Assembly (NCBI GenBank): GCA_902778925.1
Contig: CACYZN010000008.1
Coordinates: forward strand, 49,230 to 113,229
Length of the DNA stretch: 64,000 bases
Reading direction: 5' to 3'
Origin: an uncultured Bacteroidota bacterium
GTDB lineage: Bacteria; Bacteroidota; Bacteroidia; Bacteroidales; P3
The notes beneath the pieces were generated by a model. It was not told the origin of the DNA, made no database searches, and saw only the letters and a list, made by a program, of their open reading frames with translations. A program made the position numbers and the translations under genes. Below are positions 1 through 64,000 of the stretch, in pieces (within the stretch, counting starts at the first letter, position 1; each line of letters starts with the position of its first letter).

Positions 1-2048
1 TTGTAGTACTCGACCCATTTGTACTTCTCTTGCGGTGTGGCGTTGGAATAGTCTTTTCCGCCTATGAAAGAGTAGGGTGGGGTGATGTATGCCGAGAGCG
101 ATACTTCGGAACCGCTACGGGCGTAGATGGGCGAGTCGAGCGAATTGCGGCTCAGTGTGAAGCCATAGCTAAGGTCGTTGGCGGTGCCGTCGGTGAAGAT
201 GTCGGTATTGAGGCTGTAGTTGTTCAGTATATAGTGTTTGTAGCTGATGCCATGTGAGACGATGAAGTAGTCGTCGGGCCACTTCAGACGCTTCGAGAAG
301 CTCACTCCGGCGCCTGTAATCTGAAGGCTGTAGTACTTCTCGCTGTCTTTCTCGGTGTAGAAGCCGTTGCTGTAGAGGTTGTGGTATACTGTGCCGGTGA
401 GCGATTGCGCCCTGTGGCCGCCCAGCCATGGCTCGGTGAACGAGGCGCTGAGTGCATAGTAGTAGGTGCCATTGGTGACGGCATTGAATCCCAGTTTTTG
501 GCCATCGCCGGCGGGTAGTGGAGCCCAAGCGTCTTTGTTGAATATGTTGCGTGCGCTGAAGTTGTTGAGCTGGATGCCGATTTGTCCGATAATCATGCCG
601 CTGCCATAGCCGCCTTGCAGGTTGAGCTGGCTGGTGGAGCCTTCTTCCACTTTGTAGACTATGTCGACGGTGCCGTCCTCTTCGTGGGGCTGGGGTACGG
701 GCTGGATGCTCTCCTGCTTGAAGTAGCCTAATGTGACCAGTTCGCGTTGGCTGCGTATCACAGCGTCGCGGCTGAAGAGGTCGCCCGGGCGGGTATGCAG
801 TTCGCGCATTATAATCTTGTCGTTGGTGATGGTATTGCCCTCGAGCGACACATTGCGTATCCTGGCCTGTTTTCCTTCGACAATACGTATCTCTATGTCT
901 ATCGAGTCGCCATCCACAGCGACCTCGACCGGGGTGGCACGGAAGAACAGGTAGCCGTTGTCCATGTACAGCGAGGTGATGTCGGTGCCCGAGGGGTTGT
1001 ACTTCAGGTTCTGCTCGAGGTTCGTGCGGTTGTAGGGGTCACCTTTCTCGATGCGCAGAGCACGGTGCAACAGCTCGTCGCTGTACACTGTGTTGCCGCT
1101 GAAGGTGATATTGCGGAAGAAGAACCTACGGCCTTCGTAAATGTTCACCTTCACCTTGACGCGATCCTGTTTGGCTTTTTTCTTGGCACTTATGTTCAGG
1201 TCTTTGGGGTCGACGTTCCACACGGTGTCGCTCACCACACGGGCATCGCGGTAGCCGAGCTCGTTGTAGTAGTCTACAATGCCCTTCAGGTCGTCGCGGA
1301 AGTCGCTCTCGATGTAGCGGCTTTTCTTCCAGAATACCTTGGTCCAGAAGCGCAGCTTGCCGAAGTAGTGCACGTCGTGGGTGTTCTGCATCTTGCTTTG
1401 CAGCTTGGTGGTCGATATGGCCTCGTTGCCGACGAATATCAGCGAGTCGATTTTCACCTTTTTGCCACGGTCTACGTTGAAGGTGATGGTAACACGGCCT
1501 GTGGTGTCGGGAGTGGTGGTGGGTGTCACCTCTACCCGTGTGAAGCCTTTGCCTATGTAGTAGCCCTTGATTTTGTTGGTCGATGTGCGCAGCAGGTTCT
1601 CGGTTACCACATCGCCGGCGGTGAGTTTAATCTCTTCGCGCAGTTTGTCGGCCTCGCCCTTTTTCACACCTTTAAACACGAACTTCTCCAGTCTGGGACG
1701 TTCGGTGAGGACTATCTTGAGGAATACGAGGTTGCCTTGAATGCGGGTGATGCGAATCTGCACATCCTCGAACATGCCTTGTTTCCAAAGGTTCTCTATG
1801 GCAGCCGACATCTTGTCGCCGGGTATTTTGATGCGGTCGCCTACCTGCAGTCCGGCCACGAGAAGCACCACGCGGGTGTCGAAACTCTCGGCCCCCTCGA
1901 AGGTGATGCCGCCAATTTCGTAGGTCTTAGGGGTCAGGTAGTCGATGTCGTAGTCGTCGCCCATGCCAATAACGGTTTGCGCAGGGGCTGCAAAGATATT
2001 GAGTATCAGTAGGGCTGCCAGTAGCAGCAGGCTTTTGGTCTGTTTCAT
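1..2048 (-). CDS. bamA: Outer-membrane assembly factor BamA, 3' end cut by the window
   Basis: The minus strand is open from an ATG at 2048 to the window edge (682 codons). The product begins with a signal peptide (MKQTKSLLLLAALLILNIFA) and continues with repeated POTRA-type segments, for example ITFEGAESFDTRVVLLVAGL and ITFSGNTVYSDELLHRALRI. After about residue 460 it changes to aromatic-rich alternating beta-strand sequence (LNLQGGYGSGMIIGQIGIQL), the start of a 16-strand barrel. BamA inserts outer-membrane proteins as the core of the BAM complex. Upstream on the same strand lie uppS and DUF6089, an order typical of Bacteroidales. The rest of the barrel lies outside the window. Confidence 0.93.
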   Translation of the reverse strand, partial: MKQTKSLLLLAALLILNIFAAPAQTVIGMGDDYDIDYLTPKTYEIGGITFEGAESFDTRVVLLVAGLQVGDRIKIPGDKMSAAIENLWKQGMFEDVQIRITRIQGNLVFLKIVLTERPRLEKFVFKGVKKGEADKLREEIKLTAGDVVTENLLRTSTNKIKGYYIGKGFTRVEVTPTTTPDTTGRVTITFNVDRGKKVKIDSLIFVGNEAISTTKLQSKMQNTHDVHYFGKLRFWTKVFWKKSRYIESDFRDDLKGIVDYYNELGYRDARVVSDTVWNVDPKDLNISAKKKAKQDRVKVKVNIYEGRRFFFRNITFSGNTVYSDELLHRALRIEKGDPYNRTNLEQNLKYNPSGTDITSLYMDNGYLFFRATPVEVAVDGDSIDIEIRIVEGKQARIRNVSLEGNTITNDKIIMRELHTRPGDLFSRDAVIRSQRELVTLGYFKQESIQPVPQPHEEDGTVDIVYKVEEGSTSQLNLQGGYGSGMIIGQIGIQLNNFSARNIFNKDAWAPLPAGDGQKLGFNAVTNGTYYYALSASFTEPWLGGHRAQSLTGTVYHNLYSNGFYTEKDSEKYYSLQITGAGVSFSKRLKWPDDYFIVSHGISYKHYILNNYSLNTDIFTDGTANDLSYGFTLSRNSLDSPIYARSGSEVSLSAYITPPYSFIGGKDYSNATPQEKYKWVEYY

Positions 2049-2121
2049 CTACAACTATGCTTATCCCTAAATAAACTTACAAGTGCGCTTTTTATTATAT
2101 ATCGTGTAATAATTTTTTAGA

Positions 2122-2871
2122 TTATTTAGCATTGGCGGCCTCGTCTTCCACCTGGGCCTCGGTCTTGCCAAAGCGGCGCTGGCGCTGCTGGTAGTCGAGC
2201 ACGGCATCGTAGAAGTGCTCGTGGCGGAAGTCGGGCCACAGGAGGTCGGTGAAGTAGAACTCGGTGTAGGCCATCTGCCAGAGCAGGAAGTTGCTCACCC
2301 TGAGCTCGCCGCCGGTGCGTATCAGGAGGTCGGGGTCGGGGTAGTCGCGCGTGGTGAGGTAGCGGCGCAGTGTGTCTTCGTCGACCTCTTCGGGCTTCAG
2401 CCCCTGGCGGCAAATCTGCCGCAGGGCCTCGGCTATCTCCCAGCGCGAGCTGTAGCTCAGTGCCAGTATCAGGGTGGTGCCGCTGTTGGCTGCGGTCTGG
2501 TCTATGCAGCCTTCCAGCACGCGGCGCGATTTTTCGGGCAGCCGGCCGCGGTCGCCTATGGTCTGCAGGCGCACGTTGTTGTCCATCAGGGTCTTGGTCT
2601 CGTTGTGCACGGCGGTGATAAGCAGTTCCATCAGTCCGTCGACCTCGTCCTGCGGGCGGTTCCAGTTTTCGGTGCTGAAGGTGTAGAGGGTGAGGTATCC
2701 CACTTTGAGGGCCACGGCGGCCTCGACGGCGGCGCGCACGGCGTCCATGGCGTTTTGGTGGCCGAAGAGGCGCTGGTGCTGCTGGCGCATGGCCCAGCGG
2801 CCGTTGCCGTCCATGATGATTGCCACATGCTGGGGCACGCGGCTACGGTCTATTTGTTCTATTGTTGCCAT
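2122..2871 (-). CDS. uppS: Isoprenyl transferase (undecaprenyl diphosphate synthase)
   Basis: The 249-residue product condenses isopentenyl diphosphate with farnesyl diphosphate to make the C55 carrier lipid used for peptidoglycan and O-antigen synthesis. Family motifs are clear: HVAIIMDGNGRWAM with catalytic Asp21, YTFSTENWNRP, SYSSRWEI, and the C-terminal DPDLLIRTGGELRVSNFLLW. I chose the ATG at 2871 because it starts four bases after the DUF6089 stop and gives the usual family length; the same frame is open further upstream but only as overlap with the preceding gene. It is followed by bamA. It probably belongs to one operon running from the epimerase at 5695 to bamA. Confidence 0.95.
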   Translation of the reverse strand: MATIEQIDRSRVPQHVAIIMDGNGRWAMRQQHQRLFGHQNAMDAVRAAVEAAVALKVGYLTLYTFSTENWNRPQDEVDGLMELLITAVHNETKTLMDNNVRLQTIGDRGRLPEKSRRVLEGCIDQTAANSGTTLILALSYSSRWEIAEALRQICRQGLKPEEVDEDTLRRYLTTRDYPDPDLLIRTGGELRVSNFLLWQMAYTEFYFTDLLWPDFRHEHFYDAVLDYQQRQRRFGKTEAQVEDEAANAK

Positions 2872-2875
2872 AGTG

Positions 2876-3736
2876 TTACAGTTTACAACGTTTCGAGCGC
2901 ATCCAACCGAAGAGAGTCTCCATGTTGATGCCAATGCTGATGCGGAGGTATGAGTACCAGTCGTCGAGCGAGTCGTCGCCTCGCTTGATGCCCACGGCGT
3001 TTACGTAGCCGGCTTCGACCTCGGTGCTGCGGTCGGCCAGGGCGGCTGCCAGTTCGCCGTTCTCGACCTCGGCCAGCAGCAGTGCCGAGCCTACGTAGGT
3101 GGTGCTTACGTCGTCGAGGTAGTCGGTCCAGGTCTTGCGGAAGCCATACTCGGCGGTGAGGCTGAACGATTTGTTGATGCGCCATTTCACGCCCACGCCG
3201 AACGGCAGGCACAGCTGGGTGAGGGGGTAGGGGCGGCGGTCGGGATAGTCGACGGTGCCCTGTCCCTCGGTGCGTAGCGGCTGTAGGTCGGCCCATAGCA
3301 GTTTGCCCTCGGGGTCGGTATATTGGGCTTGTGGGTTGAAGTGGAATATGGCCAGTCCGCCGAAGATGTAGGGTGTCCAGGGGCTTTCGGTGGCACCCGG
3401 GCCGAAGGGCCGGAAGTTGAACTCGACCAGTGCCGCTGCCTCGGTTATGGCGGTGCGGAAGCTGAGGTTGCGCCGCGCGAGGTAGTCTTTGTCGCGTTGC
3501 AGATGGCCGTAGGTGGCGTCGAGGCGCAGTGCCCAGCGGTTGTCGAGGCGGCTGCGCAGGCCGAAGCTGGCGCCCCACTGCGGCATGTCGATGGCGCTTT
3601 GGTTGTTGAGGTCGCCGATGTACCACATGGCGCCGCTGCCCAGCGTCAACTCGCTGCGGTTCAGGAAGCCGGTGGGTTGTGCCGCGGCCGTGAGGCCGGC
3701 CGCCAGCAGCAGTGCTATGACGATGGGTTTATTCAC
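2876..3736 (-). CDS. DUF6089 family outer-membrane beta-barrel protein
   Basis: The 286-residue protein has a signal peptide (ending near LTAAAQ) and alternating beta-strand sequence typical of a small outer-membrane barrel (SGAMWYIGDLNNQSAIDMPQ, WALRLDATYGHL). The start is a GTG inside the sequence GTGAATAA, which also contains the stop codon of the upstream gene, so the two are probably translationally coupled. A DUF6089 gene directly before uppS and bamA is a recurrent Bacteroidales arrangement, which is the main basis for the family call. Its molecular function is unknown. Its operon position suggests a role in outer-membrane biogenesis, but that is inference. Confidence 0.8.
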   Translation of the reverse strand: MNKPIVIALLLAAGLTAAAQPTGFLNRSELTLGSGAMWYIGDLNNQSAIDMPQWGASFGLRSRLDNRWALRLDATYGHLQRDKDYLARRNLSFRTAITEAAALVEFNFRPFGPGATESPWTPYIFGGLAIFHFNPQAQYTDPEGKLLWADLQPLRTEGQGTVDYPDRRPYPLTQLCLPFGVGVKWRINKSFSLTAEYGFRKTWTDYLDDVSTTYVGSALLLAEVENGELAAALADRSTEVEAGYVNAVGIKRGDDSLDDWYSYLRISIGINMETLFGWMRSKRCKL

Positions 3737-4742
3737 CTTTGTTCCATTTGATTGAACGGCAGATGCCGTCGACCTGCATCAGGTAGTCGCGCTTGTCGAA
3801 GCGCGGGCAGTAGACGTAGCCTATGAGGTCGACCACCTGGGTGCCGTCGGGCGAGAGGAGGCTGTAGCTCACAAAGGGGCCGCCCATGAAGTCGCCGAAG
3901 GTGCGCCAGAGGCCGCGTGTCTCGAGGCAGTAGGGGCTGCCGTCGAAGTCCACCTGGCGGCATTGCAGGTCGAACCGGCGTTCGGTGCCCATGTAGCTGC
4001 CCTCGGCCGAGCCAGGCACCTCGCGGCGCATCAGGGTGTCGAGGCGATCGAGCACCTTGACCGAGTCGAACTGGTGCTGGTCGCGATAGGGCATCACGTT
4101 GACCAGAACGCCGAGGCCGAAGTCCTTGGTCTCCTTGCGCAACCACAGGAAGTCGCCGTCCTCTTTGGCCCACGAGAACTCTTGCGGCAGGGTGAGCGAG
4201 AAGCCGTACTTGTCGGCCACGCGCGCCATGAGCTCGACGTTGCGGTCCTTGTAGAAGGCGCGGGCCATGCGGTCGTACTCGGTGCCGTATATCTCTTCGA
4301 CGATGCGGTCGCAGTGGCGGCGCAGCATTGCGCGCAGCTGCTCGTCGTTGCTGGCGGCTATGTCGACCACCACCTGCGGCTCGGCCCACTGGTCGTGGTG
4401 TATGTAGAACTTGTCGGGGTTGCCGGCCTTGACGTCGCACAGTATGATGTTGCGGTGCATCTTGAACATCTGGGTGTTATGCAGCGAGCTGACGGGCACG
4501 TTCACCACCGAGAAGCGGGCCTCGGGCTGGGGTAGGCCGTCCTGCGGGGTGAGCAGTATCGAGTCGAGCAGCGCCTTGGTGGCGTCGCTGTAGTGGGCCT
4601 TGTCGGCGGCCACCAGCACCTCGCAGGTCTTGCCGCTCGAGCTGCGTTTGGTCAAGGCCTTGTTTTCCGGACTGTTGCAGGCCACTGTCAGCAGCATTGC
4701 CGCTGCGGCCATCAGGGCTAACGCCGTGTGTCTTCTTTCCAT
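3729..4742 (-). CDS. DUF4837 family lipoprotein
   Basis: The 337-residue product starts with a lipoprotein signal: a hydrophobic stretch followed by the lipobox-like LLTVAC, so Cys26 or so would be lipidated. The mature part (FSVVNVPVSSLHNTQMFKMH, GGPFVSYSLLSPDGTQVVDL) matches the DUF4837 family of Bacteroidetes, whose function is not known. I chose the ATG at 4742 because it gives the lipoprotein signal; the frame extends further upstream into the epimerase gene but that segment looks like out-of-frame shadow. The gene overlaps the epimerase 3' end by 25 bases and the DUF6089 start by 8. Confidence 0.82.
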   Translation of the reverse strand: MERRHTALALMAAAAMLLTVACNSPENKALTKRSSSGKTCEVLVAADKAHYSDATKALLDSILLTPQDGLPQPEARFSVVNVPVSSLHNTQMFKMHRNIILCDVKAGNPDKFYIHHDQWAEPQVVVDIAASNDEQLRAMLRRHCDRIVEEIYGTEYDRMARAFYKDRNVELMARVADKYGFSLTLPQEFSWAKEDGDFLWLRKETKDFGLGVLVNVMPYRDQHQFDSVKVLDRLDTLMRREVPGSAEGSYMGTERRFDLQCRQVDFDGSPYCLETRGLWRTFGDFMGGPFVSYSLLSPDGTQVVDLIGYVYCPRFDKRDYLMQVDGICRSIKWNKGE

Positions 4743-5695
4743 TGGTGATATTGTTTTATGGCCTCCGCTATGGAGGTGTATGTTATGTCCAGTTCCCGTG
4801 CTGCGCGGCTGCCGTCGTAGTGTTCCTGCACGGCCAGCTGGCGCAGGTTGTTGCTGCTCAGTTCGGTGCGCAGGCCGCAGGCTCGCAGTGCGTCGCCTGC
4901 CGCCCCGGCGGCCGCCATCAGCCAGCGTGGCAGCACGAGCAGGCGTTGACGGTAGCCCATCGTGCCGGCCTGCAGGCGGTAGAGGTCGGCTATGCTCATG
5001 CTCTGGCCGGCCACTATATAGCGTTCGCCGTTGGCGCCGCGGTCCAGTGCGTGCACTATGGCCGTGGCCACGTCGGCCACCGCCACGAAGGCCTTGCCCC
5101 CCGGAGGCGCCGCCACCAGCGGGCGACGGTAGGCGGCCTGGAGCATACGTCCCGACGAGGGCTTCACGTCCCACGCGCCGAGCATGAATCCCGGGCAAAC
5201 CACCACGGCGTGCCATTCGGGGTGCCGCCGTGCCGCCTGGAGCACCACCTGCTCGCCTTCCAGCTTGCTCAGCGCGTACAGGCTGCGGTCGAATGGCGGG
5301 CGCATCGGCGCCTGCTCGTCGGCGGGCTCTGCGGCGCTGCCGTGGCCTATGGTGTTCACCGTCGAGGTGTGCACCAGGGTCGCTATGCCCAACTCCTCCA
5401 TCGTGCCGACCACCCGTGCCGGCAGGTCGCGGTTGGCAGGTCGAAAGTCGTCGATATGCCTGAGGCTCATATCGGTGGCGCCGACGCAGTTCACCACGGC
5501 TTGGCAGCCGTCGGCTGCGCGTCGCAGCGTGTCGGCGTCGAGCGCCGAGCCCACCACCGTCTGCCAGCCGCCGGCGGGCAGACGTATACCCCTGGCATGC
5601 CGCACCAGCGCCACCACCTCGTGGCCGGCGTCGACCAGCTGCCTCAACACGTTATGTCCCAGCAGCCCAGTGGCTCCAAGCAGCAACACTTTCAT
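4718..5695 (-). CDS. NAD-dependent epimerase/dehydratase (extended SDR)
   Basis: The 325-residue protein has a Rossmann nucleotide-binding start (GATGLLGHNVLRQL), an internal HTSTVNTIGHG segment with the catalytic Ser/Thr, and the YALSK active-site Tyr-x-x-x-Lys motif. These are the signatures of extended short-chain dehydrogenases acting on nucleotide sugars or related substrates; the substrate cannot be told from sequence. It is the first gene of the minus-strand envelope operon that continues to bamA. Upstream is a spacer of about 350 bases containing a palindromic repeat. Confidence 0.85.
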   Translation of the reverse strand: MKVLLLGATGLLGHNVLRQLVDAGHEVVALVRHARGIRLPAGGWQTVVGSALDADTLRRAADGCQAVVNCVGATDMSLRHIDDFRPANRDLPARVVGTMEELGIATLVHTSTVNTIGHGSAAEPADEQAPMRPPFDRSLYALSKLEGEQVVLQAARRHPEWHAVVVCPGFMLGAWDVKPSSGRMLQAAYRRPLVAAPPGGKAFVAVADVATAIVHALDRGANGERYIVAGQSMSIADLYRLQAGTMGYRQRLLVLPRWLMAAAGAAGDALRACGLRTELSSNNLRQLAVQEHYDGSRAARELDITYTSIAEAIKQYHQWKEDTRR

Positions 5696-5886
5696 GCTCC
5701 ATAAACGCTACGCTTGCCCTTTTATTGTGTCCTCGCCAACCTATTTTACTCCCCTCGTTCGCTTTTGCCCCAGCAGGGTGAAAGAGGTATACCTCCGTCC
5801 ATCTGGCCCCTTGCCCCCATTCCCAGTCACTTACTCCCCGCTTTCCACTCTCTTCAACCTGTTCCCCTCCTGCTCCTGTAGGGTAT

Positions 5887-5975
5887 TTCTTATGTACTTC
5901 TTATGTATTTCTTATGTATTTCTTATGTTTTAAACATAAATACAACATAAGAAATACATAAGAAGTACATAAGAA
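5887..5975. repeat. Palindromic 11-mer repeat element, copy A
   Basis: The left arm has four TTCTTATG units spaced 11 bp apart. The right arm mirrors them as CATAAGAA units, around the centre TTTTAAACATAAATACAAC. The flanks are pyrimidine-rich on the left and purine-rich on the right. It lies in the 352-base gap between the epimerase start and the DPP III terminator, where I see nothing else. Related copies lie near 15.9, 33.5, 44.6, 51.6 and 58.5 kb. Confidence 0.92.
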
Positions 5976-6047
5976 ATAGGCTAGGGGAGCCGGAGCGGAA
6001 GAGGGGAGAAATGGGAATGGAGAGGTGTGGGATGCGCGTGGTGATGG

Positions 6048-6088
6048 AAAAAAAATACGGAAGCCCCCCTAGAGAGGCTTCCGTATTT
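6048..6088 (-). terminator. Intrinsic terminator of the DPP III gene
   Basis: A 13-bp perfect stem (AAATACGGAAGCC pairing with GGCTTCCGTATTT) with a 10-base loop lies just past the DPP III stop. On the minus strand it is followed by a run of eight T. Confidence 0.88.
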
Positions 6089-6107
6089 CCCACTGTGGGT
6101 GTGGTGG

Positions 6108-7754
6108 TTAGAGGCCGAGCACGTCGGCACCCTGACGGTAGATGATGTCGCGCGGGATGTTGGCGTCGCGTATCAGGTCGAGGTCGTGCTGCAGCTCGCT
6201 GCCGATCTTGCCGTTGCGGTCGCTGTAGGCCTTGGCGGCGGCGGCATCGCCCTCGCCTTCCATGGCGATGATGATGGAAGCCCATTCGCGGGCGGCCTGG
6301 CGGGCCTTGTCGACATCGATCACGTACTTGCCGTCGGCGTTGCGGGTGAAGGCACCATGCTCTTTGAAGTAGTTGTAGCACATGATGTTGGCAACACCGT
6401 GGGCCTCGGTGGCGCCGAAGCGGACGCTGCGGAGGATGCCGGCGATGAAGGTGATGTAGTTCTGGGCGACGGTGGTGTTGGTAATCTCGCCGCGCTCGAT
6501 GAGCTGCTCGGTGAGGAAGAGACCGCACACGTCGGCCTTGGCTTCCTCCCAGGCGCTGTACTGTGCGCCGAGGGCCTGGCGGCAGGGACCGCGGCCGGTG
6601 ACGGTGTTCTTGATGCCCAGGCCGTGGGCCACCTCGTGGTAGCAGGTGTTGCCGAAGAAGGCGTTGAAGGTGACGCTGTCGACCTGCTCGGGGCACACCA
6701 TCAGCTTGGCGATGGGCACCATGATGTTGTCGAACTTGGCCTGCATGGCGTTCTTCAGCTGCAGGCGGCGGCTGCCTTTGGCCAGCTGCACACGCTCGTC
6801 GTTGGGCAGGTTGATGGCGATGGTCTTGGACCCCGCGTTGCAGTCGCCGGCATAGTAGACCACGTCGTATACGTTGATGTCGCAGTCGGTGCCGGGCACT
6901 TCTTTCTTATACTTGGGGTCGCAGGGGAGGAGCTTCTGCATCTCGGGCAGGAGGGCGGCGAACTTGCTGAGGTCGTTGCTCCAGGCCTCGTCCTTGACGA
7001 GCACGAAAGCTTCGTGGCTGCACTTGAGGCCGTTGATGCCGTCGTCGTAGTTCTCGATGGGGCCGACCACGAAGTCGAGCTTGCTGTCTTTCATGTCCAT
7101 CCACACCATGTCGCTGTTGAAGTAGTCGTCGGTGCGGAAGGCTTCGCGGCGGGCCTCGAGGTATTTCTTGAGGCCGGCGTTGTCGGCCAGGGCGATGGCC
7201 TTCTCGAGCAGGCTGTCGACTTTGGCCAGCTCGGTCTTGTAGGCCTCGTGGTAGGGCAGTACGTAGAGCTTGCCGTTCTCGTCGCGGCGCAGCACGCTGT
7301 ACTGGTCGTTCTTCAGCGGGTCTTCGAGGGCCTCAAACTCTTCGGCCGTCATGTCGACGGGGTAGAAGTTGCAGCCGGCGGGGCGCTCGCCGTAGCCGGG
7401 CAGGAAGGGGCGCTCGCTGTCGAGGCGGTCCCAAGCGCCGTACTGGATGCGGGCGAAGGCGCGCATGGCGGGGTCGCACAGGGTGTCGATGCTCTCGCGG
7501 TTGGCGTAGCCGAAGTATTCGTCCCAGTAGATGTCGTCCATCACCTTGCCTATCTCGATGAATATCTTCACCAGCTCTTTCTCGTTGGCCGAGAGGGTCT
7601 GGATGAGGTCGGAGGTGAGGGTGAACTCGGCGTACTCGTTCACTTTCTGTTGGATTTCGGGGTCGGCAGCGCAGTCTTTGCCTGCCTTTTTGTTTTGGCA
7701 TCCGATGGCCAGGAGCATTGATGCTGCCATTGCAATTACGGTTAGTTTTTTCAT
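6108..7754 (-). CDS. Dipeptidyl-peptidase III family (M49) zinc lipoprotein
   Basis: The 548-residue product begins with a lipoprotein signal (MLLAIGC), so it is probably a membrane-anchored peptidase in the periplasm or at the cell surface. The zinc site is the pentapeptide H373-E-V-A-H377, with the second-shell motif EEAKAD at 403-408, equivalent to EECRAD in classical DPP III. M49 enzymes cleave dipeptides from the N-terminus of oligopeptides. Classical members have the hexapeptide HEXXGH; this one has the shorter HEXXH form known from some bacterial members. Related Bacteroidetes proteins are sometimes mislabelled dihydrofolate reductase. The gene follows the C25 protease by 33 bases on the same strand, so the two may be co-transcribed and act together in peptide use. 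Confidence 0.85.
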   Translation of the reverse strand: MKKLTVIAMAASMLLAIGCQNKKAGKDCAADPEIQQKVNEYAEFTLTSDLIQTLSANEKELVKIFIEIGKVMDDIYWDEYFGYANRESIDTLCDPAMRAFARIQYGAWDRLDSERPFLPGYGERPAGCNFYPVDMTAEEFEALEDPLKNDQYSVLRRDENGKLYVLPYHEAYKTELAKVDSLLEKAIALADNAGLKKYLEARREAFRTDDYFNSDMVWMDMKDSKLDFVVGPIENYDDGINGLKCSHEAFVLVKDEAWSNDLSKFAALLPEMQKLLPCDPKYKKEVPGTDCDINVYDVVYYAGDCNAGSKTIAINLPNDERVQLAKGSRRLQLKNAMQAKFDNIMVPIAKLMVCPEQVDSVTFNAFFGNTCYHEVAHGLGIKNTVTGRGPCRQALGAQYSAWEEAKADVCGLFLTEQLIERGEITNTTVAQNYITFIAGILRSVRFGATEAHGVANIMCYNYFKEHGAFTRNADGKYVIDVDKARQAAREWASIIIAMEGEGDAAAAKAYSDRNGKIGSELQHDLDLIRDANIPRDIIYRQGADVLGL

Positions 7755-7787
7755 GATTGTGTGTTTGTGTTGTTATTTTTGTATTGT

Positions 7788-10700
7788 CTATTGCAGTACG
7801 AGTCGCAGGGTGGCGACGCCGGCGGGTATACTGGCGCGCAGGGTGTAGACGCCTTTGGGCAGGTGGCCAAGGTCGAGGCGTTGCACGTGGTGCAGGCAGG
7901 CTACCTGGCGCCCCATCATGTCGTAGATGCGAAGCTCGGTGGCGGGCTCGCTGAGGGCCACGCTGCCGCTGGTGGGGTTGGGGTGAAGTCTGAGTTCGGG
8001 GGCAGGCAGCGGTCGGTCGGCTATGCCTTGAGGCCCGAGAAGGGTCAGAACGAGGGTGACGGTGCTGTCGCAGCCGTAGGTGGTGGGGAAGACCTGTGTG
8101 TACATGCCCGAGGCGGTGTAGATGTTGTCGTTCCACTGGAAAGAGTTGTCGTGGACGTCGAGGGCTATGGTGTCGAATACCGGGGCAAGCACCGTGTAGT
8201 CGACGATGGTCACCATCCAGCTGGTCTCCAGGATAGCCGCGCCGCTGGTGGGCTCGTGGGTGTCGATGGTGTCGTCGAAGAGCATGTAGAAGGCCCCTTC
8301 GCAGAGGGAGTCGTGCTGGAAAGCGACGGCTTTCGATTGGTGGGGCAGAATGATGTTGTCGATCCACACGCAGTCGCTGCCGCGATCCCAGCTGACGTCC
8401 TTCTCGTAGCGGAAGGTGAGGGTGTGGGTGCCGGTGGTCAGAAAATAGGAGACGCGTTCCCATTCGGTCTCGCCCGAGGCGTCGAACTGCTCGGCTCCGT
8501 CGATGGAGAAGTGGAACTTGTCGTAGTTGCGCTCGGACGAGACGCGGTAGTAGAAGCTCAGGCTGTCGGGCGTGGCGACGTTAACGGAGAGCTGCATCTC
8601 GGAGATGTCGTAGTTGGAGAGGCCGGCTGCCGACCGCATGCAATGGGAGCCCTCGTAGGCCAGCGAGTCGGTGACCACCCAGGGGTGGGTGCCGTCGTTG
8701 GCAAAGCCGTTGAGGTTCATGGTGCTGCCCTCGAAGGTCTCCAGGTAGGCTTGTCCGAGGTACACGGGCAGTTCGCCGTCGAGGGTGCTGTAACGATAGT
8801 GCATGGGAATGGTGATATGCTGCGGGAGTAGGCTGTCGGCATGCAGGGTCAAGGATAGGGTAGTGTCGCTATTGGGTGCCATCGCAAAGGGGGCGGTGGA
8901 GGTTGCGGTGAGGAGAGAGGTGGTAGGGGTCAAGGTCAGGGGGAAGATGTGCCCGGGGGCGTGACCGGTGTTGCGCAGGGTGGCGGTAAGGGGCATGGTG
9001 CTGCCGGCATTCATGCTCGGCATGGGTTGTGAGAAAGAGATGGAGAGTACCGGGGCATAGAGGGTCATGCGCACCATGTTGTCGCTAGTGAAGGCGTTGT
9101 CGGACCACGAGGCGGCGATGCTCAGGTTGGCAGTGGCGTTGTCGGGGGTGTCGTCGGCCACAAAGGCGTTGACGGCATCGGTGAGGACGACGGTGTCGCC
9201 GGCGGCCAGGCTGTCGAGGGTCACAGTGGCGGAGGATAGGGTGAGGCGAGGATTGTTGGAAGACAGTTGTGCCACGATGTTGTGGGCAGTGGCGGTGCCT
9301 ATGTTCTGGAAGGTGATGGTCAGCGCAACCGTGTCGCCGCTGTTGAGGGGTGCCGCGTTGGCGGCGCTTACGATGGTGAAGGCCCCGTCGGGTTGTATGA
9401 AGTCGATGTCGACGAAGGCGGTGCGGTATTGTTGGGCCGAAGCGGCAAGGCGGTAGGTGCCAACCAACAAGTTGGTCGGGATGGAAAGGATGGCATGTCC
9501 GTTTCCGTCGGCGAAGGCCGAGGTCTTCAATTGGTTGGTCGTGGTGTCGACCAGTGCCAGATAGGCGTATGGGGCCGCCGTCACAGGAATCGAGGTGGTG
9601 CCGATGCTGGTGACGGTCGGTGCCGATATGCTCATCGTGTCGGCTTGGGTCATGTAGGGCATCAGCGACGGGTCGCCCATGAGGTGGTATATCTCCCAGT
9701 AGTATAGTTTCAGACCAGAGGTGGAACTCTCCACAGTCATGTTGCCCTGGAACATCAAGCTGCCCTGGGTGGTGACCCATTTGTCGTGGCTCTCGCCGTG
9801 GGTATGGAACAGACGATCGTAGGCGCCTAGGTTGCTGCTGTTGTAGTTGAGCGACATGGTGGCGCTGATGCTGTTGCGCACGCCCACGGACCAGTAGAAG
9901 TCCTCGCCCCAGTAGGTGCTGTTGCTGCCGCCGATATAGCCTACGGCGCCGCAGTAGTTGCCCTTGCGGAGTACGGCTTCGCCGAGACAGGTGGCGGTCT
10001 CGAACTTGTTGGTGAGGCAGCAGTTACCTATCATCAGGCCGAACTTCTGATTGTTGGTCATGTTGGCTGCGTGCGTGGTGGTGAAGTTGGGGGTGCCCCA
10101 GCTGGTTGAGCTGCCATGGGCTGTGTAGTTGATGAGGCCGGCACCTTGGTTGTACTTGTCGCGCACGGTGGCCGACATGGCGTCGCTGTTGCCTGCGACG
10201 GTGATGTTGGTTCCGGCCGGCACGACGGAGGTGTTGTTCTTGTAGTAGTATACCTGGCTGAAGCCTTGGCCGCCGTTGACGTAGTGTTGGATGGCGTAGT
10301 CCATTGTGGGGTCGGCATAGTTGTAGCCGTGGTCGCCGTCTTCGCCGCGGTCGACGCCTGCCACCATGACAGCGCGGTCGAGGAACGAAGGGTCGGCAAA
10401 GGTGTACTGCTCGTACATGAGGGTCTTGGCTATCTGCGGAACCAACTGCGCCTCTGTCTGGGCCGAGAAGCGGCCGTGGTAGCAGTCGGGTATGTTGTCA
10501 CCTTGGGTCCAGGTGGTGTAGTAGAGGTCGGTGATATGGTCGTCGTCGGTGGTACCTTCGAAGGCGGGTATCTGCTCGTGGTCGCCTACCAGCAAGAGGT
10601 AGGTGGGAGCGGGGTTGGTGGCGGTAGCATCGGTGTACTGGCTCCGTATGAACGACTGGATGGAGGCGCAGGTATTGCCCACGGCAGATGAGTCGGTATA

Positions 10701-11468
10701 GGCTATGTCGACCAAGAATCCTTTGCGACGCTTCCACTGAGCGAACCCGTCAAGCAGGCCGCGGAACATGCTGTGGGACACTATGAGGTAGCGCACAGGG
10801 GCTGTGGTGCTCACGGCTTTAGGGTAGAGGCTGTTCAACACAGTGATGCCACCGAAGGCCGGGGTGTGGTAGCGGCCGAAGTGGGCCAGCGTGGCTTCGG
10901 GATTGCTTCCGAGGTAGTGCACCTCCACAGTGGCGTTGCGGCATACGATGACTTGGTTGCTTACGGGGTTGTAGCGTACTGGCGAGAACTGCAGGCGGGC
11001 CAGCTGCCGGTCGCGGGCGATACCCACCGCCTCGACCGAGGCCAAGGCTACCCCATAGAAGGCGTCGGAGGTGTAGGTTTTGAGGTTCTTTACCAGTGGA
11101 TGTGCTGCGGTGTCGCTTTTGCTGCGTGGAGGCTGTACGGGCAAAAGCCACATGGCAGAACGGTTGCTTGACAGGCGGGCAACGTCGAGTGTGTCGTAAG
11201 TGGCGTTGCTGACAGTTACAGCATAGCCATCACAGAAGGGTACCTCGATGAGGGTGGAGTATGTCGGTAGACACGGCTCGCCCACCTCGGACGATGGAAG
11301 CCATCCGTAATCGCTATTGCCAAACAAGGCATCACCTGCGGGGAGAGAAAACTCGATACGCAACTGCTGCCAGGAGTCTTCTACTACCTTTTGTGCTCTT
11401 GCGTGCGGCGCCACGCCCAGCATCGCAAGGAGTACAGTGGAAACGATAAGACAGTATTTGTGTCGCAT
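7788..11468 (-). CDS. Gingipain-like C25 cysteine protease with T9SS type A sorting domain
   Basis: The 1226-residue secreted protease has a signal peptide (MRHKYCLIVSTVLLAMLGVA), a pro-region, a C25 catalytic domain around residues 225-600, several Ig-like/adhesin domains, and a C-terminal T9SS sorting domain (LHPNPTSG ... YDMMGRQ ... LPKGVYTLR). The catalytic pair is His451 (YTAHGSS) and Cys484 (GNCCLTNKF). The 33-residue spacing equals that of RgpB (His211/Cys244). I chose the ATG at 11468 because it precedes the signal peptide and lies about 50 bases from a TATATTTG promoter box. The product should cross the outer membrane through the T9SS and be anchored at the surface. Substrate preference (Arg or Lys) is not evident. 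Confidence 0.9.
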   Translation of the reverse strand: MRHKYCLIVSTVLLAMLGVAPHARAQKVVEDSWQQLRIEFSLPAGDALFGNSDYGWLPSSEVGEPCLPTYSTLIEVPFCDGYAVTVSNATYDTLDVARLSSNRSAMWLLPVQPPRSKSDTAAHPLVKNLKTYTSDAFYGVALASVEAVGIARDRQLARLQFSPVRYNPVSNQVIVCRNATVEVHYLGSNPEATLAHFGRYHTPAFGGITVLNSLYPKAVSTTAPVRYLIVSHSMFRGLLDGFAQWKRRKGFLVDIAYTDSSAVGNTCASIQSFIRSQYTDATATNPAPTYLLLVGDHEQIPAFEGTTDDDHITDLYYTTWTQGDNIPDCYHGRFSAQTEAQLVPQIAKTLMYEQYTFADPSFLDRAVMVAGVDRGEDGDHGYNYADPTMDYAIQHYVNGGQGFSQVYYYKNNTSVVPAGTNITVAGNSDAMSATVRDKYNQGAGLINYTAHGSSTSWGTPNFTTTHAANMTNNQKFGLMIGNCCLTNKFETATCLGEAVLRKGNYCGAVGYIGGSNSTYWGEDFYWSVGVRNSISATMSLNYNSSNLGAYDRLFHTHGESHDKWVTTQGSLMFQGNMTVESSTSGLKLYYWEIYHLMGDPSLMPYMTQADTMSISAPTVTSIGTTSIPVTAAPYAYLALVDTTTNQLKTSAFADGNGHAILSIPTNLLVGTYRLAASAQQYRTAFVDIDFIQPDGAFTIVSAANAAPLNSGDTVALTITFQNIGTATAHNIVAQLSSNNPRLTLSSATVTLDSLAAGDTVVLTDAVNAFVADDTPDNATANLSIAASWSDNAFTSDNMVRMTLYAPVLSISFSQPMPSMNAGSTMPLTATLRNTGHAPGHIFPLTLTPTTSLLTATSTAPFAMAPNSDTTLSLTLHADSLLPQHITIPMHYRYSTLDGELPVYLGQAYLETFEGSTMNLNGFANDGTHPWVVTDSLAYEGSHCMRSAAGLSNYDISEMQLSVNVATPDSLSFYYRVSSERNYDKFHFSIDGAEQFDASGETEWERVSYFLTTGTHTLTFRYEKDVSWDRGSDCVWIDNIILPHQSKAVAFQHDSLCEGAFYMLFDDTIDTHEPTSGAAILETSWMVTIVDYTVLAPVFDTIALDVHDNSFQWNDNIYTASGMYTQVFPTTYGCDSTVTLVLTLLGPQGIADRPLPAPELRLHPNPTSGSVALSEPATELRIYDMMGRQVACLHHVQRLDLGHLPKGVYTLRASIPAGVATLRLVLQ

Positions 11469-11519
11469 GTGTCTGTATATCTTATTTATACGTAATGTGT
11501 CTAGTGTTTGTACAAATTG

Positions 11520-11527
11520 CAAATATA
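11520..11527 (-). promoter_or_regulatory. Bacteroidetes -7 box upstream of the C25 protease
   Basis: On the minus strand this reads TATATTTG, the consensus -7 element, about 50 bases before the ATG at 11468. No good TTTG -33 element is visible at the expected spacing. Confidence 0.55.
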
Positions 11528-11617
11528 CAAAAAAACACACATGTGCATCTTTTTAAACGATAATTATGCAATTAATCATATTGAGAGGGGGTAGAAATCA
11601 GCCGATTGCAAAAAAGT

Positions 11618-11648
11618 TTTGCCGTATGAAAAAAATGTAGTACTTTTG
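11618..11648 (+). promoter_or_regulatory. Promoter of tRNA-Ser
   Basis: TTTG at 11618-11621, a 19-bp gap, and TACTTTTG at 11641-11648 match the Bacteroidetes -33/-7 consensus. The tRNA begins 20 bases downstream. Confidence 0.8.
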
Positions 11649-11668
11649 CGGCCGATTTTCAAATCCAC

Positions 11669-11759
11669 GGAAAGGTGCTCGAGTGGTTGAAGAGGCCCGC
11701 CTGGAAAGCGAGTAAGCGTTAACAGCGCTTCAGGGGTTCGAATCCCCTCCTTTCCGCCA
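11669..11759 (+). tRNA. tRNA-Ser (GGA)
   Basis: The acceptor stem GGAAAGG/CCTTTCC is perfect. The anticodon loop CTGGAAA gives anticodon GGA, there is a long class II variable arm, the T-loop is TTCGAAT, and CCA is encoded at 11757-11759. The anticodon stem (CCCGC/GCGAG) has one C.A mismatch at position 28:42. Confidence 0.95.
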
Positions 11760-11771
11760 GACGTGGAAAAG

Positions 11772-11801
11772 AGAGGCGCGACCGCATGCGGTCGCGCCTC
11801 T
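11772..11801. terminator. Bidirectional terminator between tRNA-Ser and the flotillin gene
   Basis: A 30-bp perfect palindrome (half-site AGAGGCGCGACCGC) is flanked by AAAAG on the left and TCCTTTT on the right. It can end tRNA-Ser on the plus strand and the flotillin operon on the minus strand. Confidence 0.85.
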
Positions 11802-11822
11802 TCCTTTTACCCATTTGGGTCG

Positions 11823-13325
11823 TTATTTGTTTTTCAGGTCGACGCTGCTGTCGCTCTCGAGGTTCACGTTGCGGGTCACTTTGGCCTCGATGGTGTTGGC
11901 GCGGACTATGTCGGTCATATTTACGCCTGTGGCGCTTTCGATGACGTCGAAGCTCTGCTTGATGACGGCGGGTACAGCACCGCTGATGCCGGCGGCGTCG
12001 GCACCGCTGGTACCGTAGACGTTCATGTTCTTGATGGCGCTGATGGGCTCGGAGACATGCTGAGCCACCTCGGGTATAATCTTCACCATCATGTCGAGGA
12101 TAGCAGCCTGGCCGTAGCGCTCGTAGGCTTCGGCTTTCTTCTGCATTGCCTCGGCCTCGGCCAGACCTTTTTTCTCGATGGCGATGGCTTCGGCCTCGCC
12201 GGCTTTCTGTATCTTGTAGGCTTCGGCTTCGCCGTTGGCCTTGATACCTTCGGCTTCGAGCACCATGGCCTGCTTTTTGGCTTGGGCCAGCGCTATCTGG
12301 GCGCGGGCTTCCTGCTCGGCACGGTAGGCCTCGGCTTCGGCTTCGCGTTTGCTCTGCTCGAGGTCGGCAGCGGCCTTGAGCTCGATTTGGTACTTGTCGG
12401 CATCCGATTTCTTCATCACCTCGGCCGCGAGTTCGTTTTCGCGTATCTTCACCCGCTCGGCGGTGAGCACCTGCTCGCGCATGGTCTGCTCGATCTGTGC
12501 GTCGACGGTCTTGGTGTTTATGGTCTTCTGCTGCTCCTGGCGCTGTATTTCGTAGGCGGCGTCGGCATCGGCCTGTTTGGTCTGTGCGATGATGGTGAGT
12601 TCGCTCTTCTTGACCGAGAGCTCGTTCTGGCGGATGGCTATCTGGGTCTGGCTGTCGACCTGGGCGTCGTTGGCTTCCTTTTGTGCCTGGGCCTCGGCCA
12701 TGGCGATGTCGCGCTCGGCGTTGGCCTTGTTGATTTTGGCCTGTTTGCGGATAGTCCAGGTGTTGTCGGCGCCGAGGTCCTCGATGAGGTTCTTTTCGTC
12801 GGTGACGTTCTGTATGTTGCACGAGATGATGCGCAGGCCGAGAGCCTCCATGTCTTTCTGGGCTTTCGACATGATTTCGTCCGAGAATTTGTCGCGGTTG
12901 ATGTTGATGTCGCGTAGCGAGAGGCTGCCGATTACTTCGCGCATGTTGCCCTCGAGCGAGTCCTGTACCTGCTTGGAGATGTCGGCTCCGCTCATGTTCA
13001 GGAAGTTCTTGGCGGCGAGGCGCACACCGTCGATGTCGGGGATGACCTGGATTTTGGCCACGGCATCGACGTTGACATTGATGAAGTCGTTGGTGGGTAC
13101 GGTGCGGCTGGTGCGGATGTCGGCGGTCACCTGGCCGAGGAACACCTTGTCGAGGCGCTCGAGCATGGGTACACGCAGTCCGCCCTTGCCGATGTAGATG
13201 CGGGGTTTGCGGTTGAGGCCGGAGACGATGTAGGCTACTGAAGGCGGCGCTTTGATGTAGCTTACGAGGATGATGAACAGTACCACGACTGCCAACACGA
13301 TGAGTGTGATTGCAATGTTGCTCAT
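11823..13325 (-). CDS. Flotillin family protein (SPFH domain)
   Basis: The 500-residue product has one N-terminal membrane helix (ITLIVLAVVVLFIILV), an SPFH domain at roughly 25-200 (RTVPTNDFINVNVDAVAKIQ), a long Ala/Glu-rich coiled coil at about 200-420 with repeated EAEA segments, and a C-terminal NVYGTSGADAAG segment. Flotillins oligomerise at the membrane and organise lipid and protein domains. The start at 13325 lies four bases after the kamC stop; earlier in-frame codons are overlap with kamC. Placement directly behind kamB-kamC suggests co-transcription, but no functional link with the reactivase is known to me. Confidence 0.9.
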   Translation of the reverse strand: MSNIAITLIVLAVVVLFIILVSYIKAPPSVAYIVSGLNRKPRIYIGKGGLRVPMLERLDKVFLGQVTADIRTSRTVPTNDFINVNVDAVAKIQVIPDIDGVRLAAKNFLNMSGADISKQVQDSLEGNMREVIGSLSLRDININRDKFSDEIMSKAQKDMEALGLRIISCNIQNVTDEKNLIEDLGADNTWTIRKQAKINKANAERDIAMAEAQAQKEANDAQVDSQTQIAIRQNELSVKKSELTIIAQTKQADADAAYEIQRQEQQKTINTKTVDAQIEQTMREQVLTAERVKIRENELAAEVMKKSDADKYQIELKAAADLEQSKREAEAEAYRAEQEARAQIALAQAKKQAMVLEAEGIKANGEAEAYKIQKAGEAEAIAIEKKGLAEAEAMQKKAEAYERYGQAAILDMMVKIIPEVAQHVSEPISAIKNMNVYGTSGADAAGISGAVPAVIKQSFDVIESATGVNMTDIVRANTIEAKVTRNVNLESDSSVDLKNK

Positions 13326-13329
13326 GATT

Positions 13330-14724
13330 CTATTGTTTTTGGTTAATATTTTGTTCTGCCAGATGCAACAGTTCGGCGTCGCAGCCCAAGATGGCGGCAA
13401 TGCGCAGGGCCTCGTGGGGCACGTCGTCGCTTTGGTCGTCGGTGAGGGAATAGTCGATGAAGAGACCGATGTTGCGTGGAGTGAGCGGCACATTGGCCAT
13501 GTCCTCGACAAATCCGCGCACGCGCAGTCGGCGGCAGTTGGTGCCCAGTTGTCCATAGTGGGTGGTCACCATGGATACCGATGGGCATTGTTCCAGCAGT
13601 GTGATGATGGACTGCACGAGGGCTTTGCCTTCCACGGGGTTGGTGGTGCGTGCGGGCTCGTCGATGAGGGCCAGCAGGCGCTCGGTGCGGGTGCGACGCA
13701 CGATGTCGCTGATCTTTGTGATTTCGGAAGCGTAGCTCGACAGGCCATTCATCTCGTCCTGTTCGTCGCCAATCGAGGTCGCCACGGCATCGAATACGGT
13801 GGTTACGGCTTGGTCGGCGGGAACATAGAAGCCGCACTGGGCCATGAGCTGGGCGGTGCCCACGCTCTTGAGCAGCACCGTCTTGCCTGCCATGTTGGCG
13901 CCGGTGATGAGCGTCACGCCTTGTTCAAGGCTCAGGTCGACGGGCTGGTAGCGCAGGCCGAGCTCTTCGTTGCGATGTCGCAGGCGGGGGTTCCAGAGGC
14001 CGACGTAGCGTATGTCGGAGCCCAGATGCGGCCGCGACAGATGCCAGCGCTCGCAGAGTTCGGCCTGGGCCAGAAGATAGTCGGCATAGGCCATCTGCCT
14101 CATGGCCTCGGCAAGGGGCGTGCAGTAGGTGGCGAGGCTGTCGCTGAGGCGAAGGCACACCTCGGCCTGTATGTCGTTCTGCTCGGCCATGAGGGCGGCG
14201 ATGCGTTGCGGGTCGCCCTCGTGCTCCTGCAGGGCTTTGAGTTCGCGGCGCAGCGGGCCGAGGCGGGGGTGGTAGGTGTCGTATATGTAGAAGTTGGCGA
14301 TGCCGGTGTGGTCGGGGTCGAGCAGCGCCACCACGGCTTCGAGCGACGGTAGCGGCAGGGTGGCGGCCAGACCGAGCCCCTGGATGGCGACCGAGGCCTT
14401 GGCACACAGCATGGCCAGGTTCTTGATTTCGAAGAGCTCCACCTCGTTGAGGGGAGTGTGCGAGGCAAGCGAGGCCAGGGTGCCGCGCAGGTCGTGCAGC
14501 TGCATCAGGCAGTGGCGCAGGTCGGTGTAGGAACGACGGTTTTCGGTATCGTTGGTGGCGCGCACGGCCTCGTCGAGGTTGCGCCACGCGGCTTCGATGG
14601 CGTCGTGGTCGGTCAGGAAGGTGCTCTCGAGCATGGCTTGCCGGCCGGCCGACGACATAAGCTCCATGTTGTCTATGACATACTGGAAGCCGACGTCTTG
14701 TTTTATGAGGTCTTTTATCTTCAT
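13330..14724 (-). CDS. kamC: Lysine 5,6-aminomutase reactivase ATPase KamC (MutS-like)
   Basis: The 464-residue MutS-related ATPase has Walker A GANMAGKT (275-282), an ABC-type signature region (DEMNGLSSYASEITKI) and Walker B plus trailing motif LLALIDEPARTTNPVEG. The DEPARTTNP segment is what I associate with KamC rather than MutS or MutS2, and no mismatch-recognition domain is present. KamB and KamC together are thought to reactivate adenosylcobalamin-dependent lysine 5,6-aminomutase by exchanging damaged cofactor. The ATG at 14724 overlaps the kamB stop (ATGA), so translation is coupled. The aminomutase genes kamD and kamE are not in this window. The alternative reading is a generic MutS-family ATPase. 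Confidence 0.8.
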   Translation of the reverse strand: MKIKDLIKQDVGFQYVIDNMELMSSAGRQAMLESTFLTDHDAIEAAWRNLDEAVRATNDTENRRSYTDLRHCLMQLHDLRGTLASLASHTPLNEVELFEIKNLAMLCAKASVAIQGLGLAATLPLPSLEAVVALLDPDHTGIANFYIYDTYHPRLGPLRRELKALQEHEGDPQRIAALMAEQNDIQAEVCLRLSDSLATYCTPLAEAMRQMAYADYLLAQAELCERWHLSRPHLGSDIRYVGLWNPRLRHRNEELGLRYQPVDLSLEQGVTLITGANMAGKTVLLKSVGTAQLMAQCGFYVPADQAVTTVFDAVATSIGDEQDEMNGLSSYASEITKISDIVRRTRTERLLALIDEPARTTNPVEGKALVQSIITLLEQCPSVSMVTTHYGQLGTNCRRLRVRGFVEDMANVPLTPRNIGLFIDYSLTDDQSDDVPHEALRIAAILGCDAELLHLAEQNINQKQ

Positions 14725-15731
14725 TCTTGAGGTATCTTCATCACATCGTAGACGGGGGTCTGCAGCGCGTCGGACAGTGCGTTGCAGGTGCTGCCGCTGT
14801 CGAGCACAAAGCCTTGCGGCGAGGTGGGGTTGAGGGTGATGGCAATCAGTTGCGAGCGTTGCAGCACCAGCAGGCGGCCGTCGCGTCGCACGAAGTCGGA
14901 ATAGGCTTCGGGTGTTATGAAAAGCTTGGTGAAGTCGCGCGCTATCAGGGTGATGCCTTTCGCCTTGGAGGTAAGCGTGCGCAGCAGGCGGTCGCTCACC
15001 GCCCCCGAGGCGAAGATGGTCTTGCCGAAGCGCAGCAGGTCGACCTCGGAGCGCCCGATGAGGAATGCCGAGGCGATGCCCAGGTCGTGCACCGTGCCGT
15101 CGTCGGCCACGCCCCACAGTCCCGAGGCGATGGGGCTGAGAAGTTCGCGCCGGGCGGCGTCGACCTCGTCGAGGCATATTAGGTTGTAGAGGAAGCGGGT
15201 GCGCGATACCAGCTGCTTGACGCTGGCCGACACGGCGGCGCCGGTGGCCAGAATCATGGCGTCGGTGACGGTCGGCGAAGCCAGGCTGAGGCGCGACAGA
15301 GCCCCGTCGACAATGCCCAGCCGGCACCCCATGTCGGACAGCTGCCGCAGTTGGCGCCGCAGGGTCGACGTGGAGGCCGCTCCCGAAAGCAGCACCTTGC
15401 CACCCACCAGCACGCGGGCCGTCACCATCGGGCCAAGGGCGGTGCGCTGTGAGTCGACGTACTCGATGCTGCTCACCACCTGACGTTTCAGGTAGTGCTG
15501 CTCGGAAGTGATGAAATGTGTGCCGTTGTAGAGCGTTATCTCGGGCTTGGCGGTGGCGAAGACGGCATCGGTCTGCTCGCCGTCGACGCCTATGGAAGTG
15601 ACACCGACATGCACCCCCAACTGGTCGAGACGGCGCAGTATGTAGTTAAGACACACGGTCTTGCCGGTATTCTTCTCGAGCCCTACGATGGAGAGACTCC
15701 TGTGCTGCAATATGTCTGGCAGAAACGGCAT
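14721..15731 (-). CDS. kamB: Lysine 5,6-aminomutase reactivase subunit KamB
   Basis: The 336-residue product has a P-loop near its N-terminus (GLEKNTGKT, residues 17-25) and a body resembling the KamB family (VTSIGVDGEQTD; LIGRSEVDLLRFGKTIFASG). It sits directly before kamC with a 4-base overlap, the same pairing seen in lysine-fermentation clusters of other anaerobes. The family call rests on the P-loop, the length and the coupling to a KamC-type ATPase. The gene starts the minus-strand kamB-kamC-flotillin operon. The 430-base region upstream holds a palindromic repeat and the divergent promoter of the exopolysaccharide operon. Confidence 0.75.
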   Translation of the reverse strand: MPFLPDILQHRSLSIVGLEKNTGKTVCLNYILRRLDQLGVHVGVTSIGVDGEQTDAVFATAKPEITLYNGTHFITSEQHYLKRQVVSSIEYVDSQRTALGPMVTARVLVGGKVLLSGAASTSTLRRQLRQLSDMGCRLGIVDGALSRLSLASPTVTDAMILATGAAVSASVKQLVSRTRFLYNLICLDEVDAARRELLSPIASGLWGVADDGTVHDLGIASAFLIGRSEVDLLRFGKTIFASGAVSDRLLRTLTSKAKGITLIARDFTKLFITPEAYSDFVRRDGRLLVLQRSQLIAITLNPTSPQGFVLDSGSTCNALSDALQTPVYDVMKIPQE

Positions 15732-15902
15732 AATACGGCGGCAAAGATACTGAAAAAAATCCGACTGCCGAAAACAAGATTTTCGAAGATTTGCAATGGC
15801 TTATCGGACAGATTATTGCCGCACAGTCTTTCGACATCGGGCAGAAGAAAACGCCTTGCCGACATGCTCCCCGACCCTTCCCCAAGCCATCCCCTCCGGT
15901 AT

Positions 15903-15980
15903 TTCTTATGTACTTCTTATGTATTTCTTATGTATTTCTTATGTTTTAAACATAAATACAACATAAGAAATACATAAGAA
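15903..15980. repeat. Palindromic 11-mer repeat element, copy B
   Basis: It has the same orientation and centre as copy A, but the right arm has one fewer CATAAGAA unit (78 instead of 89 bp). It lies between the divergent kamB and Wza-like genes, about 65 bases before the -33 element of the latter. Confidence 0.92.
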
Positions 15981-16044
15981 CGAGGAAGCGGCGGGGAGCG
16001 GGGGTGGGGCCTTGCGGGATGGCGGCAAAAAAAATATAAAACTT

Positions 16045-16076
16045 TTTGCACAGTTCGGAAAAGTTATGTATCTTTG
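16045..16076 (+). promoter_or_regulatory. Promoter of the exopolysaccharide operon
   Basis: TTTG at 16045-16048, a 20-bp gap and TATCTTTG at 16069-16076 fit the Bacteroidetes consensus. The 5' leader before the ATG at 16163 is about 80 bases. Confidence 0.82.
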
Positions 16077-16162
16077 CAAATCACAACAGTATGCCTCCTA
16101 AAGTGGTATGGTGTTGTGAACCATATCGGTATAGGGTAATTGTAATAATAAATATAGTAACT

Positions 16163-16996
16163 ATGAAACTGAAAGTAGCAAAACTCACCTTGGCCGTGGC
16201 TGTGCTTGGAGCTATGGCCATGAGTTCGTGCACGACGACAGCCGAATTGGCCTATGTGGCCGATGCCACACGCGACTCGGTAATAGCCATCAGTGGCCAG
16301 TTTACCAAGGGTATACAGGCCAACGACCTGCTGAGCATATATGTGGAAAGCGAGACGCCCGCCGTGACGGTCCCGTTCAATCAGGAGACCAACAAGATTG
16401 CGGTGAGCGACGGCGTGGTGATGAACCCCGGCGCCACGGCTGTGAGCGGCTACCTGGTCGACAGCGAGGGCAACATTGTGTTCCCTGTGCTGGGCAAGAT
16501 ACACGTGTTGGGTATGACCCACAGCGAGCTGGCTGCCGAGTTGGAGCACCGTCTGGTGAGCGAAGGCCACATCAAGGATGCCGTTGTGACGGTCAAGCTG
16601 ATGAACTTCACCGTCAGCGTGCTGGGCGACGTGGTGCGTCCCGGCCAGATAAGAGCCAGCGGTGAGCGCCTCACCATATTCGAGGCCCTCAGCATGGTGG
16701 GCGACCTCACCATATACGGCCAGCGGCACAACGTCACCGTGATACGCGAGGAAAACGGCCAGCGTGTGATTGGCGAGATCGACCTGCGCTCGAAAGATGT
16801 CTTCAATTCGCCCTACTACTATCTGCACCAGAACGACGTGGTGTACGTGGAACCCAACATGAAGAAGAAGAAACAGGCCGAACGCGACCCGATGATGATG
16901 ACCTATATCTCGAGTGCCGTCAGCATCGTGTCGGTGCTCAGCTCGGTGTTCTACTACTACATCATGTCGAAGTACTACTCGTCGAAATCCAACTAA
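16163..16996 (+). CDS. Polysaccharide export lipoprotein (Wza-like, SLBB domain)
   Basis: The 277-residue protein starts with a lipoprotein signal (AVLGAMAMSSC). A polysaccharide-export domain follows (IQANDLLSIYVESETPAVTV, SGYLVDSEGNIVFPVLGKIH), then an SLBB domain (VSVLGDVVRPGQIRASGERL) and a C-terminal hydrophobic segment (YISSAVSIVSVLSSVFYYYI). Wza-type proteins form the outer-membrane channel for capsule or exopolysaccharide. I chose the ATG at 16163 because it yields the lipobox and lies behind a promoter. It is followed after 33 bases by the Wzc-like kinase, the usual export partner. Confidence 0.92.
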   Translation: MKLKVAKLTLAVAVLGAMAMSSCTTTAELAYVADATRDSVIAISGQFTKGIQANDLLSIYVESETPAVTVPFNQETNKIAVSDGVVMNPGATAVSGYLVDSEGNIVFPVLGKIHVLGMTHSELAAELEHRLVSEGHIKDAVVTVKLMNFTVSVLGDVVRPGQIRASGERLTIFEALSMVGDLTIYGQRHNVTVIREENGQRVIGEIDLRSKDVFNSPYYYLHQNDVVYVEPNMKKKKQAERDPMMMTYISSAVSIVSVLSSVFYYYIMSKYYSSKSN

Positions 16997-17029
16997 GTCG
17001 TATCAAGAAAACACAATACATCAATAGCT

Positions 17030-19471
17030 ATGGAAAACAACACGCAGCAGAATAATGCAGGTGTAGACAAGCAGGAGCGCTCGATCAACATCCGCGATCT
17101 GGTGTTCATGGTAATCAACAACTGGTACTGGTTTGTGGCATCGGTGGTGGCATGCCTCGTTATCGCGGGCTTTGTCTATAAGGCCCAGCCGAAGACCTAT
17201 ACCGCTACGGGAACCATTCTTGTACGCGACAACAACAACAGCAACAGCTACTCGAGGCGCAATATGGATGCCATATTGAGCAACATGGGTATGGACAACA
17301 GCAATCTCTCGCTCGAGAATGAAATATACATGCTCCGTTCGTCGTCGCTTATGAGCCAGGTTGTGTCGCGGCTTGGATTGCAGTATTATTGCAATCGCAA
17401 CGACGCCTTCCGCAAGGTGACCTATTTCCGCGACGCTCCTATAGCCCTCACCGTCCACGACCTAGTCGAGGACCGTGAACCAGTGATCGGCCTCAAGGTG
17501 AAACCATTGAATAATGGGAAGTATGAATATTCTGCCATTACCCGGTTCAAGGAGAAGTACAAGGGTGAAGCCGCCTTTGGCCAGACCATCAACCTCGACG
17601 ACACCCTTTTCTTCAGCATAGACACCACCCCGTTCTTCAATGCTAAATGCGTTGGTGTGAGGTACAATATCGGCGCCACCCCCGTTTTCCCGACAGCGCG
17701 TGGCATGGTGACCAGACTTGGTGTGAGTCGAGTAAACAAGATGGCCTCCATACTGCAGTTGACGTTCCAGGACGCCAATCTGCGACGTGCCAACCAGATT
17801 ATCGACACCCTGATTGCTGTGTACAATGACGATGCCGTCGAGGATAAGAACAAGGTGGCCCAGAAGACCAATGCCTTTATCAACGAGCGTATCTCGTTGA
17901 TCAGTGGCGAGCTGGACTATGTCGACGCCAAGGTGGAACAACTGAAGAAGCAGTCGCAACTGCCCGATATTACGGGCGCATCGTCGCAAATGATGCAGAC
18001 GGGTACCCGCTACAGTGAGACTGTTACCCAGCTCGAGACCGAGCTGAACCTGGTGCGGATGATGAAGTCGTATGTGGATGATCCGAACAACAAGGGCGAG
18101 ATATTCCCTGCCAACGTGGCAGTGAGCGATGCCGCAGTACAAAACCAGGTCTCTATGTACAACAGTTTGGTCAATCAGCGTAAGCGCCTGGTCGTTACCG
18201 CCGGCGAGAATAACCCGCAGATACGGCAGCTCGACCGGCAAATCGACGATATGTATAGCGCTATTGCCACGGCAGTCGGCAATGTGGTCAATGCGTATGT
18301 AGTGCGCCTGCAGGATGCCCGGAACCAGGAGTCGCGGGTGCGCAACCAGATTGCAGCGTTGCCGACCCAGAACAAGGCCGTCACCGAGGTCGAGCGTCAG
18401 CAGAAAATCAAGGAAGAGCTCTACCTGTACCTGCTCAGCAAACGCGAGGAGACTGCTATGAACCTTGCCATTACGGTGAGCAATGCCAAAGTGGTCGAAC
18501 CTGCTATCACAAGGCCCACCGCACCGCGTCTGATGATGTTCGTGCTTGTTGCATTGGTGTTGGGATTGGCATTGCCGATGGTGGTGATGTTTGCCATCAG
18601 CTTCTTCGATACCAAACTGCGTGCAAAAGGAGATGTCGAGAACCAGACATCGTTGCCGATACTTGGCGAGATACCGTCGAAGCCCGCAGCCCGCGCCAAT
18701 GACGAGATAATAGTAACGGCCAATGGTACCGATGTGGTTACCGAGGCCTTCCGCTTGTTGCACTCCAACATACCGTTCTTCCTCAAGGATGGAGAGAAGG
18801 TAATACAGACCGTGTCGACCGTCCCCGGCGAGGGTAAGTCGTATACGGCAATCAACTTGGCTCTATCGCTGGCCTATACAGGAAAGAAGACCCTCCTGGC
18901 CGACTTCGACCTTCGTAAGCGCTCGCTGTCGAAAACGGTAGATCCGCATAATCGTATGGGTCTGATTCACTACCTTATCGATGCCGAAGACAATTTCGAC
19001 AAGTATATCTCACACAGCGAGACCAGCGAGAACCTTGATTATATTGTTTGCGAGAAGACTCCGCCCAATGCTACACAGCTGCTTATGGGCGAGAAACTGG
19101 ATAAGCTGGTAGCCTATCTGCGTGAGCATTACGATTATATTATCTTCGACTCGACGCCTGCACAGATAGTGGCCGACGCTGCCATTATCAACCGCGTGGC
19201 CGACCTCACGGCCTATGTGATGCGTGTGGGTAAACTGAACAAGGGCTCCCTGCCATTCATCCAAGAGATGTCCGATAAGGGCCGCTTCAAGAATATGGCC
19301 GCTATCCTTACCGACGTACCTCTCATAAAGAAGCGTTATGGCGGCTATGGCTACGGTTACGGCTATGGCTATGGTTACGGCTATGGCTACGGCTATGGTT
19401 ACGGCTATGGCTACGGCTACGGTTATGGCGACGAGAGCGAAGCTTCGCAAGACAAAAAGAACGAAGACTAA
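17030..19471 (+). CDS. Polysaccharide co-polymerase / tyrosine autokinase (Wzc-like)
   Basis: The 813-residue protein has two transmembrane helices (about 28-48 and 502-522) flanking a Wzz-type chain-length domain with coiled coil. A cytoplasmic BY-kinase domain follows, with Walker A PGEGKSYTA, Walker A' LLADFDLRKRSL and Walker B YIIFDSTP. The C-terminus is extraordinary: residues 770-800 contain 15 tyrosines, 14 of them in unbroken Tyr-Gly dipeptides, followed by an acidic tail. BY-kinases autophosphorylate on a C-terminal tyrosine cluster, and cycling of this modification controls polymer length and export. It lies between the Wza-like exporter and rfbA. No separate tyrosine phosphatase gene is visible nearby. 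Confidence 0.93.
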   Translation: MENNTQQNNAGVDKQERSINIRDLVFMVINNWYWFVASVVACLVIAGFVYKAQPKTYTATGTILVRDNNNSNSYSRRNMDAILSNMGMDNSNLSLENEIYMLRSSSLMSQVVSRLGLQYYCNRNDAFRKVTYFRDAPIALTVHDLVEDREPVIGLKVKPLNNGKYEYSAITRFKEKYKGEAAFGQTINLDDTLFFSIDTTPFFNAKCVGVRYNIGATPVFPTARGMVTRLGVSRVNKMASILQLTFQDANLRRANQIIDTLIAVYNDDAVEDKNKVAQKTNAFINERISLISGELDYVDAKVEQLKKQSQLPDITGASSQMMQTGTRYSETVTQLETELNLVRMMKSYVDDPNNKGEIFPANVAVSDAAVQNQVSMYNSLVNQRKRLVVTAGENNPQIRQLDRQIDDMYSAIATAVGNVVNAYVVRLQDARNQESRVRNQIAALPTQNKAVTEVERQQKIKEELYLYLLSKREETAMNLAITVSNAKVVEPAITRPTAPRLMMFVLVALVLGLALPMVVMFAISFFDTKLRAKGDVENQTSLPILGEIPSKPAARANDEIIVTANGTDVVTEAFRLLHSNIPFFLKDGEKVIQTVSTVPGEGKSYTAINLALSLAYTGKKTLLADFDLRKRSLSKTVDPHNRMGLIHYLIDAEDNFDKYISHSETSENLDYIVCEKTPPNATQLLMGEKLDKLVAYLREHYDYIIFDSTPAQIVADAAIINRVADLTAYVMRVGKLNKGSLPFIQEMSDKGRFKNMAAILTDVPLIKKRYGGYGYGYGYGYGYGYGYGYGYGYGYGYGYGDESEASQDKKNED
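19337..19429 (+). repeat. Six-base tandem repeat encoding a Tyr-Gly tract
   Basis: The units are GGCTAT, GGCTAC, GGTTAC and similar, coding alternating Tyr and Gly at the C-terminus of the Wzc-like kinase. Synonymous changes (TAT/TAC, GGC/GGT) break up the DNA repeat. Changes in unit number would stay in frame. Confidence 0.95.
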
Positions 19472-19487
19472 CTGACTAACTAATACA

Positions 19488-20357
19488 ATGAAAGGTATTG
19501 TATTGGCGGGAGGCTCGGGTACGAGACTCTATCCAATAACCAAGGGGGTTAGCAAGCAGTTGCTGCCGATTTACGATAAACCAATGGTTTATTATCCCAT
19601 CAGCGTGCTTATGTTGGCGGGTATAAGGGACATATTGATTATCTCCACCCCATACGATTTGCCTGGTTTTCAGCGTTTGCTCGGCGATGGAAGCGATTTC
19701 GGTGTCCATTTCTCCTACGCCGAACAGCCTTCCCCCGATGGCTTGGCCCAGGCATTTATAATTGGTGAGGATTTTATTGGTGACGATTCTGTGTGTCTTG
19801 TCTTGGGTGACAATATTTTCCATGGCAACGGGTTGAGCCAGATGCTTAGAAAGGCTGTGTACAACGTCGACGTGGAGAAAAAAGCAACGGTTTTCGGCTA
19901 TTGGGTTGCCGATCCCGAACGATATGGTGTGGCAGAGTTTGATGTCGAAGGCCGGGTGTTGAGTATTGAAGAAAAACCCAAGGAGCCCAAAAGCAACTAT
20001 GCTGTTGTAGGTCTTTATTTCTATCCAAACAAAGTTGTGAAGGTGGCCAAGAGTATTAAACCATCTGCTCGTGGTGAGTTGGAGATAACGTCGGTTAATC
20101 AGGCATTCTTGGCTGATGGTGAGCTGAATGTCCAGCTTATGGGTCGTGGTTTTGCGTGGCTCGACACAGGTACTCACGATTCCCTTGCCGAGGCATCGAC
20201 ATTTATAGAGGTTATCGAGAAACGTCAAGGCCTGAAGGTGGCATGCCTGGAGAGCATTGGGTATGAGCAAGGCTGGCTTTCGGCCGACGATATAAGGCGA
20301 GTGGCACAACCAATGGCCAAGAACCAGTATGGCCAGTATCTATTGAATCTAATATGA
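19488..20357 (+). CDS. rfbA: Glucose-1-phosphate thymidylyltransferase RfbA
   Basis: The 289-residue enzyme couples dTTP with glucose 1-phosphate to dTDP-glucose, the first step of dTDP-L-rhamnose synthesis. It shows the nucleotidyltransferase start [44 protein letters not shown] and the C-terminal YGQYLLNL. Length and motifs are those of the long-form RmlA enzymes. Its stop overlaps the start of rfbC by four bases. From here to about 24.4 kb the base composition is visibly richer in A and T than the neighbouring genes. Confidence 0.97.
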
Positions 20358-20905
20358 ACATAATAAAAACGGATATAGAAGGTCCCCTTATTGTAGAGCC
20401 ATTGATACATGGTGATGCGCGAGGCTATTTTTTTGAAAGCTTCAATGCACGGGAATTCTACAAGCAGACCGGATACAACACGCAGTTTGTCCAGGATAAT
20501 GAGTCACGTTCGTGCTATGGCGTGGTGCGTGGTCTGCATTTCCAGAAGCCACCCTATGCTCAGGCCAAATTAGTGCGTGTAGTGCAGGGAAAGGTGCTCG
20601 ATGTGGCTGTGGATATACGTAAAGATTCACCTACATACGGAAGATATATTTCGACTTTGCTTTCGGACGAAAACCACAGGCAGTTTTTCATACCGCGTGG
20701 TTTCGCACACGGCTTTGCTGTATTGAGCGGTGTGGCATTGTTCCAGTACAAGTGTGACGAATACTATCATCCAGAGGCAGAAGGAGCCCTTGCATGGGAT
20801 GATGTGCAATTGGCCATAGACTGGAAGGTGCCCTCCGACAAGGTTATCCTTTCTGAAAAAGACAAGCATCATCCATCATTGGCTGATTTCGATTCTCCAT
20901 TTTAA
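20354..20905 (+). CDS. rfbC: dTDP-4-dehydrorhamnose 3,5-epimerase RfbC
   Basis: The 183-residue cupin enzyme makes the third step of dTDP-rhamnose synthesis. Motifs include [33 protein letters not shown] (with the catalytic His) and [14 protein letters not shown]. The length is typical. It is translationally coupled to rfbA (ATGA overlap) and followed by rfbD after four bases. Confidence 0.97.
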
Positions 20906-20909
20906 GGAT

Positions 20910-23193
<2,284 letters not shown>

Positions 23194-23196
23194 CCC

Positions 23197-24291
23197 ATGC
23201 AGTTCCGCGATCTACATAGACAGTATGAAGCAATGCAGGCCGAGATGGACGAGGCGATGCTCGCCGCTGCTCGTAGCGGAGCATATATTATGGGGCCGCA
23301 GGTGGCTGAACTGGAACAGCAGTTGGCTGAATATGTGGGTGTAAAGCATTGTATCTCTTGTGCTAATGGCACCGACGCCTTGCGCCTTGCTCTGATGGCT
23401 CTCGGCATAGGTCCCGGCGATGCTGTCTTTGTGCCCGACTTCACATTCTTCGCCACTGCCGAGGCGGTGGCCATGGTAGGCGCGACACCGATATTCGTCG
23501 ATGTAGACAAGGCCACATTCAATATGGCACACGAAGACCTGATGGTCAAGTACGATTATGTAGCGTTCCATACACAGCTGCATCCACGTGCCATAATACC
23601 AGTAGACCTTTTTGGCCTTCCTGCCAATTATGAGAAACTGCATTTTGTCGCGGATACCACGGGTATGCTGCTCGTCGAAGATGGTGCCCAAGGTTTCGGT
23701 GGCAGCTTTGGCGGCAAAAAGGCATGCTCGTTCGGCGACATCAGTACTACATCGTTCTTCCCAGCCAAGCCTCTTGGCTGCTACGGCGATGGCGGCGCCC
23801 TGTTCACCGACAGCGATGACTACGCAGCGTTGCTTCGTTCATTCCGAGTCCACGGAAAGGGAATCGACAAATACGACAATGTGCGCCTCGGTCTAAACTC
23901 GCGTCTCGACACACTGCAAGCCGCCGTACTTCAGGTTAAGTTTAAACATTTTGCTGAAGAGATTGAGGCCGTTAATCGCGTAGCCTTGCGATATAACAAC
24001 CTTCTTAAAGGCAAGGTGGATATACCGTTGATACCCGATGACACAATATCATCCTGGGCACAGTACACCATACAGGTGGAAAACCGTGACGAAGTGCAGA
24101 CACGCCTCAAGACTGCTGGAATCCCTTCGATGGTATATTATCCCCGTACAATGAGTCGACAGACAGCATTTGCCCACCTCAACCACCAACCCTGTCCGGT
24201 GGCAGACAAACTGTCGCAAACAGTGCTTTCGCTGCCAATGCATCCTTATATGACAGATGAGGAAATAGAAACCGTAGCTTCACTGATATGA
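23197..24291 (+). CDS. wbpE: DegT/DnrJ/EryC1 aminotransferase, WbpE type
   Basis: The 364-residue PLP enzyme has CISCANGTDALRLALMALGI, the VPDFTFFATAEAVAMVGATP region, LVEDGAQGFGGSFGGKKACS and SFFPAKPLGCYGDGGA, in which the Lys carries the cofactor. It should place an amino group at C3 of the keto-sugar made by WbpB. The stop overlaps a small downstream reading frame (ATGA). Confidence 0.9.
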   Translation: MQFRDLHRQYEAMQAEMDEAMLAAARSGAYIMGPQVAELEQQLAEYVGVKHCISCANGTDALRLALMALGIGPGDAVFVPDFTFFATAEAVAMVGATPIFVDVDKATFNMAHEDLMVKYDYVAFHTQLHPRAIIPVDLFGLPANYEKLHFVADTTGMLLVEDGAQGFGGSFGGKKACSFGDISTTSFFPAKPLGCYGDGGALFTDSDDYAALLRSFRVHGKGIDKYDNVRLGLNSRLDTLQAAVLQVKFKHFAEEIEAVNRVALRYNNLLKGKVDIPLIPDDTISSWAQYTIQVENRDEVQTRLKTAGIPSMVYYPRTMSRQTAFAHLNHQPCPVADKLSQTVLSLPMHPYMTDEEIETVASLI

Positions 24292-24419
24292 TTAAACAGA
24301 GCAATATGAATATTTGTGAGGAATACCTTGACTATAAACAATTGTGGACCTTTGTTGGCTCGGATATCAATATCAGCAATGCTATTGTCAATGCAAAACT
24401 CTATCTAATAGATAAATAG
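24288..24419 (+). CDS. Small reading frame of 43 codons, unrecognised
   Basis: An ATG overlapping the wbpE stop (ATGA) opens a 43-residue frame beginning MIKQSNMNICEEYLDYKQLW and ending NAKLYLIDK. The translational coupling and lack of internal stops make it plausible. Against this, it is very short, has no family I recognise and lies in an A/T-rich stretch. It could be a remnant of a lost sugar gene. It fills the space between wbpE and the dehydratase. Confidence 0.35.
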   Translation: MIKQSNMNICEEYLDYKQLWTFVGSDINISNAIVNAKLYLIDK

Positions 24420-24432
24420 AAATTATAGTACT

Positions 24433-26385
24433 ATGATATCATTTAGGTTATACAAGAAACTGAGTTTTCAGTTGGTAAAGAGATATAGGCACTCCACATT
24501 GTCGCAGTGGATAGTGCTTGCAATCGACACGATACTTTTCACCGTCGCTTTTGTGCTTATGGAAGCATTGCTTACCGGAGGTAGCTTCGGCAACTTGACG
24601 CTTCGAAGTGGTGTCATTGAGTATGTGATAACGCTCATGGTTACCATGCTCTTCTTCTTCTTCACCGGTTCCTACCGAGGCATCATACGTCATGCCGGCA
24701 TGAGCGATATTTTCAAAATTATCGTTGCAACCATAGGACCCATGTTGCTTATATGGGCAGTAAACCTTTTGAACAATCAGTTTACGCCCAAGGTGGTACC
24801 AGCAGAGTATATACTCTCATATCGCGAGTCGGCAACACTTTTTCTACTCCTTAGTATCATGATGATAATCATGCGACTCTTCATGCAGCGTATATATAAC
24901 GATTACTTCCGCCGCCGTCGCCAAACTGTCAATGTGATTATCTATGGAGCTGGAGCAGCTGGTATTATCGCCTACAACGCCCTGCACCAAGACGTCATGC
25001 ACGAGTACCATGTTGTGGCTTTTATCGACGACGATATGTCTAAGGTGAACCAGGAGCTTAACGGTGTTCCTGTGATGCGGGCACGTTCAGTGTTGATTCC
25101 TAAGTTCATACAGAGCAAGGAAATCTCGCAGCTAATCATTGCCATCCCTTCGATACGAACGCTCCACAAGCAGGCTATCACCAACAAGGCCCTTGACCTC
25201 GGCCTCACTGTGAAGGCGGTACCACATATCAGCATGTGGATGAATGGTACCTTCTCGGTCAACCAGATACAGGACATCAAGATTGAAGACCTCCTTGAAC
25301 GCGAAAGCATACGGCTCGACAATGTCAACATTGTGCGCGAGGTCGTCGACAAGGTGGTGCTGGTGACTGGTGCTGCAGGCTCCATTGGTTCCGAGATATG
25401 CCGCCAGTTGATGCAATACAAGCCAAAGAAGGTGGTGATGCTCGACCAGGCCGAAAGCCCAATGTACGACCTGCAGTTTGAGTTGAAGAACACCTACAAA
25501 GACCAGTTGGAACGTATGGAATTCGTCATCGCCAATGTGAAAGACCGGCCCCGAATGGAAGAGGTCTTCGAGGCATTCCACCCCCAGTTGGTCTACCACG
25601 CCGCCGCCTACAAGCATGTGCCATTCATGGAGGAGAACCCCTACGAGGCCGTCTATGTCAATGTATTCGGTACTCGCAATTTGGCCGACCTCAGCATCAA
25701 GTATGGCGTCCAGAAGTTCGTCATGATCAGCACCGACAAGGCTGTCAACCCTACCAATGTGATGGGTGCCACCAAGCGCATGGCCGAGATATACATCCAG
25801 AGCCGTTCCACCGACACCACCCACTTTGTAACCACCCGCTTCGGCAATGTGCTGGGTAGTAATGGCTCGGTGATACCATTGTTCAAGAAGCAGCTTGCTG
25901 CTGGTGGTCCGCTTACGGTGACACACCGCGACATAATACGTTACTTCATGACCATCCCCGAGGCATGCAACTTGGTCCTCGAGGCTGGCGCCATGGGCGA
26001 AGGTGGCGACATCTTCGTGTTCGATATGGGCAAGCCTGTCAAGATATACGACATGGCCAAGAAGATGATACAGCTCAGTGGCCTGCACGGTATTGAGATT
26101 AAGGAAATAGGTCTCCGCCCGGGCGAAAAGCTTTACGAAGAGCTCTTGGCTACCAAGGAGAACACCATACCCACCTACCACCCCAAGATCATGCGTGCCC
26201 AGGTACGTCGCTATTCGCTCGAGGACATCGACCGGGAGTACAACGAACTGTGGGATGTTCTGGAAACCATGGACGATATGAGCATTGTAGGCAAGATGAA
26301 GTCCATAGTGCCCGAGTTCCTTTCGAACAACTCTGTTTACTGCAAATTAGACAAGTCCACCACTTCTCCGGCGGCTGAGCAATGA
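24433..26385 (+). CDS. Membrane nucleotide-sugar 4,6-dehydratase (WbpM/CapD/PglF type)
   Basis: The 650-residue protein has four N-terminal transmembrane helices (first about residues 24-44), a CoA-binding-like Rossmann region (NVIIYGAGAAGIIAYNALHQ) and a C-terminal SDR domain. The SDR motifs are VTGAAGSIGSEICRQL, HAAAYKHVPFMEENPYEAV and MISTDKAVNPTNVMGATKR. This fold dehydrates UDP-GlcNAc to a 4-keto-6-deoxy sugar that feeds O-antigen or glycan synthesis. The internal ISTDKA replaces the usual Tyr-containing motif, as in other WbpM proteins. It closes the sugar-nucleotide block. Confidence 0.92.
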   Translation: MISFRLYKKLSFQLVKRYRHSTLSQWIVLAIDTILFTVAFVLMEALLTGGSFGNLTLRSGVIEYVITLMVTMLFFFFTGSYRGIIRHAGMSDIFKIIVATIGPMLLIWAVNLLNNQFTPKVVPAEYILSYRESATLFLLLSIMMIIMRLFMQRIYNDYFRRRRQTVNVIIYGAGAAGIIAYNALHQDVMHEYHVVAFIDDDMSKVNQELNGVPVMRARSVLIPKFIQSKEISQLIIAIPSIRTLHKQAITNKALDLGLTVKAVPHISMWMNGTFSVNQIQDIKIEDLLERESIRLDNVNIVREVVDKVVLVTGAAGSIGSEICRQLMQYKPKKVVMLDQAESPMYDLQFELKNTYKDQLERMEFVIANVKDRPRMEEVFEAFHPQLVYHAAAYKHVPFMEENPYEAVYVNVFGTRNLADLSIKYGVQKFVMISTDKAVNPTNVMGATKRMAEIYIQSRSTDTTHFVTTRFGNVLGSNGSVIPLFKKQLAAGGPLTVTHRDIIRYFMTIPEACNLVLEAGAMGEGGDIFVFDMGKPVKIYDMAKKMIQLSGLHGIEIKEIGLRPGEKLYEELLATKENTIPTYHPKIMRAQVRRYSLEDIDREYNELWDVLETMDDMSIVGKMKSIVPEFLSNNSVYCKLDKSTTSPAAEQ

Positions 26386-26404
26386 TCACCCCTACCGATG
26401 AGCA

Positions 26405-28219
26405 ATGGTTAGGTCTCGTCTGATAGTTCTGCTACGCCTCTATATCACCCTGCTGCTCATCTTCGCAACGCAGAAGATGGTCTTTATGATCTTCAACGCC
26501 GGCCTGGCCGACGGGGCTCCTTTGGGGCAGTGTCTTTTGTCGGTGTGGCATGGCCTGCGCCTCGACTCGGTGATGTCGTGCTATCTGCTACTGCTGCCTG
26601 CTGTCGCTTTGCTTGTCGGTTGCTTTGTGCCTCGCATGTCGTTTCGTCGCATACTGGCTCCCTACTATGTCGTGGCAGCCATTCTGGTAGCTGTCATATT
26701 TGTGGCCGATACCGTCCTATACCTATTTTGGGGAGCCAAGCTCGATGCCAACGACCTGATGTATGCCGCCAAGCCAAAAGACATGTTGGCCTCGCTGCCC
26801 TGGTGGGCCGTGGTGCTGGGTGTGGCGGTGATTGCTGCCCTCTCGTGGCACTACTACCGCCGTCTGCGCCATGCCACCCCCGCACAGCTGCCACCCCTGC
26901 GCAGTCGCTGGTTGACGTTGCTGGCTCTGCCGGTGGCAGGGTTGCTTTTCCTCGGTATACGTGGCGGCACAAGCGAGTCTACCGCCAACCCGTCGTATGC
27001 CTATTTCTCGTCCTATCCTTTCTGCAACCACGCGGCCCTCAACCCGACCTTCAATATGTTGCACTCGCTCTTCAAGGCCCAGAACCTTGAGACCGAGTTT
27101 GCCTTGCGACCCGACGACGAGGTCGATGCAATGCTGGCCGATGCCTTCCGTCACGACCATAGGGTGGCCGATACCCTGCTGCGCGTGCAACACCCCAACG
27201 TGTTGCTCATTATCTGGGAGAGTGGCGGCAGCGGCATGGTCTGCAACGACTCGGTGGGCCCCTGCCTGAAGGCCATAGCTGCCGAGGGTATCGACTTTAC
27301 CCACTGTTATGCCAACAACTTCCGTACCGACCGAGGCCTCATCTCGGTACTCAATGGTTGGCTCGGCCTGCCCACCACCTCGCTCATGAAGCGCCCCGAC
27401 CTGTGCCGTCGTCTGCCGTCGCTGGCGCAAACCCTACGTGCCAATGGGTATGCCACCTCGTTCACCTATGGCGGCGACATCGACTTCACCAACATGCGTC
27501 TCTATTTCCTTGAGACAGGCTTCGACAGTGTGCGTGGCAGCGCCTACTTCCCTGCTTCGCAGTACACCAGCTCGTGGGGAGTGCCCGACCACTACCTGCT
27601 CGGCCCGTCGCTGCTGCCCTCGCGACGCCCATTCTTTGCAGCTACACTGACCCTAAGTAGCCACGAGCCGTGGGACGTGCCCATGCACCGCCTCGCCGAC
27701 CAGCGCCAGAACGCTTTCGCCTATACCGACTCGTGCATCGGAGCTTTTGTCGATTATCTCCGCACGACCCCCTTGTGGGACAGCCTGCTGGTGGTCATCG
27801 TGCCCGACCACGGTGTATGTTTCGGCGACATACACTCTACTTCAGACCCTCGTGTGGCCCATATACCTCTTGTGTGGACTGGTGGCGCAGTGGCCGCACC
27901 GCGTGTCGTAGAGCGCCACATGGCCCAGAGTGACCTGGCCGCCACCCTGCTGGCGCAGATGGGCATCGACGCCAGCCATTTCGTCTACAGCCGCAATGTG
28001 CTCGCACCCACCTACGACAGTATGCCCCACTTCGCCCTGCACGCCTTCAAGAACGGCTGCAACCTCATCACCCCCGATGGCGTAGCCACCTACGACTGTG
28101 TCGACCGTTCGCTGCAGGGCACTACCGACACCACCGCGACTGCCGCGTCGCAGCAAGCCTTTGTCGAGGCCTTGTTGCAACACCTGTACCGCCGTTCGGC
28201 CCAACTGGCGGCGCGCTAG
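26405..28219 (+). CDS. LTA synthase / sulfatase family membrane enzyme
   Basis: The 604-residue protein has about five N-terminal transmembrane helices and a C-terminal alkaline-phosphatase-superfamily domain outside the membrane. Recognisable sites are HPNVLLIIWESGGSG (metal ligand Glu), NNFRTDRGLISVLNGW (candidate nucleophile Thr) and VIVPDHGVCFGDIHS (Asp and His ligands). Relatives transfer phosphoglycerol or phosphoethanolamine onto glycans or lipids. Position after the polysaccharide genes suggests decoration of surface glycan or lipid A, which is inference. Base composition returns to the G/C-rich norm here. Confidence 0.82.
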   Translation: MVRSRLIVLLRLYITLLLIFATQKMVFMIFNAGLADGAPLGQCLLSVWHGLRLDSVMSCYLLLLPAVALLVGCFVPRMSFRRILAPYYVVAAILVAVIFVADTVLYLFWGAKLDANDLMYAAKPKDMLASLPWWAVVLGVAVIAALSWHYYRRLRHATPAQLPPLRSRWLTLLALPVAGLLFLGIRGGTSESTANPSYAYFSSYPFCNHAALNPTFNMLHSLFKAQNLETEFALRPDDEVDAMLADAFRHDHRVADTLLRVQHPNVLLIIWESGGSGMVCNDSVGPCLKAIAAEGIDFTHCYANNFRTDRGLISVLNGWLGLPTTSLMKRPDLCRRLPSLAQTLRANGYATSFTYGGDIDFTNMRLYFLETGFDSVRGSAYFPASQYTSSWGVPDHYLLGPSLLPSRRPFFAATLTLSSHEPWDVPMHRLADQRQNAFAYTDSCIGAFVDYLRTTPLWDSLLVVIVPDHGVCFGDIHSTSDPRVAHIPLVWTGGAVAAPRVVERHMAQSDLAATLLAQMGIDASHFVYSRNVLAPTYDSMPHFALHAFKNGCNLITPDGVATYDCVDRSLQGTTDTTATAASQQAFVEALLQHLYRRSAQLAAR

Positions 28220-28257
28220 GCTCAATCCCCGTGTAACACCATTTATACCCCGATACT

Positions 28258-31242
28258 ATGAACCGAAAGACCCTGATGATGCTGAGCTTGATGCTCGTTG
28301 CCAATATGTTTTCCTACGCAGCCCCTGTCGGCCGCACCGTGGCGCGTGCTGTTGCCGAGACATTCATGCAGGCCGCCGGCATGCCCAAACCATCCAGCCT
28401 GAACGACATCACGGCCCAGGTTGGTCTGGAAATGATGTATGTCTTTACCGCTGCTGATGGCGGCTTTGTCGTGGTTAGTGCCGACGATGCAGCCCAGCCT
28501 GTGCTGGCCTACTCGCTTACGTCGCCTTTTGCCACCTCGGCCTCGGCCATGCCGGCCCATGTGCGCGGTTGGTTCTCCACCTACGAGGCTGCCATACGCC
28601 ATCTGCAGCAGATCAAAGCCACTGCCCCAGATGACGTTGCTGCCCAGTGGGCGGCACTGTCGAACGGCACCGTCCCGCCGCCGCTGCTCACCACGCCGGT
28701 GGCGCCGTTGCTGACCACCACCTGGGACCAGTACCCCTACTACAACGACCAGTGCCCCTACGACTCTGACGCCGGCGAGCATGCCGTGGCCGGCTGCGTG
28801 GCCACTGCCACGGCGCAGGTGATGAAGTACTGGAACCACCCCACTACCGGTTATGGCAGCCACAGCTACACCGACAGCGAGTTCGGCAACCAAAGCGCTG
28901 ACTTCGGCAATACCACCTACGACTGGGCCAATATGCCTTCAATCCTCACCGGCACCAGCAGCACCACCCAGGTGAATGCTGTGGCTCAGCTGATATACCA
29001 CATTGGTGTGGCCGTCGAGATGAGCTACGGTGTCGACGGTTCGGGTGCCAGTATACCCACCAACGAACTGGTCGACTACTTCAAATACAGCCCCACTCTG
29101 TACCGTGCCAGCAAGGGCAACTATATGGTCGACGAGTGGCACCAGCTGATACGTACCGAGCTCGACTCCCTGCGCCCTGTCATCTACCGCGGCGATGGAG
29201 GCGACGGCAATTCCGGCCATGCCTTCGTGTGCGACGGCTACGATGCCAACGACCTGTTCCATATCAACTGGGGCTGGAGTGGTTCGTGCGACGGCTACTA
29301 CCAGCTCGAGATCCTTACCCCCGGCAGTTCGGGTGTGGGTGGCAATGCCAGCGACAACTACAGCTACGATTGCGCTGCCATAGTGGGCATCAAGCCTGTG
29401 TCCAGCGGCTTCGGTACCCCCACCACCGTGATGGCCACCGCCACGGGTGGCGCCGGATGCAGCGTCGCCGGCTCGGCCAGCTACCCTTTCCAGTCGACTG
29501 TCAACCTCACCGCCACGGCCGCCGAGGGCTACCGTTTTGTGCAGTGGAGCGATGGCTGCCGCAACAATCCGCGCAGCTTTACCTCCACCGGTGGTTCCAT
29601 AGGTCTGACGGCCCGTTTCGAGCCCTTGCAGGGCGACCTCGTGGGCTACTGTTCGCCCACTTCGGTGGTGCGCCGTTGGAACAGCTCGTCGGTGTGGGGC
29701 ATACGCCTGCCGGCCTCGTCGCTCCAAGCTGGCCATGACCTGCGCGCCGTGCGCATGTTCGTCGACGAGAGCGACACCTACACCGTCAGCATACATATCG
29801 GCTCGGCCACTGCCATAGCAGCCGCCACCGTGAGCCTCACCCTCTCGTCGGTTCCCTACGAAGGCCAGTGGGCGACCTTCGTGCTGCCCACGCCGGTGCC
29901 TATCGACGCCACCCAGCCCATCTGGATCAGGGTCGAGGCCAACAGCGCGAACTGGCCCGCCACCCTCACCACCTACAGCGGCAACGCCGACGGCTACCTG
30001 ACCGGCAACACCCTTGCCCCGACCAACTCCACCAACGGCTCGTTCATGATCATGGGCGTCTTCTCGTCCACGGCCACGGTCAGCGTCGGCGGCACTGTCG
30101 GCAATGCCGGCACCGGCACCGTGAGCGGCACGGGCTCCTATGCCGTGGGCTCGCAGGTGGTGCTCACCGCCGAGCCCGCCGAAGGCTACTACTTCGTGGC
30201 CTGGAACGACGGCTCGACCGAGAACCCCCGCACCGTCGTGGCTCTCACCGACACGGTCTACACCGCCATCATGGCTGTCGATCCCTGTATCGTTTCCGAC
30301 CTGCCGTGGGTCGAGGACTTCGATGGCGAGACCGCTGCTTGCTGGCAGTTGGTCGAGGGCAACGGCTATGGCGGCTACCACATCTACTCTTCGTCCACAC
30401 CCCATAGCGGCAGCTACGTGCTCTGGGGCTCTTACGACGACTACGGCGACGTCGACGCCTGGGCCCTCTCACCGGCCATCGTGGTGCCACTCAACGCCGT
30501 GGGCGTCAGCCTCGAGTGGTGGGTGCGCGGCTCCATCTATGCCGGCTTGCCCACCTCCTATCAGGTGCTCCTTGCCCCGGGCGGAAGCAGTCTGCCCGAA
30601 GCCTTCACCGTACAGCTCCATGCCGAGACTACCACCAGTGCCGACGCCCATCAGTGGCGCCAGCGCAGCGTCGACCTCTCGGCCTATGCCGGACAGACCA
30701 TACGTCTGGCCTTCCGCAACGTGTCGGTGCAGGGCGGAAACATACTGCTCTTCGACGATGTGATCCTCACCGCCACCGACTACACGCCTATGCCCCAGTA
30801 CACCGTGACGGTGCTCAGCGCTGCCGACACTATGGGCACCGTCTCGGGCGGTGGCACCTTCGACTACGGCACCTCCATCACCATCGCGGCCACACCGGCC
30901 GAGGGCTACCGTTTTGTGCAGTGGGACGACGGCCCGACCGAAAACCCGCGCACCATCGTCGTGGTGGCCGACACCACCTATACAGCCCGTTTCGAGGCCG
31001 TCGAGGTCCAAGGCATAGCCACTGCCGCCGCCGATGTCGTCCGCACGCGCGTGCAAGGCCACAGCATAGTGGTGGAAAGTCCAGCCGGGTGCGAGGTGAG
31101 CCTCTTCGATATGAGCGGCCGCCAACTGGCCGCCACCCGCTCGGCAGGCACCACGCTGCGGCTCCAGGTGCCCGCCGCCGGCGTCTATATGGTGCGCACT
31201 TCGGCCACCACCACCCACAAGGTGGTCGTCATTGACCGTTGA
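28258..31242 (+). CDS. C10 (streptopain-like) cysteine protease with adhesin domains and T9SS tail
   Basis: The 994-residue secreted protein has a signal peptide, a Spi-type propeptide (about 20-150), and a C10 peptidase domain with catalytic Cys180 (AGCVATATAQVMKYW) and His321 (GHAFVCDGYD). Two InlB-B-like beta repeats (TAAEGYRFVQWSDG, AEPAEGYYFVAWNDG) follow, then a choice-of-anchor-J/cleaved-adhesin domain (LPWVEDFDGETAACWQLVEG) and a third repeat (EGYRFVQWDDGPTENPRTIV). The C-terminus carries the T9SS sorting domain (VSLFDMSGRQL ... GVYMVRTS). It resembles PrtT and interpain in design. It is expected to be exported and surface-bound. Confidence 0.9.
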   Translation: MNRKTLMMLSLMLVANMFSYAAPVGRTVARAVAETFMQAAGMPKPSSLNDITAQVGLEMMYVFTAADGGFVVVSADDAAQPVLAYSLTSPFATSASAMPAHVRGWFSTYEAAIRHLQQIKATAPDDVAAQWAALSNGTVPPPLLTTPVAPLLTTTWDQYPYYNDQCPYDSDAGEHAVAGCVATATAQVMKYWNHPTTGYGSHSYTDSEFGNQSADFGNTTYDWANMPSILTGTSSTTQVNAVAQLIYHIGVAVEMSYGVDGSGASIPTNELVDYFKYSPTLYRASKGNYMVDEWHQLIRTELDSLRPVIYRGDGGDGNSGHAFVCDGYDANDLFHINWGWSGSCDGYYQLEILTPGSSGVGGNASDNYSYDCAAIVGIKPVSSGFGTPTTVMATATGGAGCSVAGSASYPFQSTVNLTATAAEGYRFVQWSDGCRNNPRSFTSTGGSIGLTARFEPLQGDLVGYCSPTSVVRRWNSSSVWGIRLPASSLQAGHDLRAVRMFVDESDTYTVSIHIGSATAIAAATVSLTLSSVPYEGQWATFVLPTPVPIDATQPIWIRVEANSANWPATLTTYSGNADGYLTGNTLAPTNSTNGSFMIMGVFSSTATVSVGGTVGNAGTGTVSGTGSYAVGSQVVLTAEPAEGYYFVAWNDGSTENPRTVVALTDTVYTAIMAVDPCIVSDLPWVEDFDGETAACWQLVEGNGYGGYHIYSSSTPHSGSYVLWGSYDDYGDVDAWALSPAIVVPLNAVGVSLEWWVRGSIYAGLPTSYQVLLAPGGSSLPEAFTVQLHAETTTSADAHQWRQRSVDLSAYAGQTIRLAFRNVSVQGGNILLFDDVILTATDYTPMPQYTVTVLSAADTMGTVSGGGTFDYGTSITIAATPAEGYRFVQWDDGPTENPRTIVVVADTTYTARFEAVEVQGIATAAADVVRTRVQGHSIVVESPAGCEVSLFDMSGRQLAATRSAGTTLRLQVPAAGVYMVRTSATTTHKVVVIDR

Positions 31243-31287
31243 AAAAAAAAGTACCGCCACCTCGGCAGGTGGTAGCGGTGTACTTTT
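31242..31287. terminator. Bidirectional terminator between the C10 protease and the next gene
   Basis: A hairpin with bulges (GTACCGCCACCT pairing with AGGTGG..GCGGT..TAC) is flanked by nine A on the left and TTTT on the right, between two convergent stops. Confidence 0.6.
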
Positions 31288-31291
31288 GCCG

Positions 31292-33250
31292 TCAATTGTT
31301 CACCTTGACCACGCGGGCTGTGTAGGTGTTGCGGTTGGTGAGGACGCGGAGCATATAGATGCCATCGGGCAGGGGGCCGAAGTCTATGGTGGTGTACCTG
31401 GTCGAGCCCAGGAGGTGCCCGTCGGCCGAGTAGATGTCCACCCGTTCGGCCACCTCGTAGGAGGGCAGGGCCATGTAGAGGAGGCCCGAAGTGGGGTTGG
31501 GGCCCACCTCGAGGCGGCCGTCGGCCGGCAGGGGCTGCGGCGCAATACCGGTGTTGGGCCTGGCCACGAGCGGCTCCATAAATGCGGGGTCCACATACTT
31601 GGCAATCACGGCGTGGTCCCGCCCAGCCGAGTAGGGTATGTCGCCAAAGGTAACAGACAACTGTTGCAGTTCGTTGGTCAGGTACAGTGTTGAGTCGTGC
31701 AGCACCATGCCAGTTTGGTATAAGCCTGAAATCATTTGTGGGGACCAAATATTGTAGTCGATAATCCTCTCCACATTGCCGTTATAGTCGAATGTTACCA
31801 GTCCCGCACTCCACCCCTCGTGTGTCGGTGGTGCAAACTGCTGTGTCGGGGTGTATACCGGGCTTTTGTATTTCATCTGTATATATGCACGGCCGTCTTT
31901 CGTAATTAGGTTTCCGTGAGACATTGGCTCTGGACTAATGAATGATTCTTTTGAAGGGGACTTGCTTGCCGAATGTAGGACAGGAGGGAAAGTGTTGAGC
32001 TCGAACGAGAGAATATATGCATCATCTCTTGTCGTCGTAGGGTTTATGGGGGTGTTGCGATAGCACATGTTCTGGCAGCAATCTCCGCTGATAAAAAACA
32101 GGTTGCTGTCATAGTCAAAGCTTATGTCGTACATATCCTGCCCCCCGGCCACAGAAGAGTCCGAGTCGTCAATTGTAACAAATCCCAAAGGGTTCAACGC
32201 GGTGTCGAATATTGTAAGGAAATACATGTCGAGGATTTTTTCAGTAAAATCGAAATACATGTCCTGTGTCGAGTCGATGATTACCCTGTAGGTATGGTCG
32301 AAAAAATCATCAAGCTTTGCTATAACATAGATATGGCCATATTGGTCCAGTCTTAGATATGAAAAGGGAATGGTTGCATCAAATGTTGTTCTGTACTGAT
32401 ATATATGGCGTGTGCCGAGCAGGGTGTCGAGGTGCGGCGAGAACTTCAGTATCTGCGGAATGTAGAGAAGCCTGTCTTTTTGTGTTTCCGCGGTTCCCAC
32501 ATGCCGTCCGTCGACCCAGAACTTTACGGCCGAGATGGATGAATCCATAAAAAGGTAGCCATAGTCGTCGTCGTCCCTCACCATGTATATGTTGCCGTCC
32601 TCATCCATATCAAATGCGCCATGAAAAATACCATGCATACGTATGTATTCAATACCCCAGTTGGGGTGAACCCAAGTAACGTCATTGTCTGCCGAATCCA
32701 CAAAGCTCATGGCCAGGAAATGCTTCTCGATCAGGTTGCCGTCCAAGTCGAAGGTGAGCAATGCATTGCAATCGATTATCATGCAGGTGTCTTCGAAGTC
32801 GTAAGGGTTGTCTTCTGCCGTATAAATCAGAGTGTCCAGGAAATCCAGGTAATAATCGTCTATCCGCGCAGGCGTCATGTGGAGCAGGCATGTTATGGCG
32901 GTGTCGCCCACCAGCTTCATTTCGAGGGGATGGTTTGCCCCCATGTTTGTTTTAACCATCTTCTTCCATGCCATCTCGCCGTCGGGGGTTATCTTGGCCA
33001 GCAAAAAGCTCTGGTAAGGAGTGGAAAACGGGTGTTCCTCGTTGCCCACCAGACTCTGGCCCTCCCACTCCAGCGGCCCTTTGAAATGGCATGCCACGTA
33101 GAGGTTGCCGAGACGGTCGGCCACCGAGCAGTCTATGAAGGTGTTCTCGGTGCCGGAAAAACCCTTGACCCACTCGAAATGCTGTGCGCGGCCCGCTGCC
33201 GGCAGCAGCACGGCCAGCAGCAGCGCTGCCATAAATATATTCTTTTTCAT
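31292..33250 (-). CDS. Secreted protein with T9SS type A sorting domain, function unknown
   Basis: The 652-residue protein has a signal peptide (MKKNIFMAALLLAVLLPAAG) and a C-terminal T9SS sorting domain (VGPNPTSGLLYMALPS ... IYSADGHLLGS ... LPDGIYMLRV). Between them is a repeat-rich body with phrases such as DRLGNLYVACHFKG, DEDGNIYMVRD, DQYGHIYVIAKLDD and DYDSNLFFISGD, spaced as in a beta-propeller of SBBP or NHL type. No catalytic motif is visible. The middle of the gene is clearly richer in A/T than its two ends. It may be a surface adhesin or binding protein. Confidence 0.8.
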   Translation of the reverse strand: MKKNIFMAALLLAVLLPAAGRAQHFEWVKGFSGTENTFIDCSVADRLGNLYVACHFKGPLEWEGQSLVGNEEHPFSTPYQSFLLAKITPDGEMAWKKMVKTNMGANHPLEMKLVGDTAITCLLHMTPARIDDYYLDFLDTLIYTAEDNPYDFEDTCMIIDCNALLTFDLDGNLIEKHFLAMSFVDSADNDVTWVHPNWGIEYIRMHGIFHGAFDMDEDGNIYMVRDDDDYGYLFMDSSISAVKFWVDGRHVGTAETQKDRLLYIPQILKFSPHLDTLLGTRHIYQYRTTFDATIPFSYLRLDQYGHIYVIAKLDDFFDHTYRVIIDSTQDMYFDFTEKILDMYFLTIFDTALNPLGFVTIDDSDSSVAGGQDMYDISFDYDSNLFFISGDCCQNMCYRNTPINPTTTRDDAYILSFELNTFPPVLHSASKSPSKESFISPEPMSHGNLITKDGRAYIQMKYKSPVYTPTQQFAPPTHEGWSAGLVTFDYNGNVERIIDYNIWSPQMISGLYQTGMVLHDSTLYLTNELQQLSVTFGDIPYSAGRDHAVIAKYVDPAFMEPLVARPNTGIAPQPLPADGRLEVGPNPTSGLLYMALPSYEVAERVDIYSADGHLLGSTRYTTIDFGPLPDGIYMLRVLTNRNTYTARVVKVNN

Positions 33251-33288
33251 ATTTTGGTTTGTTTGTCGTTTATGATGGCTTGCGGATG

Positions 33289-33296
33289 CAAAGATA
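33289..33296 (-). promoter_or_regulatory. -7 box upstream of the T9SS cargo gene
   Basis: On the minus strand this reads TATCTTTG, about 39 bases before the ATG at 33250. No -33 TTTG at the usual spacing is seen. Confidence 0.5.
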
Positions 33297-33483
33297 CGCT
33301 TTTTTTTCGATACGGTGTTCTTTTTTCATTTTTTTGTTCTGACCCCGGCGCATAATATGCCCCTTCACTATATATTATACTCACTTTTTTGGCAAAGTGT
33401 GACACCCTACATCGTTTTTTTTCTGTTTTTGGGGTCAAGGCACCGCCTTCCGGACGCCCTCCGGTAGCCTTCCGGTCCGGTCG

Positions 33484-33572
33484 TTCTTATGTACTTCTTA
33501 TGTATTTCTTATGTATTTCTTATGTTTTAAACATAAATACAACATAAGAAATACATAAGAAGTACATAAGAA
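33484..33572. repeat. Palindromic 11-mer repeat element, copy C (full)
   Basis: This is a full 89-bp copy identical in plan and orientation to copy A. It lies in the 650-base gap between two divergent genes. The gap also holds a half copy, a purine-rich direct repeat and a promoter. Confidence 0.93.
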
Positions 33573-33574
33573 CG

Positions 33575-33628
33575 CTTATGTTTTAAACATAAATACAACA
33601 TAAGAAATACATAAGAAGTACATAAGAA
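33575..33628. repeat. Palindromic 11-mer repeat element, copy C' (right half duplicated)
   Basis: A second centre plus complete right arm follows copy C immediately, as if about 56 bp had been tandemly duplicated. Confidence 0.9.
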
Positions 33629-33652
33629 CGACAGGAGGGGAAGGGGTTGGAT

Positions 33653-33709
33653 GTGAAAGGTGAGAGGTGGTAGGTGAGAGGTGAAAGGTGGTAGGTGAGA
33701 GGTGAAAGG
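33653..33709 (+). repeat. Degenerate GGTGAGAGGTGAAAGG direct repeat
   Basis: Three imperfect copies of GGTGAGAGGTGAAAGG, joined by GGTGGTA, follow one another at about 21-base spacing. The complementary sequence family appears again at 44455-44543. Confidence 0.75.
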
Positions 33710-33786
33710 CTAAATTCGAAATGCGAAGTTCGAAATTCATCGTAACGGTGAAAGATGGCAGAAAAAGGGGCGGAGGAAGCAAAAAA

Positions 33787-33817
33787 TTTGCCATGTCAAA
33801 AAAAAAGCCTATATTTG
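33787..33817 (+). promoter_or_regulatory. Promoter of the OmpA/TPR lipoprotein operon
   Basis: TTTG at 33787-33790, a 19-bp gap and TATATTTG at 33810-33817 match the Bacteroidetes consensus. Confidence 0.82.
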
Positions 33818-33902
33818 CAAGTTAAATCATGGTGCCCAGACAATGGCCGAGGCTGTTGTATGTGGCTGATAGAGTGTATATAAAGCAAAAGAATAACATA
33901 CA

Positions 33903-35729
33903 ATGAGAAGGTCGCTTTTTGTGATAATGCTCGCTGCGGTGCTCCTTTCGGGCTGCAATGGGCTGACGAAAATGAAGTCGGGCAGCAGCCGCGTGCGCTA
34001 CCAGGCCAACCCCAAACCGGTGGAGACGATGGACGACAAGGTGGTCGTGAAGTTCACAGGCTCGATACCTGAGAAATACTTCGACAAGAACTGCGCAGTC
34101 TTCCTGCAGCCGGTGTTCACCTGGGAGGGCGGCAATATACCGCTCGAGCCGCTGACCTTGAAGGGTGAGAAGGTGGACGGCGACGGCACGGTGATCAACT
34201 ATGCCAAGGGCGGCCGCTTCACCTATACCGACCAGTTCGACTACAAGCCTGGCATGGAGACCGGCCGCGTCACCCTGACGCCCGTGGGCTACCGCAGCGG
34301 CCGCACCAACGAGGATGCCCGCTTCAGCGAGGAGGTGGTGCGCGACAACGGCGGCGTCGAGTTCACCTCGGTGCTGCTCTCCGACGGCGTGAACAACACC
34401 TCGTCGCTGGTCGACATCAAGGGCAACATTTCCATAGCCCCCATCAACTACAACAAGAGTCAGGGCATTGTGGAGACGGCCGACATCTACTTCCTGAACG
34501 GCACGTCGAACCTCGACTGGAACTTCTCGATGAACCAGAAGTATGGCGCCACCGAGCAGATGCAGCACCTGAAGCGGGTGATGCTGGAGCAGGGCCTGCC
34601 CAAGCAGATAAGCATCACCGGCTGGGCTTCGCCCGAAGGCGAGGAGAGCAACAACGTGGGCGTGTCGAAGAACCGCGCCGACATTGCCACCGCCGAGCTC
34701 AACAAGCTGCTCGACGAGGTGCTCACCGTCATGGCACGCCGAGCCAAGGTGAAACCCCAGGATGTGGAATACTACAAGTACCAGCAGCTGAAACAACTCA
34801 TCATCACCACCCGCGCCGCCGGCGAGGACTGGGTGCACTTTGTGGTGATGGTCGAGGGTTCGGAGATACAGGACCGCCACGCCATCATCAACATCGTCGA
34901 GACCCAGCAGAGCCTGGTGAAGCGCGAACAGATGATACGCAACATGGCCGAGACCTACACCGAGCTGACGGACGACATCTTCCCCAGCCTGCGTCGCGCC
35001 CAGATAGCCCTCTACTACAGCGAGGCCCGCAAGACCGACGCCGAGCTGGCCAAGCTGGCCTCGACCCGCCCCGAGAAGCTGAGCTTCGACGAGCTGATGT
35101 ATGCCGCCTATATCAACTACAACCATGAGACCAAGCTGAAGTACTACAAGTGGGCCACCGAGAACCACAGCGCAGAGTGGGCCGCCTGGAACAACGCCGG
35201 CGCCGAGGCCTTCTACCTGGGCGACTACGACGAGGCCGACCGCTACCTGAAGGTGGCTCGCGACATGAACCCCCACAACCCCGACATACTGAACAACACC
35301 GGCCTGCTCTACCTGGGCAAGAAAGACTATGCCCTGGCCAAGTACTACTTCGAGGAGGCCAAACGTCAGGGCAGCAACGACGCCGACGTCAACGTGCCGA
35401 TACTGAACCTGCGCCGTGGCAACTACTCCGACGCCGAGAAGGCCCTCAAAGGCACCCCCTGCACCTACAACCTGGCCTTCGCCCAGCTGATGAACGACGA
35501 GACCGGCACCGCCATACGCACCCTCGACTGCTGCCTCGACCAGAACAAGGATGTCAACTACCTGCGCGCCGTGGCCTATGCCCGTCTGGGCGACAAGGCC
35601 AACTGCCTGAAGAACCTCAAGGCCTCGATCGACGACGACTATGAGTACAAGCGTCGCGCCGCCGTCGACACCGAGTTCCGCGAGTACTGGGACGACGAGG
35701 AGTTCAAACTCATTGTAAAGCTCTGGTAG
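33903..35729 (+). CDS. Lipoprotein with OmpA-like region and TPR repeats
   Basis: The 608-residue protein has a lipoprotein signal (LAAVLLSGC). An N-terminal beta-rich part is followed at about 215-330 by an OmpA-like segment (GLPKQISITGWASPEGEESN, NVGVSKNRADIATAEL) that in other proteins binds peptidoglycan. The C-terminal third is tetratricopeptide-like (AAWNNAGAEAFYLGDYDEAD, NNTGLLYLGKKDYALAKYYF). Similar proteins are common in Bacteroides, of unknown role; envelope scaffolding is a reasonable guess. It heads a plus-strand run with pssA, queA and comF. Codon use is strongly biased (almost only G/C-ending codons), suggesting high expression. Confidence 0.78.
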   Translation: MRRSLFVIMLAAVLLSGCNGLTKMKSGSSRVRYQANPKPVETMDDKVVVKFTGSIPEKYFDKNCAVFLQPVFTWEGGNIPLEPLTLKGEKVDGDGTVINYAKGGRFTYTDQFDYKPGMETGRVTLTPVGYRSGRTNEDARFSEEVVRDNGGVEFTSVLLSDGVNNTSSLVDIKGNISIAPINYNKSQGIVETADIYFLNGTSNLDWNFSMNQKYGATEQMQHLKRVMLEQGLPKQISITGWASPEGEESNNVGVSKNRADIATAELNKLLDEVLTVMARRAKVKPQDVEYYKYQQLKQLIITTRAAGEDWVHFVVMVEGSEIQDRHAIINIVETQQSLVKREQMIRNMAETYTELTDDIFPSLRRAQIALYYSEARKTDAELAKLASTRPEKLSFDELMYAAYINYNHETKLKYYKWATENHSAEWAAWNNAGAEAFYLGDYDEADRYLKVARDMNPHNPDILNNTGLLYLGKKDYALAKYYFEEAKRQGSNDADVNVPILNLRRGNYSDAEKALKGTPCTYNLAFAQLMNDETGTAIRTLDCCLDQNKDVNYLRAVAYARLGDKANCLKNLKASIDDDYEYKRRAAVDTEFREYWDDEEFKLIVKLW

Positions 35730-35733
35730 GACA

Positions 35734-36417
35734 ATGAAGAGAGAGATACCCAACCTTATCACCCTGTGCAACCTGTTGTGCGGGGTGATTGCCTCTTATG
35801 TGGCCGTGCAGGGCGACATACGCCTGGCGGCCCTGCTGATATGCCTCGGCATAGTGTTCGACTTCTTCGACGGAATGACGGCCCGCCTGCTGGGCGTCAG
35901 CTCGCCCATGGGCAAGGAGCTCGACTCGCTGGCCGACGTGGTGACCAGCGGTGTGGCTCCGGCCATGATACTGCTGCAGATGCTGCAACAGCACGCCCCC
36001 GACAGTCGGGTGGCGGCGGTGGCGTTCCTGGTGCCGCTGTTCGCGGCCTACCGCCTGGCCAAGTTCAACCTCGACACACGCCAGAGCCACTCGTTCCTAG
36101 GCCTGCCAGTGCCCAGCAACGCGCTGATATGGGTCGGCGTGGCCCTCAGTGGTTCGCTGTTGCCCAGCACCTGGCCTATGGTGGTCTTGTTTGTGCTGGT
36201 GTCGCTCGTGGGCGATGTGCTTATGGTGTCGGAACTGCCCTTGTTCTCGCTGAAGTTCAACTTCAAGGAACTCGCATGGCGCACCAACAGTGTGCAGTAC
36301 ATATTCCTCATAGGATGTGCCCTGATCATAGTGCTGTTGCGCGACTGGATAGCCATATCGGTCATCATCCTGTGGTACATTGTGCTCTCGGCCTTTACAC
36401 AACGCAAGCATGCTTGA
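35734..36417 (+). CDS. pssA: CDP-diacylglycerol-serine O-phosphatidyltransferase
   Basis: The 227-residue integral membrane enzyme makes phosphatidylserine, the precursor of phosphatidylethanolamine. The CDP-alcohol phosphotransferase signature is complete: D-x2-DG-x2-AR-x8-G-x3-D-x3-D in FDFFDGMTARLLGVSSPMGK and the following ELDSLAD. About six to eight hydrophobic helices are present. It starts four bases after the preceding stop and overlaps queA by eight bases (ATGCTTGA). Confidence 0.93.
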   Translation: MKREIPNLITLCNLLCGVIASYVAVQGDIRLAALLICLGIVFDFFDGMTARLLGVSSPMGKELDSLADVVTSGVAPAMILLQMLQQHAPDSRVAAVAFLVPLFAAYRLAKFNLDTRQSHSFLGLPVPSNALIWVGVALSGSLLPSTWPMVVLFVLVSLVGDVLMVSELPLFSLKFNFKELAWRTNSVQYIFLIGCALIIVLLRDWIAISVIILWYIVLSAFTQRKHA

Positions 36418-37624
36418 TGAACTGAAGCATATACCGATAGCCGACTACGACTATCCGCTGCCCGACGAGCGCATAGCCCGCTATCCGCTGCCCGAGCGCG
36501 ACCACTCCAAGCTGCTGTGTCTGCGCGGGGACGATATATCGGAACACCACTTCTACGACCTGCCGCAGCTGCTGCCACAGGGTGCCATGCTGGTGTTCAA
36601 CGACACCAAGGTGATACATGCCCGCCTGCTGTTCCGCAAGGCTACGGGTGCCATAATAGAGATATTCTGCCTCGAGCCCTACCACATGCCCGTAGCGCAG
36701 GCTTTCGAGGAGAGAGGCCTCAGCTCGTGGGTGTGCATGGTTGGCAACAACAAGCGCTGGCGCGGGGGCGACCTGACGGGTCAATGTATGGTGGACGGCG
36801 AGCCGTGCACCCTCACCGCCACGCGGCGCGACTCGGAAGGGCACGCCTGGGTGGTCGACTTCCGTTGGACGGGCGGCTTCAGCTTTGCCGAGGTGATAGA
36901 GCATGCCGGCGTGATACCGTTGCCCCCCTACCTGGGCCGCGAGGCCGAAGAGAGCGACAGCCAGCGCTACCAGACCGTCTACGCCCACCACGAAGGGTCG
37001 GTGGCAGCACCTACGGCAGGGTTGCATTTCACCCCAGCGCTGCTCGAACAACTGGGCGCCAACGGCGTGCAGACCGAGTACCTCACACTGCATGTGGGGG
37101 CAGGCACCTTCAAGCCGGTGTCGACCGACACCATCGGCGAGCACGAGATGCACGTGGAGAAGGTATTCATCACCGACACCAACCTGCGGCACCTGATTGC
37201 CCAGGCCGGACGTCCGCTGCTGGCGGTGGGCACCACAAGTGTGCGCACCCTCGAGAGCATCTACTGGTTCGGCGTGCAGCTGCAAGGGCAGCCCGACATG
37301 GACGAGATGCATGTCTCGCAGTGGGACCCCTATACCCTCGACGACCATGGCCTCGGCTATGCCGACGCCTGCGCCAACGTGCTGCAGTGGATGCGCCGCA
37401 AGGGGATGGACCACTTCAGCGGCGAGACGCAACTGATGATTGCCCCGGGCTACCGCTACCGCTCCATAAGCGGCCTGATTACCAACTTCCACCAGCCCAA
37501 GAGCACCCTGCTGCTACTGGTGTCGGCGCTGATAGGCGAGAGGTGGCGCGACTGCTACCGATACGCCCTCGATCACGATTTTCGCTTCCTCAGCTACGGC
37601 GACAGCTGCCTGTTCCTGCCCTAA
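36410..37624 (+). CDS. queA: S-adenosylmethionine:tRNA ribosyltransferase-isomerase
   Basis: The 404-residue product transfers the ribosyl group of S-adenosylmethionine to preQ1 in tRNA, making epoxyqueuosine. Motifs include LVFNDTKVIHARL, APTAGLHFTPALLEQL, LHVGAGTFKPVS and LITNFHQPKSTLLLLVSAL. It is longer than the roughly 350 residues of the E. coli enzyme, as in a second QueA group in Bacteroidetes. I chose the ATG at 36410 because the first residues (MLDELKHIPIADYDYPLPDE) match the family start and the gene overlaps the pssA stop. Confidence 0.92.
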   Translation: MLDELKHIPIADYDYPLPDERIARYPLPERDHSKLLCLRGDDISEHHFYDLPQLLPQGAMLVFNDTKVIHARLLFRKATGAIIEIFCLEPYHMPVAQAFEERGLSSWVCMVGNNKRWRGGDLTGQCMVDGEPCTLTATRRDSEGHAWVVDFRWTGGFSFAEVIEHAGVIPLPPYLGREAEESDSQRYQTVYAHHEGSVAAPTAGLHFTPALLEQLGANGVQTEYLTLHVGAGTFKPVSTDTIGEHEMHVEKVFITDTNLRHLIAQAGRPLLAVGTTSVRTLESIYWFGVQLQGQPDMDEMHVSQWDPYTLDDHGLGYADACANVLQWMRRKGMDHFSGETQLMIAPGYRYRSISGLITNFHQPKSTLLLLVSALIGERWRDCYRYALDHDFRFLSYGDSCLFLP

Positions 37625-37634
37625 ATCGGACACC

Positions 37635-38315
37635 ATGCTGCTGCGTGCCTTGATCGACGTTGTTTTTCCCGCCACGTGTGCCGGCTGCGGCCGTGTGTTG
37701 GTGAGGGGCGAGCGCCAGGTCTGCATGCACTGTATGGCAGGCTTGGGCACCACCGACTCGGCGGCTATGGTCGACAACGCGACCGAGCGCCGTCTGATAG
37801 GGCAGGTGCCGATAGAGGCGGCCATGTCGCTCTACAACTATACCAAGGAAGGTCCCGCGCGCCAATTGGTGCATGCCATGAAGTTTCACGGCAACGCCAG
37901 GTTGTGCGTGATGATGGGACGCCAGATGGGACTGGAACTGCTGCACAGCGGCCGCTTCGACGATGTGGATGTGCTGGTGCCGGTACCGCTGCACTGGCTG
38001 CGGAAGCTGCAACGCGGTTACAACCAGAGCCTGCTGCTGTGTCGTGGTATCGCCGAGGTGTGGCCGCGGCCTGTGGTGAAGGATGTCGTGGTGCGCCATC
38101 GCTACACGCGGCAGCAAAGCCGACAACTCGGCCCGCAGCGCGGCACCAATGTGGAAGGGGCCTTCAGCCTGAAGCATGGCGAACGGCTGGCGGGCAAGCA
38201 CGTACTGCTGGTAGACGATGTGCTTACTACCGGTGCCACCCTTGGCGCCTGCGCAGTTGCACTGGCGCAGACAGAAGGGGTTCGGATCAGCGTAGCTACG
38301 CTGTGTATCGCTTAA
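37635..38315 (+). CDS. ComF family phosphoribosyltransferase-like protein
   Basis: The 226-residue protein has an N-terminal zinc-finger segment (CAGCGRVLVRGERQVCMHC) and a C-terminal type I PRTase site (VLLVDDVLTTGATLGACAVA), the layout of ComF. In competent bacteria ComF takes part in DNA uptake; its role in Bacteroidetes is unknown. It follows queA by 10 bases and ends the plus-strand operon, converging on the M16 peptidase gene. Confidence 0.9.
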   Translation: MLLRALIDVVFPATCAGCGRVLVRGERQVCMHCMAGLGTTDSAAMVDNATERRLIGQVPIEAAMSLYNYTKEGPARQLVHAMKFHGNARLCVMMGRQMGLELLHSGRFDDVDVLVPVPLHWLRKLQRGYNQSLLLCRGIAEVWPRPVVKDVVVRHRYTRQQSRQLGPQRGTNVEGAFSLKHGERLAGKHVLLVDDVLTTGATLGACAVALAQTEGVRISVATLCIA

Positions 38316-38330
38316 GCCGGTGGGCTGTGG

Positions 38331-39548
38331 TCAATCGTAGATAAGAGTGCTGAGTTTGTCGTCGGCAAAGAGGGCCTGGGCCACGCGCTGCAGGTCGGCC
38401 GGAGTCTGTGACATGATGTCGGCGTTCATCTCCTCGAGTGTGTCTACATGGTCGAAGCAGAGGTAGGCCTTGCCGATAGACTGCATCTCGTTGCCGCCGC
38501 CGGCATTGTTGATGGCCATCTGGCCTATGAACTGGCGTTGTGCGTTCAGCATCTGACGCGGTGTGAGGGGCGTGTCGGCCATGCGTTGCAGTTCGTTGCG
38601 GACGAGGTGCAGGGCGCGCTCGGTGGCGTCGAGGTCGACACCGGCGTAGATATAGAACAGTCCGGTGTCGGAGAATGGGACGTATTGTGACTCGATGGTG
38701 TAGCAGAAGCCGTAGCGCTCGCGGATGGCGACGCCAAGGCGCGAGTTCATGGCGGGGCCGCCCAGTATGTTGTTGAGCAGCGTGAAGGCCGTCTTGTCGC
38801 GGCTGTAGATGTCGGGGGCTTCGCAGCCCAGCAGCAGGTGCGCTTGGTGGGTGCGGCGATGTATGTGGCGCTCGAAGTGCCGGAATACAGGCTTCTGCGA
38901 GCGGTCCACAGCAGAAGGATGATCGGGCTGACAGCCGAAGTAGCGCTCGCAGAGGCGCACCAGACGGCCGAAGTCGACATCGCCGACCACGCTGACTACC
39001 ATACGCGACGGGGTGTAGCGCTGCAGCAGGTGCTGCTGTAGCCGTTGTGGGGTGAAGCGGCGCACGTTGCGCTTGCTGCCAAGGATGTTGTGCGCCAGAG
39101 GGTGCCCCTCGTAGGCCAGCTCTTCGTACTGGTCGTAGATAAGCTCGGAGGGCGAGTCGTTGTAGCCGTTTATCTCCTCGAGGACCACGTCTTTCTCGTG
39201 CTCGATCTCGGTGGCAGGGAAGGTGGAGTTGAAAAGGATGTCGGCGAAGAGCTCGATGCAGCGGTCCAGGTGTTCGCTGAGCGAGGTGGCATAGATACAG
39301 GTCTCTTCCTTGGTGGTGAAGGCATTCAGCTCGCCGCCAACACCGTCGATGCGGTTCAGTATGTGGTAGGCTCGGCGGTGGGTGGTGCCTTTGAAAAGCG
39401 AGTGCTCTATGAAGTGGGCTATGCCCTCGTCGGCGCCCGACTCGTCGCGGCTACCGACGTTGATATATACGCCCGAGTATACCACCCGCGAGGGGGTATG
39501 GCTCAGTATTATCTTCAGACCGTTGGTCAGGGTGTGGTATTCGTACAT
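38331..39548 (-). CDS. M16 family zinc peptidase (processing-peptidase type)
   Basis: The 405-residue protein carries the inverted zinc motif H45-F-I-E-H49 (AHFIEHSLFKGT) and the distal glutamate in EHEKDVVLEEI, with no signal peptide. Single-domain members like this usually act as dimers on small peptides or misfolded fragments. The second half (LLGCEAPDIYSRDKTAFTLL; LGVAIRERYGFCY) is the catalytically inactive half-domain typical of the family. It lies three bases before the O-antigen ligase-like gene on the minus strand, probably read from an upstream promoter. Confidence 0.92.
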   Translation of the reverse strand: MYEYHTLTNGLKIILSHTPSRVVYSGVYINVGSRDESGADEGIAHFIEHSLFKGTTHRRAYHILNRIDGVGGELNAFTTKEETCIYATSLSEHLDRCIELFADILFNSTFPATEIEHEKDVVLEEINGYNDSPSELIYDQYEELAYEGHPLAHNILGSKRNVRRFTPQRLQQHLLQRYTPSRMVVSVVGDVDFGRLVRLCERYFGCQPDHPSAVDRSQKPVFRHFERHIHRRTHQAHLLLGCEAPDIYSRDKTAFTLLNNILGGPAMNSRLGVAIRERYGFCYTIESQYVPFSDTGLFYIYAGVDLDATERALHLVRNELQRMADTPLTPRQMLNAQRQFIGQMAINNAGGGNEMQSIGKAYLCFDHVDTLEEMNADIMSQTPADLQRVAQALFADDKLSTLIYD

Positions 39549-39551
39549 GTT

Positions 39552-41099
39552 CTATTGTTCTATGGGGAGTGCGGTCCGCCTGCGAAAGGCGAGGAACCAG
39601 GTGCAGAAGAGTATCCCGGCCAAGGTGTCGAGGGTGTCTTCGGTGATGAAAGAAAGCAGCACTGCCACTGCCCAGACGAGCAACAGCGGTGCCACTGTCG
39701 AGGCACGGCGCCACGAGGCACGCAGGCCGAAGCCCAGCACCACGGCAAAGCCCAGCACCCCGAACATGGCCATCAGGGTGAGGTACTGGTTGTGGGTGCG
39801 CTTGGAGGTCTTCCTCAGCTCCGACTGGTCGGTTTCGAGCTGGGCATGCACGGCGTCGAAGGCGTCGCCTGTGCCCACGCCGAGCAGCGGATTGTCGGAT
39901 ATGACATGTGCCGTGGCACGCCACAGCTCGAGGCGCTGCAGCATGGTGAAACCCCGCACAGTCGATGTGTGGACGTAGTACTCACGCTCGAAGAGCATTA
40001 CATAGACCATCTTGCGGAGTGGCGAGCCGGCGGTGTAAACGGGATTGGCCACGCCGCGCTCGATGTCGGCCAACTGCTCGTCGCTGAGGGCTGCCACCCC
40101 AGCGCTGTCTTTGGTCTGACCTATGGCGTTGAGGTAGCGTACCAAGGTGGGTTCGACACTGTAGCCTGTCGCCGAGCAGCTGTCGTAGGGCATGGCGCTG
40201 CGGTGCTCCCAGGCCGTCCTCAGCTCGGCGGGGCAGACGTAGTTGTTCACATAGTTGCCGTTTTCCACGATACCGTCGCAGGCGTGCTCATAGGTGTTGC
40301 CGTTGGCTGTACGGGCCTGCAACGGGGCTGTGGCCAGGGGTACGAGCCGGTAGTAGTTCCTCACTTCTATGCCGACGGCGGTGACCAGTACGGCGGCCGC
40401 CAACACCCACAGTCCTATCGTCCACCAGCGGCGGTAGTAGACGAGAATGGCCGCCAGCGATGCGACAAATATTACCGCCACGGCGGTGTAGGAGCGTAGC
40501 AGCAGCAGGAATACGAGCATCCATGCCGCCATGGCCATCGCGCCGACTGTGGCCAGACGTGTGGCCCAGGTGCGTTTCTTATCCCGACACAGCGCCAGCA
40601 CGGTACCTGCCGCGATGAAGAACACCATGCAGCAGTTGAGCGCAAAGCGGATGTGCGATATGTACGGCACTGCCTCGCGGTAGGGTATGTCTTCGATGGT
40701 GAGCATGCGCACAGTGGCTATGACCGCTATCACCGCCACGGTGCCGGAGTACAGCCACAGTATGGTGCGGCGGGCGCGTCCCTCGGGGGCCGGCGTGGTG
40801 AGTACCACCAGCGGCACCGCCAGCAGCGGCAGCGACACCTGCATCACCTGCAGGCCTGCCCCGATATTGTTGCTCCAGAGCAGTCCTATGGCCAGCAGGA
40901 ACCACAAGGCCAGATACACGTGCAGTGCACGGCTGTGCTTCAGCATCTGCCACTTCTCCTGCCACCGCCTTTCGAGCACCCAGTTTGCCACCAGCAGCAC
41001 CCACATGAGGTTGGCTGCCCATGTGGAGCATACCATGGTGCAACCCAGCAGGGTCAGCAGCACAAGGTAGATGGTGCGATGTGTCTTGGCGCCGAGCAC
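39552..41099 (-). CDS. O-antigen ligase family membrane protein (Wzy_C)
   Basis: The 515-residue protein has ten or more predicted transmembrane helices, with a large periplasmic loop containing LELWRATAHVISDNPLLGVG and KRTHNQYLTLMAMFGVLGF. The RTHNQYL motif is the mark of Wzy_C ligases and polymerases. Such enzymes join undecaprenyl-linked O-antigen to lipid A core, or glycans to proteins. The start is a GTG eight bases after the CtpA stop; an internal ATG is possible but would cut the first helix. It may act on the polysaccharide made by the 16-26 kb cluster. Confidence 0.85.
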   Translation of the reverse strand: MLGAKTHRTIYLVLLTLLGCTMVCSTWAANLMWVLLVANWVLERRWQEKWQMLKHSRALHVYLALWFLLAIGLLWSNNIGAGLQVMQVSLPLLAVPLVVLTTPAPEGRARRTILWLYSGTVAVIAVIATVRMLTIEDIPYREAVPYISHIRFALNCCMVFFIAAGTVLALCRDKKRTWATRLATVGAMAMAAWMLVFLLLLRSYTAVAVIFVASLAAILVYYRRWWTIGLWVLAAAVLVTAVGIEVRNYYRLVPLATAPLQARTANGNTYEHACDGIVENGNYVNNYVCPAELRTAWEHRSAMPYDSCSATGYSVEPTLVRYLNAIGQTKDSAGVAALSDEQLADIERGVANPVYTAGSPLRKMVYVMLFEREYYVHTSTVRGFTMLQRLELWRATAHVISDNPLLGVGTGDAFDAVHAQLETDQSELRKTSKRTHNQYLTLMAMFGVLGFAVVLGFGLRASWRRASTVAPLLLVWAVAVLLSFITEDTLDTLAGILFCTWFLAFRRRTALPIEQ

Positions 41100-41106
41100 G
41101 GTGACG

Positions 41107-42732
41107 TTATTCTTTAGACTTCATCTCGGCCAGCGCGCGCAGTAGCAGCTTGTCGGTCTTGAGGGTGGATACTATGCGGCCTTCGTCGTAGTAGTAGCGC
41201 GACAGTATCTCGCCTTTCAGCATCTCGCACACCTCGTCGCGGTACTTCTGCAGGTCGCCCTCTTTCTCCTCCTTCAAAGCGCTCTCCATGGAGGCCAGTT
41301 GGCTCGCTATGGCGGCATCGTAGTTCTCCTCTTTTGCGACTTCTCGCAGCTGGTTTATCACCCGTTCGGTGACGGTCGAGTAGGTGAGCTTTTTGTCCTT
41401 CAGGTAGCGGCAGAAGTCGGCATACAGTTCGTCGCTCACCTCGAACTCGTCGGCCGCGACAATGGTGTCGTGGCTGCGGTAGTAGTCGGTGGCGTAGTCG
41501 AACACAAGGAACTTCTGGGCCAGCGCTATGCCTAGGTTGGACATGTATTCCGGCTCGACCTCGATGTCGGGCTCGATGCCGAAGCCGTCGTACACCGTGC
41601 GGCCTCCCTTGGTCTTGAAGGCCGTCTTCAGCGAGTCGGGCACCTTCACGGCCCGGCCTTGCTCGTCGCGGTGGCTGTAGTCGATGGCCTGTATGCAACG
41701 TCCGCTGGGTATGTAGTATTTGCTCACGGTGACCTTCATCTGGCTGTTGTAGGCCATGGGCAGTATGTTTTGCACGAGGCCCTTGCCGTAGCTGCGTTGG
41801 CCCACGATGATGGCACGGTCGAGGTCTTGCAGGCTGCCGCTCACAATCTCGCTGGCCGATGCCGAGCCGCCGTCGATGAGCACCGCCAGTGGTATCTTGG
41901 TGTCTTCCGGCTGCAGGCGGGTATAGCTCTTGGTGTTTTTCGACGCCACCTTGCCTTTGGTCTCGACCACCAGGGTGCCGCGCGGTACCCAGATATTCAC
42001 TATGTCGACGGCCTCGTTCATCAGTCCGCCGCCGTTGCCGCGCAGGTCGAGCACCACCCCGCGCATGTTGGGCTTCTCTTTCTTCAGGCTGACGAAGGCT
42101 TCGCGCACGTGTTTGGCGGCGTCGGCCGTAAACTCGTCGAGCTTGATGTAGCCGTAGTCGTGCTGCTCGCCCACGAAGCCGTAGTAGGGTACGTTGGGCA
42201 GCTTTATCTCGCGGCGCTTCACCGTGCAGTCGAACTCGCGGCCAGCGCGTTCGAGGCGCAGCACCACGTCGGTGCCGGCCTGGCCGCGCATGGCCGAGCT
42301 CACGTCGGAGGTCTTTTTGCCCACGGTGCTCTGTCCGTCGACGGCCACGATGCGGTCGCCCGCCTTGATGCCGGCCTCGGCGGCAGGCAGCCCTTTGTAG
42401 GGCTCGCTAATGTATACCGAGTCGCCGCGCTGCACTATCATGGCGCCCACGCCGCCGTACTGCCCCAGCAGCTGCAGCTTCACGTCTTCCATCTGGCTCT
42501 CGGGGAAGTAGTTGGTGTAGGGGTCGAGCGATGCCAGCATGGCGTCGATGGCCACCTTGATGGTCTTGCCGGGGTCTACGTCGTCCACATAGTTTTGGTT
42601 TAGCGACTTGTACACGGCCGAAAATATCTCCAGGTTCTTGGCAATCTCAAATCCGCGGTCGGTCTGGGCGGTGGCGCGCGGTGCCGCCAGGGCTACCGTT
42701 GCCATCAGCCATATTGTCCATCTCCTTTTCAT
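41107..42732 (-). CDS. C-terminal processing serine protease (S41, CtpA)
   Basis: The 541-residue protein has a signal peptide, a PDZ domain at about 85-170 (GGVGAMIVQRGDSVYISEPY, GLPAAEAGIKAGDRIVAVDG) and the S41 catalytic domain with Ser in DGGSASASEIVSGS and Lys in RSYGKGLVQ. A helical C-terminal extension of about 150 residues follows. Tail-specific proteases cleave periplasmic proteins from their C-terminal end, including tmRNA-tagged ones in some species. The gene lies directly downstream of the tmRNA-derived repeat array on the same strand. Confidence 0.93.
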   Translation of the reverse strand: MKRRWTIWLMATVALAAPRATAQTDRGFEIAKNLEIFSAVYKSLNQNYVDDVDPGKTIKVAIDAMLASLDPYTNYFPESQMEDVKLQLLGQYGGVGAMIVQRGDSVYISEPYKGLPAAEAGIKAGDRIVAVDGQSTVGKKTSDVSSAMRGQAGTDVVLRLERAGREFDCTVKRREIKLPNVPYYGFVGEQHDYGYIKLDEFTADAAKHVREAFVSLKKEKPNMRGVVLDLRGNGGGLMNEAVDIVNIWVPRGTLVVETKGKVASKNTKSYTRLQPEDTKIPLAVLIDGGSASASEIVSGSLQDLDRAIIVGQRSYGKGLVQNILPMAYNSQMKVTVSKYYIPSGRCIQAIDYSHRDEQGRAVKVPDSLKTAFKTKGGRTVYDGFGIEPDIEVEPEYMSNLGIALAQKFLVFDYATDYYRSHDTIVAADEFEVSDELYADFCRYLKDKKLTYSTVTERVINQLREVAKEENYDAAIASQLASMESALKEEKEGDLQKYRDEVCEMLKGEILSRYYYDEGRIVSTLKTDKLLLRALAEMKSKE

Positions 42733-42810
42733 CGTTTGCTTATATATATCTTTTGTCCATTATAACAACGAACGGCACATATTATTGTGCCGTCCGATAA
42801 AAACTGTGTT

Positions 42811-43338
42811 CGGTGGAGCTGGGCGGAGTCGTGGCGTGCCGTCGGCTTGGCCGACAACCCCGTCCAAACAAGTGACGGATGTGCTTTCTGCATGCTTGTC
42901 CGCCGCCCTATAACAGGAAAGAGACCCGCGGTGAGCCTCTTTCGGTGGAGCTGGGCGGAGTCGTGGCGTGCCGTCGGCTTGGCCGACAACCCCGTCCAAA
43001 CAAGTGGCCGATGTGCTTTCTGCATGCTTATCCGCCACCCTATAACAGAAAAGATACCCGCGGTAGGCCTCTTTCGGTGGAGCTGGGCGGAGTCGTGGCG
43101 TGCCGTCGGCTTGGCCGACAACCCCGTCCAAACAAGTGACGGATGTGCTTTCTGCATGCTTATCCGCCACCCTATAACAGAAAAGAGACCCGCGGTGAGC
43201 CTCTTTCGGTGGAGCTGGGCGGAGTCGTGGTGTGCCGTCGGCTTGGCCGACAACCCCGTCCAAACAAGTGGCCGATGTGCTTCCTGCATGCTTGTCCGCC
43301 ACCCTATAACAGAAAAGAGACCCTCGGTGAGCCTCTTT
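42811..43338 (-). repeat. Tandem array of four degenerate tmRNA 3'-end copies, 132-bp period
   Basis: Four units start on the plus strand at 42811, 42943, 43075 and 43207, each exactly 132 bp after the last. The authentic tmRNA 3' end starts at 43339 in the same register. Read on the minus strand, each unit has the tmRNA-like GATAAGCATGCAGAAAGCAC, CACTTGTTTGGACGG, an insertion of about 28 bases with a GTCGGC/GCCGAC hairpin where the T-stem 5' half should be, then CGACTCCGCCCAGCTCCACC. Three of the four units, like the real tmRNA, are followed by a terminator-like hairpin (AAAGAGGCTC pairing with GGGTCTCTTT, then TTC). The array fills the gap between tmRNA and CtpA. Because 132 is a multiple of three, long reading frames exist on both strands but look fortuitous. 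Confidence 0.93.
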
Positions 43339-43734
43339 CGGTGGAGCTGGGCGGAGTCGAACCGCCGTCCAAACAAGTAACAGATGTGCTTTCTACATGC
43401 TTATCCGATGGTTGGTTGTAGGGGCGGCTCCGGACGTCGGCACCCAAGGCAGCCCTTAACCTCTGAAGGTTTCACCGGTGTGTAGAGGTGTCGTACCGGC
43501 TATCCCGTCTTTACCTGCACCTCCTGGTCAGCAGCCGACGGTCGGGGCGGCTGGGAGATGTCTCGTTCCTGCGCCTTGCGCGGGAATTAAGCCGAACTTA
43601 CTGTGCTTCGGTTAGGCAGCGAGAGCGTAGTTGTTTTCGCCAATTAATTTGTCGCGTCTGTTTTCAAGGCCTCTGGCGCGTCGGCCTGCATGCTTACAAA
43701 CCCATTATCCTTGCTGTCAAAACCAAGCAGCCCC
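43339..43734 (-). ncRNA. ssrA: Transfer-messenger RNA (tmRNA)
   Basis: The 5' end GGGGCTG pairs with CAGCTCC near the 3' end to close the tRNA-like domain, followed by discriminator A. The T-arm is GGCGG/CCGCC around TTCGACT. The tag frame at 43612-43641 reads GENNYALAA then TAA, the Bacteroidetes type. The sequence encodes CC but then G, so the last A of CCA must be added. tmRNA with SmpB rescues stalled ribosomes. I see no promoter box between it and tRNA-Asp. Confidence 0.96.
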
Positions 43735-43760
43735 AATATTGGGTGATAAGTTGATACGTT

Positions 43761-43786
43761 AAGAGCTCTCACTGCTGAGAGCTCTT
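43761..43786. other. Hairpin between tRNA-Asp and tmRNA
   Basis: A perfect 11-bp stem (AAGAGCTCTCA/TGAGAGCTCTT) with a 4-base loop. In the minus direction only two T follow, so it is a weak terminator or a processing site for a tRNA-Asp/tmRNA transcript. Confidence 0.7.
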
Positions 43787-43794
43787 TTCGTGTT

Positions 43795-43872
43795 TGGCGG
43801 TCCGGACGAGACTCGAACTCGCGACCCCATGCGTGACAGGCATGTATTCTAACCAAACTGAACTACCGGACC
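43795..43872 (-). tRNA. tRNA-Asp (GTC)
   Basis: On the minus strand the acceptor is GGTCCGG/CCGGACC, the anticodon loop CTGTCAC gives GTC, the T-loop is TTCGAGT, and CCA is encoded at 43795-43797. Confidence 0.97.
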
Positions 43873-43915
43873 GTTTCCAGGGTTCTGGAGGGCTTTCTTC
43901 TGTCGAAAGCGAGTG

Positions 43916-43946
43916 CAAAAGTACAAAGTTTTTTGAAACCGGCAAA
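43916..43946 (-). promoter_or_regulatory. Promoter of tRNA-Asp (and probably tmRNA)
   Basis: On the minus strand: TTTG (43943-43946), 19-bp gap, TACTTTTG (43916-43923). The following GCACTCGCTTTCGAC resembles leaders of other stable RNA genes here. Confidence 0.82.
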
Positions 43947-44122
43947 AAAAAATTCAAATAATTGTCGGTTATCGACGACGAGCGGTTGAGTTACAGCGGT
44001 TTGTGTGGCAATATTTTTTTAGGTCGTGCTGCTGTCGACCCTGCCAAGGCGAGGCCCGGCGGGCCGGTTTTGGTCAAATTTCGGGGTGCTTGCGCGAGGG
44101 CGCAACACGGGGGTGGGATGTG

Positions 44123-44154
44123 AAAAAAGAGAGACCGTCGTTGTCGGTCTCTCT
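44123..44154 (-). terminator. Terminator of tRNA-His
   Basis: A 10-bp stem AGAGAGACCG/CGGTCTCTCT followed on the minus strand by a run of T. Between it and tRNA-Asp (43947-44122) I see nothing further. Confidence 0.88.
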
Positions 44155-44160
44155 TTCCGG

Positions 44161-44235
44161 GGTGGGAGGTGGGGCTCGAACCCACGACCTCCAGATCCAC
44201 AATCTGGCGCTCTAACCAGCTGAACTACGCCCACC
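44161..44235 (-). tRNA. tRNA-His (GTG)
   Basis: The minus strand has the extra 5' G (G-1) facing C73, anticodon loop TTGTGGA (GTG) and T-loop TTCGAGC. The acceptor has one C.U mismatch at 6:67. CCA is not fully encoded (CCG). Confidence 0.94.
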
Positions 44236-44267
44236 GTCTAGGTGATTTCTTTCGGTGAAATCGGGTG

Positions 44268-44299
44268 CAAAAGTACGAACTTTTTCCAAACTGACCAAA
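44268..44299 (-). promoter_or_regulatory. Promoter of tRNA-His
   Basis: On the minus strand: TTTG (44296-44299), 20-bp gap, TACTTTTG (44268-44275), then GCACCCGATTTCACC. Confidence 0.82.
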
Positions 44300-44454
44300 T
44301 TATTTTTCACTGCTGCATGTAAGATGCTGTGTTGCAGCGCTGCTGCGAGCAACGCGCGCCTCGCCCGGGCGCCTGTGCCGGGGGCTCACGGGTTGCCGTC
44401 GGCTGCTTTTTCCTCTTGTCGCCCATCCCCCGCTTCTCCATTTTCGCCCCCGCT

Positions 44455-44543
44455 ATTCACCTCTCCCCGTTCACCTCCATTGTCTCCCCGTTCACCTTTC
44501 ACCTATCACCTCTCACCTTTCACCTATCCCCTCCCACCTCACC
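44455..44543 (-). repeat. Degenerate TTCACC/CTCACC direct repeat
   Basis: The plus strand has a string of TTCACCT, ATCACCT and CTCACCT words. It is the complement of the repeat at 33653-33709. It adjoins palindromic copy D, as the other adjoins copy C. Confidence 0.65.
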
Positions 44544-44554
44544 CTCTCCGGCCG

Positions 44555-44643
44555 TTCTTATGTCGTTCTTATGTATATCTTATGTACTATTTATGTTTAA
44601 AACATAAGAAATACATAAGAAATACATAAGAAGTACATAAGAA
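44555..44643. repeat. Palindromic 11-mer repeat element, copy D (inverted orientation)
   Basis: The centre reads TATTTATGTTTAAAACATAAG, the reverse of copies A, B, C and E. Left arm units include TTCTTATGTCG and TATCTTATGTA; the right arm has ATACATAAGAA units. It lies in the 690-base region between tRNA-His and the riboswitch. Apart from the neighbouring pyrimidine repeat and promoter elements nothing else is seen there. Confidence 0.9.
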
Positions 44644-44857
44644 CTACCGGAGGGGAAGGGGAGGGGATGGCTGGGGGAGTTGGATTTCAGCGCGTTGCGA
44701 GGGTTGTAAAATCGGGCTTGGAGGGCCGGAATGTGCTGTTTTAACATAAATAAGGTTAAAACAGGGGCTGTGGAGGGGTGCCGCAGGGTGCTGCGGGGGC
44801 GGGGTGGGGGTGGGAAAGTATTTTTTGGCAGGAGTGGCGCGGAATGCTTTTTTTTAG

Positions 44858-44865
44858 TATATTTG
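44858..44865 (+). promoter_or_regulatory. -7 box before the cobalamin riboswitch
   Basis: TATATTTG about 60 bases before the aptamer. A matching -33 TTTG is not present at the usual distance. Confidence 0.55.
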
Positions 44866-44925
44866 CAGCGCAAAGCGGCGTGGGCCGGCTGGCGCAACGC
44901 ACTTTGCGATAGTTCATTGAACTGT

Positions 44926-45093
44926 TTTCATGTCGAGGTTCTGCCCTGTAATGGGGCAGCCAAGAGGGAATCGCGTGTGAATCGCGAGCTGTCGCGCAAC
45001 TGTAATTCTGCCATATCGCTTCGCCAGTTGACCATTGGGCCCATGGGGCCTGAGAAGGTGCGTTGTCGGTGCAGCCGAGCCAGGAGACCTGCC
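44926..45093 (+). promoter_or_regulatory. Cobalamin riboswitch aptamer
   Basis: The conserved core is nearly complete: CCAAGAGGGAATCGCGTGTG, then AATCGCGAGCTGTCGCGCAA followed by CTGTAA, a middle segment with GCCAGTTGACC and GAGAAGGTG, and the terminal B12 box GAGCCAGGAGACCTGCC at 45077-45093. Such aptamers bind adenosylcobalamin and usually lower expression of the downstream gene. The downstream gene here is an acyl-CoA transferase about 156 bases further on, not a B12 transport or synthesis gene. Confidence 0.93.
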
Positions 45094-45145
45094 TTGATGT
45101 GTTTTGTGGCAATGCTTTCGCGTTAAAGGTGGTTGTCTGAGGCTG

Positions 45146-45190
45146 TCCGGCCGGTGTGCCGGATGGTGTTTGCTGTTGTTTCCTTTCGGG
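45146..45190 (+). terminator. Possible expression platform hairpin of the riboswitch
   Basis: TCCGGC/GCCGGA forms a six-pair stem followed by a T-rich but interrupted stretch. It could act as a conditional terminator; a translational mechanism is equally possible. Confidence 0.35.
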
Positions 45191-45249
45191 CGTGGGTCGC
45201 ATTGCTGCATGGCGATGTGACTGAATAATTGTTTAAAATATATCACGCT

Positions 45250-46557
45250 ATGAATTGGAAAGAAGAATACAAACGTAAGGTCTCCCGTGCGGAGCAGGCA
45301 ATCAAGGATATACACGACGGCGACTGTGTGGTGCTGGGCCACGCGGCGGCGGTGCCCAAGGTGGTGCCGCATGCCATGGCCGAGCATTGCGAGGAGTACA
45401 ACGATGTGCTGATTTTCCACATGACCACGCTGGGCGACAACGAGTTGCTGCATCCGCGCTGCTATGGCCATTTCCGCCATGTGAGCAATTTCCTCAGCGG
45501 CAACTCGCGCGAGGCGGTGAACCACCTCAACGCCGATTTCTTCCCAGCCTATTTCCACGACGTGCCGGGCATGATTGGCGACGAGATACCGTGCGATGTG
45601 GCTGTCTTCCAGGCCACGCCGCCCAACGCCGAGGGCTACTGCTCGCTGGGCGTCAGCTGCGACTACGCCCTGGCGGCCATACGCCGCGCACGCTCGGTCA
45701 TCGTCGAGACCAACGAGATGATGCCCTTCACCTATGGCAACACGATGATTCATGTGTCGCAGATAGACCACATCATACCCTGCGCCTACCACCTGCCCGA
45801 GCTGCACAGCGAGGCTCCGACCGAGGTGGAGCAGGCCATCGGGCGCCACTGCGCCTCGCTGGTGGCCGACGGGTCGACCCTGCAGCTGGGCATCGGTGCC
45901 ATTCCCAACGCCGTGCTCAGCGAGCTGGGCGAGAAGAACGACCTCGGCATCCACAGCGAGATGTTCTCCGACGGGGTGGCGGCACTGATGCGACAGGGCA
46001 TCGTCAACGGCAGCCGCAAGACCATGCACCGCGGCAAGGTGGTGGCCACCTTCATCATGGGCAGCCGCGAGCTGTACGACTTCGTCGACGGCAACGAGCA
46101 GATAGAGCTCTACCCCGTCGACTACACCAACGACCCCCTCGTCATAGCCCGCCAGTACCGCATGGTATCCATCAACTCGTGCCTCGAGGTCGACCTCATG
46201 GGACAGGTGGCCAGCGAGAGCATAGGCATGCGCCAATACAGCGGCATCGGGGGGCAGATCGACTTTGTGCGCGGCGCCTCGATGGCCCGCGAGGGGCGCA
46301 GCATCATAGCCATGCCCAGCACCGCCGGCGGCGGCACCATCTCGCGCATCAAGCCTTTCCTCACCCCCGGGGCCGCCGTGAGCACCACCCGCAACGACGT
46401 CAACTACCTGGTCACCGAGTACGGCATAGCCCGCCTCAAGGGTCGCACACTGCAGCATCGCGCCGAAGACCTGATACGCATTGCCCACCCCGACTTCCGC
46501 CCGATGCTCGTCGAGGAGTACGAGCGCCGCTTCCGCTGCAAGTACCCGCTGCTGTAG
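45250..46557 (+). CDS. Acetyl-CoA hydrolase/transferase family (4-hydroxybutyrate CoA-transferase type)
   Basis: The 435-residue enzyme transfers CoA between acyl groups such as acetate, succinate, butyrate or 4-hydroxybutyrate. Family motifs are LQLGIGAIPNAVLSELGEKN, the LGIHSEMFSDGVAAL stretch with the likely catalytic Glu, GQVASESIGMRQYSGIGGQ and LVTEYGIARLKGRTLQHRAE. I chose the ATG at 45250; a TTG seven codons earlier is in frame but gives no better family match. A cobalamin riboswitch leads the transcript, so expression probably falls when B12 is plentiful. The exact acyl substrates cannot be read from the sequence. Confidence 0.9.
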   Translation: MNWKEEYKRKVSRAEQAIKDIHDGDCVVLGHAAAVPKVVPHAMAEHCEEYNDVLIFHMTTLGDNELLHPRCYGHFRHVSNFLSGNSREAVNHLNADFFPAYFHDVPGMIGDEIPCDVAVFQATPPNAEGYCSLGVSCDYALAAIRRARSVIVETNEMMPFTYGNTMIHVSQIDHIIPCAYHLPELHSEAPTEVEQAIGRHCASLVADGSTLQLGIGAIPNAVLSELGEKNDLGIHSEMFSDGVAALMRQGIVNGSRKTMHRGKVVATFIMGSRELYDFVDGNEQIELYPVDYTNDPLVIARQYRMVSINSCLEVDLMGQVASESIGMRQYSGIGGQIDFVRGASMAREGRSIIAMPSTAGGGTISRIKPFLTPGAAVSTTRNDVNYLVTEYGIARLKGRTLQHRAEDLIRIAHPDFRPMLVEEYERRFRCKYPLL

Positions 46558-46609
46558 CCCGAGTGCAAATACCTAACAGTCGGTATATCCGCGGTTGCAA
46601 AAAAGTGTG

Positions 46610-46617
46610 TATCTTTG
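46610..46617 (+). promoter_or_regulatory. -7 box of the ZIP transporter gene
   Basis: TATCTTTG 22 bases before the ATG at 46639, with no clear -33 element. Confidence 0.5.
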
Positions 46618-46638
46618 CAGCCGAAAATACCGACTGCC

Positions 46639-47427
46639 ATGAGTACTGTACTGATAGGAATACTGTTGCCCCTGGCCGGCACCATGCTGGGCTCGGCCTT
46701 TGTCTTCTTCATGCGGCGCGACATACCCGACCGCCTGCAGAAAACCCTGCTGGGCTTCGCCAGCGGCGTCATGGTCGCGGCCAGCGTGTGGTCGCTGCTC
46801 ATCCCGAGCATCGACATGGCCGCCGCCGCCCGGCCCGCCGCGGGGGGTGGCCTGTGGACCGTCGTGCCCGCCGCCGTGGGCTTCCTGGCTGGCATGGGCT
46901 TCCTGCTGCTGCTCGACGAGCTGACGCCCCACCTCCACCTCGGTGCCCAGCGCGCCGAGGGTCCGCGCAGCCGCCTCTCGCGCACCGCCATGCTCGCCTT
47001 GGCCGTCACCATCCACAACCTGCCCGAGGGCATGGCCGTCGGCGTCGTCTTCGCCGGCGAGGCCCAGGGGCTCACCCTCAGCGCCGCCCTCGCCGTCTCC
47101 ATAGGCATCGCCATACAGAACATCCCCGAGGGCGCCATCATCTCCATGCCCATGCACGCCGAGGGCAACTCGCGCTGGCGCTCGTTCCTCATAGGCAGCC
47201 TCAGCGGCGTCGTCGAGCCATTGGGCTCGGTGGCCATACTGTTGCTGGCCTCGGCGCTCGGTGTCGCCTTGCCCTACCTGCTGGCCTTCGCCGCAGGCGC
47301 CATGCTCTACGTCGTCGTCGAGGAACTCATTCCCGAGACCGCCCAGGGCCGTCACACCAACCTCTCAACCATAGGCTTCGCTGCCGGCTTCGTCCTCATG
47401 ATGGCCATGGACGTCCTGTTGGGCTAA
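46639..47427 (+). CDS. ZIP family metal transporter
   Basis: The 262-residue protein has eight hydrophobic helices and the two ZIP metal-site motifs, VTIHNLPEGMAVG in helix 4 and IAIQNIPEGAIISMP in helix 5, with a His-containing loop (DELTPHLHLG) before them. It should import zinc or a related divalent metal. I chose the ATG at 46639 because it lies behind the -7 box and starts with the first helix. Its stop overlaps that of the convergent symporter gene. Confidence 0.93.
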   Translation: MSTVLIGILLPLAGTMLGSAFVFFMRRDIPDRLQKTLLGFASGVMVAASVWSLLIPSIDMAAAARPAAGGGLWTVVPAAVGFLAGMGFLLLLDELTPHLHLGAQRAEGPRSRLSRTAMLALAVTIHNLPEGMAVGVVFAGEAQGLTLSAALAVSIGIAIQNIPEGAIISMPMHAEGNSRWRSFLIGSLSGVVEPLGSVAILLLASALGVALPYLLAFAAGAMLYVVVEELIPETAQGRHTNLSTIGFAAGFVLMMAMDVLLG

Positions 47428-48887
47428 ACCATCTTTAGCAACGACGGCATAAGCAGGACCAGGGCCGAGGCGGCGAGGCCGTAGTACATGGGGTCGGCGG
47501 GGAGGGCGAGGAGACCGGCGGCGAGCATGGTGGCCGTGCCGGCAATCATGGAGGCTATGACGGCACGGCCGCTGAAGCGGCCGGGGAGCCACAGGGCGAA
47601 GCTGAGCGGCAGCAGCAGGGCGGCGGCGCGAAGGCCGAGGGAGAGGAAGCCGAGGTCGTTGATGAACGAGCCCCGCATGAAGTGGGCCGCCACGACGCCC
47701 AGGGCCAGCAGCGCCACGATGGCCAGACGCATGCCGCCCAGCGAGTCGCGCCGCACCACGTCGCGCATCACTATGGTCGAGGCGCCGAGCACCAGGCCGC
47801 TGCCGCAGCCCAGTATGTTGATGAGCAGGGTGCCCAGCGCTATGCCGCCCAGCCATGGCGGCAGGTGGCCCAGAATGAAGGCGGGGAAGGCCTGCAGCGA
47901 GTTCTCTATCACCCCTATGCCGTCGGGCAGCTGTTCGCCGGCCGCATGCAGGGCCGCGGCCTCGGCGGCGGTGACGTAGTGGCCGCGCATGTACATGCCC
48001 ACCAGCGTGCAGGCCGCGCCGATGAGGGGGATGAGGGCGGCGCAGTAGACGGCACCGCGCTGTGCACGCCGTGTGGTGGAGGCCGACCAGATGGCCTGGG
48101 CGTAGGTCTGGGTGCAGACCACGCCGAGGGTGAGCGACAGGCATCCGCCTATGTCCTTCAGTGGTCCCCGGGCCAGGAAGGTGCCGTAGCGACGGTGTAT
48201 GTCGTCGGCACCGGCGATGCCGTTCAGCTGTGCCAGCAGCGGCGAGCTGTAGACCCCTTCGACGCTTGTGCGGATACCCGTCAGGCCCTGGCCCAGGCGC
48301 CACACGGCTATGCCCGCCGCCAGCGAGCATACGTAGAGCAGCACCAGCTTCACGATACCGCCTGCGCCGGCGCTGCGTATGCCGCCGAAGAAGACCAGGG
48401 CGGCTATGAGCACTGCCCCGACGACCAGGGCCGCAGTCAGCGGCAGGCCGAAGAGGCTGCCCAGCATGGCCGACGAGGAGAGCAGCTGCGAGGTGATGCT
48501 GATGAATATGCCCACCAGGAAGAGCACCGAGCCCACGGTCTCGGCCCGCGGACCGTACTGTCGCCGCACCACCTCCATCAGGGTGGTGCATCCGCTGCGA
48601 CGCAGCGGGCCGGCGTAGAGGATGCCCAGCACCAGTGCGCCGAGGGCGGCGCCGATGGTGAACCACCAGGCCGAGAGGCCGAAGGAGAAGGCCAGCTGGG
48701 CGGTGCCGATGGTCGACTGTCCGCCGACGAGGGTGCCCAGTATGGCGCCGCACACCATCCACGAGCCGGCGCGTCCGCCGGTGGCGAAGCTATGGGCATC
48801 CTTGACCTTGCGGCCCGAAAAGATGCTCACCGCCAACAGTATGCTGACGGTGAGCAGGATGCCTGTGATATGTACTGTGGTGAGCAC
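47424..48887 (-). CDS. Sodium:solute symporter family protein
   Basis: The 487-residue membrane protein has about 13 helices in the LeuT-like SSS fold, with GTLVGGQSTIGTAQLAFSFG in the first substrate-site helix and FLVGIFISITSQLLSSSAML further on. Substrates in this family include sugars, amino acids and short-chain organic acids; none can be assigned here. It begins with GTG immediately after the iorB stop, so it is surely co-transcribed with iorAB. That context suggests uptake of an aromatic amino acid or an aryl or organic acid. Confidence 0.9.
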   Translation of the reverse strand: MLTTVHITGILLTVSILLAVSIFSGRKVKDAHSFATGGRAGSWMVCGAILGTLVGGQSTIGTAQLAFSFGLSAWWFTIGAALGALVLGILYAGPLRRSGCTTLMEVVRRQYGPRAETVGSVLFLVGIFISITSQLLSSSAMLGSLFGLPLTAALVVGAVLIAALVFFGGIRSAGAGGIVKLVLLYVCSLAAGIAVWRLGQGLTGIRTSVEGVYSSPLLAQLNGIAGADDIHRRYGTFLARGPLKDIGGCLSLTLGVVCTQTYAQAIWSASTTRRAQRGAVYCAALIPLIGAACTLVGMYMRGHYVTAAEAAALHAAGEQLPDGIGVIENSLQAFPAFILGHLPPWLGGIALGTLLINILGCGSGLVLGASTIVMRDVVRRDSLGGMRLAIVALLALGVVAAHFMRGSFINDLGFLSLGLRAAALLLPLSFALWLPGRFSGRAVIASMIAGTATMLAAGLLALPADPMYYGLAASALVLLMPSLLKMV

Positions 48888-49451
48888 TTATTTGGCGTCG
48901 CGGCCGGCGCGGATGGCCTTGATGTTGGTCTCGACCACGGCGTCGCCCTTGCGGCCGAAGATGCTCTTGATGGCTTTCTCGAGCTCGTCGAAGGCAATCT
49001 CCAGGTAGGGAGCGGCAGCGCCGAGGAGCACCATGTTGCCGCGGGCGCCCAGCTCTTTGGCTATGGCGTTGGCGTTGAAGCTGACGCATTTGGGCAGCTT
49101 GGCCAGTTCGGCATTGACCTTCTCGATGTCGGGATAGTTCTTGATGTTGACGAAGGGGTCGCTGTTGGTGATGACCACGCCGTCGGGAGCGAGGAAGGGC
49201 AGGTAGCGGAGGGCTTCCATGGGCTCGGAGCTGAGGATGATGTCGGCCTTGCCTTCAGGTATGACGTCGGCGAAGATGGGGTCGCTGCTGACGCGGAGGT
49301 GGCTGAACACCGAGCCGCCGCGCTGGCTCATACCGTGGATCTCGCTCTGCTTGACGTTGAGGCCCAGGTTGAGGGCTGCGTCGCTGATTATCTTGGCCAC
49401 GGAGACGATGCCGTCGCCGCCTACGCCGCAAAGTATGATGTCTTTCTTCAT
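48888..49451 (-). CDS. iorB: Indolepyruvate:ferredoxin oxidoreductase, beta subunit
   Basis: The 187-residue gamma-type domain of 2-oxoacid oxidoreductases has the start ILCGVGGDGIVSVAKIISDA, HGMSQRGGSVFSHLRVS and GARGNMVLLGAAAPYL. With IorA it oxidises aryl pyruvates (from Trp, Phe and Tyr) to aryl-acetyl-CoA, reducing ferredoxin, or works in reverse. It lies between iorA and the symporter, separated from iorA by 149 bases that contain inverted repeats. Confidence 0.93.
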   Translation of the reverse strand: MKKDIILCGVGGDGIVSVAKIISDAALNLGLNVKQSEIHGMSQRGGSVFSHLRVSSDPIFADVIPEGKADIILSSEPMEALRYLPFLAPDGVVITNSDPFVNIKNYPDIEKVNAELAKLPKCVSFNANAIAKELGARGNMVLLGAAAPYLEIAFDELEKAIKSIFGRKGDAVVETNIKAIRAGRDAK

Positions 49452-49600
49452 ATTCTTATTTTTTAGGAGTTAAGTAGGTGAGTAGTTATCGCTTCGCTCG
49501 CCCTTCGGGCAGTAGTTAAGACAAATGTACCTGTCTGGGTTGTGCTGGTGCAATTGTCTTGACTACTTAACTACTGTCTACTTGACTACTTGGTTAATCT
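49452..49600. other. iorA-iorB spacer with inverted repeats
   Basis: AGTAGTTAAGACAA and TTGTCTTGACTACTT are complementary with one mismatch and separated by about 29 bases. Several ACTACTTAACTACT-like direct repeats and a GCCC/GGGC mini-hairpin are also present. It could be an RNA processing or attenuation site inside the operon. Confidence 0.5.
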
Positions 49601-51187
49601 TTATTTGTTTGCTGCGATGCGTTTCTTGTTCTCGACGATGCAGACGCGCTGCGGTATGATGACCGAGACGCCGTTGTAGGCGATCTCCTCTTCGAGTATC
49701 TTCATGAACTCGTCGTGGTTCTTGGGCAGCGGCACTATGGTGCGTATGTGGTCGGGGTCGACGCCGAGGCCCTTGCAGATGTTGAAGAGCTTCTGGTTGG
49801 CGCTCGAGGGCTGGCCACCGGTCATGGCGGTGATGTCGTTGTCGAGGATCATGATGATGACGTTGGCCTTCTCGTTGACGCAGTCGAGCAGGCCGGTCAT
49901 GCCGCTGTGGCCGAAGGTGCCGTCGCCGATGACGCCGATGGCGGGGAAGATGCCCATCTCGGCGGCTCCCTTGGCCATGGTGACACTGGCGCCCATGCAG
50001 ACGGTGGTGTCGATGGCACCCATGTTGAAGCCGAGGGTGTAGCATCCGATGTCGCCGAAGACGCGGCCGTTGGGGTACTTCTTCATCACGTCGACCACTG
50101 CCTGGTAGCTGTCGATGTGGGGGCAGCCGACGCAGAGTGCCGGCGGGCGGTTGGTGACCACCTCGGGCACTGCGGGGCCCTTGGGCATGGGCTTGCCGAG
50201 GGCGATGGCCACCTTCTCGGCGTTGAGCTCGCCGTCGCGGCGTATGGTCTCGTCCAGGCGGCCGTGCACGGGCTTGCCTTTGCCGAGGAAGCCTTTGATG
50301 TGCTCCTCGACGAAGGGCTGGCCGTCCTCGAGCACGAGGATTTCGTCAACCTCGTCGTACAGCTTGTTGAGCATGTTGAAGGGCAGGGGGTACTGGGTGA
50401 TCTTCACCACGGGATAGGGGCAACGGCCGCCGGGGAAGTTCTCCTGCAGGTAGTTGTAGGCGATGCCGGTGGTGATGATGCCGCGGCTCTTGTCCTCGCC
50501 GGGGATGTACTGGTTGAAGCCGCACTCCTCGCTCATCTTGGTGAACTTGGCCTGCTTGTCGATGAGGTCGCGGTAGAGGCGCTTGGCGTTGACGGGCAGC
50601 AGCACGTAGCTCTTGGGGTCGCTGGGGCTGCTGAGGGGGTTCTGGGCGCGGACGGGCTTGCGCTCGACGCCGGCGCGGCTGTGGGCCAGGCGGGTGGGGA
50701 TGCGCATCAGGATGGGGGAGCCCAGCTGCTCGCTGAGGTCGTAGCCGGCGAAGACCATGTCGTAGGCCTCCTGCTGGTTCGAGGGCTCGAGCATCGGGAT
50801 CATGGCCCAGTGGCCGTAGTAGCGGCTGTCCTGCTCGTCCTGGCTGGAGAACATGCTGGGGTCGTCGGCCACCACGATGATGACGCCCTTGGTGCCGATG
50901 ATGGAGGCGTTCATGAAGGGGTCGCCGCAGACGTTGAGGCCCACGTGCTTCATGCAGGTCATGGCGCGTTTGCCGCTGTAGGCCACGCCGATCGAGGCCT
51001 CGAGGGCGGTCTTCTCGTTGGCGCACCAGTTGGCGACAACACCCTGTTCCTTGGCCTGTTTGCTCTTCATCACATATTCGGTAATCTGGGTCGACGGGGT
51101 ACCGGGGTAGCTGTTGATGGCGCTACCGCCAGCATCGATAAATGCCTGTGCAATAGCCTCGTCGCCTAAAAGAAGGAGTTTTGACAT
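49601..51187 (-). CDS. iorA: Indolepyruvate:ferredoxin oxidoreductase, alpha subunit, no ferredoxin domain
   Basis: The 528-residue protein has the pyrimidine-binding domain (INSYPGTPSTQITEYVMKS), the central transketolase-like part, and the thiamine-diphosphate site (GDIGCYTLGF and GDGTFGHSGMTGLLDCVNEK). Archaeal and many bacterial IorA proteins are longer and end with two [4Fe-4S] clusters; here the chain ends at VCIVENKKRIAANK with no CxxCxxC motif. This short form seems usual in Bacteroidales as far as I recall. Electrons may go through a separate ferredoxin such as that at 59.7 kb. It is the first gene of iorA-iorB-symporter. Confidence 0.92.
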   Translation of the reverse strand: MSKLLLLGDEAIAQAFIDAGGSAINSYPGTPSTQITEYVMKSKQAKEQGVVANWCANEKTALEASIGVAYSGKRAMTCMKHVGLNVCGDPFMNASIIGTKGVIIVVADDPSMFSSQDEQDSRYYGHWAMIPMLEPSNQQEAYDMVFAGYDLSEQLGSPILMRIPTRLAHSRAGVERKPVRAQNPLSSPSDPKSYVLLPVNAKRLYRDLIDKQAKFTKMSEECGFNQYIPGEDKSRGIITTGIAYNYLQENFPGGRCPYPVVKITQYPLPFNMLNKLYDEVDEILVLEDGQPFVEEHIKGFLGKGKPVHGRLDETIRRDGELNAEKVAIALGKPMPKGPAVPEVVTNRPPALCVGCPHIDSYQAVVDVMKKYPNGRVFGDIGCYTLGFNMGAIDTTVCMGASVTMAKGAAEMGIFPAIGVIGDGTFGHSGMTGLLDCVNEKANVIIMILDNDITAMTGGQPSSANQKLFNICKGLGVDPDHIRTIVPLPKNHDEFMKILEEEIAYNGVSVIIPQRVCIVENKKRIAANK

Positions 51188-51230
51188 AATGCTGTATTTT
51201 TGTTAATATTATTGCCGTTAAAACGATGTG

Positions 51231-51238
51231 CAAAGATA
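51231..51238 (-). promoter_or_regulatory. -7 box of the iorA operon
   Basis: TATCTTTG on the minus strand, 44 bases before the iorA ATG; no clear -33 element. Confidence 0.5.
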
Positions 51239-51516
51239 ATAAAAAAAATCAATATAATGGAAATTATTTACAATTCGGTGACACCCAGCACTGTATGCCC
51301 TGCGTTGCCGTCGCCGCCGGCCCCTATGCCCCCGGCCGTCGACCCGATTGGCCCTCGCTATGCCCCCGTAGCCCCGCCATGCCACCCTCGAGGCCCACTC
51401 CCGCCCCCTTGCCGAGGCCTTAAGTCGCTTAAAATCACCATGTAGCAACCGCAGCAGGGTCGTTACCTGCTGATAATCAGTTCCTCAAGCCTTCCTCTCC
51501 GCTTCCCCTCCGGTAG

Positions 51517-51605
51517 TTCTTATGTACTTCTTATGTATTTCTTATGTATTTCTTATGTTTTAAACATAAATACGACATAAGAAATACATAAGAAGTACAT
51601 AAGAA
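51517..51605. repeat. Palindromic 11-mer repeat element, copy E
   Basis: An 89-bp copy in the orientation of copy A, with one change in the centre (TACGAC for TACAAC). Flanking GCCTTCC and GGAAGGC extend the pairing. It sits between divergent iorA and the antiporter gene in a 545-base gap where nothing else but the iorA -7 box is seen. Confidence 0.92.
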
Positions 51606-51732
51606 CGAGCGGACCGGAAGGCTTGGGGAGGCGGTCGGGGAGAGGGGGATGTGGAGAAAAAATGGCGTCGGGCGGCACAATAAAACGGGCGCTATTGCGT
51701 TGAAGTAAGCACAACAGAACGAAAGCTATACT

Positions 51733-53991
51733 ATGGAAAGCCTGCCTGCATTGTTTATGGATTTGGCGGTGATTTTGATTACTGCCGGTGTGATTACCGT
51801 GGTGTTCAAGTGGTTGCGCCAGCCGCTGGTGCTGGGCTACATACTGGCTGGTTTCTTCATCGGCCCCTACTTCCCGTGGTTCCCGGCGGTGAAGGATGCC
51901 GCCAACGTGCACGTGTGGAGCGACATAGGCATCGTGTTCCTGATGTTCGCCCTGGGCCTCGAGTTCAGCATCAAGAAGCTGAAGAAGGTGGGCGCCACGG
52001 GCGCCATCACCGCCCTCACCGAGCTGGCGGTGATGTTCCTCATCGGCAACTCGGTGGGTCACCTGCTGGGCTTCAGCAGCATGTCGTGCGTCTTTCTGGG
52101 CTGCATGCTTTCCATCTCGTCGACGGCCATCATCATCAAGAGTTTCGACGACCTGAAGCTCAAGCAGCAGAAGTTCACCTCGACGGTGACGGCGGTGCTG
52201 GTGGTCGAGGACATCGTGGCGGTGCTTCTGCTGGTGGTGCTGAGCACGGTGTCGGTGAGCCGCACCTTCGACGGCGCCGGCCTGGCCTGGAGCATGGTGA
52301 AGCTGGCTTTCTTCCTGATAGTGTGGTTCGTCTTCGGCATCTACCTCATACCGACCTTCCTGCGCTGGATGCGGCGCTACATGACCGAGGAGACGCTGCT
52401 GCTGGTGGCCGTGGGACTGTGCTTCGGCATGGTGGTGATGGCCGCCAAGGCGGGTTTCTCGACGGCCCTGGGCGCTTTTGTGATGGGTGCCATCCTGTCC
52501 GAGACCATCGAGGCCGACGTCATACACCGCCTCATCACCCCGTTGAAGAACCTATTCAGCGCGGTCTTCTTCGTATCGGTAGGCATGCTCATCCAGCCTG
52601 CCGTGCTGGGGCAGAAGTGGCTGGCCATACTGGTCATCGCCCTCAGCATCATCCTCTTCAAGACCACCGCCGCCACCACCGGCGTGCTGCTGAGCGGCAA
52701 GCCCCTGCGCACGGCCATACAGAGCGGCTTCTGCTTCTGCCAGATAGGCGAGTTCTCGTTCATCATCGCCGGCCTCGGCACCAGTTTCCACGTCATCGAC
52801 CCCGACCTCTACGCCATCATCGTCTCGGTGTCGATACTCACCACCTTCGTCACCCCCTACATGATCAAGGGGGCCCTGCCATTCTACAACTGGGTCGAGC
52901 CCAAGATGCCGCAGCGCATCAAGCGGCACATAGAACAATACAGCGAGCATGCCCGCAGTGCCGACGACAACCACGGCAGCATACAGATCTTCGTGCGCAA
53001 ACAACTCTCCACGGTACTGCTCTACGGCGTGATACTGGTAGCCATAGCACTGCTCTCGCAGGGGCTGCTGCGGCCGTTCCTCGACACCCTGTTCGCCGAC
53101 CTCAAGATACCGCAGATATGGAGCCGCATAGTGGGCCTGGTGGGCACGCTGGCCCTCATGTCGCCCTTCCTCTGGGCAGTGGCCGTCAAGGGGGTGAGCA
53201 AGAAGCGCATCAAGGAGATGTTCGACACCTATCGCTTCAGCCAGGCCGTCGTCATACCGATACTGGTGCTGCGCTACTTCGTGGCCCTCTTCTCGGTGGG
53301 TGTGGTGGTGGCCGCCTACGTCGACATCGCCGTGGGCTTCCTCTTCGTCATCGCCCTCATAGTGGTCGCCGTGGTGCTCTTCTCGCGCCGGGCCGACGGC
53401 TTCTACGCCCGCATCGAGGAGAGCTTCAACAAGAACTTCAACAGCCGCGCCGACCAGGCCTCGTTCCACATACCCGACGGCATGGAGAACGAGTTCGCCA
53501 TGGAGCGCCTGCGCGTCACGGCGGCCTCGCCCTTGGCTGGCCTCACCCTCGCCCAGGGCGACCTGCGTGACCGCTACGGCGCCAACATCGTCACCATCGA
53601 GCGCGGCGAGCAGGTGATCGACCTGCCCGACAAGAACGACATACTGATGCCGGCCGACATAGTGACCGTCATTGGCACCGAGGACCAGGTGGCGGCCATA
53701 CGCGCCGACATCGAGAAGGAGGCCGACATGCTGGTGCACGACCACTCGGACCACGAGATGCACATGTACCGCTACCACGTCGAGGCCGGTGGTCCGCTGT
53801 GCGGCATGCGCATCGGCACCTCGTCGCTGGCCACCAAGCACAACGTGATGGTCATCGCCATCGAGCGCGGCGGCGAGAAGATTGTCAACCCGCGCCGCGG
53901 CACCATGTTCATGCACGACGACCTGCTGTGGTTTGTCAGCCCCGAGGAGTTCACCGTCACAGGCTTCGAGAAGAAGATGGTCGAGATATAA
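51733..53991 (+). CDS. Monovalent cation:proton antiporter (CPA2) with RCK_C domain
   Basis: The 752-residue protein has an N-terminal Na+/H+ exchanger domain of about 12 helices (LVLGYILAGFFIGPYFPWFP, DIGIVFLMFALGLEFSIKKL, FKTTAATTGVLLSGKPL). A second membrane segment of four helices follows at about 430-560, and the C-terminus has two TrkA-C-like parts (ASPLAGLTLAQGDLRDRYGA; GPLCGMRIGTSSLATKHNVM). RCK_C domains gate transport by ligands such as nucleotides. It should export K+ or Na+ in exchange for protons. It begins a plus-strand operon with a sugar nucleotidyltransferase and an AddB-like nuclease. Confidence 0.92.
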   Translation: MESLPALFMDLAVILITAGVITVVFKWLRQPLVLGYILAGFFIGPYFPWFPAVKDAANVHVWSDIGIVFLMFALGLEFSIKKLKKVGATGAITALTELAVMFLIGNSVGHLLGFSSMSCVFLGCMLSISSTAIIIKSFDDLKLKQQKFTSTVTAVLVVEDIVAVLLLVVLSTVSVSRTFDGAGLAWSMVKLAFFLIVWFVFGIYLIPTFLRWMRRYMTEETLLLVAVGLCFGMVVMAAKAGFSTALGAFVMGAILSETIEADVIHRLITPLKNLFSAVFFVSVGMLIQPAVLGQKWLAILVIALSIILFKTTAATTGVLLSGKPLRTAIQSGFCFCQIGEFSFIIAGLGTSFHVIDPDLYAIIVSVSILTTFVTPYMIKGALPFYNWVEPKMPQRIKRHIEQYSEHARSADDNHGSIQIFVRKQLSTVLLYGVILVAIALLSQGLLRPFLDTLFADLKIPQIWSRIVGLVGTLALMSPFLWAVAVKGVSKKRIKEMFDTYRFSQAVVIPILVLRYFVALFSVGVVVAAYVDIAVGFLFVIALIVVAVVLFSRRADGFYARIEESFNKNFNSRADQASFHIPDGMENEFAMERLRVTAASPLAGLTLAQGDLRDRYGANIVTIERGEQVIDLPDKNDILMPADIVTVIGTEDQVAAIRADIEKEADMLVHDHSDHEMHMYRYHVEAGGPLCGMRIGTSSLATKHNVMVIAIERGGEKIVNPRRGTMFMHDDLLWFVSPEEFTVTGFEKKMVEI

Positions 53992-54002
53992 TACCGCTGC
54001 AC

Positions 54003-54710
54003 ATGGAAGGATTCATACTCGCCGCTGGGCTGGGCACACGGTTGCGGCCACTCACCGACGACCGCCCCAAGGCGCTGGTCGAGGTGGCTGGGCAGACGCT
54101 GCTCGAGCGCACCATCCACAAGCTCGAGGCCGTCGGCATCGAACACATCGTGGTCAATGTGCACCACTTTGCCGATATGGTTATCGACTACATAGGCTCG
54201 CGTCGCTGGCAGGCCGCCATCGACATCAGCGACGAGCGCCGGCTGCTGCTCGACACCGGCGGGGGGCTCAGGCATGCAGCACACCTCTTCTCCGGCCGCG
54301 AGAACGTGCTGGTCCACAACGTGGACATACTCTCCGACGTGGACCTCTCCGACGTGGAGCGGTGGCATAGGCGGCAGGACAACCTCGCGACCCTCTGCGT
54401 CAGCCGTCGGCAGACCAAGCGCCTGCTGGCGTTCGACGGGGCGGGGCTGCTGCGCTGCCGGGCCGGACAGGAGGGCGATGCCGGCTGCACCGCCTACGCC
54501 TTCAGTGGCATCTCGGTGGTCAGCCCCGCGCTGTTCCCTCTGCTGCCCGAGGCCGACCGTCCCTATCCCGTCGTCGACGAATACATACGCCTCTCGGCTT
54601 CCGGCCACCGCATTGCCGCCTACCTCCATCCGGCCGACCGCTGGCTCGACGTGGGCAAACCCGAAACACTTGAGCTAGCACAACAATGGATACTTTCCTC
54701 AAGCAAGTAG
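54003..54710 (+). CDS. Sugar-1-phosphate nucleotidyltransferase
   Basis: The 235-residue protein starts with the family motif FILAAGLGTRLRPLTDDRPK and has VHNVDILSDVDL, a metal-site Asp, and the C-terminal WLDVGKPETLELAQQW. The short length fits the MurNAc-1-phosphate uridylyltransferase (MurU) and related group; the companion kinase AmgK is not adjacent. I chose the ATG at 54003, 12 bases after the antiporter stop, because it places the motif at the N-terminus. It overlaps the start of the AddB-like gene by 25 bases. Confidence 0.87.
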   Translation: MEGFILAAGLGTRLRPLTDDRPKALVEVAGQTLLERTIHKLEAVGIEHIVVNVHHFADMVIDYIGSRRWQAAIDISDERRLLLDTGGGLRHAAHLFSGRENVLVHNVDILSDVDLSDVERWHRRQDNLATLCVSRRQTKRLLAFDGAGLLRCRAGQEGDAGCTAYAFSGISVVSPALFPLLPEADRPYPVVDEYIRLSASGHRIAAYLHPADRWLDVGKPETLELAQQWILSSSK

Positions 54711-57478
54711 CCCGGCGCGTGCTCGACGAGCACCCCGCCGATGCCGACCGCACACTGGTGGTGTTCAACAACCACCGCTCCGAGCTCTTCTTTCGGCGCG
54801 CCTTCGAACACCTCTCGGCCGAGTGCGGCACCACCTTCTTCCTGCCCCAGATGACCACCATCGACGAGCTGGTGGCCGACCTGGGTGGCCTGCGCATCGT
54901 GCCCAACGAGTTCCTGCTCTTTGAGCTGTACCGCATACACATGGAGATTGGTGGCGACGGGCGCAAGTACCAGACCTTCGAGGAGTTCATGTCGTTCGGC
55001 GACGTGATGCTCAGCGACTTCTCCGAGGTGGACCGCTACTGCGTCGACGCCCGCGACCTGTTCGTGAACCTGCACGACCTGAAGGCCATCGGCGAGTGGG
55101 ACATAGAGAACCCCGCCATGAGCCCCTTCCAGCGGCAGTACCTTGAGTTCTACCACTCGCTGTACGACTATTACTGCAAGCTGCGCGAACACCTGCTGGC
55201 CCGTGGCGAAGCCTACGGCGGCATGGCCTACCGCCATGTGGCCGACAATATAGCGGCGATGGTGGACGGATGCAGCTACAGTTACGTCTACTTCGTTGGT
55301 TTCAACGCTCTGAGTGAGTGCGAGCGCCGCATCATAGGCGAGTATGTGCGCCGCGGCAAGGGGTGCCTGCTCACCGACGGCGACCCCTACTACTATGCCG
55401 ACCCCATGCAGGAGGCCGGCCACTTCCTGCGCAAGCACAGCGCCGAATTCCCCACCATCGAGCCCAGTGGCACCTCGCTCTTCGGACAGGGCAAGAAGCG
55501 CATCACCATCGTGGAATGCCCCGAGGCGGTGCTGCAGTGCAAGTTTGCGGGCCAGATGCTCTCGGAGCACACAGACTGGCTGTCCGACTCGGAGAGCACT
55601 GCCATCGTGCTGGCCGACGAGAGCCTGCTGATGCCCACACTCGGTGCGCTGCCCGACAGCGGGCAGGACTACGGGGTAAACATCTCGATGGGCTTCTCCT
55701 ATGCCGACAGCGGGGTGCACATGCTGGTGCAACGTTTGCTGGCCCTATACCGCCAGGCGCGTCCTTCGGGCTACTACCACACTACCGTCGTCGACCTGCT
55801 TTCCGACTACCATATAGGCCACCTGCTCGGACAGAAGAACCTGCGCCAGCGCAGCGCCGACTTCATGGAGCGCGAGAACCGCATACGCTGCTCGGGTGCC
55901 GAGGTGGCCCAGCTGCTGGGCACCGACCGCCTCGCCTTCCTCTTCCCCGACGCCCTGTCTTCGCCCGACGAGGTGATTGCCTTGGTGCGACAGGTGGCGA
56001 CCCTGATGGTGCGCGAGGGCACGACCGAGAGCAACAAGCGCGAGAAGCAGGCCCTCGGCGGTCTGGTCGAGATACTCGACTATCTGGCCAAGCTACAGTC
56101 GGACTACCACTTCATAACCACCCTCGCCACCCTCGAGAAGATATACCAGCGCCTGGCCACACGCCACACCATCGCCTTCCTGGGCCAGCCCCTAAGCGGA
56201 CTGCAGATACTGGGCGTGCTCGAGACCCGCAACCTTGACTTCCGCCGCGTGGTGCTGCTTTCGGCCAACGAGGGTGTGCTGCCCGCCGGCCGCAGCCAGA
56301 GCACTCTTATACCCTACGAGCTGCAGCGTGTGTTCCACCTGCCCACCTACGACGAGAAAGACTCGGTCTACGCCTACAACTTCTACCGCCTGCTGCAGCG
56401 TGCCGACGAGGTGTACCTCTGCTTTAGCTCCGAGGCCGAGAGCATGGGCAAGGGCGAGGAGAGCCGCTTTGTGAAGCAGGTGCGCAGCGAACTGGCACGC
56501 CGCTTCCCCGCCAACATCGAGGTGAGCGACATGGTGGTCGACCTCGACACGGCGCTGGTGCGCAACACTCCGCCCGTGGAAGGCCCGAAGAGCGACCAGG
56601 TGATGGAGCGCCTGCGGCAGCTGGCCCGGCGCGGCCTCTCGCCCACGTCGCTCAACAACTATATCGAGTGTCCCATGCGCTACTACTACTGCAATGTGCT
56701 CGACATCGACGAGCCCGAGCCCATGGAGGAAGACCTCGACGCCTCGCAGCTGGGCACCTGTGTGCACCAGGTGCTGCAGCGCATATACACGCCCTACATA
56801 GGCCGCGCCGTCGACCCGGCCGGCCTCAAGGCCGCCATGGCCAACCTGCCGCAGCTGATGCAGGAAGCCTTTGCCGACCTCTACCGCCACGGCCGCACCA
56901 CCGAGGGGCGCAACCAGTTCCTCTACTCGGTTGGCGAAAGCCAGCTGCGCCATGTGCTGCAGAAGGAGCTTGCCGTGGTCGAGGGTGGCACCCGTCTGGA
57001 AATCGTGGCCCTCGAGCAGGAGCTTACCATGCCGCTGGCCGAGGGGGTGGTGCTGAAAGGCTTCGTGGACCGCATAGACCGCGTCGACGGCCGCCTGCGC
57101 ATTGTCGACTACAAGACCGGCCGCCTCGACGACCGCGAGATCACCCTGGGCAGCGACGACTTCGATGCAGGCCACATACCCGGCAAGTGGCTGCAGCTGC
57201 TGTGCTACGCCTTGCTCTACGTGCGCAACACGCCTTCGTTGGCCGACGCCTCGCTGCAGGCCGGCATCTACCCCCTGCGCAACCTGCGTGCCGACGTGCG
57301 GCTGGCACGGTGGGACGGCAGCGCGCGCATCACACGCCCGCAGCTCGACCTCTTCGAGCAGCGCCTGGGCCAGCTCACCGCCGAGCTGCTCGACCCGGCG
57401 CAGCCGTTCCTGCCGCCCGAGCGGCCGCAGGGATGCTCCTACTGTCCGGTGCGTGGCTTCTGCCCCTCGCGCCTCTAG
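54686..57478 (+). CDS. PD-(D/E)XK nuclease / AddB-like helicase-nuclease subunit
   Basis: The 930-residue protein has an inactive UvrD-like body, with GVLETRNLDFRRVVLLSANEG recalling helicase motif VI, and a C-terminal PDDEXK domain (LKGFVDRIDRVDGRLRIVDY then KTG). Four cysteines are placed as in the AddB iron-sulfur staple: one in YIECPMRYYYC and three in CSYCPVRGFC. AddAB processes double-strand breaks for recombination. No Walker A motif is seen, as expected for AddB. The partner AddA is not adjacent here. The gene converges with the lamin-tail gene, the stops sharing CTAG. Confidence 0.85.
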   Translation: MDTFLKQVARRVLDEHPADADRTLVVFNNHRSELFFRRAFEHLSAECGTTFFLPQMTTIDELVADLGGLRIVPNEFLLFELYRIHMEIGGDGRKYQTFEEFMSFGDVMLSDFSEVDRYCVDARDLFVNLHDLKAIGEWDIENPAMSPFQRQYLEFYHSLYDYYCKLREHLLARGEAYGGMAYRHVADNIAAMVDGCSYSYVYFVGFNALSECERRIIGEYVRRGKGCLLTDGDPYYYADPMQEAGHFLRKHSAEFPTIEPSGTSLFGQGKKRITIVECPEAVLQCKFAGQMLSEHTDWLSDSESTAIVLADESLLMPTLGALPDSGQDYGVNISMGFSYADSGVHMLVQRLLALYRQARPSGYYHTTVVDLLSDYHIGHLLGQKNLRQRSADFMERENRIRCSGAEVAQLLGTDRLAFLFPDALSSPDEVIALVRQVATLMVREGTTESNKREKQALGGLVEILDYLAKLQSDYHFITTLATLEKIYQRLATRHTIAFLGQPLSGLQILGVLETRNLDFRRVVLLSANEGVLPAGRSQSTLIPYELQRVFHLPTYDEKDSVYAYNFYRLLQRADEVYLCFSSEAESMGKGEESRFVKQVRSELARRFPANIEVSDMVVDLDTALVRNTPPVEGPKSDQVMERLRQLARRGLSPTSLNNYIECPMRYYYCNVLDIDEPEPMEEDLDASQLGTCVHQVLQRIYTPYIGRAVDPAGLKAAMANLPQLMQEAFADLYRHGRTTEGRNQFLYSVGESQLRHVLQKELAVVEGGTRLEIVALEQELTMPLAEGVVLKGFVDRIDRVDGRLRIVDYKTGRLDDREITLGSDDFDAGHIPGKWLQLLCYALLYVRNTPSLADASLQAGIYPLRNLRADVRLARWDGSARITRPQLDLFEQRLGQLTAELLDPAQPFLPPERPQGCSYCPVRGFCPSRL

Positions 57479-58353
57479 AGCACCGCCACCGTGCGCCGCA
57501 GCACCTGCTGCGTGCCGCCGAGGTCGTATACGGTAATCATTATCAGGTATTGTCCGCGCGGAGCCACCGTGCCGTCGTGCACGCGGCCGTCCCACACGAT
57601 GGTGCCCGAGGTGCCCAGCAGTGCCCCGTCGAGCAGCCGCCGCACCATGTTGCCGCGCGCGTCGTAGACTTCGGCGCGTGCCGCCAGGTCGCCGCTGGCC
57701 AGCGAGTAGGCTATCTCCAGCTCGTCACCGTAGCCGTCGCCGTCGGGCGACAGCAGGGTGGCGGAGAGCGTGAAGGAGGCCTCCTCGACCAGCCGTTCGC
57801 TGCTCTGCGAGTTGGCGTAGCCCGGGGTGCCGTAGCCCGCCGTCGACGCGGCCGAGAACCAGTTGGCAGCCTCGCCGGCCGGCCGGTCGAAGCTGCGCCG
57901 CTCGAGGCTCACGCCGGCGCGGTCGCGCAGCAGGCGGCTGTGCATGGCCGGCGAATAGTCCAGTCGCTCGACCACCATGCTGTCGGCCCGGCTCAGCACC
58001 ACGCTGCCGCCGTCGTTGGGGTATGGCGGCAGGTTGCACTCGACCAGCGCCGAGGGGTTGCGCACCGTGTAGGCCGCCGCCACCGAAGCCGCGTCCTTGG
58101 TCAGCACCACATAGGCGTGCGGCGCCACCATGCGGGGCGGCAGGGCGTAGTGGGTGGCCAGGCTGTCGTGCAGCACGCGCACTATGTGGTAGCCGCCCAG
58201 CTCGACGGCCGAGTCCGAGGCGTTGTACAGCTCCACGTACTCGGCCACGCCGCTCGCGGGCTGGTACAGCAGCTCGCTCAGCAGCAGCCCCCGTTGCGCC
58301 ATGCCAACCGGCATGGCGCAAAGCAGTATAGCCGTAAGCCACAAGTGTTTCAT
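57475..58353 (-). CDS. Lamin-tail-domain secreted protein
   Basis: The 292-residue protein has a signal peptide (MKHLWLTAILLCAMPVGMAQ) and a lamin tail domain at about 21-150 (LLLSELLYQPASGVAEYVEL, YNASDSAVELGGYHI). A FlgD/CHU_C-like Ig domain follows (LLSPDGDGYGDELEIAYSLA; YDARGNMVRRLLDG; APRGQYLIMITVYD). Such proteins are common in Bacteroidetes surface and secretome sets. No T9SS type A tail is present. The function is unknown. The palindromic repeat and other hairpins lie upstream. Confidence 0.82.
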   Translation of the reverse strand: MKHLWLTAILLCAMPVGMAQRGLLLSELLYQPASGVAEYVELYNASDSAVELGGYHIVRVLHDSLATHYALPPRMVAPHAYVVLTKDAASVAAAYTVRNPSALVECNLPPYPNDGGSVVLSRADSMVVERLDYSPAMHSRLLRDRAGVSLERRSFDRPAGEAANWFSAASTAGYGTPGYANSQSSERLVEEASFTLSATLLSPDGDGYGDELEIAYSLASGDLAARAEVYDARGNMVRRLLDGALLGTSGTIVWDGRVHDGTVAPRGQYLIMITVYDLGGTQQVLRRTVAVL

Positions 58354-58440
58354 GCCTACAATAACGGACTCCTGCCCGAATTATTGCCGCCCTGCCCACC
58401 TTCCATCCTCACCCCCTCCCCACCGCTTCCGGTCCGGTCG

Positions 58441-58527
58441 TTCTTATGTCGTTCTTATGTATATCTTATGTTGTATTTATGTTTAAAACATAAGAAATAC
58501 ATAAGAAATACATAAGAACGACATAAG
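58441..58527. repeat. Palindromic 11-mer repeat element, copy F (inverted orientation)
   Basis: It has the orientation of copy D, with TTCTTATGTCG, TTCTTATGTA and TATCTTATG units on the left mirrored by ATACATAAGAA and CGACATAAG on the right. It lies in the 459-base gap between divergent genes, together with the palindrome at 58612. Confidence 0.9.
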
Positions 58528-58611
58528 GGTTGTGGAGGGTGTGGAAAAAGGCGGTTTTCGGCAGCAGGTGACGAAACGGTGTCGCGAGGGTGGGAAAAGG
58601 GAGGCAAAGGG

Positions 58612-58647
58612 GGTTGCGGCCGCCAGCCAAGGCTGGCGGCCGCAACC
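58612..58647. repeat. 17-bp GC-rich near-perfect palindrome
   Basis: GGTTGCGGCCGCCAGCC and its reverse complement are separated by AA. No T-run follows, so it does not look like a terminator. Confidence 0.85.
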
Positions 58648-58779
58648 AGGCGCCGACCAATGCCGCATCGGCCGCAACGCACACTGCCACAGACACTATG
58701 GTGCTGCGGTGGACGCATGGCGGCAGGCCGGGGGTACAATTATTTTTTACTTTGGTGTGCGGAGTTTGACTTTTTTGTG

Positions 58780-58787
58780 TATATTTG
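58780..58787 (+). promoter_or_regulatory. -7 box of the 58.8 kb gene
   Basis: TATATTTG 26 bases before the ATG at 58813; TTTG elements nearby are at the wrong spacing. Confidence 0.5.
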
Positions 58788-58812
58788 CAGCAGATTTTAA
58801 CAAGGTACTGCC

Positions 58813-59583
58813 ATGAAATATCACAAGAAAGAAGAGGAGCTCTTCGAGCGCTGGGCCGAGAGGGCTCGCAAACTGCACGATAGCGACGAGATTACGAAGG
58901 ACGGACTGCTGTATCGCGGCGAACTGTGGTTCGACGGCTACTGCCAGGTGCATCGCCGTGCCAACGAAGAGCAGCTGTGGGCCGATGCCGGCATGCGACT
59001 GCTGGTGCTCACCAAGGAACTCTTCGACGAGGACGGGTGGGACATGCGCGCCGAGAGCGGCCGTGTGCCAAGCCCCCGCCTCACCTGCCGCACCGCCTAC
59101 CGCTTCTTCCCCAACCTCGAACTGTGGGTCTATGGCCTGATGAACATACCAGACCGCAAGGTCATATCCTTCGCCCGCGCCGACAACGAAACCCGCCTGC
59201 AGGGCTTCTACGAGAATGCCCCCATAGCACGTGTCAACTGCAAGAAACAGCCCGACGCCCGTGCCGCCAGCAACGCCGTGCTGCAGAAATACATGGAGAA
59301 CTATGCCGACCTGCTGACCGAGCAGATCACCCTCTACGACGCCGATGTGATACTCTGCACCGGCGGCCAGGGCATCATGGTCAGCTTCCTGCAGAAACAC
59401 GTCTACCGCGACCTGGAGCAAGTGAACGAGCACTGCTGGTATTCGGCCTCGGCCAACGTGGTCGTGGTGAAGCAGTACCACCCCACCTACAGCGTCTACA
59501 GCCGCAAGGAAATGTACCAGTCCATGATCGACGACTACCAGGCCTTCATCAAGGCCACGCCGGCCTTCCCGCGCCAGCGATAG
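58813..59583 (+). CDS. Hypothetical protein of 256 residues, unrecognised
   Basis: I do not recognise this protein. It has no signal peptide or membrane helix and begins with a charged helix (KYHKKEEELFERWAERARKL). Notable phrases are MRLLVLTKELFDEDGWDMR, RFFPNLELWVYGLMNIPD, ILCTGGQGIMVSFLQK and NVVVVKQYHPTYSVYSRKEM. The spacing of an early LLVLTKE strand and a late YHPT motif faintly recalls the uracil-DNA glycosylase fold, but that is only a suggestion. It has its own -7 box and ends at a bidirectional terminator, so it is a single-gene transcript. Confidence 0.85.
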   Translation: MKYHKKEEELFERWAERARKLHDSDEITKDGLLYRGELWFDGYCQVHRRANEEQLWADAGMRLLVLTKELFDEDGWDMRAESGRVPSPRLTCRTAYRFFPNLELWVYGLMNIPDRKVISFARADNETRLQGFYENAPIARVNCKKQPDARAASNAVLQKYMENYADLLTEQITLYDADVILCTGGQGIMVSFLQKHVYRDLEQVNEHCWYSASANVVVVKQYHPTYSVYSRKEMYQSMIDDYQAFIKATPAFPRQR

Positions 59584-59608
59584 GGCGCTGCACCGGCCTG
59601 GAAAAGAA

Positions 59609-59640
59609 CAGGAGGCTCGCGCCATGGCGCGAGCCTCCTG
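59609..59640. terminator. Bidirectional terminator
   Basis: A 32-bp perfect palindrome (half-site CAGGAGGCTCGCGCCA) flanked by AAAAGAA and CTTTTG, between the convergent 58.8 kb gene and the ferredoxin gene. Confidence 0.9.
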
Positions 59641-59665
59641 CTTTTGTCTGCTTTGTGTCCGAGAC

Positions 59666-59833
59666 TTAACCCTCGACGATGGCGCCGGTGGGGCAAGCGC
59701 CAGCGCAGGTACCGCAGCTAACGCAAGCGTTCTCGTCAATCTTGTAGATGTCGCCTTCGCTGATAGCTCCGACGGGGCACTCGTCGATGCAGGTGCCGCA
59801 AGCAACACAAATGTCAGTGATTTTGTAAGCCAT
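59666..59833 (-). CDS. 2[4Fe-4S] ferredoxin
   Basis: The 55-residue protein carries two complete cluster motifs, CVACGTCIDECPVGAI and CVSCGTCAGACPTGAI, and nothing else, the clostridial-type ferredoxin layout. It carries low-potential electrons, for example from 2-oxoacid:ferredoxin oxidoreductases such as IorAB. It has its own consensus promoter and terminator, so it is a single-gene transcript, probably strongly expressed. Confidence 0.96.
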   Translation of the reverse strand: MAYKITDICVACGTCIDECPVGAISEGDIYKIDENACVSCGTCAGACPTGAIVEG

Positions 59834-59887
59834 TTCTTTTCTTTTTTTAAGATTAATATTGCAATATTTCCTTGCTTAAAAGCGGTG

Positions 59888-59919
59888 CAAAAGTACATAC
59901 ATTTTCCGAATTGGCCAAA
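59888..59919 (-). promoter_or_regulatory. Promoter of the ferredoxin gene
   Basis: On the minus strand: TTTG (59916-59919), 20-bp gap, TACTTTTG (59888-59895). The leader to the ATG is about 50 bases. Confidence 0.82.
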
Positions 59920-60062
59920 TTAAATCACCATATTTGGTGAGGCTCTTCGGTGAGTGTGTTGTCTATCAACTCATTATGCGGTGCGGAAAATGACGGCATC
60001 GGCCGCGGAAAAGACGGGTATTTCGATGCAATCGGGCGGTGTGGCCGACGAATACGCGACCT

Positions 60063-60347
60063 CTACCGGCGGTGGCCAGGTCCCTCCGGAAACCAGCCCC
60101 TGTCGACCCGCTGCCGCTGCTTCACCAGTTCGTGGATAGACCACAGACTGCTGAAGCCCACTACCCCGAGCAGAATGCTCCACACTCCGCCGGCAAACAG
60201 CGACCCTCCGATGCAGCCCAGCCCGACTAGCAGGAAGAGCCACCAGCAGCCTGCGCCCAGGTAGTACTCGGCCTTGATGACCAATGGGTGGAACAGCCCG
60301 ATGGTGAGGAATGTGGCTGCGCCGATTATGATGCCGGAATAGTCCAT
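60063..60347 (-). CDS. DUF4491 family membrane protein
   Basis: The 94-residue protein has three predicted helices (SGIIIGAATFLTIGLFHPLV, AGCWWLFLLVGLGCIGGSLF, WSILLGVVGFSSLWSIHELV). The GLFHPLVIKAEYYLG segment is typical of DUF4491, a small Bacteroidetes family of unknown role. It is the last gene of the porin/Gate/LolA-like run on the minus strand, 53 bases after the LolA-like stop. Confidence 0.85.
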   Translation of the reverse strand: MDYSGIIIGAATFLTIGLFHPLVIKAEYYLGAGCWWLFLLVGLGCIGGSLFAGGVWSILLGVVGFSSLWSIHELVKQRQRVDRGWFPEGPGHRR

Positions 60348-60400
60348 ATTACTTCTTTCTATTATCCATTCTGCCAGTCCGCCAGCTGCCGGTACCTTGG

Positions 60401-61042
60401 CTACTTCCTAATGACTACGGCGTTGGGGTGTTTGCTGAGGTCCGGAGTGAAGTGGCTGTCTTTCAGGCCTACACGGATGTGGGTGATAGTCATTGTCAAC
60501 TTGGCCCCGCTGGCGCTGGTGCGCATCTCGCGCAGGGTGTAGTTCTTGTCCGAGATTTTTACGGTGGCCTTCCTGGCCGCGTTGTCCTTGTCTATCGGGT
60601 TGCTGAAGGTGATTTCGTAGCAGCCGTCCTTGTGCTTCATCTTGGCTTTGCGGTACTGCTTGTCGAGGGTGAGGTCCAGGTCGCCCTCGCTGGGCTTGCG
60701 CTTGTCGCCGGGGGTGAAGATTATTGTGTCGTCCGTCAAGGAGCCTTTTATCTCCCAGGTGTCGGTGCCGTTGAAGCCAGACTCGGCGACTGCTTCCAGG
60801 TCGAGTATCTTGGTGGTGTGCCTGGTACGGCTGAGGTTGCCTTTGTTCGCCACGATGAAATGCATCTTCATGGAGAGAGGCCCAAAGCCTACCTTCATGT
60901 CCATCTCGTACTCGAGGCCGGTGCTGTTGGTCATGGCTGCTCGGCAGCGGTCCATCACGGCGGTCACGTCGGCCGGCACTTGTGCTCGTGCGGCGGCAAG
61001 GCCAAGGGTGAACAAGAGCAGCAGTAGGAGCAGCCTTTTCAA
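60401..61042 (-). CDS. LolA-like outer-membrane lipoprotein carrier family protein
   Basis: The 213-residue protein has a signal peptide (KRLLLLLLLFTLGLAAARAQ) and a beta-sheet body (GLEYEMDMKVGFGPLSMKMH, DTWEIKGSLTDDTIIFTPGD) resembling LolA/LolB-fold proteins. LolA shuttles lipoproteins across the periplasm; whether this one does is uncertain. The start appears to be TTG at 61042, since no ATG or GTG precedes the signal peptide in frame without running into the previous gene, whose stop is 20 bases upstream. Confidence 0.6.
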   Translation of the reverse strand: MKRLLLLLLLFTLGLAAARAQVPADVTAVMDRCRAAMTNSTGLEYEMDMKVGFGPLSMKMHFIVANKGNLSRTRHTTKILDLEAVAESGFNGTDTWEIKGSLTDDTIIFTPGDKRKPSEGDLDLTLDKQYRKAKMKHKDGCYEITFSNPIDKDNAARKATVKISDKNYTLREMRTSASGAKLTMTITHIRVGLKDSHFTPDLSKHPNAVVIRK

Positions 61043-61062
61043 TTCCCGGGTGGGGTTGGTGC

Positions 61063-62325
61063 TTAGAATATCAGGGTCAGCAGTACCCATATCCAGTGGG
61101 CAGCGATGCCGGCGCAGAGGCCGCCGACGGTGTGGGCTCCGATGGCTTTGCCTATGAGCTTGCGGTAGCCGAGGCTGTCGAGCATGGCGGTATGGGTGCT
61201 CAGGTAGCCGCTCCAGCACATGCCCATGGCAGTGAAGACGGCAATGGCGTTGCCGTTGATGATGCCTTCGCTCACGAAGCGCGGCACCAGACCGATGGCG
61301 GCGCCCACCGCACCCAGGGCGGTGATGGGGAACGACACCAGTGCGCCGCTCTCGAAGCCGAAGAGCCAGTAGAAGATCACGTTCACCTTGTCGGCAAGCC
61401 AGGTGATGACGGGCACGCCCTCGTAGGCTGCGCCGGTGTAGACGCCGCCTTCGCCCGCAGGACCGAAGGTGAGCATCATCACTAAGGTCGAGATGCACAG
61501 CACGCCGGGGATGATGGCCACGCCGATGCCGACGCCGCTCTTGCCGCCGTCGAGCATGGCGTTGAGGAAGCGCTGGAATACCGAGCCCTCGCTTTTGAAC
61601 GAGATGTTCTGCTCGGTGCCGCCTTCTTCGGTGACGGGTGCGTCCATCTCGGGGTAGCTCCTCAGGGTGGAGCGCTGCATGATGCGGGTGCTCACGATGC
61701 TGCCTATCACGGCACCCAGCAGGCCCACCAGGGCGCCTTTGCCGAAGCCCAGGCCCGTCATGAAGGCTATCACCACCAGACCCATGCCGAAGGCGGTGCC
61801 GAAGTTGGTGAGGGACACCAGCTGGTATTTCTTGAAGTAGCGTGCGAAGTTGTTGTCCTTTGCCAGCGAGATGATGGCAGGGTTGTCGCTGAGGAAGGTC
61901 ATCACGGCACCCAGCGCTGCCACGCCCGGCAGGTTGTAGAGCGGCTTCATCAGCGGCCGCAGTATGTTCTCCATCAGGCGCACCACGCCGAACTCGGTGA
62001 GCAGCTTCGAGATGGCGCCCATCAGCACGCAGATGGCCATGATGTAGAACACCGTCTCGAGCAGCAGGTGGTAGGCCGTCTGCATGAAGGTGTTCAGCAT
62101 GTTGGGCAGTGTCATGCGATAGGCCAGGAAGCCGAAGAAGGCGAAGAAGCACACGAGGAAGATGAGTGCCTCGACGCTGCGGCTGGTGGTGAACTTCAGC
62201 CGGCGCGGCTTGCCGCTGCGTTTGTTGGGGTCGGTCTCGTGGTGCCGGAACACCTGGAACGGGTCGACCACCGAGAGCATGGTGTTGAGCAGCTTGTGGC
62301 TGTTGCTATTGTTATTATCGCTCAT
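61063..62325 (-). CDS. Nucleoside-recognition (Gate) domain membrane protein
   Basis: The 420-residue protein has about ten helices and paired Gate-domain segments (FLSDNPAIISLAKDNNFARY, FGTAFGMGLVVIAFMTGLGF, FTAMGMCWSGYLSTHTAMLD), like YjiH and related proteins. These are relatives of nucleoside transporters and spore-maturation proteins; the substrate is unknown. It starts 31 bases after the porin stop and is followed by the LolA-like gene, indicating an operon. Confidence 0.82.
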   Translation of the reverse strand: MSDNNNSNSHKLLNTMLSVVDPFQVFRHHETDPNKRSGKPRRLKFTTSRSVEALIFLVCFFAFFGFLAYRMTLPNMLNTFMQTAYHLLLETVFYIMAICVLMGAISKLLTEFGVVRLMENILRPLMKPLYNLPGVAALGAVMTFLSDNPAIISLAKDNNFARYFKKYQLVSLTNFGTAFGMGLVVIAFMTGLGFGKGALVGLLGAVIGSIVSTRIMQRSTLRSYPEMDAPVTEEGGTEQNISFKSEGSVFQRFLNAMLDGGKSGVGIGVAIIPGVLCISTLVMMLTFGPAGEGGVYTGAAYEGVPVITWLADKVNVIFYWLFGFESGALVSFPITALGAVGAAIGLVPRFVSEGIINGNAIAVFTAMGMCWSGYLSTHTAMLDSLGYRKLIGKAIGAHTVGGLCAGIAAHWIWVLLTLIF

Positions 62326-62356
62326 AGGGATTAAGTGTGTTTTCTTTAATTATTGT

Positions 62357-63415
62357 CTACTTGAACAGCCGGTAGAAGTCCATGGTCCAGGTGGCTCCAA
62401 TGTTGAAGTTCCACGAGGCGTCGGTCACGTCGATGCCGGCATCGTCGGTGTAGCTGTCGGTCATGCGGCAACCGTAGATGTGCAGGCGCACGTTCTTCTC
62501 CTTCGAGGGGTACCACTCGAAGCCCAAGCCGTAGCGCGCCGACGTGTGGCCGGCCGCCAGCTGGTGGTCGGGCGATACCGACGAGCCCAGTGTCACCTCC
62601 GACTTGTTCTGCTCGTACATACCCTTGACAAAGATGTTGAACTGCGGGGTGAAGTAGTAGTTGGCGCAGCTCACGAAGCCGAAGTTCTTCCCCCAGTCGT
62701 CGATGGCCAGCGCGTGGTGGATAAAGTCGATGTAGATGTCCCACTTGTCGTACACCATCTTGTTGCCTATCATAATCATGTTCAGGTAGTTGTTCCACTT
62801 GTACTCCACCATCGAGGTGCTCCACAGCGTGTGCCAATGCCCCATGTTGCCGGCCCAATACAGGTTGTACGACACCAGGCCCGCGTCGTAGTTCAGGTTG
62901 TTGTAGTTGACGTAGGGCGAGTTGCTCACCTGCGCTATGAACGTGTGGTTCCCGTCGTCGGTGATATATGCACCGCTGGCACCAAGCTGGAAGCAGTAGA
63001 TGTTGCGCCACAGATTGGTCGGGAAGTACACGTCGATGGGCGCCGCGTCGTACTCGAAACCGCCCAACGCCATGGCATCCTTGCCGAAGCGCAGGCGCCA
63101 GTTAGGCGTCGGCATATAGTCGAGATACAGGAAATCCGTGTTGTCGAAGAAGGTAACCGTGCCGGGATTGGCCACGATGCGCTGCATGAAGTAATAGCTG
63201 AAACCACCGCCCAGGTCGCCGCCCAGCTTGAAGTTGAAATACTTGCCGTGGAAACCCAGGTTCGGAGTGCTGTCGGTAGTGGTATATTCGCCGTCGGCTC
63301 GCACCTCGAGCTTGAACTTGTTGAACACCTTGTCCCACTGCACCTGTCCCTGCACCCGCGTGCAAATCGACAGCATCAGCACTGCCATCGCAATAGTTGT
63401 TATTCTTGTTTTCAA
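62357..63415 (-). CDS. Outer-membrane porin-like beta-barrel protein
   Basis: The 352-residue protein has a signal peptide (ITTIAMAVLMLSICTRVQGQ) and then dense aromatic beta-strand sequence (LEVRADGEYTTTDSTPNLGF, WRLRFGKDAMALGGFEYDAA, VRLHIYGCRMTDSY) ending in a C-terminal Phe-Lys (MDFYRLFK). It resembles phosphate-selective (OprO/OprP) porins of Bacteroidetes. The start is taken as TTG at 63415, because it gives a proper signal peptide and lies about 37 bases after a TATATTTG box; in-frame codons further upstream lie before that promoter. First gene of an operon with the Gate, LolA-like and DUF4491 genes. Confidence 0.78.
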   Translation of the reverse strand: MKTRITTIAMAVLMLSICTRVQGQVQWDKVFNKFKLEVRADGEYTTTDSTPNLGFHGKYFNFKLGGDLGGGFSYYFMQRIVANPGTVTFFDNTDFLYLDYMPTPNWRLRFGKDAMALGGFEYDAAPIDVYFPTNLWRNIYCFQLGASGAYITDDGNHTFIAQVSNSPYVNYNNLNYDAGLVSYNLYWAGNMGHWHTLWSTSMVEYKWNNYLNMIMIGNKMVYDKWDIYIDFIHHALAIDDWGKNFGFVSCANYYFTPQFNIFVKGMYEQNKSEVTLGSSVSPDHQLAAGHTSARYGLGFEWYPSKEKNVRLHIYGCRMTDSYTDDAGIDVTDASWNFNIGATWTMDFYRLFK

Positions 63416-63451
63416 GATATTATGTATTTTTATAGTTAATAAAACAGTCTG

Positions 63452-63459
63452 CAAATATA
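63452..63459 (-). promoter_or_regulatory. -7 box of the porin operon
   Basis: TATATTTG on the minus strand; it rules out the earlier in-frame start codons of the porin. Confidence 0.6.
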
Positions 63460-63604
63460 CACCTTTTTCCGAAAACAGCCCCATCGTTTTAAATAAAAGT
63501 ATATACATTCGCCCCTTAAACAAAAGCGGGCTCCCGAGCTCCGGCAGCCCAGCCGATTACCATCCCCTCCGCCTCCTCTCCGCTTCCGGTAGTGTCGTTC
63601 TTAT

Positions 63605-63645
63605 ATATTTCAACGATAAAAATAGTACAACTATCGTTGAAATAT
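63605..63645. repeat. 14-bp inverted repeat of a different sequence
   Basis: ATATTTCAACGATA and TATCGTTGAAATAT flank a 13-base centre. The left flank (CGCTTCCGGTAGTGTCGTTC) resembles the flanks of the 11-mer palindromes. It lies in the 585-base region between the porin start and the window end. Confidence 0.7.
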
Positions 63646-63933
63646 CGTATCTCAATCGTACAAAAGTCGGAGCAGTACCAGAGTGGAGTGCTATATGAGA
63701 GGGTGATTAGGCTTCTTTTTGAGGGGTAAACCACTGACTGTTATTACGATGCAGCGAAAATAGTGCAAAAACGGGCAAAAAGCACCCTGGAGGGGGTGAA
63801 AAACGGACTTTTTTGGGTGCTACCGGTGCTTTTGCGGGGCCGCGCGGCGGGGTGGGTGAAAATTTTTTCGTGGCGTATGCGGCTGACTGACAGCGAAGTG
63901 GCGGGGTGGGGTGGAGGAAATTTGAAAAAATAT

Positions 63934-63964
63934 TTTGGTGGAATGGAAAATGGTTGTATCTTTG
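63934..63964 (+). promoter_or_regulatory. Strong promoter near the window end
   Basis: TTTG at 63934-63937, 19-bp gap, TATCTTTG at 63957-63964. It is followed by GCATCCGCTTTCGAC, AAAAGGAT and an ATG at 63990. The transcript continues outside the window and could encode a protein or a stable RNA. Confidence 0.75.
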
Positions 63965-64000
63965 CATCCGCTTTCGACGAAAAAAGGATATGTTGAAAAG

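Follow-up and report, generated by a model that had tools for sequence, protein, structure and literature searches.

The window, by which we mean the whole 64,000-nucleotide stretch analysed here, belongs to a 54-contig draft genome of an uncultured Bacteroidales bacterium and contains an intact ssrA gene for tmRNA on its minus strand (Table 1). Directly behind ssrA, on the same strand, lie four contiguous units of 132 bp that hold no cargo between them, and a gene for a family-S41 peptidase is located downstream. A preliminary description had claimed such an array, and Tandem Repeats Finder detected it with a period of 132, 4.2 copies, 95% matches and a score of 1004 at 42809-43359, which confirms that the tandem array is real. 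The span originally assigned to the array, 42811-43410, includes the true 3' end of the gene, and the units themselves occupy 42809-43336. An assembly artefact, for which the draft state of the genome could be cited, is very improbable, because any two units differ at 3-8 positions (pairwise identity of 124-129/132) and arrays recur in other assemblies. Elsewhere in the window are a cobalamin riboswitch and arrays of an 11-bp unit (GTATTTCTTAT / ACATAAGAAAT), which occupy at least six places and frequently form inverted pairs.

Table 1. Features of the window, with positions counted from its first nucleotide
Feature	Position	Strand	Evidence or remark
ssrA (tmRNA)	43734-43340	minus	ARAGORN; Rfam RF00023, 134.1 bits; intact, tag GENNYALAA
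Terminator-like hairpin directly 3' of ssrA, repeated behind units 1-3	43313-43339	minus	fold -13.2 kcal/mol; unflagged by consensus scan
Unit 1, 132 bp	43205-43336	minus	start in the chosen register lies inside the hairpin behind ssrA
Unit 2, 132 bp	43073-43204	minus	
Unit 3, 132 bp	42941-43072	minus	
Unit 4, 132 bp	42809-42940	minus	no hairpin of the repeated kind behind it
24-bp palindromic element, T-loop of unit 1	43228-43251	minus	pattern match
24-bp element, unit 2	43096-43119	minus	pattern match
24-bp element, unit 3	42964-42987	minus	pattern match
24-bp element, unit 4	42832-42855	minus	pattern match
Copy of ssrA 3' end, CGACTCCGCCCAGCTCCAC, unit 1	43209-43227	minus	0 mismatches; identical in units 2-4
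Terminator-like hairpin behind last unit	42769-42796	minus	consensus terminator scan
Arrays of 11-bp units	5883-5978, 15899-15944, 33484-33709, 44602-44647, 51513-51605, 58437-58527		7-bp arrays beside some
Cobalamin riboswitch	44919-45110	plus	

Architecture of the array

Each unit copies approximately 67 nt of the tmRNA 3' domain, from GGAYAAGCATG through CACC, and the 3' 19 nt of ssrA are identical in all four (19/19). As previously described, the acceptor strand and the ACC end are retained throughout, and the change that sets the units apart from the gene is common to all of them, which indicates that amplification started from a copy already altered. Although its 5' half had been described as replaced, the T-stem keeps this half, which reads GGACGGGGTT (the gene has GGACGGCGGTT, and one stem C is missing from the units). 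The insert instead lies in the T-loop, where 24 bp separate GTT from CGA (GTT^CGA), such that the T-arm reads GGACGGGGTT, 24 bp, CGACTCCGCC in the units and GGACGGCGGTTCGACTCCGCC in the gene. A further suggestion was that the units yield decoy RNAs, which would titrate tmRNA partners or processing enzymes. Such a role fits the conservation of acceptor strand and 3' end throughout the array; however, the window units lack the acceptor 5' strand, their T-loop is disrupted, and the identical design occurs behind tRNA-Arg(CCT), which leaves the decoy proposal without support and hardly credible. A match to permuted tmRNA that extends over the gene end and unit 1 scored 25.2 bits against a cut-off of 47, and we take it to be an echo of the repeat.

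The hairpins that follow the gene and units 1-3 have 11 pairs each, except for 10 after unit 2, and folding energies of -8.3 to -15.3 kcal/mol. These hairpins had been noted together with a T-rich tail, but their T-run sits within the 3' strand of the stem, and the consensus terminator scan left all four unflagged. The only minus-strand flag, at 42796-42769, marks the hairpin behind unit 4, which differs from the repeated kind. With one hairpin after the gene and the flagged hairpin after the last unit, the array is bounded by the ssrA terminator on one side and by a second terminator-like site on the other.

A dispersed palindrome in the T-loop

Searches based on the units returned short matches at many sites in the genus, all of which share the 24 bp found in the T-loop. 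The consensus of this palindromic element is GTCGGC-NRA-GCCGAC-GGCAYACCA. With one mismatch allowed, the pattern occurs in 14/23 genomes of the genus and 0/14 others, and a reversed-pattern control gave 1 match in 37 genomes. Across the order, the pattern matched three of 344 genomes, namely the genome under study, one congener and one distant genome; the last is the sole match among 342 genomes outside the genus, and its loop and tail depart from the element. A scan of a genome collection for the exact element yielded at least 115 stretches, and the 80 matches listed all derive from uncultured Bacteroidales or Bacteroidetes; the database records of the genus are likewise Bacteroidales or Bacteroidetes, from gut and rumen. 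The exact pattern gave 0 stretches in viral contigs, and a phage origin was set aside on that account.

The element has a marked insertion site. Among 171 distinct contexts, drawn from the loci collected at that stage, the base preceding the element is T in 159, the base before that is T in 147, and C follows in 114. The CCA tail is present in 166 of these contexts, a count to be read together with the search pattern, which itself required CCA with up to 2 substitutions. Comparison with empty sites in related sequences revealed, among the matches listed, a clean 24-bp insertion with no target duplication and joints at GAGTT^CGG and AAGTT^CGCC in nifJ-like sequences and at GGGTT^C elsewhere. 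The T-loop sites have the same TT^C joint. At one locus (L066 and its kin, compared with L099), the occupied site has TT and the empty site AC, and the TT there may therefore have come with the element or arisen separately. Head-to-tail dimers were found, and the element also occurs inside 7-8-bp microsatellites, where arrays of element plus flank form. Judged from these comparisons, the core of the units is a dispersed, genus-restricted mobile palindrome with filled and empty sites that enters after TT.

Several candidate explanations of the element were rejected or weakened. An intron of the T-arm was rejected because the identical 24 bp are also inserted outside RNA genes. A RAYT, although still a candidate mover, is weakened by the distribution of PF01797 (RAYT, Y1 transposase), which is present in 10 of the 14 element carriers and missing from four (G000, G008, G009 and G016; these are drafts and possibly incomplete), and by the distance between Y1 match and element on a shared contig, which is 13.5 kb for the nearest pair (by eye). 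Tolerance of the element in the reading frame of working proteins was also dismissed, since the nifJ-like carriers contain other insertions and stops, which suggests that they are probably pseudogene fragments. The fragments L067, L102, L174 and L177 have several different insertions, and in L067 and L174 one of these is another palindrome (GCAGAACTTYCAGTGRACGTTCTGC) beside the 24-bp element.

The element resembles the CGTC REPs and the Rickettsia repeats RPE-4 and RPE-6 in being a dispersed palindrome of 20-40 bp with a short CCA-type tail (PMC3733652). Unlike CGTC or GTAG REPs, it has no unpaired CGTC or GTAG tag at either end, and it further differs from REPs in its 6-bp stem, 3-nt loop, low copy number, restriction to a genus, strong TT^C site and T-loop insertions. 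No dedicated transposase is known for CGTC REPs, according to the available text of PMC3733652.

Related units behind ssrA and two tRNA genes

The preliminary description had named recurrence in related genomes as a check, and such recurrence was found. A search for the ssrA 3' end matched at least 106 of 120 genomes of the genus. Of 93 distinct tmRNA calls, three were false (L244 first, L369, L391 first) and four lay outside the genus (L031, L033, L036, L037), which left 86 distinct genus loci. Extra 3' ends lie behind ssrA in 16 of these, within downstream DNA of up to 700 bp (less than 200 bp for L255, L366 and L370); the 16 remain from 18 direct-copy matches after exclusion of L367, which overlaps tRNA-His, and L372, a chance match. 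In every one of the 16, an insert separates the T-arm side from the extra 3' end, and none is an intact duplicate (0/16). Neither the ssrA 3'-end search nor the direct-copy search demanded an insert. L146 and L192 entered through the element search; L192 has the same 108-bp spacing as G091 in the insert-blind ssrA 3'-end search, and L146 lies at the position of the G137 match.

The 16 cases fall into two classes. In class A (11 cases), the insert lies at GTT^CGA or a similar site and consists of the 24-bp element in eight cases and of other sequences ending in CCA or CTA in L260, L263 and L264. Class B (L009, L013, L386, L397 and L403) has a longer common core, TTCCGCTCC...GGCGGAACGG, together with the gene's 3' end repeated in inverted orientation. 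Most of the inserts are hairpins; the insert of L263, taken by itself, does not form one. On the tmRNA tree, class B is confined to one part and accounts for 3 changes, and class A is spread over several parts and accounts for 10, which gives at least 13 changes in all and indicates that the trait is patchy. Such patchy presence does not suggest a vital function.

Units of the same build were found behind tRNA genes. For tRNA-Ala(CGC), a search pattern that demanded a broken T-loop identified units behind the gene in 12/120 genomes; the insert is masked in G066 and is another sequence in G096. In G096 (L315, L322), a tRNA-Ala pseudo 3' end also lies in the opposite orientation upstream of the tRNA pair, as if the segment between repeats had inverted. 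For tRNA-Arg(CCT), units are present in G033, G124, G015 and G099, and a unit that matches these lies at the start of a contig in G135; the corresponding pattern search returned mostly true genes at 2 mismatches and one unit only, in G124. Tandem unit pairs in the genus have periods of 103, 107, 108, 111 and 152 bp. By comparison of these loci, ssrA, tRNA-Ala(CGC) and tRNA-Arg(CCT) share a single design, in which each unit consists of a copy of the gene's 3' domain with a hairpin core in its T-loop, followed by the 3' end of the actual gene.

We also examined how the units fold. Ten of 13 tRNA-Ala units fold into a single rod, the exceptions being two units of G033 and the unit of G096. The outer stem of the rod involves the acceptor strand or the T-stem, the middle stem pairs an upstream arm with the tail of the element (GGTGC/GCACC, TGTGC/GCACA and GGTAT/ATACC), and the inner stem is the element hairpin. 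Stems were matched by script because MAFFT mis-set the middle stem. The observed arm-tail match was reached by 27 of 5000 reshufflings and exceeds the other 4973, for nine units, one per genome, that are not independent of each other; the test covered 9 of the 12 tRNA-Ala genomes and left out G015 (a fresh copy), G066 (masked) and G096 (other insert). Two processes could account for this match, namely selection acting on the fold and template switching, by which palindromes are perfected (PMC8794818). In the window, the left inverted arm is weak, as it is present in the folds of units 1 and 4 and absent from those of units 2 and 3. Across 27 units from several species, z-scores relative to shuffled sequence range from -0.1 to -5.4 and mostly lie above -3, which indicates that their advantage in folding is no more than modest.

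These results bear on a neutral origin, in which a REP-like selfish palindrome landed in a spare 3' end that was amplified by slippage or recombination, with arms perfected by template switching and no RNA function. Template switching can create and maintain hairpins (PMC8794818), and arrays of the element and its flank form in microsatellites, while the element also occupies probably dead nifJ-like fragments. The patchy distribution, the modest fold scores and the absence of a distinct left arm from units 2 and 3 of the window give this account substantial weight. However, 16/16 cases from insert-blind searches and three gene types follow one design, unrelated inserts take the identical position, and the arm-tail match of the nine non-independent tRNA-Ala units beats 4973/5000 reshufflings. 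On balance, we regard neutral debris as a serious but rather unlikely explanation.

A second alternative, also raised in the preliminary description, is that the array represents attachment sites. In this view, integrases acting at the ssrA T-loop would displace 3' ends, and each unit would be either an empty site or a used one. Dehalococcoides provides an example, with islands that enter ssrA in the middle of the T-loop and displace its 3' end, and the array shares with them a repeated ssrA 3' end and a joint in the T-loop (PMC3146451). Those islands, many with a serine recombinase module, lie between the repeats (PMC3146451), whereas the array consists of 132-bp units without cargo. In the genus, cargo between ssrA 3'-end repeats was observed in only a few relatives. 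In G080 (L254:62-7284), two near-identical units with the T-loop element flank a 7.2-kb region, in which two genes match ABC and ABC-2 transporter families; its remaining genes we take, by eye, to be of TetR, TolC and HlyD types. Beyond the 700-bp span, a variant of the insert, also of 24 bp, occurs 1.5 kb away in G065, and the 3' ends found in G011 and G113 are plain ones of attachment-site type. In two species, G065 and G113, ssrA 3' ends enclose an AAA_14/DUF4143 gene (L253:701-2041, L261:1116-2369). The phage-integrase match in G011 is weak, with an E value of 8e-6 that lies only just below the cut-off. The attachment-site reading retains some weight from the G080 units that flank ABC-exporter genes and is possible at these few loci. 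However, the joints in G011 and G113 are plain, whereas the units retain the 5' T-arm side and have an insert, and those of the window are contiguous and cargo-free; for the array itself, we consider attachment sites improbable.

Comparison with tRNA-linked repeats of Escherichia coli

The closest known system appears, on sequence anatomy, to be the tRNA-linked repeats (TLRs) of E. coli, which were first described in 1978 and, according to the available text of PMC8144298, had no known function before work on the rRNA-linked ones. Stenum et al. (2021) count 22 TLRs at ten E. coli loci (PMC8144298). In the K-12 genome, we found three 178-bp repeats behind tyrV, each closing with the last 19 nt of tRNA-Tyr. 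The Rfam model RtT has four matches at the tyrT/tyrV locus, one of them between tyrT and tyrV, and the repeated CCA coincides exactly with the end of the annotated rttR RNA. Across 10 tyr, arg and lys operon spacers there are 12 copies of 3' ends (up to 2 mismatches), 11 of which have, by eye, an inverted arm, a CGTTGC...GCAACG core and CCCGNAGGG; the lysQ copy departs in retaining the second core part only. A search for the E. coli core gave a median of 9 places per genome.

The likeness is considerable. TLRs (tyrT/rttR, which is RF00391 RtT, and rrA/rrB/rrF) and the array both consist of units directly behind a stable-RNA gene that end in its 3' end, and in the tRNA cases, as in the array, a hairpin core precedes a 3' end that resumes in the T-loop, which in E. 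coli occurs at (A/C)ATCC, approximately three bases further in. TLRs number one to five per locus and share 18-19 bp with the 3' end of the upstream gene; the array has four units, downstream and on the same strand, that share 19/19. The 5S rRNA-linked repeats are flanked by two terminators; read-through transcription and processing yield RNAs that bind Hfq and CsrA, with modest phenotypes, and an earlier claim on the tyrT repeat has since been withdrawn (PMC8144298). The array likewise stands between terminator-like sites.

The array also differs from TLRs in several respects. TLR hosts are tRNA or rRNA operons, whereas the host here is ssrA, with tRNA-Ala and tRNA-Arg in relatives; units 1-3 each have a terminator-like hairpin behind them; and the organism belongs to the Bacteroidales. 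The core sequences are unrelated, and that of the array is a mobile palindrome with dispersed copies. Derivation of the core from a repeat may nonetheless not set the two apart, because rttR is tabulated as REP-containing (PMC12306157). The RtT covariance model (RF00391) gave no match at E<=1 in window positions 42600-43900 and none in 41 genomes of the genus, and E. coli alone matched among 14 control genomes (stricter filters were used over 40 genomes), which indicates that the likeness is one of anatomy only. Given its ssrA host and an anatomy without RtT sequence, the array is a variant of the TLRs and not a member. Within the literature covered by our search, mostly papers outside subscription, we found no description of repeats of this kind from Bacteroidales or from an ssrA locus, and the parts of it available on E. 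coli TLRs give no account of their origin.

Taken together, these comparisons favor the reading that the array is a TLR-like satellite of ssrA in its anatomy, its likely origin, and its predicted read-through and processing, to which we assign a probability of roughly 0.6. Under this satellite reading, the 3' domain and terminator of ssrA would first have been duplicated, the palindrome would then have entered the T-loop of the spare copy, and unequal recombination would have generated four units. An insertion in the T-loop of the true ssrA should be lethal. A part of transcription would read through the ssrA terminator, and tRNA 3'-maturation enzymes would cut the tmRNA-type 3' ends of the units, which would release short structured RNAs in step with ssrA transcription. 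The earlier idea of alternative 3' ends for tmRNA comes close to this reading, with the difference that they would be the 3' ends of satellite RNAs, as in the TLRs of E. coli.

More tentatively, and with a good deal of doubt, 3'-end satellites of stable RNA genes might form a general bacterial class that arises repeatedly when a mobile palindrome enters a spare T-loop, such that a dead copy becomes a self-folding RNA that uses the promoter, terminator and 3' processing of its host, with the E. coli TLRs as an older case. The analysis describes a set of loci with the build of TLRs in a phylum distant from E. coli, at ssrA and two tRNA genes, together with a mobile palindrome of 24 bp whose TT^C site is sharp and for which no transposase is evident. 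Because empty sites allow the core to be followed as a mobile element, and the set lies in a distant phylum, the birth of such repeats becomes testable by comparison, and the loci of the genus represent natural insert swaps at one position. If such a general class exists, cells would carry growth-coupled small RNAs built from the ends of tmRNA and tRNAs.
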